Assembly: GCA_947259165.1 (NCBI GenBank)
Contig: CAMYKY010000018.1
Location: forward strand, 27,363-64,443
Origin: an uncultured Acidobacteriota bacterium
GTDB taxonomy: Bacteria; Acidobacteriota; Vicinamibacteria; Marinacidobacterales; SMYC01
DNA length: 37,081 nt
Direction of reading: 5' to 3'
In this document: piece after piece, positions 1 through 37,081 of the stretch
How the letters are laid out: the number at the start of each line of letters is the position of its first letter
Numbering within the stretch: position 1 is the stretch's first letter
The notes under the pieces: generated by a model
What the model saw: the letters and a program-made list of their open reading frames with translations, nothing else
Databases searched by the model: none
What the model was told of the DNA's origin: nothing
Program-made: the position numbers and the translations under genes

Positions 1-1315
1 ACTTACTGGGTTCCAAGTTCAGGTCGCGGCGGCGGTCGGCTTGCCAGGTCTCTACTTCTTTGGCGGTGATGTTTTCGAAGTTCGTTAGCGCCCAATCGAG
101 GCAGGCGACCAGGTCTTCCGCTGCCTCCAGGCCCACGCCTACGCGTATGAGCCGGTCGATCCCCAGGGTGCGCGCCTCGTCCGAGGTAGCGAAGTACTCC
201 GAGACCGATCGATGGTGATTGACTTTGGTGACGAGCCCGTCGAAGCTCAGCGCGTAGCGGGGCACGCTGCTCATGACCAGTACGTCGCAGAAGTGTCGCG
301 TCTGATCCTCATCGGCGCTGTCGAGGCGGAAGCTCAAAAGCGATCCTGGAAGCGTGTAGCCGGTACGGATGATGTCGGCGTCCGGGTGCTCCGGAAGCGA
401 CGGGTGGTGGACCTCGCTCACCCGCTTGTCGTTGGACAGGAAGCTCGCGACAAGGCTGGCGCTCGTCGACCGCCTTTCGAAACGAGACTTGGCCTCATCA
501 AGGCCGCTCACCACGGCGTGGGCACGACGCCAATCGAGGATCCCGCCTCGCATCGCGAGCAGATCCATGATCTCGTTCATTTCGCGGACGCGGTTCGAGG
601 CAATGTAGCCCCACATGTTCTGGTCGCGACCGTCCATCGCTTTCGTCCCGCTGGCAACGATGAAGTCAACGCCGAGATCGAGCAGAGGGGCTTTAAGTGC
701 CCACGGAGTCGCCACGGTGTTGTCGACGATGGAAACGAGACGGGGGCTCCGTTTGCGCGCACGAGCGATCATGTCGACGAACTGGGTGGCGTCGATGGCC
801 CGGGTCAATGGATTGGAGTACGTCTCGACAAAAACGAATCGCGTCTTCTCGGAGATAGCGTCCTCGACGCGCGCAAGCGAGCCCTCGGGAACCAGGTCGA
901 TAGTGCCGCCGAGGCGGTCCGCGAGCCGCTTCATGTAGGCTTTCGTTTTGTTGTAGCTCGCCTGAACCACGACGGCGTGCATACCGGGCTCGAACAAAAC
1001 ATCGAACAGAAGCGCCGCGGCGCCCATCCCGGACTCCGCAGCGATCGCTGCAGACGCATGCTCGAGCTTTTCGATCTCGGCGATGAGCGCCTGCGTCGAT
1101 TCTGAGCCGTAGCGTGCGTACGTCGTCGGCAGATGGGACCAGCAATCTTCCGCGAGAAAACTGAATCGCGCTTTGTCTTCCTGCCACCGGATCATTGGGC
1201 CCGAGCCGAAAAGGTCGAGCTGGATCGAGTCACCCTTGGGACGGAGGAACGCCTTGCGTTGGCTTCGGATGGCGTCGTCGATCGCGTCATGAAGCTCGCG
1301 CGTCTCCGCGCTCAT
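1..1315 (-). CDS. Cys/Met metabolism PLP-dependent enzyme (cystathionine gamma-synthase/lyase family), C-terminus cut by window
   Basis: The reverse strand reads open from an ATG at 1315 to the window edge, about 438 residues, so only the last residues are missing. It belongs to the trans-sulfuration (Cys/Met metabolism) fold of PLP enzymes. Visible landmarks are VETYSNPLTRAID, followed by LVSIVDNTVATPWALKAPL (the PLP-aspartate strand), then IVASGTKAMDGRDQNMWGYI, whose lysine should bind PLP, and the C-terminal IRVGVGLE signature. The lysine motif departs from the usual TKYLNGHSD: the residues after Lys are AMDGRDQ, so the substrate may not be cystathionine or methionine. It is divergent from nothing obvious and is separated from the ACT-domain gene by a palindromic repeat. 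Family assignment is secure; the reaction (lyase, synthase or sulfhydrylase) is not. Confidence 0.85.
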   Translation of the reverse strand, partial: MSAETRELHDAIDDAIRSQRKAFLRPKGDSIQLDLFGSGPMIRWQEDKARFSFLAEDCWSHLPTTYARYGSESTQALIAEIEKLEHASAAIAAESGMGAAALLFDVLFEPGMHAVVVQASYNKTKAYMKRLADRLGGTIDLVPEGSLARVEDAISEKTRFVFVETYSNPLTRAIDATQFVDMIARARKRSPRLVSIVDNTVATPWALKAPLLDLGVDFIVASGTKAMDGRDQNMWGYIASNRVREMNEIMDLLAMRGGILDWRRAHAVVSGLDEAKSRFERRSTSASLVASFLSNDKRVSEVHHPSLPEHPDADIIRTGYTLPGSLLSFRLDSADEDQTRHFCDVLVMSSVPRYALSFDGLVTKVNHHRSVSEYFATSDEARTLGIDRLIRVGVGLEAAEDLVACLDWALTNFENITAKEVETWQADRRRDLNLEPSK

Positions 1316-1387
1316 GCCGGTGCGGGACGGCGGCGGTGTCGCGTTAGCTAATCGGTTTGTCACGGAGCGGCCTGCTCACGATCGTCC

Positions 1388-1468
1388 TTTTACCACGGAG
1401 GAGAACACAGAGTGAAGATCGTCTTGCTCCGCGTCGACTTCGTGCTCTCCGTGCCTCCGTGGTGAAAT
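1388..1468. repeat. Intergenic palindromic element, CACGGAG/CCTCCGTG family (copy 1)
   Basis: The arms ACCACGGAGG (1392-1401) and CCTCCGTGGT (1454-1463) are perfect 10-bp inverted repeats around a roughly 50-bp spacer. The spacer contains ACACAGAG on one side and CTCTCCGTG on the other, extending the imperfect pairing. Related copies lie near 4410-4506 and 22231-22289. The element lies between the convergent-facing ends of the PLP enzyme start and the regulator stop, and could form a long RNA hairpin. Confidence 0.75.
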
Positions 1469-1501
1469 CGAAAACGTCGCAAAAGATTATAGGCGATGTG
1501 A

Positions 1502-2170
1502 TCAAGCTCGTGCACCGCGTCGGGAAAAGCGATTGAAGATTGCGTCGAAGGCGAGCTGGACGTCGTCCTCTCGTAGAAAGATGGAGAACTCGGTCGCGGT
1601 GGATGCGATCTCGATGACGTTGATGTCTTGAAGCGCGATCTCCTCCAGGAGTTGGAACAAAATACCTTTGACCTTCAAGTAACGTTTATCGAAGGCGACG
1701 CTCACCGAGGCGAGGTCCTCATGGAGGATACGCGGAGGTGCCGTGAGGGCACTCGTGAGAAGTCGAAGATTCTCGGCCTCGACGATGACCGTGACCTCGC
1801 GCAGGCCCTCGGTCACGGTCATGAACCCGCTCTTGGAGTGGATGGCGTTGAAGACGCGGTTGAGCTCTCGGTGGCTCGTAGGGGATTTTGCCACCGTGGC
1901 CGCGCACAAGCCCGATTGGATGTTGACCTGGTCGAGAACGAGTTGGTCGCGTCGCGACTGGGATTGCGGCGACCGGGCCAGCTTTTTCTGAAGCCTCGAC
2001 AGGTTCATTAAAACGGCGGCGTCGGTCACTTCCTTCTTCGTCTGTGCCTCGATACTCGGCCTCAGGAACCGCGCTACCTTAGTAAGGTTGAGAAGTCCGT
2101 GATAGAAGCCGAATCGGAGCGCTTGGTGGGTGTCGACGATGTTCTCGATTGCTTCAGAAATTCGTAGCAT
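1502..2170 (-). CDS. ACT-domain protein, candidate amino-acid-responsive regulator of the lysW operon
   Basis: The protein has 222 residues. The N-terminal ~70 residues (SEAIENIVDTHQALRFGFYH, then NLTKVARFLRPSIE and VTDAAVLMNLSRLQKKL) look like a conserved helical, possibly DNA-binding, module that I recall from small bacterial ACT proteins. Residues about 150-215 form an ACT-like beta-alpha-beta-beta-alpha-beta unit (ASVSVAFDKRYLKVKGILFQ, then INVIEIASTATEFSIFL) resembling the regulatory ACT repeats of aspartokinases. It has no kinase domain. It is transcribed divergently from lysW, and the 122-bp gap holds a perfect 16-bp palindrome touching its start codon. From this I infer an autoregulated repressor sensing lysine or a related amino acid. 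The ACT domain is well supported; DNA binding is inference. Confidence 0.7.
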   Translation of the reverse strand: MLRISEAIENIVDTHQALRFGFYHGLLNLTKVARFLRPSIEAQTKKEVTDAAVLMNLSRLQKKLARSPQSQSRRDQLVLDQVNIQSGLCAATVAKSPTSHRELNRVFNAIHSKSGFMTVTEGLREVTVIVEAENLRLLTSALTAPPRILHEDLASVSVAFDKRYLKVKGILFQLLEEIALQDINVIEIASTATEFSIFLREDDVQLAFDAIFNRFSRRGARA

Positions 2171-2171
2171 T

Positions 2172-2219
2172 TGTTATGTACATAACATAGTGTCGTATAC
2201 ATAACAATATTTGTATACT
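2172..2219. promoter_or_regulatory. Operator-like palindromes between the ACT regulator and lysW
   Basis: TGTTATGTACATAACA at 2172-2187 is a perfect 16-bp palindrome, only one base from the start codon of the divergent regulator. A degenerate copy, TGTCGTATACATAACA, occupies 2191-2206, with its centre 19 bp away (about two helical turns). A third GTATAC core lies at 2213-2218. TATACT at 2214-2219 is a candidate -10 box for lysW; I see no convincing -35, which would suit a regulated promoter. The AT-rich stretch stands out sharply in this GC-rich sequence. Confidence 0.65.
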
Positions 2220-2292
2220 TTCTTGGTCGGATCCGTGAACGCGGCTAAGCTCAGAACTCATTTGTTCTCAACAACGAGGAGGAATTCAGAGC

Positions 2293-2475
2293 ATGATTGC
2301 AGTACCGACACTCACCGCGTGTCCCGTTTGCGACGGGGACGTTACCATTTCCGAAGACACTGTGGCCAATGAGCTGCTCGATTGCGGAGAATGCGCGAGC
2401 GAGCTCGAAGTCCTCTCCCTCGAACCCCCGAAGCTCGCGGAAGCGCCGGAGGCCGCCGAGGACTGGGGTGAGTAA
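2293..2475 (+). CDS. lysW: Amino-group carrier protein LysW
   Basis: This is a 60-residue acidic protein with two zinc-binding CxxC pairs (CPVC at residues 10-13, CGEC near 31-34) and the diagnostic C-terminal EDWGE. In the carrier-protein pathway, first described in Thermus, the gamma-carboxyl of the last Glu is joined to the alpha-amino group of alpha-aminoadipate (or glutamate). The substrate stays attached while it is phosphorylated, reduced and transaminated. GAGGAGGA at 2276-2283 is a strong ribosome binding site. It is the first gene of the operon, and its stop overlaps the start of lysX by 8 bp. Confidence 0.96.
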
Positions 2476-3337
2476 ACCCGCACTGCGGGTCGCGCTGCTA
2501 CACTCTGTCGTGCGGCGCGAGGAGAAGTTGTTGGCGGCCGCACTCGAGGCGAGAGCCGGGGTCGAGTGCGTCTTGCTCGACGACCGCGAGCTCAGCTTCG
2601 ACCCTGCGCAGGCAGCCGCAGACTACGACGCGGTTTTGGCGCGAAGCGTCTCGAGCTCACGAAACGTCGCGGCGAGGCGCCTGTTTGAAGCTGCTGGCGT
2701 ACGCTGTTTCAATCCCGCATCGGTTGGCGCGGTCTGTAACGACAAGCTCGAGACGTCGCTTGCGCTACTGCGTGCCGGGGTTGCGCATCCTGATCTGAGG
2801 ATTGCGTTTACCGAGGAGTCGGCCCTCGAGGCCATGGAAGAGATGGGTTATCCGGTTGTGCTGAAGCCCATCGTCGGATCGTGGGGGCGGCTCATCGCGC
2901 GCGCGACCGATAGCGACAGTGCGCGAAGCCTTCTCGAGCACAAGGCCGCGCTGCCTGGTTTTCAACACCACATCTTCTACATCCAGCGCTACGTTGAGAA
3001 ACACGGGCGCGATATCCGAAGTTTCGTCGCCGGCGATCGGTGTATCGCTGCGATCGTTCGCACCAGCTCGGACTGGCGAACGAACACGGCGCGCGGCGCA
3101 GTCGCGGCCAACTACCCTGTTTCGCCCGAGCTCGAAGCGGTCTCGGTGGCCGCTGCGCGTGCGGTGGGTGGAGGCATCCTCGCGGTCGATCTCTTCGAGT
3201 CCGAGGACGGATTCCTCGTGAACGAGGTCAACGACACGATGGAGTTCAAAAACAGCATCGAGCCGACGGGCGTCGACATTCCCGACGCGGTTGCGAGATA
3301 CGTCGTTGACCAGCTCCGCGCGGTAAGAGCCGCGTGA
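2468..3337 (+). CDS. lysX: LysW ligase (alpha-aminoadipate--LysW ligase, ATP-grasp)
   Basis: It encodes 289 residues from a GTG at 2468, chosen because it gives the usual family length and an 8-bp overlap with lysW. It is an ATP-grasp enzyme related to RimK that ligates alpha-aminoadipate or glutamate to the C-terminal Glu of LysW using ATP. Landmarks are [15 protein letters not shown] (lid and nucleotide region), [17 protein letters not shown] (ATP-grasp lysine and flexible loop), and the metal-binding [21 protein letters not shown] near the C-terminus. That last segment resembles, from memory, the Thermus LysX end more than archaeal ArgX. This favours lysine over arginine synthesis, but dual function is possible. 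Confidence 0.93.
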
Positions 3338-4374
3338 TCCGAGCCAACGTCGTTGGTGGATCCGGGTACACGGGAGGTGAGCTCCTCCGTTTGTTGCTTT
3401 CGCACCCGGACGTCGCAATTCAGGGGACAAGCTCAGAGAGTCTTGCTGGTAAGCCGGTCGGACGAGCGCACCCGAACCTGCGCGGTGTCACGGAGCTGAA
3501 GTTTCGTCCGCTTGCGGACCTAGAACCTGCCGACATCGCGTTCGTCTGCCTGCCGCACGGTACGGCGTCCGTGCGTTGGGACGAGCTTTTGGGACTTGCG
3601 CCGCAGCTCATCGATCTGAGCGCTGATTTCCGACTCCGCGACGCGGCGGTCTACGAGAAGTATTACAAGCGCGAGCATCCCCGGCCGCCGCTTCTCGAGC
3701 AATTCGTCTATGGCCTTGCCGAGCTGCATCGCGATTCGATCCGCAGCGCAAAGTGGGTCGCCTGCGGAGGCTGTAACGCGACGGCTTCGATCCTCGGACT
3801 CTACCCACTGGCGCGCGCGGGTCTCATGGACACGCACGCGCCGATCGTTGAAGTCAAAGCGGGCTCGAGCGAGGCCGGCCGTCAGGCGTCGGTAACGAGC
3901 CACCATCCCGAGCGATCCGGTTCGGTGCGAGCGTTTGCGCCAACGGGGCATCGTCACACGGCCGAGATTGCTCAGGCGCTCGGAAACGGAACGCCGATGC
4001 CGGTTCATCTCAGCGTGACCTCCGTGGAAATGGTGCGCGGCGCGGTTGCAACGAGCCACGTCTTCCCGAGCCGCGCGGTGAGTGAGCGCGACGTCTGGGG
4101 GATCTACCGGGAAGCGTTTCGCAACGAACCGTTCATGCGGTTGGTGAAAGAAAGCCGCGGCGCGTATCGCTATCCGGACCCGAAACTGCTGGCCGGCACG
4201 AATTTCTGCGACGTCGGCTTCGATCTCGACGTTGACAACGGAAGACTCGTCGTCATCAGCGCCATCGATAACCTCATGAAAGGCGCCGCCGGTCAAGCCG
4301 TTCAGTGCATGAACTTAATGAACGGGCTCGACGAAACCACCGGCCTGAGCTTTCCCGGTCTCCATCCGTCGTAA
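3334..4374 (+). CDS. lysY: LysW-aminoadipyl phosphate reductase (ArgC-like)
   Basis: The 346-residue NADPH-dependent reductase converts the LysW-linked acyl phosphate to the semialdehyde. The N-terminal [14 protein letters not shown] (from residue 8) is the dinucleotide-binding loop; [10 protein letters not shown] places the catalytic Cys at 147. HRHTAEI and the C-terminal [13 protein letters not shown] are the other ArgC/LysY signatures. The GTG start overlaps the lysX stop by 4 bp (GTGA), so translation is coupled. Family identity with ArgC/LysY is certain; LysY is chosen because of the lysW neighbourhood. Confidence 0.93.
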
Positions 4375-4409
4375 AAGCTCGACCTCGGAGGGGGATATTA
4401 GCTTGTTTG

Positions 4410-4506
4410 ACACCAAGGCACGAAGACACGAAGGACATCACCCAGTGGACCAGGACCATTCCGCTCTCCGTGAATTCCTCCGTGGCTCTGTGTCTCCGTG
4501 GTGAAA
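4410..4506. repeat. Intergenic palindromic element, CACGGAG/CCTCCGTG family (copy 2, inside the lysine operon)
   Basis: The right arm (4477-4506) reads CTCCGTGGCTCTGTGTCTCC then GTGGTGAAAA, the same sequence class as the copies at 1388 and 22231. The left arm (4410-4434) reads CACCAAGGCACGAAGACACG, a diverged complement. The element fills the only sizeable gap of the operon, between lysY and the amidotransferase gene. It ends 4 bp before that gene's ATG, where no clear Shine-Dalgarno sequence is present. Confidence 0.65.
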
Positions 4507-4510
4507 AGCG

Positions 4511-5137
4511 ATGTGTCGGTTCCTCATGATGCGGGGGCAGCAGTCTTTCGAGGTTGCGCCGGTGCTCGAATCGTTTCGGAAGATTTGCCACGATAGTCGA
4601 GAGTATCAGGGGCACGGGTGGGGAGCGACCTGGCGTTCAGGCGGCAGTTGGGCGCGTTATCGGTCGCTGTCGCCGATTTGGGAGGACGACGCGGCGCTTG
4701 CTACCGACGTCGATTTTCTAGTGGTTCACGCGCGAAGCGCTTTCCGCGACGAAGGCATCGCGATCGAGAACAACATGCCCTTCTATCGTGGCGAACGAGT
4801 CTTCGTTTTCAATGGCGAGCTACAGGGTGTACGCCTGCGAGTACCGGGGCGCATCGGGGCCGAAAAAGTATTTCATCTCATTCAAGAGCGGGACGAAGGG
4901 GATCTCGACGCGGCGCTGGCGTCTGCGGATCGATTGCTCGTATCGAAGAGTGAGCGGGTGCGCGCCATGAACATCGCGCTGACCGAAGGCGAACAAATTT
5001 ACGCAAGCTGCCGCTACGACGAGTCACCTGACTACTTCACGTTGCACTACCGCGAAGGCGACCTCGCGGCGGTTTGTTCGGAGCCTCTGGACGAGAGCTT
5101 TGTGCCGATGGCGAACGGCGAGCGACGCGTGATCTGA
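4511..5137 (+). CDS. Class II glutamine amidotransferase-like Ntn hydrolase, candidate LysW-lysine releasing enzyme
   Basis: The 208-residue protein starts Met-Cys, so Cys2 becomes the N-terminal nucleophile after Met removal, as in class II amidotransferases. Other active-site landmarks are present: HAR (73-75), NNMPF (87-91) and FNGEL (100-104, oxyanion Asn/Gly). No synthase domain is attached. It resembles the stand-alone YafJ/EgtC group. EgtC is known to hydrolyse a gamma-glutamyl amide in ergothioneine synthesis. Here the gene sits between lysY and lysZ, one base before lysZ, in an operon without lysK. LysW-gamma-lysine is itself a gamma-glutamyl amide, so I infer it may release the product from the carrier. 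Alternative: an unrelated glutaminase. Confidence 0.8.
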   Translation: MCRFLMMRGQQSFEVAPVLESFRKICHDSREYQGHGWGATWRSGGSWARYRSLSPIWEDDAALATDVDFLVVHARSAFRDEGIAIENNMPFYRGERVFVFNGELQGVRLRVPGRIGAEKVFHLIQERDEGDLDAALASADRLLVSKSERVRAMNIALTEGEQIYASCRYDESPDYFTLHYREGDLAAVCSEPLDESFVPMANGERRVI

Positions 5138-5138
5138 C

Positions 5139-5933
5139 ATGCTACTGGTGAAGGTCGGCGGTGGAGCCTCGATCAATTTGGCCGGGATTGCGCGCGACCT
5201 GGCCTCTGTCGACGAACCCGCTATCGTCGTCCACGGCGCCAATGCTTGTCGTGACGAGCTCGCGGATCGGCTCGGCCAGCCGACGCAAACGATCACGTCG
5301 GCCTCGGGTGTGTCGAGCGTGCTCACGGACCAAGATGCTCTCGACGTTCTGACCATGGCGTATGCAGGGCTGATGAACAAGCGTTTCGTGCAGTTGTGCC
5401 AACAACAAGGAGTCAACGCGATCGGTCTCACTGGAATCGACGGTGCTCTCGTGCGCGGGCGACGCAACGTAGGGATTCGCGTCGAGGAGAACGGGAAGAA
5501 ACGCATCGTGCGCGATCACTCCGGAAAGCCCGAATCGATCAACACGTCGCTGCTACGACTGCTCATCGACGCAGGCTATACACCTTTGCTCACGGTGCCG
5601 ATTCTCGATGAAGAGAGTCGCGCGGTGAACACCGAAAACGACAGCGTGGTTGCGCTGCTGCAAAGAACGCTCGAATCGCGCCGCGTCATCCATCTCATTG
5701 AGGCGCCGGGGCTCTTGGAGGACAGAGACGACCCGACGAGCGTCGTGGGCGAGATGCGTTTTTCGGAGCTCGAGGCTCGGTCGCATTCGACTCACGGCCG
5801 CCTCCAACGCAAGCTCATGGCCTTTGCGGCAATGGCTGCAAGCGGGTGCGAAGAGATTGTGCTCGCGGACGGCCGGAGCGAGGCGCCTCTGAGCGCCGCA
5901 CTTTCTGGCCAGGGAACGAGAATCCGCGCGTGA
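5139..5933 (+). CDS. lysZ: LysW-aminoadipate kinase (ArgB-like)
   Basis: This 264-residue amino-acid-kinase fold protein phosphorylates the side-chain carboxylate of the LysW-bound substrate. The N-terminal LLVKVGGGASIN supplies the phosphate-binding Lys and Gly-rich loop, VVHGANACRDELADRLG is the substrate and ATP loop, and VNTENDSVVALL corresponds to the NxDxxA segment. LQRKLMAFAAMAASG matches the GGMxxKxxAA region but has LQRK instead of GGM. The start follows the amidotransferase stop by one base, and its stop overlaps lysJ (GTGA). The paralogue ArgB would be the alternative; context favours LysZ. Confidence 0.92.
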   Translation: MLLVKVGGGASINLAGIARDLASVDEPAIVVHGANACRDELADRLGQPTQTITSASGVSSVLTDQDALDVLTMAYAGLMNKRFVQLCQQQGVNAIGLTGIDGALVRGRRNVGIRVEENGKKRIVRDHSGKPESINTSLLRLLIDAGYTPLLTVPILDEESRAVNTENDSVVALLQRTLESRRVIHLIEAPGLLEDRDDPTSVVGEMRFSELEARSHSTHGRLQRKLMAFAAMAASGCEEIVLADGRSEAPLSAALSGQGTRIRA

Positions 5934-7078
5934 CGAACCCCTACGAGCTCGACGTTTACGGCAAGAGGGGCATCACCCTCGTGCGCGGGCAGGCAACGCA
6001 CCTCTGGGATGACCAGGGTAACGAGTACCTCGATTGTATGAGCTCTCACGGCGCCGCGATCCTTGGACACGCGCATCCGGCAATCGTCGACGTGTTGACG
6101 TGCCAGGCCGCTCAGCTTGCCTCCGCGCCCGGGTCGTTTCACCATCCAGAAAAGACTCGACTGATGGAGCGCTTGGTGGGGCTGGCACCTCTCGGGCTCG
6201 CTCGCGTCTTCCTCTGCAATTCGGGAACCGAATCCATCGAGGCTGCACTCAAGCTTGCGCGCGCGAGCACGGGCCGCAGCCGCATCGTTGCGGCGAAGCG
6301 CGGCTTCCACGGACGGAGCTTCGGTGCCATGAGTGCGACTTTCGGTCCGAAGCAACATGCCTTGTTCGCCCCGGTTGTGCCTGACGTCGACTTTATTGCC
6401 TACAACAAAACCGAGGGACTCGAAGACGCGCTCGATGATCGCGTCGCCGCGCTCGTGCTCGAGCTCGTTCAGGGCGAGGGCGGCGTCCATCCCGCGGAGG
6501 CCGAGTTCATCGACCAGGCGGCGCAACTGTGTCGTCGCCACGGCATTCTTCTCGTGATCGACGAGGTCCAAACGGGCTTCGGTCGCACCGGCCGCTTGTT
6601 CGCCTGCGAGCACTACGGGCTGACGCCCGACATCTTGTGTGTTGCGAAGGGCCTCGGCGCAGGGTTTCCGATGGGCGCCATCATCGTGCGCGATGGGCTC
6701 GAGTTCCCACCGGGTAGTCACGGTTCGACGTTTGGAGGCAATCCTCTCGCGTGCGCGGTCGCGAACACGGTGCTGGATATCGTCACCGCCGGTGGCTTTT
6801 TGGAGGACGTCGAAGCGAAAGGCGAATACTTCCGAAGCCTACTCGATGGTGAAGTGCGCGGCATCGGTCTGATGGTTGCTATCGAGCTCGGTGAGCGCGC
6901 CCGACCCTATCTCGACCGTTTCGCAAACGCCGGGGTCCTCGCGCTCACCGCGGGCAAGAAGGTGTTGCGGTTTCTGCCTCCGCTCATCATGACGCGCGAC
7001 GAGATCGCGCAGGTCGGCGAAGTGGTACGCGAGGTTCTAAAAGAACCGGTTGTCGCGCGCTCAACCTCGGCGTGCTAG
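5930..7078 (+). CDS. lysJ: LysW-aminoadipate semialdehyde aminotransferase (ArgD-like)
   Basis: The 382-residue class III PLP aminotransferase converts the LysW-bound semialdehyde to LysW-gamma-lysine (or ornithine). Landmarks are CNSGTESIEAALKLAR (97-112), DEVQTGFGRTG (211-221, Asp211 contacts the pyridine nitrogen) and LCVAKGLGAGFPMGA with the Schiff-base Lys240. The GTG start at 5930 overlaps the lysZ stop and leaves out upstream residues that are only lysZ read in another frame. It is the last recognisable gene of the operon. The releasing hydrolase LysK, often found nearby in other bacteria, does not follow. Confidence 0.93.
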   Translation: MTNPYELDVYGKRGITLVRGQATHLWDDQGNEYLDCMSSHGAAILGHAHPAIVDVLTCQAAQLASAPGSFHHPEKTRLMERLVGLAPLGLARVFLCNSGTESIEAALKLARASTGRSRIVAAKRGFHGRSFGAMSATFGPKQHALFAPVVPDVDFIAYNKTEGLEDALDDRVAALVLELVQGEGGVHPAEAEFIDQAAQLCRRHGILLVIDEVQTGFGRTGRLFACEHYGLTPDILCVAKGLGAGFPMGAIIVRDGLEFPPGSHGSTFGGNPLACAVANTVLDIVTAGGFLEDVEAKGEYFRSLLDGEVRGIGLMVAIELGERARPYLDRFANAGVLALTAGKKVLRFLPPLIMTRDEIAQVGEVVREVLKEPVVARSTSAC

Positions 7079-7293
7079 TCTCCGATCATGATTTTCAGAA
7101 CCTACCGGGCCGACTTTTTCGTCGATTTCGAGCCGTTCGCCTTCCCCTGTTGCAGTTGTAGCCGGGGAGCGCGTGGCTTCCATAGGGTCTGACCCTCCAC
7201 TCCGCGACGTTCCCCAAATCGGCATCTAGCATTCGGCATCCAGTTGGTTTTGACGGCGGCAGCACTGCCGTTCGAAGGGGGACAGCTACGACC

Positions 7294-7734
7294 ATGTCGC
7301 AGATTTATATGATTCATGAGAACAGGGAGTGGACGGCACCTCTCCAAGTTGAGCTCGAGCGTCTCGGGCTTGCGTACGGAGAGTGGTTTCTTGATCGGGG
7401 CACGGTCGATCTTTCGTCGACGCCTCCTGACGGGGTTTTCTACAACCGGATGAGCGCTTCGTCTCACACACGGGGGCATCGCTTCGCCGCGGAGTACACC
7501 GGGGCGGTTTTGGCGTGGCTCGAGCGCCACGGCAGAGTGGTCGTCAACAACTCCCGGGCGATGCAGCTGGAGATTAGCAAGGCGGCGCAGTATGCGGCGT
7601 TGAACACTCACGGTATTGCTACACCGGCGACGGTCGCAGCCATTGGGCTGCCTGCGATCCTGACGGACGCGATCCTAGCGCCCTTCGCCGAGGAGGCACG
7701 CGTCGTCGAGCTCCGCCGAAGCAGGGGCCTCTAG
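7294..7734 (+). pseudogene. Truncated RimK-like ATP-grasp ligase, N-terminal part only
   Basis: The 146-residue reading frame starts at an ATG and contains the pre-ATP-grasp domain of an alpha-L-glutamate-ligase-like protein: MIHENREWTAPLQVELERLG, then GVFYNRMSASSHTRGHR and ISKAAQYAALNTHGIATPAT. Full-length relatives, as I recall them, run to about 300 residues with a KPxxGGxG loop and a metal-binding Asp/Glu/Asn triad. None of that is here: after residue ~115 the sequence becomes unrelated and stops. No frame downstream restores the missing half, so a deletion rather than a frameshift is likely. It follows the lysine operon after a 215-bp spacer in which I see only an imperfect CGGCATCTAG/CGGCATCCAG duplication. 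Confidence 0.7.
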
Positions 7735-7813
7735 ACATCGACGGCTTCGGCCGGGGATCGCGCTCCCTTGCACTATAAGGCTAGAAAGGGAGAAGATCTT
7801 GCCGGAGGCATAC

Positions 7814-8251
7814 ATGGTTCGAGCGAGGAGTCGAGTTCTCGGGACGGCGTTTGGAATCGCCGTAGGATTTCTGATTGGGACGCACGTGAGTCGTGCCGGT
7901 CAAGAACCCACGGTGTCGGACGGGTGGGTCCAGGTCCCAGCGTCGGGAGAGACGAGCGCGAGCGCGTTCGCGGTCGTGAGAAACCCAACGATGTACGACA
8001 TCTATATAGTCTCGGCGGTCTCGGAAATCGCGGGCAAGGTCGAGTTCCGTGAAACCAGCGGGGGCGAAGCGAAGGCCGCGCCCGAGCTCACCGTACCCGC
8101 CTACGGGAAGCTGACCATGGGAGCCGACTCTGCCCACTTGTTACTCGTCGATCTGAATCGACCCCTGGAGGAGGACGAGAGTGTCCCGCTGACGCTAACG
8201 ACCGACGGAGGCCTCCAACTCAAAGTGCAGGCTATCGTCCGCAAGGAGTGA
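7814..8251 (+). CDS. PCuAC-like (DUF461) exported protein with degenerate copper site
   Basis: This is a 145-residue protein with an N-terminal signal-type hydrophobic stretch (LGTAFGIAVGFLIGTHVSRA). ATG 7814 is chosen because GGAGG lies 5 bases upstream; an earlier TTG at 7799 has no such site. The core (VSEIAGKVEFRET, then LTVPAYGKLTMG, HLLLVDLNRPLEEDESVPLT) follows the periplasmic PCuAC copper-chaperone beta-sandwich. The copper-binding residues are mostly gone: the usual His of VELHE is Arg, and the HxM motif reads HLL. It may therefore act as a fold-only relative rather than a copper donor to cytochrome oxidase. Confidence 0.75.
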   Translation: MVRARSRVLGTAFGIAVGFLIGTHVSRAGQEPTVSDGWVQVPASGETSASAFAVVRNPTMYDIYIVSAVSEIAGKVEFRETSGGEAKAAPELTVPAYGKLTMGADSAHLLLVDLNRPLEEDESVPLTLTTDGGLQLKVQAIVRKE

Positions 8252-8344
8252 AAGGTCGCTAGTTCAGGGTCCAGAGAGTGAACGCCGATCGTCTCTGACG
8301 GAGAGCGGTTTCCGCTTTTCAGCGATTTTTCGCGGGAGGAGCTA

Positions 8345-8716
8345 TTGGAGGTGATTCGTGGCCTCTGGCTTCGCTCCTTCGCCCCGGGCGCTATCGTCAT
8401 GACAGAAGGAGAGGCTGGCGATAGTCTGTTCATCCTGACGACCGGCGCCGTCCGAATCTTCGTAAAGAACCAGGAAGGCCGAAACGTCGAGGTGCGCCGC
8501 ATGGAGGACGGTGAGTTTTTCGGAGAGATCTCACTTCTGTCAGGAAAGGCCCGGACGGCAACGATCACGGCGTCGTCGTCGTGTGAGGTCCTCGAGCTCG
8601 ATCGAGCAACTCTCGACGATATTGCGAGACGACACCCTCGGGTAAGGACGATCGTCCAAGAGTTCTACGAACGGCGTTCGGGAAGCGAGCTCGAGCGCGA
8701 GGCCCGCTCGAATTAA
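8345..8716 (+). CDS. Cyclic-nucleotide-binding (CRP-like) single-domain protein, 5' end uncertain
   Basis: The 123-residue frame from TTG 8345 is a cNMP-binding beta-barrel: FAPGAIVMTEGEAGDSLFIL, FFGEISLLSGKARTATITA (the phosphate-binding cassette, here GEISLLSGKARTAT) and a C-terminal helix. It lacks a DNA-binding domain. Family members normally start with a helix reading like PLFSDFSREELLEVI. That helix is present in frame just upstream (about 8308-8347), but no ATG/GTG opens this frame before a TGA. A GTG at 8279 would fit if one base were shifted near 8297. So either a non-standard start or a frameshift has occurred. Role unknown, probably a regulatory sensor. Confidence 0.75.
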   Translation: MEVIRGLWLRSFAPGAIVMTEGEAGDSLFILTTGAVRIFVKNQEGRNVEVRRMEDGEFFGEISLLSGKARTATITASSSCEVLELDRATLDDIARRHPRVRTIVQEFYERRSGSELEREARSN

Positions 8717-8860
8717 GACGGGGTGCAGTCACGCCCGATGATGTGCTCCAAAGGGGACCCTCAACGGGAAGAGGAGTATGGGTAGAAGGGAGGTATGGTA
8801 GGCAAGAACTAGCTCGACCCGGTATGGTATCGTGCGGCCACGACAGCAGGGTTTCTATCG

Positions 8861-9982
8861 ATGATGGTGCGCATAGGGTTCGTTGTTTCGCTAACAACGG
8901 CTGTTTTGTGCCTGCCTGTCGCTGCGTGGGACGGTGACAAGAACTTACGGCTCGATGAAGAGTTGACTGCGCGTGGCTTCAACGGGGTCGTTCTCGTGGC
9001 CGAAGGGGAGCGGGTGGTTTTCAAAGAGGCTTTCGGTCTCGAGAATTTCGAGAACGAAGAGCTCGCCGATGTCGGCACCGCCTACGAGGTTGGCTCGGTC
9101 TCGAAGCCGTTCACCGCGACGGCGATTCTCCTGCTCGAAGAGCGTGGGGAGTTGCGTCTCAGCGATCCGTTGACGAAGTATTTTCCGAAGCTTCCGTACA
9201 CCGAGGTGACGCTCGAGAGGATGCTGAGTCACACATCGGGACTGTATGACGTCTGCTGTCAGCCGGAGCTTCGCCCGAGCTTCGATGCGTTCTACGGCAA
9301 GTCTGACCCGCCGTACTCGAATCACGACTACCTGGCGTTCATCGAGAAGGAGACGCCGACGCTTCTGGCGACACCGGGCGAGATGTACCGCTATAGCAAC
9401 CTGGCCTATGTCTTGCTCGCGCTCATCGTCGAGCAGGTTTCCGGGGTCGAGTTCGACGCATTTCTGGAGGAGCACATCTTCGACCCAGTCGGACTCGAGC
9501 GCACTTACGTTCTCAGCAAGATGGACGACAAGACGATCGAGAATGTCGCGCTCGGATACCGACGGGAAGCGACCGGCGAGCTCGTCCTCGACGTGCCCGT
9601 GCCGACCGCGCAGCGCCGCTCGGTCTTCGGATCGAGTTACGGCGACGACGAAGTGGTCTCTACGGTAGATGACCTGTTCAAGTTTGGACAAGCGCTGGCG
9701 AAGGGCGAGCTGCTCGAGCGCGATACGCTCGAGCGCGTTCGAGACCCCGCAAGGCTGACCAACGGCGAGCTCGGGCCCTATGGTCTCGGGTTTCGGTTGG
9801 ATGACGGACCGTCGGGTCGGACAATCGTGTTGCACACGGGGAGCACCGACGGCTTTCTCGCGACCGCGACGTTTCCGACCGATGTAAACGACATCACCGT
9901 CGTGTTGTTGACCAATGTCGTGGACGACGGTTTCGCGGAGTTGCGTAAAGCGGTCTTCGACATCGTATGGAGCGGGACTTGA
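8861..9982 (+). CDS. Secreted beta-lactamase-family serine hydrolase (class C / DD-peptidase-like)
   Basis: The 373-residue protein has a signal peptide (residues 1-22, ending LPVAA). It has the three penicillin-binding-protein-fold motifs: SVSK (79-82, nucleophile Ser79 and Lys82), YSN (178-180) and HTG near residue 325. This group includes DD-carboxypeptidases, esterases and D-amino-acid amidases as well as beta-lactamases; antibiotic resistance should not be assumed. It lies 18 bp upstream of an exported alanine racemase, so the two are probably co-transcribed. The pairing suggests that D-amino-acid-containing peptides are processed in the periplasm. Confidence 0.88.
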   Translation: MMVRIGFVVSLTTAVLCLPVAAWDGDKNLRLDEELTARGFNGVVLVAEGERVVFKEAFGLENFENEELADVGTAYEVGSVSKPFTATAILLLEERGELRLSDPLTKYFPKLPYTEVTLERMLSHTSGLYDVCCQPELRPSFDAFYGKSDPPYSNHDYLAFIEKETPTLLATPGEMYRYSNLAYVLLALIVEQVSGVEFDAFLEEHIFDPVGLERTYVLSKMDDKTIENVALGYRREATGELVLDVPVPTAQRRSVFGSSYGDDEVVSTVDDLFKFGQALAKGELLERDTLERVRDPARLTNGELGPYGLGFRLDDGPSGRTIVLHTGSTDGFLATATFPTDVNDITVVLLTNVVDDGFAELRKAVFDIVWSGT

Positions 9983-10000
9983 TTCAGGGAGGAGCGTGAG

Positions 10001-11224
10001 GTGGAAGGAACGAAGCGAAGGGAGTTTCTGGGGCTTGCCGGTGCCGCGTCGGCGGCGGTCGTGCTTACCGGGAAGCTCGCGCGTGGGTCGGTGCAGCGCC
10101 AGTCCCTGGAAGGTTTCGACGTCGCCGATCAGATCGACCCTTGGATCGAGCTCGACATGGACGCGCTAGCCTCGAACGTCAGCGAGGTGCGAAAACGAAT
10201 CGGCGAGATTCCCATCATGGCGGTGGTGAAATGTAATGCCTACGGTCATGGCGATGTCGAGATCGCAACCGCACTCCAGCGCGACAGCAACGTCCGCCGT
10301 TTCATGGTGGTGAAGACGCGGGAAGCCATATCGTTGAGGCAAAACGGTATCGATGGAATGATCTTGAACGCGGGGCCTTTCAGTCGTCGGGAGCTCCCCG
10401 CGCTCATCGGTCACGATATCTCGCAGTCGGTGTACTCCGACGCCGTCGAGGTCTTGTCCGAGGAGGCGGAGAGGCTCGGGAAACCGGTGAAGGTCCACAT
10501 CTGCGTAGATACGGGCATGGGCCGGGTCGGTGTTCCCCACAGCGAGGCTCTAGCCTTCATTGAAAAGGTCGCGGGGCTGCCGAGCATCGAGATTGAAGGT
10601 ACGTTCACGGCCATGACCGAGGACGACGATTTCAACCCGATTCAAATCGAGCGCATCGAAGGAATCTGTGCTGCGGCCGCGAGCCGGGGCATCACGACCG
10701 GCGTTCGCCACGCGGCGTCGACCGCCGAAGTCGATCGGTACCCCTATGCATGGTTGGACATGGTGCGACCTGGAAACTGTCTCGTCGGACTCGAGCCCGA
10801 ACGTCAGACCCACATGGCCATCCGTCCGGTCATGTCCTTCAAGACCCGCGTCGTCTACGTCAAGACGCTGCAGGCGGGGGAGGCGCTGTCGTACCACCGC
10901 GCTTACAAGATCCACAAAGAGACTCGGATCGCGACTCTTCCGTGCGGCTATACCGACGGTTATCCGCCCGTGGTGACGAACTTGGCGGACGTGCTCATCC
11001 GTGGACGGCGTCACCCGGTTATCGCGCCGATTACCGCGAACCACATGATGGTCGACGTCACGAGCTCTCCGGAGGTCGCGATCGGTGACGAGGTTGTCCT
11101 GTGGGGGAGCCAGGGCGACGAGCGGATCACCAAAGTAGAGCTGGAAAAGCTCGCCCCTCGGGCGACGAACGCCTACCGGATGGCAGCGCGTACGCGCACG
11201 TACCTGCCGCGGGTACCGATCTAG
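10001..11224 (+). CDS. Alanine racemase-family enzyme with twin-arginine signal
   Basis: The 407-residue fold-type III PLP racemase starts at a GTG preceded by AGGGAGGAG. The N-terminus KRREFLGLAGAASAAVVLTG is a twin-arginine export signal, which is unusual for the essential cytoplasmic Alr. Lys77 in VVKCNAYGHG binds PLP (usual motif VKADAYGHG), and SYHRAYK (about residue 298) holds the second catalytic Tyr. CGYTDGYPP and the C-terminal beta domain are complete. Periplasmic broad-spectrum amino-acid racemases are known, though they usually carry Sec signals. It is likely co-expressed with the upstream serine hydrolase. Confidence 0.88.
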   Translation: MEGTKRREFLGLAGAASAAVVLTGKLARGSVQRQSLEGFDVADQIDPWIELDMDALASNVSEVRKRIGEIPIMAVVKCNAYGHGDVEIATALQRDSNVRRFMVVKTREAISLRQNGIDGMILNAGPFSRRELPALIGHDISQSVYSDAVEVLSEEAERLGKPVKVHICVDTGMGRVGVPHSEALAFIEKVAGLPSIEIEGTFTAMTEDDDFNPIQIERIEGICAAAASRGITTGVRHAASTAEVDRYPYAWLDMVRPGNCLVGLEPERQTHMAIRPVMSFKTRVVYVKTLQAGEALSYHRAYKIHKETRIATLPCGYTDGYPPVVTNLADVLIRGRRHPVIAPITANHMMVDVTSSPEVAIGDEVVLWGSQGDERITKVELEKLAPRATNAYRMAARTRTYLPRVPI

Positions 11225-11232
11225 GACACGAG

Positions 11233-11961
11233 TTAGAGCCCGTTCGCGTACTCGTTGAACGCGGCGATGAGCTCCGCTTTGAGCTTGGGATGGTTCTCGG
11301 AGACGTCCGTCGTCTCGCCGGGGTCTTCATCGAGGTGGTAGAGCCTCCAGATACTCGGGTCGGCTTCGTTCTTTTGGAGCTTGAAGCCTCCTCGTACCTT
11401 GGCGCCCCGCCGGTCCGAGGTCATCCCGGGGACGGCGTCCATTGCGTCGTGAACGGTGCGGTGTCGCCCACCACGAGCGGCCAAAACGATCGCCCGCGGA
11501 TTCGAAGAACCGGCTGCCCCTGGAACTCGGTACCGGGGTGAGTCGGGCCAGCGATCTCGAGAAGTGTTGGCATCACATCCATGACGGTCAGATAGTTGCG
11601 GTCGATACCGCCTCGCTTGGCGACCGATGTGTGGGACACGAATGCTGCCGCAAGCGTCCCACCCTCATGGAGTGAGCCCTTGACCGCACGATACGGCGCG
11701 GTTCGTCACGCCAGACATCGGCATGGCCCGGGTGGGTGAGCAGCTCGAGCCGGCGTGGGAGTTCGTGAAGCGGGCTCCGCCAAACGCGAGCTCGTCGAGA
11801 TTGGGAGTCGCGGTCTCACCCCCGAGAAAACCGACATCCGTGTAGCCCATGTCGTCGGCGACGATCAAAAGGACGTTCGGCTGCGTTTGTTCGCCGTCGC
11901 CGCCTCGGCGACCGAGGCCCAGCGACAGCGAGATCGCGGCGAGCAGCGTCAATCGGTTCAC
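11233..11961 (-). pseudogene. Degraded arylsulfatase
   Basis: Three reverse-strand fragments in different frames together read as a shrunken sulfatase. From 11961, a signal peptide is followed by QPNVLLIVADDMGYTDVGF and SSCSPTR, the formylglycine motif CxPxR. A second frame (about 11639-11421) gives VMDVMPTLLEIAG and the later region. A third (about 11484-11233) gives WRLYHLDEDPGETTDVSE, the sulfatase C-terminus. Functional family members are near 500 residues; the whole remnant spans only 729 bp, so large internal deletions and frameshifts have occurred. It separates the racemase gene from the sodium symporter. Confidence 0.85.
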
Positions 11962-12098
11962 GGAGTCTCCGTGAAGCGGCTATGCTACTTCAACTCGAAA
12001 AACTTCACGAGGTCCATGCTCTCGGGTTCACGGAGCAGTTAGCCCGGCGAGTCCTCTCATGCTAGGCTCGCCACCGTCCGAAGGGACCTGGATCCACG

Positions 12099-13469
12099 AT
12101 GGAGCAAACGGCGATTCACGAGACTTGGTCCTCGACCCGTGTGTTCATCCTTGCCGCAGTCGGCAGCGCAGTCGGCCTCGGCAATATCTGGCGGTTCCCC
12201 TACCTGGCCGGAGAAAACGGTGGAGGAGCGTTCGTCCTCGTCTACATTTTCGCGGTCGCCATGGTGGCGATGCCGATGCTGGCCGCGGAGTTATTGATCG
12301 GCCGGCGCGGACGCCGAAGTCCCATCAATACGATGCGAATCCTCGCGAGCAACGAGGGGGCTAGCCCCGCTTGGCGGTTTCACGGCTGGTTGATGGTCCT
12401 GATCGCGGTGATCGGGCCAAGCTTTTTCAGTGTCATCTCGGGGTGGTGTCTGGCGTACATTCCCATCGCCGCGAGCGGCACCTTTACTGGGGTCGGCGGC
12501 GCGCGCTCGGCCGAGATCTTGCAAGAACTGATGGACTCTCCTGGAAGAATGATTGCGTGGCACGGAGTGTTCATGGCGTTGACGGTCCTGATCGTCGCCG
12601 GTGGTGTCAACCGAGGTTTGGCCCGCGCGGTGCGTTTGCTGATGCCGACGTTGTTTGTGGTGCTCGTGTGTCTGGTCGTGTACGCCGCGGTCATCGGGGA
12701 TGTCGTGGCCGGTCTTCGTTTCATGTTCACGCCTGATTTTTCGAAGATCGATGCGAACGCCGTTCTCACAGCACTCGGGCAGTCGTTTCTTTCCGTGAGT
12801 ATCGGCGTCGGTGTGATGATGACCTATGGTGCTTACCTTCCGGGAACCGCGTCGATACCGAGAGGCATTGTGGTCATCGCCTGTGTGGACACGTTGGTGG
12901 CGCTCACCGCCGGGCTCGCGATCTTCCCCATCGTGTTCGAGTACGGCCTCGCTCCCGATGAAGGACCCGGACTCATTTTCGTAACGCTGCCGATCGCGTT
13001 TGGTCAGATGCCGGGCGGGACGCTCGTGGGAACACTGTTTTTCGTCTTGCTCATTTTGGCCGCGCTGACATCGTCGATTGGACTCCTGGAGGTCGTTGTT
13101 TCGTGGCTGACGGAGGAGACCCAGGTAAGCCGCCGTACGCTCGCGATCACCGCCGGGATCGTCACTTGGGTAGTGGGAATCGCCTCTGCTTTGTCGTTCA
13201 ACGTTTGGTCGGATGTCACCCCGCTTTCGATGTTCCCACTGTTCGAGCACGAAACGTTGTTCGGCTTAGTCGAGTACTTGACCGCCAACATCATGACGCC
13301 GACCAGCGTCTTGTTGATCGCTATTTTTGGCGGGTGGATTTTGAGCTCTAACTCCTCGCGCGAAGAGCTCGCGCTCTCTGACGGGTTCGGATTTCGCGCG
13401 TGGCGTTTTTTGATCCGATACGTCGCGCCGCTCGCGGTGGCGACCATTTTCATCATCAATCTTGCTTGA
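12099..13469 (+). CDS. Neurotransmitter:sodium symporter (NSS/SNF) family transporter
   Basis: The 456-residue inner-membrane protein has about 11 transmembrane segments. The first segment reads FILAAVGSAVGLGNIWRFPY, the hallmark of the family with sodium-coordinating residues, and the next has NGGGAFVLVYIF. Bacterial members (LeuT, TnaT, MhsT) import hydrophobic or aromatic amino acids with sodium. It is followed 16 bp later by the Rieske oxygenase alpha subunit, so it may import that enzyme's substrate, but the substrate cannot be read from sequence. Confidence 0.93.
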   Translation: MEQTAIHETWSSTRVFILAAVGSAVGLGNIWRFPYLAGENGGGAFVLVYIFAVAMVAMPMLAAELLIGRRGRRSPINTMRILASNEGASPAWRFHGWLMVLIAVIGPSFFSVISGWCLAYIPIAASGTFTGVGGARSAEILQELMDSPGRMIAWHGVFMALTVLIVAGGVNRGLARAVRLLMPTLFVVLVCLVVYAAVIGDVVAGLRFMFTPDFSKIDANAVLTALGQSFLSVSIGVGVMMTYGAYLPGTASIPRGIVVIACVDTLVALTAGLAIFPIVFEYGLAPDEGPGLIFVTLPIAFGQMPGGTLVGTLFFVLLILAALTSSIGLLEVVVSWLTEETQVSRRTLAITAGIVTWVVGIASALSFNVWSDVTPLSMFPLFEHETLFGLVEYLTANIMTPTSVLLIAIFGGWILSSNSSREELALSDGFGFRAWRFLIRYVAPLAVATIFIINLA

Positions 13470-13485
13470 TGGAGGTTCAAACAGC

Positions 13486-14808
13486 ATGGCGTTCAACAAA
13501 ACTCCCAAGGAGTTTCGTGATCTGGTGCGTCCCGATCGGGTACACCGCGACGTGTACCTCGATCGCGAAGTCTTTCGAGACGAACTTCGCCGCATCCACG
13601 GGCGCGCCTGGCTCTACGTTGCCCATGAAAGTCAGGTGCCGAGCGCGGGTGACTTCATGACGACGGCGATGGGAGTGACGCCGGTCGTCGTGGTGCGCCA
13701 CAAGGACGCCTCGATCCGAGTCTTGCGCAACCGCTGCGGGCACAAGGGGGCTGCCGTGGTCGGCAAACGTTGCGGGAGTGCCAAGTCGTTCAGGTGTATG
13801 TACCACGGCTGGACCTACGACACCGACGGCTCGTTGCAAGCCGTTCCTCAACGAAAAGCCTATGACGGCACCGAGATCGATCTGAACGACCCGGCGCATG
13901 GAATGACGCCCGCGCCTAGAGTTGGCACCTACCGAGGATTCGTCTTCGCGAGCTTTGCTGCCGAAGGACCCGAGCTCGAAACCTTTCTCGGTCCCACGAC
14001 GACGGCGCTCGATAACATTGCGGACCGTGCACCGGATGGGGAAGTCGAGGTCGTGGGCGGGCCCTTTCGACTGATCCAACGCAACAATTGGAAGATGGTG
14101 ATCGAGAATCTGAACGATCTCATGCACCCGATGGTCGTCCACATCTCATCGACGGAGGCGGCGGAGCAAGAAGAGGCAGAGTTGCCGGAAGGGCAGAAGC
14201 CGCCGCCAGAGATACCGCTTCTGACGAGCAATGGGTGGTCCTATGATTTCTGGAATGGGTTGAGAGTCGTCTGCTGTGAGTATGGGCACAGCCTGATGGG
14301 AGCCATCAATACGCCGCCGGACACAGACCCGGTCTTTGTCGAGTACGCCGACGTCCTGGAGAAACGGCACGGCCCTCATCGAACCGACGAAATCCTCTCC
14401 TACCCGAGCGTCATGGCGCTGGTGTATCCGAACATATCGCTTCATACGTCGTACCAGCAGCTTCGGGTCATCCACCCGATCGATGTCGATCGGACGCTGC
14501 TGGAGGTGTGGACGTTTCGCTTGAAAGGGGCCCCTGAAGGGATGTATCGACGTTGCCGAAGTTACGCGAACCTGGTCAACTCACCCTCGTCCATCGGAAA
14601 CGCCGACGACGTCGAGGCCTTCATGCGCGTGCATCGGGGGCTCGAAAACGACACCATGGAGTGGATCAGCCAACATCGAAATGTCGGCCAGGATCAACAA
14701 ACCAATGAAGGGGTCGTCGCGGTTCCGGGAACGAGCGAGCTTCCGATGCGAAACCATTTCAAAGCGTGGCTCGCCTACATGACCGAGGAGCAGGGAAATG
14801 GTCGCTAG
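13486..14808 (+). CDS. Rieske non-haem iron oxygenase, alpha subunit
   Basis: The 440-residue protein starts at ATG 13486 (GGAGG at 13471-13475). The Rieske [2Fe-2S] ligands are Cys84-x-His86 and Cys104-x2-His107. The mononuclear iron site shows ENLNDLMHPMVVH, with His214 and His219 and the bridging Asp211. This is the ring-hydroxylating dioxygenase architecture; family members need a ferredoxin/reductase pair, which is not encoded nearby. The beta subunit overlaps it by 11 bp. Substrate is unknown; aromatic acids or amines are typical. Confidence 0.92.
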   Translation: MAFNKTPKEFRDLVRPDRVHRDVYLDREVFRDELRRIHGRAWLYVAHESQVPSAGDFMTTAMGVTPVVVVRHKDASIRVLRNRCGHKGAAVVGKRCGSAKSFRCMYHGWTYDTDGSLQAVPQRKAYDGTEIDLNDPAHGMTPAPRVGTYRGFVFASFAAEGPELETFLGPTTTALDNIADRAPDGEVEVVGGPFRLIQRNNWKMVIENLNDLMHPMVVHISSTEAAEQEEAELPEGQKPPPEIPLLTSNGWSYDFWNGLRVVCCEYGHSLMGAINTPPDTDPVFVEYADVLEKRHGPHRTDEILSYPSVMALVYPNISLHTSYQQLRVIHPIDVDRTLLEVWTFRLKGAPEGMYRRCRSYANLVNSPSSIGNADDVEAFMRVHRGLENDTMEWISQHRNVGQDQQTNEGVVAVPGTSELPMRNHFKAWLAYMTEEQGNGR

Positions 14809-15289
14809 AGCCCAGGTCGATCTCGGAGAGATTGAGCAGTTCCTTTTCAAGGAAGCGATGTACCTCGACCGAGGGCTCTACGATGAGTGGCTCGATCTGT
14901 TTGCCGACGACGGCCTCTATTGGGTTCCTGCCGCGCCCGAGCAGGAAGATCCGTACAACCATGTTTCGTTGTATTTCGAAGACAAGATCCTCCGACAGAT
15001 GCGAGTGCGACGCTTGCGTCACGAGCAGGCTTTCTCTCTGCAAAGTCCCGTACGCGCTAGCCGGATCCTGGGCAACGTCTTGTTGGAGGGTGTCGATGAC
15101 GACAGCGGCGTGTGCCGGGTTCGCTCGACGTTTCACATGTTGGAGCTGCAGTTCGGGGAGCAACAGACCTATGGCGGCTCCTACACTCACGAACTCATGC
15201 CCGTCGCGGATAGCTACAAGATCAAGTTGAAGCGAGTGGACCTCATCAATTGTGATGCCCCACTCGACATCATGCAGGCGTTTTTGTAG
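14798..15289 (+). CDS. Ring-hydroxylating dioxygenase, beta subunit
   Basis: The 163-residue SnoaL/NTF2-like protein begins inside the end of the alpha subunit (11-bp overlap). EIEQFLFKEAMYLDRGLYDE, then LFADDGLYWVP, is the typical opening of dioxygenase beta subunits. The middle has VRRLRHEQAF, and the end has KIKLKRVDLINCDAPL. It is a structural subunit of an alpha3-beta3 oxygenase and carries no iron ligands. Confidence 0.9.
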   Translation: MVARAQVDLGEIEQFLFKEAMYLDRGLYDEWLDLFADDGLYWVPAAPEQEDPYNHVSLYFEDKILRQMRVRRLRHEQAFSLQSPVRASRILGNVLLEGVDDDSGVCRVRSTFHMLELQFGEQQTYGGSYTHELMPVADSYKIKLKRVDLINCDAPLDIMQAFL

Positions 15290-15290
15290 G

Positions 15291-15319
15291 TCGGCTCCTC
15301 GTTTCACAACGCGAGCCGA
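15291..15319. terminator. Stem-loop after the Rieske dioxygenase genes
   Basis: TCGGCTC (15291-15297) pairs with GAGCCGA (15313-15319) across a 15-nt loop, starting 2 bp after the beta-subunit stop codon. There is no T-run, so intrinsic termination is only possible, not shown. Confidence 0.35.
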
Positions 15320-15397
15320 ATAGGGTGGGCCCGGATTTCTTGATTCCCGGATCGCCCTGCGCTACCGTCACATGGATCAGGAGGCCGATCAGCGCGT

Positions 15398-16618
15398 ATG
15401 GCACGGCAAGCGGAATCGAAGCAAGAGAATCTCATCCGGCTCAAGGATCGCGCTCTGTCCGCGACTGCCGAGGGCATCACCATCGCGGATGCCCGGCTTG
15501 CCGATCGACCTTTGATTTACGTCAACGCGGGTTTCGAGCGGCTGACGGGCTATCCGCGTGAGGCCGTGCTCGGACGGAATTGCCGTTTCCTTCAAGGTGC
15601 TGGGACGGATGCGGACACCATCAGTGAGCTCCGGGATTCCATCGAAGCGGCGCGCGAGTGTACCGTGGAAATCCTCAATTACCGCAAAGACGGAACGCCG
15701 TTTTGGAATCGGCTTTCCATCACACCCGTGAGAGATGCCGCTGGAGAGGTGAGTCACTTTATCGGCGTTCAATCCGACGTGAGCGAGCGTCGGCGTGCGG
15801 AAGACGAGCTTCGACGGGCGACGGGCGAGCTCGAGGTGGCGCTCACACAGGTGCGGCGGGATCTCGATTTGGCGGCACGAGTTCAGCAGTCGTTTCTTCC
15901 CAAGAAGACGCCGGAGCTCGAGGGATTGCAAATCGCATGGGAGTACCGGCCGTGTGCGCATCTCGCGGGTGACTTCCTCAACGTGTTTGCGCTCGATGAC
16001 ACGCGCGTAGCGCTATATGTTCTCGATGTCAGTGGCCATGGCGCATCGGCGGCTCTTTTGTCGGTGACGCTTAGTCGCTGGCTCTCCGCCACGCCGTCCG
16101 ATTCTTGCCTGTTTCGTCGAAACGAAGGCGACTCCGGCGGGTACCGGATCGCTTGTCCGAGTGAAGTCGGCGCGTTCCTGAATGAGCGCTTCCAACTCGA
16201 TGCGAGGCTCGCTCAATATTTCACGTTGATCTACGGTGTGTTGGATGTGTCCGCGCGGCGGTTCGACTATGTTGCCGCCGGACACCCGGGACCTGTGCAC
16301 GTTCCCGTCAATGGCACGGCGTGCGCTTACTCGTCAACGGCAACCCCCATTGGACTTCTCCCGGGCGTCGAGTTCCAAGAGGCTTCCCTGGCGCTCGGTC
16401 CCGGGGACCGGTTCTACCTCTACACGGATGGCCTGACCGAGGCGGTCAATCTTCGCGACGAAGAGCTCGGACAAACTCGCTTTTGCCGCATGCTCGAACG
16501 GAGCCGCGATGTCACACTCGAGCAGTCGCTGCACGGCGCGATTCAATTGATGACGGATTGGCAAGGCAGCGGCGCGAGCGCGGACGACGTTTCGCTGCTA
16601 GCCGCGCAGATCGACTAG
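15398..16618 (+). CDS. LOV-domain PP2C (SpoIIE-type) phosphatase, blue-light receptor
   Basis: The protein has 406 residues. Residues ~20-128 form a LOV domain with the full flavin motif GRNCRFLQG; Cys62 is the photoreactive cysteine. The FMN-contacting Asn94 (NYRKDG), Asn104 (FWNRL) and Gln125 (FIGVQ) are all kept. A coiled-coil linker (~130-165) leads to a PP2C/SpoIIE domain with metal aspartates in AGDFLNVF (Asp192) and DVSGHGASAAL (Asp210). Related light-sensing phosphatases feed sigma-B-type partner switching, but no STAS or anti-sigma kinase gene is visible here. The ATG lies 13 bp after AGGAGG, a long spacing. Its stop is 13 bp from the stop of the convergent PYP gene. Confidence 0.93.
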   Translation: MARQAESKQENLIRLKDRALSATAEGITIADARLADRPLIYVNAGFERLTGYPREAVLGRNCRFLQGAGTDADTISELRDSIEAARECTVEILNYRKDGTPFWNRLSITPVRDAAGEVSHFIGVQSDVSERRRAEDELRRATGELEVALTQVRRDLDLAARVQQSFLPKKTPELEGLQIAWEYRPCAHLAGDFLNVFALDDTRVALYVLDVSGHGASAALLSVTLSRWLSATPSDSCLFRRNEGDSGGYRIACPSEVGAFLNERFQLDARLAQYFTLIYGVLDVSARRFDYVAAGHPGPVHVPVNGTACAYSSTATPIGLLPGVEFQEASLALGPGDRFYLYTDGLTEAVNLRDEELGQTRFCRMLERSRDVTLEQSLHGAIQLMTDWQGSGASADDVSLLAAQID

Positions 16619-16631
16619 CCGCTCGAGAAGC

Positions 16632-17042
16632 TCAGGCGCCTGGCGCGACATCCACGAAAATCCACGCGTGGTCGTTGCTCCCCTCGTAGTGGAGGGTTAC
16701 CATCACGTGGACCGGGCCTTTCGAGAACGTGAATCGGAACGGGAACGTCTCGCGGAGTTTGCCGCGCTTGATCCCATTGCGAAATCGTTCCCCAAACTCT
16801 TTCACGTTCGTGCACGGCGCTACTTCGGTAAAGAAGCTCTTGCCGACGACTTCGGCCGGGTCTCGATCGGCGAGCTCGGCTTCGGCAGCATTGTACGCGA
16901 GGACGACGCCCTCACGATCGACCTGGATGACCCCGAATGGAAGCTCGTCGAGCTCAGGGCGCGTAAGCCCTTCGACCTGGTGCAGCCTATGGATTGATGA
17001 ACGCTGGTCAGGGTCGAGCTCCGGTGGTTTCTGGTCTGTCAT
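16632..17042 (-). CDS. pyp: Photoactive yellow protein (PYP)
   Basis: The 136-residue PAS-fold protein is collinear, without gaps across the core, with the Halorhodospira PYP as I recall it. The p-coumarate-binding cysteine is in EVAPCTN (Cys77, equivalent to Cys69). The chromophore hydrogen-bonders Tyr50 (Tyr42) and Glu54 (Glu46) and the gate Arg60 (Arg52) are conserved. Thr50 is Ala and Met100 is Lys108; in the model protein, replacing Met100 slows dark recovery. ATG 17042 is preceded by GGAG at good spacing; a longer upstream reading frame is unlikely. It is the last gene of a sigma-flavoprotein-PYP operon. No tyrosine ammonia lyase or coumaroyl-CoA ligase is in the window. Confidence 0.93.
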   Translation of the reverse strand: MTDQKPPELDPDQRSSIHRLHQVEGLTRPELDELPFGVIQVDREGVVLAYNAAEAELADRDPAEVVGKSFFTEVAPCTNVKEFGERFRNGIKRGKLRETFPFRFTFSKGPVHVMVTLHYEGSNDHAWIFVDVAPGA

Positions 17043-17183
17043 GAGAGTTGCTCCATCCTCTGCCAGCGCATGGAGCCGTGTCAAACGGACGTCGCAAGCG
17101 AGCGGAAATCTGGAGGGTCTCCAGTGTGACGGTGTGGTGTTCCCAGACGGTGCGCTGGTCTCGAACGAGAAAGACACCCGGCA

Positions 17184-18188
17184 TCATCCTGTCTCTAGAA
17201 TCCGTTTCGCCAGAGCTCGGCCGGATAAGTAGGCTGCTTCGACACCGAGCGCGGAGTCGAACATCTCGCCGGCGAGCCCGAGCGCCTGTCCGCCTGGAAG
17301 ACCAACGAGCAAAGGACCGGACAGGGGAAAGGCATTGGCCCGGCCAAAACGCCACCGATGCGCTTGCGTGAGCGAGGGTTTTTGCGCCCACACACCGAGG
17401 AGTCTTCCGGTCTCACGCAACACCGTATCCAACCACATGGAAGGCTCATCGTTCATATGGCGGCGTGAGAACCTGGCCGAGCATTGGAGCACGAACACGT
17501 GGAATTGTTTCTCGATGCGCTTTCGAGAGTCATGCGAGGCCAGCATGACAATCTCCGACTGATCCGGATACATGACGTCCCAATCCGGAACTGGAGTCTC
17601 CAGGGGATAGATAGCGATGACCGTCAGACAGGGCTCCGTGGTCAGCATTTGCAGGACCGCCCTCACGCTGTCGAGCTCTCTCGTCGCCGGGAGCGTTTCG
17701 ACGAGACTCCGAGTTTGCTCCGCGGGAAGCGCGAGCACCAGCGAATCGGTCGTGATCTTGGCCCCGTCACCGGTTTCTAGCTCGAAGTCGTGCTCGCCGA
17801 CGACGAGTGAGCGTAGCTGGGTGCGGAGGCGCAGTTCGAGTCCGCGAGCCAAAGTTTTGGGGAATGCGATGACGCCCTCGGCAAAAGCGAGCCGGCGCTC
17901 GCCCGGAGTAAAGGCCCTTGGCAAGCACGCCCTACCCTCTCCAACCAAGGTTTCCGGCCATCCATCGAGTCTCGTCGCGGTGTCGACGCGCTCGAGTGCC
18001 TCGAGAAAAGCCGGATGGGAGCCGTGGTAGAAGATCACTCCGTGGTCGATGGGCTGCCCGTCCACGCGTCGAGTCGCCGTGCGACCACCGACGCCGCGCG
18101 CTTTATCCAGGACCACGGGTTGCTCACCGGCATCGACGAGAGCTCGTGCGCACGCAAGACCGGCACAGCCGGCGCCGACGATCACCAT
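17184..18188 (-). CDS. Renalase-like FAD-dependent amine oxidase
   Basis: The 334-residue flavoprotein begins MVIVGAGCAGLACARAL, a GxGxxG Rossmann motif, followed by LDKARGVGGRTATRR and IDHGVIFY, typical of renalase/NAD(P)-FAD oxidoreductases. The C-terminal LAGEMF and GVEAAYLSGRALA match the second FAD segment. Related genes often occur in bacterial photo-oxidative stress loci next to sigma factors and photolyases (recalled). It follows the sigma factor gene by 51 bp on the same strand and precedes PYP by 141 bp. Enzymatic substrate unknown; an oxidised nicotinamide or a carotenoid-type substrate are both possible. Confidence 0.85.
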   Translation of the reverse strand: MVIVGAGCAGLACARALVDAGEQPVVLDKARGVGGRTATRRVDGQPIDHGVIFYHGSHPAFLEALERVDTATRLDGWPETLVGEGRACLPRAFTPGERRLAFAEGVIAFPKTLARGLELRLRTQLRSLVVGEHDFELETGDGAKITTDSLVLALPAEQTRSLVETLPATRELDSVRAVLQMLTTEPCLTVIAIYPLETPVPDWDVMYPDQSEIVMLASHDSRKRIEKQFHVFVLQCSARFSRRHMNDEPSMWLDTVLRETGRLLGVWAQKPSLTQAHRWRFGRANAFPLSGPLLVGLPGGQALGLAGEMFDSALGVEAAYLSGRALAKRILETG

Positions 18189-18239
18189 GAGCTCGAGACT
18201 AGCTCAAAACCCGGTCGCGAGCCAGAGCTCTGCTGGCGG

Positions 18240-19283
18240 TCAGCTTGCCACGAGCCAGGTTCGCATCTTGCCCCGCGCGGATTTTTCGAGTTGACGAATC
18301 CTCTCTCGCGAAAGACCCAGCGTCCGGCCGATGTCTTCGTAGGTGTGCTCCTCGGTTCCTTTGAGACCGTAGCGCATCGCCATCACTTTCTGCTCTCTCG
18401 ATGGTAGATGGGACAATGCAGACCGGGTACGTTCGATCGTCTCGGATTCGAGAAGCTCGTCGTAGGGCGACGAGCCGCCAGTGTCGGATAACACCTCCGA
18501 CAGCGAGATCGACGAGCCCGCAATGGGAGCATCGATGGATGCCAGGGGTCGGATCGCGGGTAAGATCTCGTCGATGGAGCTCGTCGGCAGACCCGTCTCC
18601 GCCTCGAGCTCGAGCGCCGTGGGCTCTCGACCGAGCCGGCTCACCAGTTGCCCGCGCGCTTTGGTCGTGTCGATGACTTCCCGCATACGGTAGCTGGGAA
18701 CGCGAATGTGACGGCCGCGCTCGGTCAACGCTCGAACGAGGCCCAATCGTATCGAGTGGCTAGCAAACGTCGAGAGCCTCGTTCCTCGTGTAGGGTCGTA
18801 GCGATCGATCGACCTGAGTAAAACGATTGAGCCCTCCTGGAACAGGTCGGCCAGATCGAGCCCCTTTCCAAGAAAAGCTCTCGCCACCCAAACAACGAGT
18901 CGCAGATTGTGCTCGAACAGAGTCTGGCGAGCGAGCGCAATGGCGTCGAGCTCGGCCTTCATCAAGCGGGTGAGTGCTCCCTCGGAGCTCGTTTCCGCGA
19001 CGAGCTCGATCGACTTCTTTTCCGCGTCGAGCAGCCGCCTCATCAACCCAGACGACAAAGGCTCCCGGTGCGGGATTGGCTTCGGGGGTAGGCCGTGAAA
19101 AAGTTCTGGATTCTCGGACCACAAGACCGCCAGAGCGAGACGCCGGCGGCTTTGCCAAAGCGTCTCGATGAGGCTTCGCTCGTGCTCGGCCGTCAATACT
19201 GTCGTAACTGTCTGAGCGAAAACGAAATCTAGGTCCTCGAACGATCTTCCGGACACTGTTTTGGTTTGCTGCGCTTGCCGCAT
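18240..19283 (-). CDS. Sigma-70 family RNA polymerase sigma factor with altered -10 recognition helix
   Basis: The 347-residue protein has regions 2, 3 and 4 of a primary-type sigma factor. Region 2 is EHNLRLVVWVARAFLGKGLD then LADLFQEGSIVLLRSIDRYD; region 4.2 is YEDIGRTLGLSRERIRQLEK. The -10 element helix is divergent: where primary sigmas read FSTYATWWIRQAITRAI, this one reads LSTFASHSIRLGLVRAL. Both promoter-melting Trp residues are replaced (His176, Ser177), and the -12 readers Gln and Thr become Leu180 and Val183. It should therefore read a different promoter class. Heading the flavoprotein-PYP operon, it is a candidate light- or oxidative-stress sigma factor. Confidence 0.92.
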   Translation of the reverse strand: MRQAQQTKTVSGRSFEDLDFVFAQTVTTVLTAEHERSLIETLWQSRRRLALAVLWSENPELFHGLPPKPIPHREPLSSGLMRRLLDAEKKSIELVAETSSEGALTRLMKAELDAIALARQTLFEHNLRLVVWVARAFLGKGLDLADLFQEGSIVLLRSIDRYDPTRGTRLSTFASHSIRLGLVRALTERGRHIRVPSYRMREVIDTTKARGQLVSRLGREPTALELEAETGLPTSSIDEILPAIRPLASIDAPIAGSSISLSEVLSDTGGSSPYDELLESETIERTRSALSHLPSREQKVMAMRYGLKGTEEHTYEDIGRTLGLSRERIRQLEKSARGKMRTWLVAS

Positions 19284-19317
19284 TTCGTTCCTCTTCGTCT
19301 AATAGTTTATTGATTAA

Positions 19318-19346
19318 AATATACACAAAAACGCTTGTCGAGTCAA
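19318..19346 (-). promoter_or_regulatory. Sigma-70 promoter of the sigma factor operon
   Basis: On the reverse strand TTGACT (19346-19341) is followed after exactly 17 bases by TATATT (19323-19318). These match the -35 and -10 consensus 5/6 each. The start codon lies 35 bp downstream of the -10 box. This suggests the housekeeping polymerase transcribes the alternative sigma gene. Confidence 0.7.
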
Positions 19347-19364
19347 TTATGTCTAAAAAAATAG

Positions 19365-19394
19365 TTGGCATTTACTGGACGTTAGGCATATGCT
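19365..19394 (+). promoter_or_regulatory. Candidate promoter for the fasciclin gene
   Basis: TTGGCA (19365-19370) and TATGCT (19389-19394) are 18 bp apart, 50 bp before the fasciclin ATG. The match is modest, and recognition by the unusual sigma factor encoded divergently is an alternative. Confidence 0.35.
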
Positions 19395-19444
19395 GGGTAC
19401 ATGGCCGGTTGATTCGGCCCCGACGTAAAAACTAGGAGAAGACA

Positions 19445-19924
19445 ATGAAGAAGAAAATGGCAGTTTTGATGATGGTGTTTGCGGTTGCTGCTTCGGTGGC
19501 CTTCGCGGCCACCCCGGCGGCGAAACAAGATATCGTCGATACCGCGATTGCGGCAGGGAACTTCACCACGCTCGTGAAGGCTGTCCAGGCGGCTGGGCTG
19601 GTCGATACCCTCAAGGGAGAAGGACCCTTCACCGTGTTCGCCCCAACGGACGAAGCCTTCGCGAAGCTTCCGGCGGGGACCCTCGAATCCCTCTTGGGCG
19701 ATAAGGACAAGCTGGCCGCGATCCTCACGTACCACGTCGTTCCCGGCAAGGTGATGTCGTCAGATGTCGTCAAGCTGAGCTCGGCCAAGACCGTTCAGGG
19801 TCAAAGTGTCACGATCACCTCCATGAACGGAGTTACGATCGATGGTGCTTCCGTGGTCGCAGCCGATATCGAGGCGACCAACGGAGTGATCCACGTGATC
19901 GATACAGTTATCCTTCCGCAGTAA
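19445..19924 (+). CDS. Secreted fasciclin-domain protein
   Basis: The 159-residue protein has a clean signal peptide ([10 protein letters not shown] to about residue 21, VAFAA) and one complete FAS1 domain. The family signatures are [15 protein letters not shown] and the H-box-like [13 protein letters not shown], with [15 protein letters not shown] closing the domain. FAS1 proteins act in adhesion or surface binding. In some bacteria such genes belong to singlet-oxygen or light-stress regulons (recalled). AGGAG lies 6 bp before the ATG. The gene is followed by a strong terminator, so it is probably transcribed alone, divergent from the sigma factor. Confidence 0.95.
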
Positions 19925-19947
19925 ACGTTCCGGGCCTCTTCCACTAG

Positions 19948-19984
19948 AGCGGTGGCGAGCTAAAGCTGCCACCGCTTTTGTTTT
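19948..19984 (+). terminator. Rho-independent terminator after the fasciclin gene
   Basis: AGCGGTGGC (19948-19956) pairs perfectly with GCCACCGCT (19968-19976) across an 11-nt loop, followed by TTTGTTTT. It lies 24 bp after the fasciclin stop. Confidence 0.85.
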
Positions 19985-20090
19985 GCCGAGACGGTCGGTG
20001 AAACACTGAATGCTGGTTGATCTCGACGAGCTCGATGATGTTTCGGTCGTGCGACGGGCCCGCCAACTCGAATCAACGACGAGGGTGGTG

Positions 20091-20390
20091 ATGAAGATGC
20101 AGCGCATTCTATTCGTCTTCGTCGCCGTCGCTATGGTGGTTCTGATGGCGGCTGCGTTCACAAGCGACGGGGCTGGAGCTCGTGAGCTCTTCGGTAGTGC
20201 CTGGGGCCGTCTCACCGTGGTCGATGCGTACTTCGCGATCTTGACGGTCTATCTTCTGACGGCCGGCCGAGAGCGCACGTGGTGGTGGCGGCTCGTGTGG
20301 CTCGCGCTCTACGTCACCTTGGGGAGCCTCGCGATCGCTGTGTACATGCTGTTCCGGTTCTTGCCAAAGGAGTCTCCCCGTGTCCCCTAA
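20091..20390 (+). CDS. DUF1475-like small membrane protein
   Basis: The 99-residue protein starts at ATG 20091, chosen because GAGGG lies 5 bp upstream and a hydrophobic segment follows at once; a longer upstream frame adds only charged residues. Three membrane segments are visible: QRILFVFVAVAMVVLMAAAF, VVDAYFAILTVYLL and LVWLALYVTLGSLAIAVYML. The pattern VDAYFxxLTxYxxxxxRERxWW is what I recall of DUF1475. Function unknown. It overlaps the next gene by 11 bp. Confidence 0.7.
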   Translation: MKMQRILFVFVAVAMVVLMAAAFTSDGAGARELFGSAWGRLTVVDAYFAILTVYLLTAGRERTWWWRLVWLALYVTLGSLAIAVYMLFRFLPKESPRVP

Positions 20391-20862
20391 AGAGTCGAAC
20401 AACGAGTCCGTTTGGAGCTATCCGCGTCCGCCGGCACTGGAGCTTTCGGACCAACACGTTCGCATCGTTGCTTTGGGCGAGCTCCTCGCAGATTCCCGGC
20501 GTCCTATCCTCATCAAGGAGACGAGCCACCCTCCGGTCTACTTCCTGCCGCCCGATGACGTCCACGAGGATTGGCTGCGCGAGACCGACAACACGAGCTG
20601 GTGCGAGTGGAAAGGCGAGGCAGCCTACTACGATATCGTCGTCCGGGCGCGAGTACTCGACGCCGTCGCGTTTCGCTACCCGCGGCCGATCGCACGCTAT
20701 GCGGACATCGCGGGATGGTACTCCTTTTACGCGGGTCCCATGGACTCCGTCACCGTTGATGGTGAGCCCGTCATCCCGCAAGAGGGCGGATTCTATTCGG
20801 GCTGGATTACGGAGAACCTATTGGGGCCCTTCAAGGGTGGTCCCGGGACGTTGGGATGGTGA
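20380..20862 (+). CDS. DUF427 domain protein
   Basis: The 160-residue protein starts at a GTG (preceded by AAAGGAG) and overlaps the membrane-protein gene. The DUF427 beta-tent features are visible: VRIVALGELLADSRRPILIK, HPPVYFLPPDDV, WCEWKGEAAYYDI and AWYxF-type region AGWYSFY. DUF427 proteins have no settled function; they recur beside photolyase, cryptochrome or stress-sigma genes (recalled). Likely cytoplasmic and co-translated with the DUF1475 protein. Confidence 0.88.
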   Translation: MSPKESNNESVWSYPRPPALELSDQHVRIVALGELLADSRRPILIKETSHPPVYFLPPDDVHEDWLRETDNTSWCEWKGEAAYYDIVVRARVLDAVAFRYPRPIARYADIAGWYSFYAGPMDSVTVDGEPVIPQEGGFYSGWITENLLGPFKGGPGTLGW

Positions 20863-21027
20863 GCCAGCGCGACGTTGTCGGGTGAGCTACTCGATGTGAC
20901 TGCGAAGCACCCACCCGTTTCTTTGTTGCGCTGCTCTATTCCGCGTTTCGGCTCATTTCCGTAGCGTAGAGCGCGTACCTGTTCGCTAGACACCCCGAGA
21001 GAGAATCGACTACTTCTTGATTGCTAG

Positions 21028-21525
21028 CTAGAATTTGAAGGCGACGGAAGCGACGAAGCTGTACGCGGAGGTGCGTTCGACGAGCGGGCTCGAGCGAATC
21101 GAGGAGCCTAGTCCTTCTCGGGTCAGCAGCCCGAAAACCGTCCATCGGGGCGTCGGATTGTAGACGGTGCTCACCGTCAAGTCCCAATTGATCGTTGACG
21201 TTCCTGAGTACTCTGGCCGTCCCTCGGGCGCGCGAACGCCGTAGTAATAGTCCACTCGGTCGCTGCTGAGCCAGCGAGGTCCAAAACCAACGAGTACGAG
21301 CGCTTTTCCAAGCGGCGCGCCGGTGATGGCTGCGGCGCTCACTTCCTGTCCGTTACTCCGTCCGAGAACGTCCGTGACAGCGGCCAGACGAAAACCGACC
21401 GGCCTACCCCGATAGATCATCTCGACGCCGGCATCGAGTGATTTCTGGCGGGTCTCCATTCCTCGAATTGTTGGAAAACTATCGAGCCTCGAAGTTGCCC
21501 GCAAGCGCCGTGGGCACGGTAGCAC
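21028..21525 (-). pseudogene. MipA/OmpV outer-membrane protein, N-terminus lost
   Basis: The 165-residue frame has the C-terminal two-thirds of a MipA/OmpV beta-barrel: METRQKSLDAGVEMIYRGRP, VGFRLAAVTDVLGRSNGQEV, WLSSDRVDYYYGV and a C-terminal aromatic strand (SFVASVAFKF) for outer-membrane insertion. The signal peptide and the first ~90-110 residues expected in this family are absent. The 5' part (MLPCPRRLR) does not resemble the family, and the upstream 21526-21649 region shows only broken frames. I read it as a truncated gene. No gene is visible at 20863-21027. Confidence 0.65.
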
Positions 21526-21649
21526 GACCTTGGGTCGCTCGATTCGACAACGACTACCTCGCCCAGCAGCGCTTTTTCGAGCCGTATCCCCGTCAGCTCG
21601 TAGAGACTACCGACTCGGGCAAACGTCGGAGCGAAGCGTCGGACAGAGG

Positions 21650-22228
21650 CTACGACTCGGATCGAGCCGAGAGTAGCCGCGCAGCGCCTTCTACGAAGGG
21701 CACGTTCTGTTCTAGTAGTACCGACGCGGAGCGCACGTTGTAGCGTGAGCCATCGCGGGCCGCAGCCGGCTCTTGTCCGCCTTGGAGAGCCTCGGCCATG
21801 TCGAGTAGGAGCCTGCGATAGGCAATGATGGCCTTATCCGATGTCCCCAGGGTCTCTCGACTCCGATCCGCGATGGGTCCCATGCTTTCCTGGACGGCGG
21901 CGTCCTGATTGGGAATGCCGAGGATGCCCGCGTAGTTGACCTCGCGTTGCCGGCGGCGATCAAACCCGTAGTCGTTGTCGCGGTTGCGCCCGAAATAGAG
22001 ATGGGCGCGTCGGTGCGCGCAGTGGGCCTCGAGCACACCGAGCCGCCCCTCGGTATCGCGAAACGCAACGAGGTCCTCCCCAAGAAGGCGCAACCGAACT
22101 GGCGCTCCATCGGCTTCGGCGATTTCTGACTCGAGCAGCGCCGGCATCCAAAACCGGCGCAAAAGCTCCCCCATCGCCGTATCCGGCCCCACCTGGGTGA
22201 GGAGCTCGTTGTCTTCAGGTTTGAGCAT
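21650..22228 (-). pseudogene. Rieske oxygenase gene with large internal deletion
   Basis: The 192-residue frame joins the two ends of a phthalate/vanillate-type Rieske oxygenase. The N-terminus ENELLTxVGPxTxMGELLRR, then FWMPALL and VLEAHCAHRRAHLYFGRN, supplies the first CxH ligand pair. The frame then jumps to QDAAVQESMGPIADRSRETL, normally near the end of a ~430-residue protein. The second CxxH pair and the whole iron-binding catalytic domain are missing, so it cannot be an oxygenase. An in-frame or near-frame deletion of roughly 220 codons explains this. It lies downstream of the tandem aminotransferases. Confidence 0.75.
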
Positions 22229-22230
22229 GG

Positions 22231-22289
22231 TTTTTTACCACGGAGCCACGGAGAATCTACCTTTGCCTTGCTCCATGTCTCCGTGGTGC
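22231..22289. repeat. Intergenic palindromic element, CACGGAG/CCTCCGTG family (copy 3)
   Basis: ACCACGGAG (22237-22245) and CTCCGTGGT (22279-22287) are perfect 9-bp inverted arms, with a second imperfect CCACGGAG next to the left arm. It fills the gap between the HisC-like gene and the decayed Rieske gene. Confidence 0.75.
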
Positions 22290-22301
22290 GCTGGTGAACG
22301 G

Positions 22302-23474
22302 CTACGCGACCGCCTTCATGTTGACCGAGAGCAGCTCGGCGAAGATTTCGGTGGCGCGTTTCATTTCGTCCATCGTGCCGATGGTGACGCGGGCATGGTT
22401 TTCGTAGAGCTTCGACCCTCCGCCGATGCGGACGCCGGCCTCGCGGCACGCTTTTTTGAAGTCTTCGTTCGATTGTCGGATGTCGATGTAGACGAAGTTG
22501 GCTTGCGATTCAGTGTCTTCGTACCCGGCATCGTGGAACCACTTTCGCGTGAAGTCCCGCACTGTTTTGTTGCGCGCGATTTCTCGGCTCAGGTGCTCGT
22601 CGTTTGCGAGCGCTGCGACGACGCCGACACGTCCCGGGAGGTTCGTGAACATGTCCATCCCGCGCCAATCAGACATCTTCTTGATGTTGTCCGTGTGGCC
22701 CACGGCGAAGCCGAAACGGAGCCCGGCCATACCGTAAGCCTTGGAGAACGTGCGGGCGACGATGACATTAGGGTGCTCGGCGGCCAGGGAAAGGAGCGAC
22801 TCGTGCTCGGGGTCGGTGACGTATTCATGGTAAGCCTCGTCGACGAGGATGATCGCGTTCGGAGAGCGTTTGACGACATCGTCGACGAACGCTCGCATAT
22901 CGCGTCCTGTATGTACGGTGGCGGTCGGGTTGTTCGGATTGCACACATACACGATTCCGGCGTTCGCGCTTTCGCTCAGCATGGCGTCGAGGTCGACGTA
23001 CATGGAAGCGTCCAGCGGAACCCGTGTGGCCGGATGGCCGATGAGCTCGGCAAAACGAGCACACGTCCCGAAAGTCGGATCGGGACTCACGACGCCTCGG
23101 TCTTTCGATGTGAACATCGTCGCCGAAACCGTCAAGATCTGGGACGAGCCCAAACCGATGAACACGTTGTCGGGTTCGACACCATGCTTTTTGGCGAGGA
23201 TCTCCACCGTCTGATTGATTTGCGCGAAGTGGTATCGTCCGGCGCCCGCGCCGTCGGGTCCGAGGATGCCGCGCATCGCATCGACGACGTGCTGGCCGGG
23301 GCCGAGCGGGTTCTCGTTGCTGCTGAGGATGAGGTCGGTGGTTTCCTCAGACGCGAACGGCGTCTCACTTTCGGAGCGCGTCGAGGCCCACGCTTCGTGC
23401 CCGCGAGCGCTGATGAATGCGGCGGCGCCGCCTGCGCCCAATTGCCTTACGAAGGATCGGCGTGAAATCGTCAT
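22302..23474 (-). CDS. HisC-like PLP aminotransferase with twin-arginine signal (copy A)
   Basis: The 390-residue class I/II aminotransferase has a twin-arginine signal (SRRSFVRQLGAGGAAAFISA). The core has NENPLGP, VCNPNNPTATV, VDEAYHEYV and the Schiff-base lysine in ARTFSKAYGMAGLR, with the C-terminal RVTIGTMDEM arginine that binds substrate carboxylate or phosphate. These are histidinol-phosphate/aromatic aminotransferase signatures. Export makes a role in histidine synthesis unlikely. It overlaps copy B by ATGA, so the two are co-translated. Confidence 0.88.
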   Translation of the reverse strand: MTISRRSFVRQLGAGGAAAFISARGHEAWASTRSESETPFASEETTDLILSSNENPLGPGQHVVDAMRGILGPDGAGAGRYHFAQINQTVEILAKKHGVEPDNVFIGLGSSQILTVSATMFTSKDRGVVSPDPTFGTCARFAELIGHPATRVPLDASMYVDLDAMLSESANAGIVYVCNPNNPTATVHTGRDMRAFVDDVVKRSPNAIILVDEAYHEYVTDPEHESLLSLAAEHPNVIVARTFSKAYGMAGLRFGFAVGHTDNIKKMSDWRGMDMFTNLPGRVGVVAALANDEHLSREIARNKTVRDFTRKWFHDAGYEDTESQANFVYIDIRQSNEDFKKACREAGVRIGGGSKLYENHARVTIGTMDEMKRATEIFAELLSVNMKAVA

Positions 23475-24673
23475 TGCGCACCTCCGGCGCCTGCGTCGCT
23501 AGACTGCACACCGAGCACCTTGGCGAAGACAGCGGTAGCGCGTTGCATCTCATCCATAGTCCCAATCGATACGCGGCAATGAGTTTTCTCCATCGGAGGA
23601 AAATCTCTGGCGACGAAGACTTTGTCCTTCGCGCAGGCCTCGCGGAACTGCTTCGCGGGTTCGCCGAGGTTAACGAAAAGGAAGTTGGTTTGCGTGTCCG
23701 TCGACTGGTAGCCCGCACCTTCGAAGAAATCGAGGGTGAAACGGCGAACTTTCTCGTTCCGCTCACGCTCGCGCTCGATGTGTTTCCGATCGCGAAGCGA
23801 AGCGACGCCGGCTGCTATGGCGAGGACGTTCGCGTTTGCCGATAGCGAGTAACGACGAAGTTGTTCGATCGTCTCCGGGTGTCCGCAACCGAAGCCCAGT
23901 CTCAAGCCCGCCATTCCATAAGCCTTCGAGAACGTGCGGGCGACGGCGACATTCTTCCGAGTTGTCGCGAGGGGTATCATCGTTTTGTGCGCCGGGTCGG
24001 TAACGTAGTCGTGATAGGCCTCGTCGACGAGGATGAGCGCCTCAGGTGCCGTCTTCTGGACTTCAACGATGAAGCTTTCGATGGTCGACGCCGGGTGGAT
24101 CGTCGCCGTCGGGTTGTTGGGGTTGCAGACGTAGACCATTCCGGCCCCGCGTGCAGCCTCCGCCATGCCCGACAGATCGAGCCTCAGCTCGTCGTCGAGT
24201 GGAATCGGTCGGTACTCGTTTCCGAGCTTTTTCGACTCGGTAACGGGAGAGCCGTAGGACAGTAGGCCAGTGACGAGGTGTCTCTCCGGACTACAGAAGA
24301 TCCGAACGCCGTTTCTCAGAATCTCGCTCGAGCCGGCGCCAACAACGAAGTGCTCGGGCTTGGCATCGAATCTCTCCGCAAGCGTATCCATGAGCTCACG
24401 ATTGCCGACCCTGCTATTGAACGGGTAGCGCTTCGATTGGTCGAGCTCCGAGACGAGCGCGTCGAGCGCCCGCTTGCCAGGTCCGAGAGGGTTCTCGTTA
24501 CCCCCGATCCGGACCTCGTCTGCGCCCGGAGGGGAGAGCGTCGGATAAGCTCCCGTCTCCCACGCTGCCGTAGCCTCCTCGAAGCCCCGTGCTGCGACGA
24601 GAGCCGATAGAACCGGACTCGCAACCGCGCTCGCCCCAAGACCCCCAAAAAAAGCTCGCCTAGATAACGCCAT
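23471..24673 (-). CDS. HisC-like PLP aminotransferase with twin-arginine signal (copy B)
   Basis: The 400-residue protein is a clear paralogue of the next gene, sharing VYVCNPNNPTAT, ILVDEAYHxYVTDPxH, VARTFSKAYGMAGLR and VSIGTMDEMxRAT. The start ATG 24673 (GGAGG upstream) places the twin-arginine motif SRRAFFGGLGASAVASPVL at the N-terminus; a TTG 12 bp earlier is less likely. Core residues for PLP binding are intact, so both copies look active. Tandem duplication followed by divergence is inferred. Substrate unknown. Confidence 0.88.
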   Translation of the reverse strand: MALSRRAFFGGLGASAVASPVLSALVAARGFEEATAAWETGAYPTLSPPGADEVRIGGNENPLGPGKRALDALVSELDQSKRYPFNSRVGNRELMDTLAERFDAKPEHFVVGAGSSEILRNGVRIFCSPERHLVTGLLSYGSPVTESKKLGNEYRPIPLDDELRLDLSGMAEAARGAGMVYVCNPNNPTATIHPASTIESFIVEVQKTAPEALILVDEAYHDYVTDPAHKTMIPLATTRKNVAVARTFSKAYGMAGLRLGFGCGHPETIEQLRRYSLSANANVLAIAAGVASLRDRKHIERERERNEKVRRFTLDFFEGAGYQSTDTQTNFLFVNLGEPAKQFREACAKDKVFVARDFPPMEKTHCRVSIGTMDEMQRATAVFAKVLGVQSSDAGAGGAQ

Positions 24674-24727
24674 CCTAACCTCCAATAACGGCTTGCCTCG
24701 CCGTAGCCTCTAAGGGGCGAAGGCGGG

Positions 24728-25522
24728 TTACGGCTCGTGCTGCATTCGTTCTCCGGTGCCTTTTCGTCGCAGCATGATGATTTCAGCCATGATGCTAACA
24801 GCAATTTCTTCGGGAGACTCGGCGTTCAGCTCGATCCCGATGGGCGACGTGACGCGTTCGATGTCGCTGTCCGAGACGCCCTTGGCCCGGAGCTTCTCCA
24901 CGCAAATCTCCCAGCGTCGGCGCGAGCCTATCACGCCGATAAACGCCGCCGAGGTTTCGAGCAATGACGGCAGGCCTTCGATGTCGACGGGCATACCGCG
25001 CGTTGTCAGAAGGATATAGCTATTCGGGTCGATACGTGTGCGGCTTGGAAGCTCGGAGAGTGGGCATGCGATGTGCTCGTCAGCGCTCGGGACGGCTTCG
25101 GGCGTCGCGAATTCGGGGCGGTCATCGGTGACCACCACCTGGAAGCCGAGCCAGTGGGCCAAATGGGCGACGGCTTTGCCGACGTGCCCACCGCCGGCAA
25201 TGATGACCTGGGGTTTCGGTAACAGTGGCTCCACGAATACCTCCACCTCGCCTCCGCAGACCCCGACGTCTCCTTTTTGGACGTCGCGGAAGGCGTAGGA
25301 GAGTACACGAGTTTCACCATCCTTCAGGGCAGCGAGCGCCTCTTTGATGACGCGGCTCTCCATATCGCCCCCGCCAATCGTCCCGTCGATCCGGCCGTCG
25401 GGATAGATCAACATCTTGCTCCCGTCGTGCCGCGGCACGGAACCCTGCGCCCGGACCACCGTCGCAAGGGCCACGGGCTCCCCCTTCCGCTCGAGCTCGG
25501 CGATCGTCTGAAGGAGGGTCAT
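24728..25522 (-). CDS. XdhC/CoxI-family molybdenum-cofactor accessory protein
   Basis: The 264-residue protein begins at ATG 25522 (GGAGG just upstream), rather than 45 bp earlier. The N-terminal XdhC domain has ATVVRAQGSVPRHDGSKMLI and DGTIGGGDMESRV. The C-terminal Rossmann domain has VIIAGGGHVGKAVAHLAHWL and AFIGVIGSRRR. XdhC proteins sulfurate and insert molybdenum cofactor into xanthine-dehydrogenase-type enzymes. No such enzyme is encoded in the window, so its client lies elsewhere. Confidence 0.9.
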   Translation of the reverse strand: MTLLQTIAELERKGEPVALATVVRAQGSVPRHDGSKMLIYPDGRIDGTIGGGDMESRVIKEALAALKDGETRVLSYAFRDVQKGDVGVCGGEVEVFVEPLLPKPQVIIAGGGHVGKAVAHLAHWLGFQVVVTDDRPEFATPEAVPSADEHIACPLSELPSRTRIDPNSYILLTTRGMPVDIEGLPSLLETSAAFIGVIGSRRRWEICVEKLRAKGVSDSDIERVTSPIGIELNAESPEEIAVSIMAEIIMLRRKGTGERMQHEP

Positions 25523-25536
25523 CTGCTTCAAAAGAT

Positions 25537-25653
25537 AACGCAAAGGCGCAAAGCCGCGAAGGCGCACGGAGGACAGAGTCCATCGAGCCGAGCGCAGCGT
25601 TCATTGTTTGGCTCTGACCCCTTTGTGTCTTTGCGCCTCTGCGCCTTTGCGTT
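25537..25653. repeat. Intergenic palindromic element, AACGCAAAGGCGCAAAG type
   Basis: AACGCAAAGGCGC (25537-25549) is the exact reverse complement of GCGCCTTTGCGTT (25641-25653). Inside the arms, further CAAAG/CTTTG units add imperfect pairing. The architecture resembles the CACGGAG elements, but the sequence is different. It fills the gap between the Fe-S protein and XdhC genes. Confidence 0.75.
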
Positions 25654-25677
25654 GAGTCTTTTTGACATCATCGCCAC

Positions 25678-26643
25678 TCAGCCTTCGTCCTTGATCGAAA
25701 TCGTGAAATCAACATCGGCGTGCTCCATTTGGGTGCGCCGCTGGATCAGCTCGAGGATACCGGCGGCGTCTTTTGCGGCCACGATGTCCTTGATCACCGG
25801 AGCGTAGTGCTCGCGCTGTAGGCCTTGATTGTTGAAAGGGCACACCATGAGGCAGATTTTACAGCCATATAGCTTGTAGAAGTAGGGCTCGCAGGCGGCG
25901 GTGTCCACGTGCCAGCGCACGATGCCGTTGGCGTCGCGTTTTTCGGGCAAAACCGCGTCACCCGGACAAAATCGGGTGCACACGTTGCAGTTCGTGCAAA
26001 ACTCGTCGATGTTGTAGTCCTGCGGGCCATCGGCGATGAGAGGCAGACTGGTTGACATCGCGCCGAGGCGAAACGACGATCCGAGCTCGGGGGAGATCAA
26101 CGAGCCGTGCTTGCCGAGCTCGCCGAGTCCGGCGAGATAGCCGTAGGCGACCAACGGCAGCTCCGCGTAGTTGTGTTGGAGTCGCGCACTGTAGCCCATT
26201 GCGGCAATGTGGTGGGCGAGTCGCAGTCCGATCTCGTCGAGCTCGTAGTAGACGCGATGGACTTCGTCCTGCGATTTTGGCCCGATGTCTGCCATGAAGT
26301 CGTACTGCATTGGCATTGCGAAGACGACGACCGACGTGTGGTCTAGTGGTTCCGCGTCGGCGAACGCCACCCGCGGGTCGTATTTCGCGATCCCGACGAG
26401 GCGGGCGCCGCGCTCGAGTGCCATGTCTTTGACGAGGCGGGTCGCCGCCTCGATGCCGATGTCCTTTTTTCGTGGGTTGACCGGGGGCTCGCGGTTCTCA
26501 AACAGAATGTTGCGACGAATGTAGATGTGACGCCGGGCCGCGTCGGGCATGTTCTTTCGGAAGTGCGCCGCGCGCGGCGAACGGAGGCCGTCCCGCTGAT
26601 GCCGGATCGGGCGCTGTGCGTTGTCGAGGTCGACTCGCGACAC
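25678..26643 (-). CDS. Reductive-dehalogenase/QueG-like double [4Fe-4S] protein
   Basis: About 321 residues from GTG 26643 (GGGGG 7 bp upstream; a TTG at 26649 is possible). The C-terminal two-cluster ferredoxin reads CTNCNVCTRFCP and then YGCKICLMVCPFNN. Before it, GLGELGKHGSLISPELGSSF, then RLGAMSTSLPL, is the region shared by cobalamin-dependent reductive dehalogenases and epoxyqueuosine reductase. The QueG C-terminal HEAT repeats are absent. It has no twin-arginine signal, as in cytoplasmic aerobic dehalogenases. It follows an HpaB-type monooxygenase by 14 bp, so a role in reductive removal of a halogen from a phenolic is inferred. Confidence 0.75.
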   Translation of the reverse strand: MSRVDLDNAQRPIRHQRDGLRSPRAAHFRKNMPDAARRHIYIRRNILFENREPPVNPRKKDIGIEAATRLVKDMALERGARLVGIAKYDPRVAFADAEPLDHTSVVVFAMPMQYDFMADIGPKSQDEVHRVYYELDEIGLRLAHHIAAMGYSARLQHNYAELPLVAYGYLAGLGELGKHGSLISPELGSSFRLGAMSTSLPLIADGPQDYNIDEFCTNCNVCTRFCPGDAVLPEKRDANGIVRWHVDTAACEPYFYKLYGCKICLMVCPFNNQGLQREHYAPVIKDIVAAKDAAGILELIQRRTQMEHADVDFTISIKDEG

Positions 26644-26657
26644 GATCAAGCCCCCGC

Positions 26658-28145
26658 TTAACTCGTTCCCTCGAGATCGAGAAACTTGGAGACGAGGTCG
26701 ACTCCGTGGGTCATGTCGAATTTTTTGTAAGCCATGGCCACCATCATGTTGGGATCCCCCGAGTGGAGCCGTTCATACAGCTGCTGTCGGCTTCCGTACG
26801 CGTCACCGGTGAGCTCCCACGCGAGCTTGCACAATTTGTAGCGGTCCATGGGAGAGGCGTCCTTGCCGCGCATGTAGACGTCGAGGTGTTTTCTGAGATC
26901 GGGTGCGTCCCAATCTTCCGCGTTCGGCAAGAAGATTAGTGAGCTCGTCCCTATGTGCTCGACGAGCTCCACGAATCGCTCCGAGATCATCGTGACCAAC
27001 GAGCGGCGCTCGGGCCTGGTTGCCGGCTTGTAGTGTCCGCCCGGAGTCGCCACACAGTTTTTTTCTGCGTCGTCCAAACTGGAGCGAAGGAGTGCCAAGT
27101 AGGTACACATTTCCCCGAGGGCGGCGACAACGTGCGGTCGTGTCTCCATACCGGAGGTTTTCGCCAGGAGATGCCCGACCGTGATCAGGACCTCCATCCT
27201 GAGCTGGGTCAAGAGCGTTCCCGCGTAAGCGGCCCAGGTCATGACGTTGCCGCGGAAGAGCCGGTTGGCGGCGAGCGGTTCGCGGTAGAGGAAGATTCTC
27301 TCCCAGGGGACGAACACGTCGTCGAAGATGACGAGAGAATCGACTTCATCGAAGCGGGACGACACCGGGTGGTCTAGAGGATTGCGGCCACCGAAAACCT
27401 CGCGCGCGACTTGTTTCAGTCTAGGCGCATTGACCGGAATCGTGAACCAAATCGCGAACTCGGGCTCGTCTTCTTGAAAGAAATAGGTTGGCGACACGAG
27501 AATCTCGTTCGAGAAGAGGCCGAGAGTATTGAAGCGAGCACCACGCACCACGATGCCATCGTCGCGTTCCTTGACGACCCGCACGCACCGGTCTGGATCC
27601 TGGGAGGGGCGAAGCGACTTGTCCATGCAGGGATCGTGAAGCGCGTGGGACAGGCATAGATCGTTGTCGCGTGCGTAGCTCAAATAGGTCTCGGTGTTCT
27701 TGGCGAGGTCGGGGTTGAGCTTGGCGAGCTCGTCGCGGATATCGTAGTAGCCGACGACCATCGACGCGCAGAAGTCGGGAAGCCGCCCGCACATCCCGAA
27801 GACCTCACGGACCCACACTTCGGTGTTGGCGCGACGCAGCAAGAGCTCTTCCGGCTTCGTCGGCAGGTAGTACGAGTACGACGCACGAAGGCCGTTGTCT
27901 TGCTCGTAGGTCATCACGTCCCGGGTCGCGGGGTCGTGTTGCATGTCGTAGATACGCGCGAGGCTTCGCGCCATCTCGCGAAGCTCGGGGTGGGTGGTGA
28001 CATCTTTCACCCGCTCGCCCCGGTACCAGACCTCGCGGTCGTCTCGCAGGCTTTCCAAGTAACGGGCGCCGGTCATCGCGCCTTGCGCGCGGGTCTCGGC
28101 GATGGGGGGAATGCGCTTTTCAGTCGAAGGGCTGGGCTCGTTCAC
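26658..28145 (-). CDS. HpaB-family FADH2-dependent phenol monooxygenase
   Basis: The 495-residue protein starts at GTG 28145 with GGAG 6 bp upstream; a TTG at 28157 is an alternative. It is homologous to 4-hydroxyphenylacetate 3-hydroxylase (HpaB) and chlorophenol monooxygenases: GARYLESLRDDREVWYRGER, HALHDPCMDKSL, RGARFNTLGLFSNEILV and VFVPWERIFLY. Such enzymes hydroxylate phenols ortho to the hydroxyl using reduced flavin from a partner reductase, which is not encoded here. The product, a catechol, would suit the LigB-type dioxygenase two genes upstream. Confidence 0.9.
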   Translation of the reverse strand: MNEPSPSTEKRIPPIAETRAQGAMTGARYLESLRDDREVWYRGERVKDVTTHPELREMARSLARIYDMQHDPATRDVMTYEQDNGLRASYSYYLPTKPEELLLRRANTEVWVREVFGMCGRLPDFCASMVVGYYDIRDELAKLNPDLAKNTETYLSYARDNDLCLSHALHDPCMDKSLRPSQDPDRCVRVVKERDDGIVVRGARFNTLGLFSNEILVSPTYFFQEDEPEFAIWFTIPVNAPRLKQVAREVFGGRNPLDHPVSSRFDEVDSLVIFDDVFVPWERIFLYREPLAANRLFRGNVMTWAAYAGTLLTQLRMEVLITVGHLLAKTSGMETRPHVVAALGEMCTYLALLRSSLDDAEKNCVATPGGHYKPATRPERRSLVTMISERFVELVEHIGTSSLIFLPNAEDWDAPDLRKHLDVYMRGKDASPMDRYKLCKLAWELTGDAYGSRQQLYERLHSGDPNMMVAMAYKKFDMTHGVDLVSKFLDLEGTS

Positions 28146-28157
28146 GCGGTGCTCCAA

Positions 28158-28952
28158 CTAGAGAAAATTCGTTGGCCAGATGACCGTTCGCCACATGTGG
28201 GCGACGGGGCTTCCATCGAAGCCGAGGCCTTCCTTGGGTTGTTTGAAGTTTCGTCCGATGATGTCGATGAACAAATCGAGCGTCGGGTTTTTGTCAGGGT
28301 CGAAAGCGTAGAGGTCGTTGATCGTGATCTGGCGCGCCGTCATGTACCACCTGTGGTTCTTCGCGTACTCGGCCGCTTCTTTCACATAGGGCTCCGGCTC
28401 GTAGTCCTTGCCGAAATAGCGGATGTAGGACGCCGGGTATTCATAGCCGACCGAAGGATCAGGGAAAAAGCGCAGGGCTTGGTGATAGCGGATAGCCCAG
28501 CTCACTCGCTCGGACACATACGGCTCGAGGAACTGGGAGCCCCAGTAGCCGTGGTCATTTCGCGCCAGGGCGAAAACGCCAATGTCATGGAGAAGGCAAG
28601 CCAAAACGGTCTCTTCGTCGAGGCCCGATTCGAGAGCGAGCGCGCCGCTTTGGAGCAAATGTCTGGCGGGGGCGAAGCGTTTTTCGAAGAAATCGACGAG
28701 TGTCGGCTTTTCAGGCATCAAGGCGAGCCTGGCGTCGTTTCCCATTTGCTTGAGATGCCCGCGCGTGGCCTCGAGCTCCGCTTGGATCTCTTCCTCTGGG
28801 CGTGCGAAGTTGCAAAGGCGCGAGCGCACGATCGGTCGCGCGTCGAGCTCCGCAATCATGCTTTCTTCGAGAGCTTCGGCCTGCGCCGAAAACGACAAGG
28901 CTTTGGCCGCGCCCATGGCGCCCGCGGCCGTGAGGAATGTCCTGCGGTTCAT
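28158..28952 (-). CDS. PhnZ-like HD-domain protein with twin-arginine signal
   Basis: The 264-residue protein starts at ATG 28952 (GGAGG 6 bp upstream), with a twin-arginine signal MNRRTFLTAAGAMGAAKALS. The HD core has RHLLQSGALALESG (His98) and LLHDIG (His122-Asp123), exactly 24 residues apart as in the PhnZ oxygenase I recall, then His134 and His157. PhnZ-type HD proteins are mixed-valent di-iron oxygenases rather than phosphatases. Here the context is aromatic catabolism, so an oxidative step is plausible; a phosphohydrolase role is not excluded. Confidence 0.7.
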   Translation of the reverse strand: MNRRTFLTAAGAMGAAKALSFSAQAEALEESMIAELDARPIVRSRLCNFARPEEEIQAELEATRGHLKQMGNDARLALMPEKPTLVDFFEKRFAPARHLLQSGALALESGLDEETVLACLLHDIGVFALARNDHGYWGSQFLEPYVSERVSWAIRYHQALRFFPDPSVGYEYPASYIRYFGKDYEPEPYVKEAAEYAKNHRWYMTARQITINDLYAFDPDKNPTLDLFIDIIGRNFKQPKEGLGFDGSPVAHMWRTVIWPTNFL

Positions 28953-28965
28953 AGAATCCTCCGAA

Positions 28966-29976
28966 TTACTGCCACACCGCGAAGGCCATGGCGTTTCCAG
29001 TGCCGGCCTCCGACCGATAGCAGGGAACATAGTCGATGAGGTTCATTTTGAGATCGGTGGTGGCGAGCGCGCCGATACCCGTGATCCAATTCTTGGTCTC
29101 GGACGTTCCCGAGCGGAAGAAGTGGCTCGGGATCGCTGCCAGTCGTTCGGTGTCGTTCGATTTCATGGCGGATAACACGTCGTCGTCGAACGTCTCGTCG
29201 AGGACAAAGTGACTGAGTCCGCCGGACATGATGATGCCGACGCGCACGTCCTCGTCCCACGACGCGATGGCCTTCGCCATCGCCTTGCCCAGTGCGATAC
29301 ACCGGGACGTCTTCGGCTGGTTCGGCGGGAAGAACGTGTTCAACACGACGGGAACCGCGGGGATGGGCATGTCGTTCATGATGCGCCGATAGAGAAATCC
29401 GTAGGCGTGGGGCAGACTTGCCCGTCCGCTCGGCCCATCCGGTAGCTTCTTCATCGTGGCGATATCGAAGTCGTCGTCGGTGAGTGACCGGACGAGATGT
29501 TCGCCGAGCTCGGCAACGCAAGGGTAGGTGACCGACTCTTCGGGGACGTTGGCCCAATGGGCGATGGACAGCCCCGGTTTCAACCGCGCGAGAGCAGCTT
29601 CATCCATTGCAATGTTGTCGATGCTGTCGCCGTGAACGATGCTGAATGGCGGCGTCAGGGACTCTTTGAAGATCTCCCGTTGATCGTTTCCGATGAGGAC
29701 GAGCACCTCCGGCGACGCTGCCTTCAATTCGTCGGCGAGTCGCACGATCGCTTTTTGACATTGAGCGTGTCGGCGCTCGCACTCCTCGAGGCTCGATTGC
29801 TGCTTCAGGTTTTCGGGCGCGCGCAGCTCGACCAGCTCGTCGAACGTGTAAGTCCCCCCGCGGAATGCGTGCTCCCGGTTTTGCCGGTCCGCCTTGACGC
29901 GAAGAGTCCACTTGTCCGGCGGGGTCGACAGCAGGGGGCCATGCGAGCTCGCAAGTCCGAAACTGATGTGCGCCAT
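28966..29976 (-). CDS. LigB-type class III extradiol ring-cleavage dioxygenase
   Basis: The 336-residue protein resembles the protocatechuate 4,5-dioxygenase beta subunit (LigB). The N-terminal ISFGLASSHGPLL places His12 as an Fe(II) ligand. Later come LVLIGNDQREIF, HAYGFLYRRIM and GIIMSGGLSHFVLDE (catalytic His). The alpha subunit LigA is not visible, as in the single-subunit members of the family. Its location between the HD protein and the binding-protein-like gene, with an HpaB hydroxylase nearby, supports ring cleavage of a hydroxylated aromatic. Confidence 0.88.
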   Translation of the reverse strand: MAHISFGLASSHGPLLSTPPDKWTLRVKADRQNREHAFRGGTYTFDELVELRAPENLKQQSSLEECERRHAQCQKAIVRLADELKAASPEVLVLIGNDQREIFKESLTPPFSIVHGDSIDNIAMDEAALARLKPGLSIAHWANVPEESVTYPCVAELGEHLVRSLTDDDFDIATMKKLPDGPSGRASLPHAYGFLYRRIMNDMPIPAVPVVLNTFFPPNQPKTSRCIALGKAMAKAIASWDEDVRVGIIMSGGLSHFVLDETFDDDVLSAMKSNDTERLAAIPSHFFRSGTSETKNWITGIGALATTDLKMNLIDYVPCYRSEAGTGNAMAFAVWQ

Positions 29977-29982
29977 ATTGGA

Positions 29983-30867
29983 TCAGGTGGCCGTCGCCAC
30001 TGATTCTTCATAAGTGCCGTGTCCGACCTTGTCTTCGTCAAAGACTTTCCAATCCTCGACCCACTTGTGGGTCTCGTCGAACATTTCCTTGGTGTACGGA
30101 TCGAAGACGATCCGCTCGCCCGGCCCGAACAAGCGCGTGTCCATTTGGTCGCGGAACCGCTCGGGAAACTCGTTCTGGTAATAGTGGGTGTATTTCTCGA
30201 GCCTGAGATCGATGTCGGCTTGCGCGCGCTTCAAAGCACGGTAGCATTTCCGGACATCTTCCTCGTCGACGTCGTCCGAGATCATCGCGGCAACCATGAA
30301 CGTCGTATCCAACACTTTGCGGTAGCCTAGCTGCTCAGCGAAATACAGGGGGCCGCCGAAAAGATTCGCCGCTGGGACTTCGCCGTCGAGAAAAAGCTCG
30401 AGCCGCTGGAACAGCATGCCGCCGAAGTGAAGCTGGATCGCATCGCGCTCGAGGAACGGCTCGAGCGCCTGAATCGTCGAGTAGTGGCTTCCGGACTGAA
30501 AACCAACGGTCACTGGGACGCCGGCGAGATCTTCCGGGTTCTTGATATCCGAGTCGGGCGGCACGTAGATGCCGCCGGGAGTGACCGAATACGCTTCACC
30601 CCAGAGACGACCGTGGCCGTTGGATGCGGCCATGTTGACCGTCCAGTGACAGGCCGAGCTGACATCGCATGCGCGCCCTTTGCCTTCGAACGTTTGATAA
30701 GCACCGCTGCGCTTTTCGGGCGGTAGCTCATCGGCCGTCTTGATTGCCGCGACGTGCGTCTTGACGTCGTAGAACTCGTAGTCGAGCCCTTCCTGACTAA
30801 AGTAGTCCTTCTCTTCCGCAACCCACTCTTGAAGCCTCATGTGGGGCGCGATCACGAACTTGCCCAT
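29983..30867 (-). CDS. Periplasmic-binding-protein-fold protein (NMT1/THI5-like) without signal peptide
   Basis: The 294-residue protein begins MGKFVIAPHM directly after GGAGG, without a signal or lipobox. The fold signatures are EGLDYEFYD, IKNPEDLAGVPVTVGFQSGS and EVPAANLFGGPLYFAEQLGY, like substrate-binding proteins of nitrate/taurine/thiamine-precursor uptake and 4,5-dihydroxyphthalate decarboxylase. With no export signal and no permease or ATPase genes, a cytoplasmic enzyme or sensor (for instance a decarboxylase) fits better than transport. It is the first gene of the catabolic operon after the regulator. Confidence 0.7.
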   Translation of the reverse strand: MGKFVIAPHMRLQEWVAEEKDYFSQEGLDYEFYDVKTHVAAIKTADELPPEKRSGAYQTFEGKGRACDVSSACHWTVNMAASNGHGRLWGEAYSVTPGGIYVPPDSDIKNPEDLAGVPVTVGFQSGSHYSTIQALEPFLERDAIQLHFGGMLFQRLELFLDGEVPAANLFGGPLYFAEQLGYRKVLDTTFMVAAMISDDVDEEDVRKCYRALKRAQADIDLRLEKYTHYYQNEFPERFRDQMDTRLFGPGERIVFDPYTKEMFDETHKWVEDWKVFDEDKVGHGTYEESVATAT

Positions 30868-30921
30868 GATTCCCTCCGTGTGCTCAACGCAAGAGCCCCC
30901 TTTTTTGTTTTTCCTTCCAAT

Positions 30922-31650
30922 TCAGCACGGCACTTCAGTTCTTTTTCGGTTCTTGCTGGCTTGGATGCCGCCGAGGTGTTGGTTCATCGCTTCGCGCGCG
31001 CCGGCGCCATCGCGCGCTTCAATCCGTTCGTAGATCGCGCGGTGAGTCTTTTGGACTCGCTCCGACACTTCGCGGGTTGCGCTTTTGTTCTCGGCAGGCC
31101 ACACGACGTAACGAAGGGCGCGAAGAAGCGCGACGAGGGCTCGGTTGTGAGACGCTTCGGCGACCGCGAGATGAAAAGCAAGGCTTGCTTCGGTAAACGC
31201 GGCCGCGTCTTCGACGACTTGGGACGCGCGCTCGATTGCTTCCGTGAGACGCGTGAGATCCTTTGTCGTTCGATGCTCCGCCGCGAGCTCCGCCGTCATC
31301 CCCTCGATCGCTGATTGAGCACCGAGTGTTTCTTCCGTCCCCACGCCCGCGAGCTGAAACTGCACCGCGAGCGCGTCGGCGAAGTGGTCGAGGTTCCCGT
31401 TGGCGATGCGGGCGCCTCCACCTGCGCCTTGTCGAATCTCGACGATACCGGTCGCGGAAAGGCTTCTGAGGGCGTCTCGGACCGTGATCCGGCTGACGCC
31501 GAATCGGTCCGCAAGATCGTTCTCTGAGCCGAGAAAATCGCCGGGGCTCAGCCGACCCTGAAAGACTGCGTCGCGGATCTCTTCCACGATGCGGCTCGAA
31601 AGGGTACCCCCGCGAACGGGAGAGATCTTGTTAATAAAGGTAGCGGACAC
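30922..31650 (-). CDS. GntR/FadR-family transcriptional regulator
   Basis: The 242-residue regulator starts at a GTG. The N-terminal winged helix (SSRIVEEIRDAVFQGRLSPG, then VSRITVRDALRSLSATGIVE) is typical of GntR. The C-terminal all-helical FCD domain has FHLAVAEASHN, KTHRAIY and AMNQHLGG, histidines that usually bind a metal and the carboxylate ligand. Located at the head of the aromatic catabolic genes, it probably represses them until the substrate or a pathway intermediate binds. Confidence 0.92.
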   Translation of the reverse strand: MSATFINKISPVRGGTLSSRIVEEIRDAVFQGRLSPGDFLGSENDLADRFGVSRITVRDALRSLSATGIVEIRQGAGGGARIANGNLDHFADALAVQFQLAGVGTEETLGAQSAIEGMTAELAAEHRTTKDLTRLTEAIERASQVVEDAAAFTEASLAFHLAVAEASHNRALVALLRALRYVVWPAENKSATREVSERVQKTHRAIYERIEARDGAGAREAMNQHLGGIQASKNRKRTEVPC

Positions 31651-31678
31651 TGAGGGATTTCATCTCCCAAAGACACTA

Positions 31679-31708
31679 ACGATAACAAAGATATGACATT
31701 TGAGTCAA
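31679..31708 (-). promoter_or_regulatory. Candidate promoter of the regulator and catabolic operon
   Basis: Reverse-strand TTGACT (31708-31703) and TATCGT (31684-31679) are 18 bp apart, 28 bp before the GTG start. The -10 match is only 4/6. Confidence 0.35.
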
Positions 31709-31736
31709 GGCGCCGGGAAACCTTAGTTGCCGGCGT

Positions 31737-32984
31737 TTAGACGGCGGGTGCGGCAGTTGAGGGAGTGGTTTTCCGGTCGTGACCGGCCTTGATGTGTGTT
31801 TCCCAATAGACAGGCTTGGCTGCTAGAACCGCCAATCCTGCTGCAACGGCCACCGCTGCGAGGAGCATGAAGGCGTAGCGGTAGGTTCCCTGGGTGTCGT
31901 AGAGGTAGCCGATGGTCGGGGGACCGGCGGCGAAGCCGAGGGTGACGAACGCGGTCAATAGCCCGATGGTCCGCCCAAGAGATTTCGGCCCGAAACAGTG
32001 CTTGGACATCACTGGAATGTCGACGATTGCGCCTCCGTGCGAGAGTCCGCGCGTTAGCACGAGAGCGCCGAGCAGCAGACCTCCTTGCGCCGGGATGGCG
32101 ATCAGGACGGAAAGCGCCATGATCAAGTAACACACCGCGACGCCTTTGACCGACAGCTTGTCGTAGAACCAACCGAAGCCGACTTTGCCGCCGATACTGA
32201 TGAGCGACGCGATCGACGCCGCGCCTGCCGCAGCCGCCAGCCCAAGCCCGACATCCTTGTCCAGAAAAAGAACGAAATGCTGGGCGACCGCCTGATCCAC
32301 GAACCCGATGAGCAAGACCGCGAGGCCTAACATCCAGAACGTAGGGGTTCTCAACACGTCGGAGAAGTCACCGTCCGCCTTGGGATCGGGGACGGATGCG
32401 GGCTGGCTGAGGTCACCGCGGACGATCCACAAAAACGTGGGTAGCGCGACAAACCAGACGCCCGCGCTCATGAGCGCCACCGACCCACGCCACCCTAGCG
32501 TTCGGGAGCCGATCTCGAGATTCAACAGCTGCGGCGTCAACGCGCGGATGAACGCTCCCCCGACGCTCGTGCCCAGAAGTGCCATGCCCATCGCAAAACC
32601 CTGCCGCTCACGGAACGACCGGGACACGAGAACCTTCATCGAAATCATGATCCCGATGGCGCCCATCCCAAGAGCGAGACCTACGGCATAGAAAGTTACC
32701 AGCGAGTCGATCCCCAAAAAGGCGATCATGGCGAGCCCAGAAACCACCCCGGAGGTAACGACGATCTTCCGTATCGACATCCGGTCGAGCAGAAAACCGA
32801 ACATCACGCCGACGATCGCTCCGGACGCGAACTTGACTGTGGCGAACAGTGAGACCTGAGTGCGGCTCCATCCGAACTCATCGATGATCGGGGAGTAGAG
32901 GACCGGCACCATGAAAGTCGGAACCGCGAACATGAACACGAGGCAGAGAAAGGCAGCCAAGACCACCCACCATCTGTCAGACAT
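31737..32984 (-). CDS. MFS transporter (oxalate/monocarboxylate-type, OFA-like)
   Basis: The 415-residue protein starts at ATG 32984 with GGGAGG upstream; a TTG-type extension is not needed. Twelve membrane segments are expected: WWVVLAAFLCLVFMFAVPTF opens the first, and FDEFGWSRTQVSLF-like IIDEFGWSRTQVSLFATVKF is the loop signature of this MFS branch. LLDRMSIRKIV is the MFS cytoplasmic motif. Position before the gntR gene on the same strand suggests uptake of the aromatic-acid substrate of the catabolic genes. Confidence 0.88.
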   Translation of the reverse strand: MSDRWWVVLAAFLCLVFMFAVPTFMVPVLYSPIIDEFGWSRTQVSLFATVKFASGAIVGVMFGFLLDRMSIRKIVVTSGVVSGLAMIAFLGIDSLVTFYAVGLALGMGAIGIMISMKVLVSRSFRERQGFAMGMALLGTSVGGAFIRALTPQLLNLEIGSRTLGWRGSVALMSAGVWFVALPTFLWIVRGDLSQPASVPDPKADGDFSDVLRTPTFWMLGLAVLLIGFVDQAVAQHFVLFLDKDVGLGLAAAAGAASIASLISIGGKVGFGWFYDKLSVKGVAVCYLIMALSVLIAIPAQGGLLLGALVLTRGLSHGGAIVDIPVMSKHCFGPKSLGRTIGLLTAFVTLGFAAGPPTIGYLYDTQGTYRYAFMLLAAVAVAAGLAVLAAKPVYWETHIKAGHDRKTTPSTAAPAV

Positions 32985-33014
32985 CGCCGAGCCCTCCCGG
33001 GGCGGCATGGTAGC

Positions 33015-34247
33015 TTATGTCGGGTTCCGTTCCAACACCGCTGCCCATTCTTTCCGGCGGGCTTGGGCCCACAGCCAAGCGAGCGCACAGCAAACCGCCG
33101 TTCCCAGAACGGTCGATTGAAGCCCGAACCGCTCGGAGAGCACGCCGAGCGCGAGCGCCCCAGTGGCGGGACCCGCGCGCATAGCCATACCGTACAGGCC
33201 CATCACCCGTCCCCGCACATGGCCGTGTACGGTGTTTTGAAGCAGTGTTTGGCAGGTGATGCTCGTCGCGACGGTGGCGAAGCCGACGATCGCCATACAA
33301 ACCATCGCGAGTGGAAGACGGTCGGTCGTAGCGAAGACGGCTTCTGCCGCGGCAACAACGAGGAGAAAGCTCACGCCGATACGCGTCAACCCCGCAGTGT
33401 GACCGCGTCCCGCGAGCCAAATGCTGCTTACGAGTGCGCCCACGCCAACGGACGCCACGAGCATTGCGAGTCCGTCGGCGCCTCGTTCGAAGACTCGGTC
33501 AGCGAACGCGGGCAGCAAATCGAAAAACGATCGCGAGAAGATGGTCGTTGCGACGATCAGCACCAGAATCGGGCCGACGCCTGGATGGGCGGCGGCATAG
33601 CGAAAGCCCTCGAGCACGTCGTTCCAGATGCCGCGGCTCGCACCCGGTGTCACTTCGTTTCTCAACGGCTCCACGCGAAACATGAAGATCAGAAACACGA
33701 AGAAACAAAACGTCGCCGCGGCGAATGCGGCCGCGACGCCATAGGCGGTAATGAGCACTCCGGCGAGCGCGGGCCCGACGAAACGCGCGAGGTTGAACAG
33801 GCTCGAGTTGATGGCGACGGCCGACGAGAGCTCTTCGATCCGCACCAGGCTTGGAACGAGCGACAACCGGACCGGTTGAGCGAAGGCTTGGATGACGCCG
33901 AGCACGAGGACGAGTCCTAGAAGTGTTTCTGTTCCGATGTGCCCGGTGAACGACAACGTCGCGAGCGTCGCCGCCTGAAGTGATTGAGCGAGCTGCGTCA
34001 AACGGATGAGTCGGATACGCTCGAAGCGATCCGCCATGACGCCAGAAAATGGCGCGAGCACGGTTGCGGGGAGGGCGTCGGCCAGGGCCATGATCCCGAG
34101 CCAGGTACCCGACTCGGTGAGCTTCCACGTCAGCCACCCGACGCCAACTTTTTGCAGCCAAAAACCGACAAGAGAAATCGCGTTTCCGGTAGCGTAGAGC
34201 CGGTAGCTTCGGTTACTGAGAGCCTGTGCGATGCCGTCGAAAGCCAA
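33015..34247 (-). CDS. MFS transporter, EntS/MFS_3-type exporter
   Basis: The 410-residue twelve-segment transporter begins at a TTG; RSYRLYATGNAISLVGFWLQ is the typical start of the MFS_3 (EntS-like) family, so the start is placed correctly to within a few residues even though no Shine-Dalgarno is seen. PFSGVMADRFERIRLI is the MFS motif A. Members export siderophores or small molecules. It precedes the OFA-like transporter by 30 bp and is probably co-transcribed. Substrate unknown. Confidence 0.88.
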   Translation of the reverse strand: MAFDGIAQALSNRSYRLYATGNAISLVGFWLQKVGVGWLTWKLTESGTWLGIMALADALPATVLAPFSGVMADRFERIRLIRLTQLAQSLQAATLATLSFTGHIGTETLLGLVLVLGVIQAFAQPVRLSLVPSLVRIEELSSAVAINSSLFNLARFVGPALAGVLITAYGVAAAFAAATFCFFVFLIFMFRVEPLRNEVTPGASRGIWNDVLEGFRYAAAHPGVGPILVLIVATTIFSRSFFDLLPAFADRVFERGADGLAMLVASVGVGALVSSIWLAGRGHTAGLTRIGVSFLLVVAAAEAVFATTDRLPLAMVCMAIVGFATVATSITCQTLLQNTVHGHVRGRVMGLYGMAMRAGPATGALALGVLSERFGLQSTVLGTAVCCALAWLWAQARRKEWAAVLERNPT

Positions 34248-34355
34248 ACGGTGTATCTTAGTGGTCTAAGCTCCGAAAAACAAGAATAGCGCTCGCCAGC
34301 CGATAGGTTCGAGCTTGTCGAGCATGCTATTCTCCGCGCGTCAAGGAGGTTAGGC

Positions 34356-35543
34356 ATGACGTCCCGGAGAGCATTCCTCAAAGGTCTATGCGGGGTTGCA
34401 CCACTGGGCTCAGCAGCGCCAACCGCTGTCGCTAGCGCCGTCAAGCCCGCTGCCGCGAGCCGCGACTACTTCGGCGAGCTCGGCGTCGAATCGTTCATCA
34501 ACGCGCTCGCACCGTATTCGACCTTGGGCGGTAATCAAATGTGGCCCGAAGTCATCGATGCGATGGACTACGGCATGGGCCATCGCGCTCGTATGAAGGA
34601 CTTGCACGATGCAGTCGGCAGGCGCATCGCCTCGCTCATCGGTTGCGAGGCAGCCATGGTGAGTGCGGGCGCCACGTCCGCCATCACCCTCGGCACCGCC
34701 GCATGTTTGACCGGGATGGACGAAGAACGCATCCAACGCCTGCCCGATGTCACGGGGATGAAGAGCGAAGTGATCATTCAGCGCGGGCATCGCTACTCGT
34801 ACAACCACGCCGTCCGGAACTGCGGGGTGCGTCTCGTCGAAGTGGAAACCGTCGACGACGTCGAGCGCGCCATCAACGAGAAGACCGCGATGCTCTACTT
34901 CGTGTGGATTCGTGGAAGCTTCGGCAAGATCGACGCCGAAACGTTCGCGGGACTCGGCAAGCGACACGGCGTCGCGTCGTTCATCGATACCTCGACCCGG
35001 GTCCCCCCTGCCGAGAATCTGAAGAAGCTCTCGAATCTAGGGTTCGACCTCAAGTGTTTCTCCGGAGGGAAAGGGCTCAAGGGGCCGTACAGCGCGGGGC
35101 TTCTTCTCGGGAAGAAAGAGCTGATCGCGGCCGCCCGTCGCAACGGGGCACCCCACGACGACACGATCGGCCGCGGAATGAAAGTGAGTAAAGAGGAGCT
35201 CCTCGGAATGATGGTGGCTGTCGAAAAGACGTTCAGGCACGATCTCGAGGCTGAAAAGCGTGAGAAGGGGACATGGCTCGACGCGATCGATGTAGAGGTT
35301 CAGTCGATTGCCGGCGTCGAGACCGAGCGAGTGCTCGACCGTTTGCCCGCGATGCTGATCCGCTGGGACTCGCGTGTCAACCTGACACCCGAGCAAGCGC
35401 GAACCCAGCTGCGAGAAGGGGACCCTTCGATCGAGACGCGGCTCGTCGATGGAGTTTTGTCCGTTAATACCTGGTGCCTCGATCCCGAGCAAGTTCCCAC
35501 CGTGCGCCGGCGCGTGGGCGAGGTGTTGCGAGGTCGCGCCTAA
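34356..35543 (+). CDS. SelA-like PLP enzyme with twin-arginine signal
   Basis: The 395-residue fold-type I PLP protein resembles L-seryl-tRNA(Sec) selenium transferase and its relative DgaE (an ammonia-lyase). It has the signal MTSRRAFLKGLCGVAPLGSA. Landmarks are MVSAGATSAITLGTAA, the aspartate-bearing VASFIDTST (Asp211) and the Schiff-base Lys239 in CFSGGKGLKGPYSAG. AAGGAGGT 5 bp upstream is a very strong ribosome binding site. Export argues against tRNA modification; a lyase or aldolase on an amino acid is more likely. One base separates it from the DUF6282 gene. Confidence 0.85.
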   Translation: MTSRRAFLKGLCGVAPLGSAAPTAVASAVKPAAASRDYFGELGVESFINALAPYSTLGGNQMWPEVIDAMDYGMGHRARMKDLHDAVGRRIASLIGCEAAMVSAGATSAITLGTAACLTGMDEERIQRLPDVTGMKSEVIIQRGHRYSYNHAVRNCGVRLVEVETVDDVERAINEKTAMLYFVWIRGSFGKIDAETFAGLGKRHGVASFIDTSTRVPPAENLKKLSNLGFDLKCFSGGKGLKGPYSAGLLLGKKELIAAARRNGAPHDDTIGRGMKVSKEELLGMMVAVEKTFRHDLEAEKREKGTWLDAIDVEVQSIAGVETERVLDRLPAMLIRWDSRVNLTPEQARTQLREGDPSIETRLVDGVLSVNTWCLDPEQVPTVRRRVGEVLRGRA

Positions 35544-35544
35544 G

Positions 35545-36453
35545 ATGAACAATGTAGCGTCGAGCGAAGCCTGGAAGGCGATCGAGGGCGGCTACGATTT
35601 GCAGGTCCACGTTGCCCCCGATGTCATCGAACGACGCACCGACGACATCGACTTGGCTCTGGATTTCATCGAGCGCGGGCTGAAAGGCTTCGTGCTCAAG
35701 TCGCACTATGTGCCCACGGCTGAGCGCGCGAAAGTGCTCACACGTGCGGTGCCGGGAATTGCTGCCTACGGCGCCGTCACTCTCAACCACGCCGTTGGAG
35801 GATTGAACCCCGTTGCCGTCGAGATCGCCGGCAGATCCGGCTGCCGGATGGTGTGGATGCCCACGGTCGATGCCGAGAACGAGACCGCGGGTAGGCCGGG
35901 AAGCGGTGCCAGGAAGCTCCCGTTTTGGGCGTCGATCCAGCGAGAGCTAGCCGCAAAGGGCATTTCACCGCCGCCCATGTCGGTGTTGGACGCCGAGGGC
36001 GCTGTCACGGATCGCGTCCGGCAGTGTCTTGGACTCATCGCCGAGCACGACATGATCCTGGCGACGGGCCATCTCGGCCAATGTGAGATCGTTGCCCTCG
36101 TCGCAGCGGCAAAGGAAGCGGGCGTGACGCGCATCATCGTTACCCACGCCGAGTTCCCCTCGCAGAACCTAACGCCTCGAGAACAGGTCGAGCTCGCGGA
36201 CATGGGTGCGACGATCGAGCACTGTTTCACGACGATGCACACGGGTAAGGCCACATGGGAGACGTGCTTCGACAACGTTCGCGCGGTCGGCCCATATCGG
36301 TGTCTGTTGTCGAGCGATCTTGGTCAAACGATCAACCCGCCGGTTGCCGAAGGTCTTGCGAGCTTCGCGCAACGTTTTTTGGATGCGGGCTTTTCCGTCG
36401 AAGACGTGCACGTTATGGCCGTCACCAATGCGGCGAGGCTCGTGATTCCGTGA
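35545..36453 (+). CDS. DUF6282-family metal-dependent hydrolase-like protein
   Basis: The 302-residue protein starts at ATG 35545, one base after the SelA-like stop. It reads as an amidohydrolase/PHP-like TIM barrel: YDLQVHVAPDVIERR, FVLKSHYVPTAERA, MILATGHLGQCEIV, IIVTHAEFPSQNLT and a final LSSDLGQ, supplying His and Asp ligands typical of such barrels. The reaction is unknown. Translational coupling to the SelA-like enzyme suggests they act on the same compound, although only the partner has an export signal. Confidence 0.75.
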   Translation: MNNVASSEAWKAIEGGYDLQVHVAPDVIERRTDDIDLALDFIERGLKGFVLKSHYVPTAERAKVLTRAVPGIAAYGAVTLNHAVGGLNPVAVEIAGRSGCRMVWMPTVDAENETAGRPGSGARKLPFWASIQRELAAKGISPPPMSVLDAEGAVTDRVRQCLGLIAEHDMILATGHLGQCEIVALVAAAKEAGVTRIIVTHAEFPSQNLTPREQVELADMGATIEHCFTTMHTGKATWETCFDNVRAVGPYRCLLSSDLGQTINPPVAEGLASFAQRFLDAGFSVEDVHVMAVTNAARLVIP

Positions 36454-36472
36454 CGGACGAGGATTTTGGGTG

Positions 36473-37081
36473 ATGAAGCTACTTTTGTTGGCACTGCTTG
36501 CGACTCAAGCTCGACTACTCGACGTGGCACTCGATGACCCGGGTGTCGTCGAGGCGCTCCAGTATGTCGAGGGTCACGAAGCAGAGACCGCGGCGTTTCT
36601 TGCGGAGGTGGGTGCGATTCGGTCGCCCTCGGGTGAGGAGCGTGAGCGGGCCGAGCGCGTTGCCGCACGTATGGAGGCGATTGGTCTGACGCGCGTCCGT
36701 GTCGATGACAGCCCGAATGCGATTGGGGTCATTCCTGGCAGGTCCGGGCGCGCGCTCGTTTTCGTCGGCACGCTCGATGACCTCGCTCCGGTTGCGGAGC
36801 ACCAGAAGACGTCGGGGCCTCCCCGCATTGTCGGCGATCGCGTCGTTGGGCCGGGCACGCACACGTCATCGACAACCGTGTCGATGTTGACCGCTGCCGA
36901 GGCTATCGTCGCGTCCAGGCTCGTTCCCGAACACGACCTCATTTTCGCAGCGGTCGCGCAAGAAGAGACTGGGCTCGTTGGGATGAAGAATCTCTATCGC
37001 GACCTCGGCGATCGCGCGCTGGCCTACGTCGATGTTCTCGGTGACGGCCGGCGCATCAGCTACGGGGCCATCGTGATCCAC
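36473..37081 (+). CDS. M20-family peptidase-like protein with atypical metal site, cut by window end
   Basis: The visible 203 residues begin with a short signal (MKLLLLALLATQA). The M20 catalytic base motif AQEETGLVGMKNL (Gln163-Glu164-Glu165) is present. The usual first zinc ligand segment GHxDTV reads GTLDDL (99-104), with His replaced, and the bridging-Asp loop reads GPGTHTSS. At least two canonical zinc ligands are therefore absent, although His130 could partly compensate. It follows the DUF6282 gene by 19 bp. It could be an inactive or altered peptidase; the rest lies outside the window. Confidence 0.7.
   Translation, partial: MKLLLLALLATQARLLDVALDDPGVVEALQYVEGHEAETAAFLAEVGAIRSPSGEERERAERVAARMEAIGLTRVRVDDSPNAIGVIPGRSGRALVFVGTLDDLAPVAEHQKTSGPPRIVGDRVVGPGTHTSSTTVSMLTAAEAIVASRLVPEHDLIFAAVAQEETGLVGMKNLYRDLGDRALAYVDVLGDGRRISYGAIVIH

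Follow-up and report, generated by a model that had tools for sequence, protein, structure and literature searches.

The last step of the LysW pathway is usually carried out by LysK, an M20 zinc peptidase which hydrolyzes [LysW]-lysine and is described by the models TIGR01902 and NF003367. In GlmS and PurF, the Asp of a (S/T)D(S/T)E motif binds the α-amino group of glutamine. Another protein carrier, Pup, is loaded in an ATP-dependent manner through a γ-carboxyl group, its C-terminus is Gln or Glu depending on the species, and a single enzyme, Dop, both deamidates and deconjugates it (PMC8599861). A LysWXZYJ plus Hcs locus has been described in Caldithrix abyssi; the other proteins of the pathway received no assignment there, and their displacement by non-orthologous ones was suspected (PMC5317091).

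The window, that is, the whole stretch of 37,081 nucleotides analysed here, contains at 2293-7078 the gene order lysW-lysX-lysY-GAT-lysZ-lysJ (Table 1). Open reading frame calls and family scans thus agree with the initial annotation, which had recognized lysW, X, Y, Z and J with an added gene, GAT, between lysY and lysZ. The same annotation had called the genes overlapping, and this holds for lysW/lysX and for lysJ, whose start overlaps the lysZ stop, but 136 bases lie between lysY and GAT. The LysW of the window keeps four Cys in the zinc-ribbon pairs CPVC and CGEC and ends in EDWGE, and LysX carries GSWGR and the AAA-type signature NEVNDTMEF, motifs which are also found in the relatives; the signature aligns with NEVNHTMEF of the Thermus-type LysX (3VPD/1UC8). 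Because the gene arrangement is conserved across dozens of genomes, a chance arrangement is excluded. Homologues of the divergent unnamed gene adjoin twelve GAT-type LysW operons and are also present beside the operon at seven further loci.

Table 1. Genes of the LysW locus and the adjoining divergent gene, in window positions
Gene	Position	Strand	Description and family matches
unnamed gene	1502..2170	-	222 aa, divergent; no Pfam/NCBIfam match
lysW	2293..2475	+	60 aa carrier protein; PF21344 2.7e-14, above cut-off; TIGR01206 48.2 bits, slightly below cut-off 53.2
lysX	2468..3337	+	LysW-aminoadipate ligase (ATP-grasp); TIGR02144 312.5 bits, cut-off 275.6; GTG start
lysY	3334..4374	+	LysW-aminoadipyl-phosphate reductase (ArgC homologue); TIGR01850 386 bits, over cut-off; GTG start
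GAT	4511..5137	+	208 aa; candidate LysW-γ-lysine hydrolase; class II glutamine-amidotransferase / Ntn fold
lysZ	5139..5933	+	LysW-aminoadipate kinase; NF010659 238.9 bits, over cut-off
lysJ	5930..7078	+	LysW-aminoadipate-semialdehyde aminotransferase; TIGR00707 (ArgD-type) 402 bits, slightly below cut-off 410; NF042418 (LysJ) 378 bits; GTG start

GAT has the class II glutamine-amidotransferase (Ntn) fold, and its set of catalytic residues is complete. The motifs first noticed in it, Cys2, HAR (73-75), NNMPF (87-91) and FNGEL (100-104), are all intact, and the key residues given by alignments are Cys2, Arg3, His73-Ala-Arg75, Asn101-Gly102, Gly116 and Lys119, among which Cys2, Arg75, Asn101, Gly102, Gly116 and Lys119 are invariant in 88 of 88 aligned family members. 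In all 88, Gly116 replaces the Asp of the canonical TDSE motif, which becomes GAxK; this Gly aligns with the Asp of 3MDN, and four canonical paralogues encoded outside the operon in the same phylum keep TDSE. Judged from the alignments, Gly116 fits a substrate whose glutamyl α-amino group is engaged in a peptide bond, which would be the case for the C-terminal Glu of LysW. Neither the lost Asp nor the LysW variants ending in Gln, described below, had figured in the initial annotation. In family scans GAT matches only class II amidotransferase models and shows no M20 homology over the curated LysK cut-off; its match to the EgtC model TIGR03442 is weak (46.4 bits against a cut-off of 218.65), which places it outside EgtC by that model. 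A single-sequence search of the PDB with GAT gave no match, and a profile search found EgtC and 3MDN. The AlphaFold prediction has a pLDDT of 92.1, and Foldseek gave 59 PDB matches at E≤0.001, GlmS and PurF among them and EgtC first (4ZFL, 1.2e-11, TM 0.81); the closest solved folds are EgtC structures, including a substrate complex. The comparison with EgtC, made earlier from the sequence, is therefore borne out by the fold of the predicted structure.

GAT probably hydrolyzes LysW-γ-lysine as the last step of the LysW pathway, in place of LysK, a zinc peptidase to which it is unrelated; we give this reading a probability of roughly 0.84. GAT would cut the γ-glutamyl amide that joins lysine to the C-terminal Glu of LysW, giving free lysine and regenerated LysW. 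Cys2 would attack the γ-carbonyl, Arg75 would hold the free α-carboxylate of the C-terminal Glu, Asn101 and Gly102 would form the oxyanion hole, and Gly116, an Asp in canonical enzymes, would provide space for the backbone of LysW at the site which otherwise binds a free α-amino group. Where the lysW gene specifies a C-terminal Gln, GAT probably first converts this residue to Glu by deamidation and thereby enables loading by LysX.

LysK had been reported missing from the window, and none was found there; the only M20-like open reading frame there, at 36470-37081 and with a signal-like N-terminus, was rejected as LysK, since it is cut off by the contig end and has no match among the NCBIfam families. 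The possibility of a LysK elsewhere in the genome, raised in the same annotation, was also checked. Among 21 M20 matches in this 84%-complete genome there is no bona fide LysK, and the best protein, which is of the ArgE/DapE type, was rejected at 95.9 bits against the LysK cut-off of 163.1; for this organism alone, a LysK in the missing part is possible.

The survey of co-occurrence proposed at the outset was run on LysX-bearing genomes of the Acidobacteriota and Gemmatimonadota and gave strict mutual exclusion: 27 have LysK only, 47 GAT only, none both and two neither. LysK over the cut-off is present in 24 of the 37 Acidobacteriota and GAT in 11, with no genome having both; the corresponding numbers in the 39 Gemmatimonadota are 3 and 36, with none having both and none neither, and three of these which seemingly have no GAT beside lysX carry it elsewhere in the genome. 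Both genomes with neither gene are Acidobacteriota: the locus of G124 stops at a contig edge, and in G071 an unrelated oxidoreductase follows lysY. In a wider sample, LysW-pathway genes adjoin GAT in 80 of the 80 best relatives, which belong to many bacterial lineages and include two archaea, and no LysK lies within the flanks examined. Furthermore, GAT follows lysJ at three loci, in the slot occupied by lysK in four LysK operons, and no LysK over the cut-off was found in twelve near-complete genomes with GAT. In the closed genome of Archaeon GW2011_AR15, which carries the aminoadipate cluster, the LysK model finds no M20 match. The LysX tree needs no more than three changes between GAT and LysK, and clades for the most part keep one operon type by descent; therefore, the genome counts overstate independence. 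Taken with the fold and with the lack of a LysK in the 84%-complete genome, the mutual exclusion supports the non-orthologous replacement of LysK that had been proposed, and in many bacteria and some archaea without LysK it is very probably the operon's glutamine-amidase-like protein that releases lysine.

The C-terminus of LysW also differs between the two operon types. Of 64 GAT operons, 32 have a LysW with the terminus EDWGQ in place of EDWGE, compared with 0 of 20 LysK operons, and in the sampled rows (27/63 GAT against 0/20 LysK) the restriction of Gln to GAT gives a Fisher p of 1.8e-4; since the value becomes about 0.09 after a rough correction for branch length, the link between Gln and GAT is only suggestive. 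By analogy with Dop acting on Pup, this distribution suggests a double role for GAT, in deamidating LysW as well as in releasing lysine, so that it may also trim LysW's own tail.

The same distribution could mean that GAT is a LysW maturase only, which deamidates the C-terminal Gln, and that another M20 protein or an unrecognised hydrolase frees lysine. Removing the amide of a glutamine is what glutaminases of the class II amidotransferase fold ordinarily do, and half of the GAT operons but none of the LysK operons tested encode LysW-Gln; nevertheless, this is very unlikely, because the other half, the window included, encode LysW-Glu and keep GAT without LysK, and Archaeon AR15 lacks an M20 candidate by the LysK model. 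The fold and catalytic residues are also those of a glutaminase subunit that would pass ammonia on to one of the operon's enzymes, in the manner of ordinary glutamine amidotransferases, but the pathway has no ammonia-using step, LysJ being a transaminase and LysX ligating an amino acid, the Asp which takes part in recognizing free glutamine is Gly in all 88 members, and the mutual exclusion with LysK would be left unexplained, which makes this role most improbable. Equally improbable is a repair enzyme that removes mis-loaded or stalled intermediates from LysW: its bond chemistry would be the same and the operon linkage agrees, but such an enzyme would be expected beside LysK too, and no genome has both.

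Less improbable, but still unlikely, is the release of another product from LysW, such as ornithine destined for arginine, or of ornithine along with lysine; it is a variant of the preferred reading in product, not in mechanism, and the probabilities of the two overlap. LysW pathways are able to make ornithine (PMC10433800), many relatives have no hcs gene adjoining the operon, and neither a homocitrate synthase over the cut-off nor ArgJ was found in the window's 84%-complete genome. As no such synthase was found, the amino acid made by the operon in this organism is not certain. That genome is incomplete, however, the aminoadipate-type LysX signature xTMEF occurs in the window and nearly all relatives, and several relatives, AR15 included, have homocitrate synthase and the downstream enzymes in the same cluster.

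No prior report of a GAT-type LysW enzyme was found in the open-access literature searched. If lysine release by GAT is true, it fills the missing last lysine step in Acidobacteriota, Gemmatimonadota, Calditrichota, Ignavibacteria, Gammaproteobacteria, Phycisphaerae and some archaea, a step left open in genome reconstructions of such organisms, for example Caldithrix abyssi; it also adds protein-carrier deconjugation to a fold whose known activity is mainly on free glutamine and accounts for LysW with a C-terminal glutamine, which cannot be loaded as encoded. In addition, we lean, by analogy with Dop on Pup, towards a widespread and hitherto unrecognised family of cysteine Ntn hydrolases in which one enzyme would deamidate LysW-Gln to LysW-Glu, the form that can be loaded, and cleave LysW-γ-lysine, and which would stand in for LysK across a large part of bacterial diversity as well as in some archaea.

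Compared with the known systems, the Caldithrix abyssi locus differs in that the missing enzyme was not identified (PMC5317091). LysK would share with GAT its reaction and pathway step, and GAT occupies the lysK slot after lysJ at the three loci mentioned, but LysK is a metal hydrolase unrelated in fold and mechanism to a cysteine Ntn enzyme, and the two never occur in the same genome among those surveyed. Dop resembles GAT in the way it would work, on a carrier with a C-terminal Gln in some species (Glu in the window's LysW); however, it is related to glutamine synthetase and needs ATP to form an active-site phosphate, GAT has no homology to Dop/PafA, and the dual activity is shown for Dop and one that we infer for GAT. 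EgtC of ergothioneine synthesis (4ZFJ/4ZFK/4ZFL) has the closest fold, the catalytic Cys2 and γ-glutamyl amide hydrolysis, but it is only about 22% identical to GAT, belongs to another operon and acts on a small molecule with a free α-amino group, and in our reading of the alignment its VDSA stands against IGAE of GAT. Finally, the class II glutamine amidotransferases GlmS, PurF and SPO2029 (3MDN) share the fold, the N-terminal Cys, the Arg and the Asn-Gly oxyanion hole, whereas GAT stands alone as a protein, is tied to a carrier operon and has GAxK in place of TDSE.

The window (bases 27363-64443 of contig 18, in a draft genome of 5.0 Mb that is 84% complete) carries the LysW operon tabulated below, which is also found in two genomes of the same phylum, the Acidobacteriota (G005 and G254).

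Genes of the LysW operon in the window
Gene	Position	Strand	Remark
lysW	2293-2475	+	carrier protein
lysX	2468-3337	+	ligase
lysY	3334-4374	+	reductase
GAT	4511-5137	+	glutamine-amidotransferase-fold protein, 208 aa
lysZ	5139-5933	+	kinase
lysJ	5930-7078	+	aminotransferase

The initial annotation described lysW, X, Y, Z and J as complete and overlapping; start and stop codons do overlap at lysW/X, lysX/Y and lysZ/J, but 136 bases separate lysY from GAT, and a single base lies between GAT and lysZ. The spacer (4375-4510) contains a CTCCGTGGTGAA-type intergenic repeat, recurring in the window at sites including 1389-1466 and 22234-22245 (4 matches at no more than one mismatch versus 0.25 expected). 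Just 3' of lysJ lies an apparent gene fragment or degenerate gene (7294-7734), a 146-aa ORF whose only resemblance is to the N-terminal portion of RimK-type ATP-grasp ligases. Divergent to lysW is a gene (1502-2170, minus strand) for a 222-aa protein, possibly a regulator, to which Pfam and NCBIfam gave no match; its homologues adjoin LysW operons of the GAT type in Acidobacteriota, Gemmatimonadota, Calditrichia and two archaea, and none of the four LysK-type loci that were annotated at length showed it. Elsewhere in the window, a pair of neighbouring HisC-like aminotransferases and a protein resembling alanine racemase (22302-24685 and 10001-11224; RRSFVRQLGAGG, RRAFFGGLGASA, RREFLGLAGAAS) have apparent Tat-type signal sequences, which suggests exported PLP enzymes. 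An apparent aromatic-degradation cluster (26658-30867), recognized by eye, comprises an HpaB-like monooxygenase, a LigB-like dioxygenase and a substrate-binding protein, adjoined by a GntR-like regulator and an MFS transporter.

LysK, the usual [LysW]-lysine hydrolase, had been reported missing from the window, and this extends to the genome (84% complete): none of its 21 M20 matches exceeds the TIGR01902 cut-off of 163.1 bits, and the top one, an ArgE/DapE-like protein, scores 95.9 bits. Because genome incompleteness limits this negative result, the survey was extended to relatives, and one set of 297 Acidobacteriota genomes was searched for GAT, LysX and LysK. Among the 37 with LysX over the cut-off, 24 have LysK over the cut-off, 11 have GAT and 2 have neither (by family, LysK in 7 and GAT in 10); ten of the 11 GAT matches are at E<1e-30, and that of genome G062 is weaker, yet sits in the operon. 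The 39 Gemmatimonadota genomes with LysX divide into 3 with LysK and 36 with GAT, which in three lies apart from lysX or on a different contig. The anticipated pattern, GAT present and LysK absent, thus recurs in both phyla, no genome having both. Furthermore, when 11 of the genomes with LysK and LysX, and two further LysK genomes, were searched with a more sensitive GAT profile, no match was found. These genome counts are not independent events, since a LysX tree accounts for the two operon types with only 3 changes, at least 2 of them forced by well supported branches.

Scanning one genome per species gave 247 GAT relatives, and neighbourhoods were read for the best 80. All 80 adjoin LysW-pathway genes (at minimum lysY, or lysZ and lysJ), the usual gene order being lysW-(hcs)-X-Y-GAT-Z-J, and their flanks, covered out to at most 10 kb, showed no LysK. 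Hosts of GAT include Acidobacteriota, Gemmatimonadota, Calditrichota, KSB1, Ignavibacteria, Gammaproteobacteria, Deltaproteobacteria, Phycisphaerae, a Woesearchaeote and Archaeon GW2011_AR15; in the closed chromosome of the last, the LysK model finds no M20 match, and the cluster has homocitrate-synthase-like, homoaconitase-like and homoisocitrate-dehydrogenase-like genes. At loci L049, L050 and L247, GAT follows lysJ, the position of lysK in LysK operons L250-L253. Three Gemmatimonadota GAT operons with divergent LysX (L241, L243 and L244, in genomes G531, G568 and G470) yielded no LysZ in the stretch from GAT to LysJ; either their kinase evolves fast or the pathway is a variant one. The window's operon may have been acquired horizontally, because other sampled members of its class with LysX over the cut-off carry LysK, while its LysX is nearest to those of Sulfidibacter and Acanthopleuribacter, both with GAT.

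The GAT structure model, built from a ten-sequence alignment, has a mean pLDDT of 92.1 and a pTM of 0.90. As the initial comparison with EgtC, the gamma-glutamyl hydrolase of ergothioneine synthesis, would predict, its top 13 PDB matches are all EgtC, including a structure with the natural substrate, followed by PurF and GlmS; Pfam matches GATase_4/GATase_6 weakly. Cys2, Arg3, His73, Arg75, Asn101, Gly102, Gly116, Lys119, Asn154 and Tyr175 are invariant in 88 aligned sequences. In GlmS and PurF, the Asp of TDSE contacts the alpha-amino group of glutamine and an Arg the alpha-carboxylate. Gly116 lies opposite the Asp of GSTDSEVLF in 3MDN in a profile alignment, and TDSE is kept in four canonical paralogues that the phylum encodes outside the operon. 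Retention of Arg with loss of Asp is expected for a glutamyl residue with a free alpha-carboxylate and a blocked alpha-amino group, and so fits the C-terminal Glu of LysW.

LysK/GAT exclusion in two phyla, operon position and EgtC-like predicted structure together uphold the replacement originally proposed: genomics and structure strongly support an EgtC-like Ntn hydrolase replacing LysK non-orthologously (probability about 0.84). The Caldithrix abyssi genome paper described LysWXZYJ and Hcs at a single locus and suspected that non-orthologous displacement had occurred in lysine synthesis, the enzyme being unnamed (PMC5317091); in the open-access literature, to which the search was confined, no earlier report of GAT as the enzyme was found.

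A short signature indicates the specificity of LysX: Asn-Thr in SaLysX and Gly-Phe in SaArgX (PMC10433800). Reference signatures are NEVNHTMEF (Thermus-type LysX) and NELNDVPEF (Sulfolobus ArgX structure); that of the window is NEVNDTMEF, and relatives nearly always have NEVN(Y/H/D)TME(F/Y), so lysine is the likely product. Lysine is not certain, and ornithine would agree with the finding of neither a homocitrate synthase over the cut-off nor ArgJ in the genome (84% complete), but the signature matches the Thermus-type pattern.

LysW in GAT loci ends in EDWGE (32) or EDWGQ (32), and in all 20 LysK-type operons placed on the LysX tree in Glu, which is also the last residue of experimentally studied LysW (PMC10433800). 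Among the Gemmatimonadota loci, gathered via LysX irrespective of GAT, the four Gln-ending cases (L206, L209, L236 and L239) all have GAT. On the LysX tree the E/Q state needs 12 changes, all within GAT rows; Fisher p is 1.8e-4 uncorrected and about 0.09 once the LysK-only share of tree length (18%) is allowed for, so restriction of Gln ends to GAT operons is only suggestive. LysX cannot activate a Gln-ending LysW, for which deamidation has to come first. Deamidation is the usual reaction of the glutaminase fold, and a dual role of GAT that includes it is, by analogy, a reasonable extension with somewhat better than even chances. Dop both converts PupQ to PupE by deamidation and cleaves the conjugates (PMC8599861), and this pattern of a Gln- or Glu-ended carrier matches LysW and GAT; GAT would play for LysW the part that Dop plays for Pup, a likeness of role, not of ancestry.
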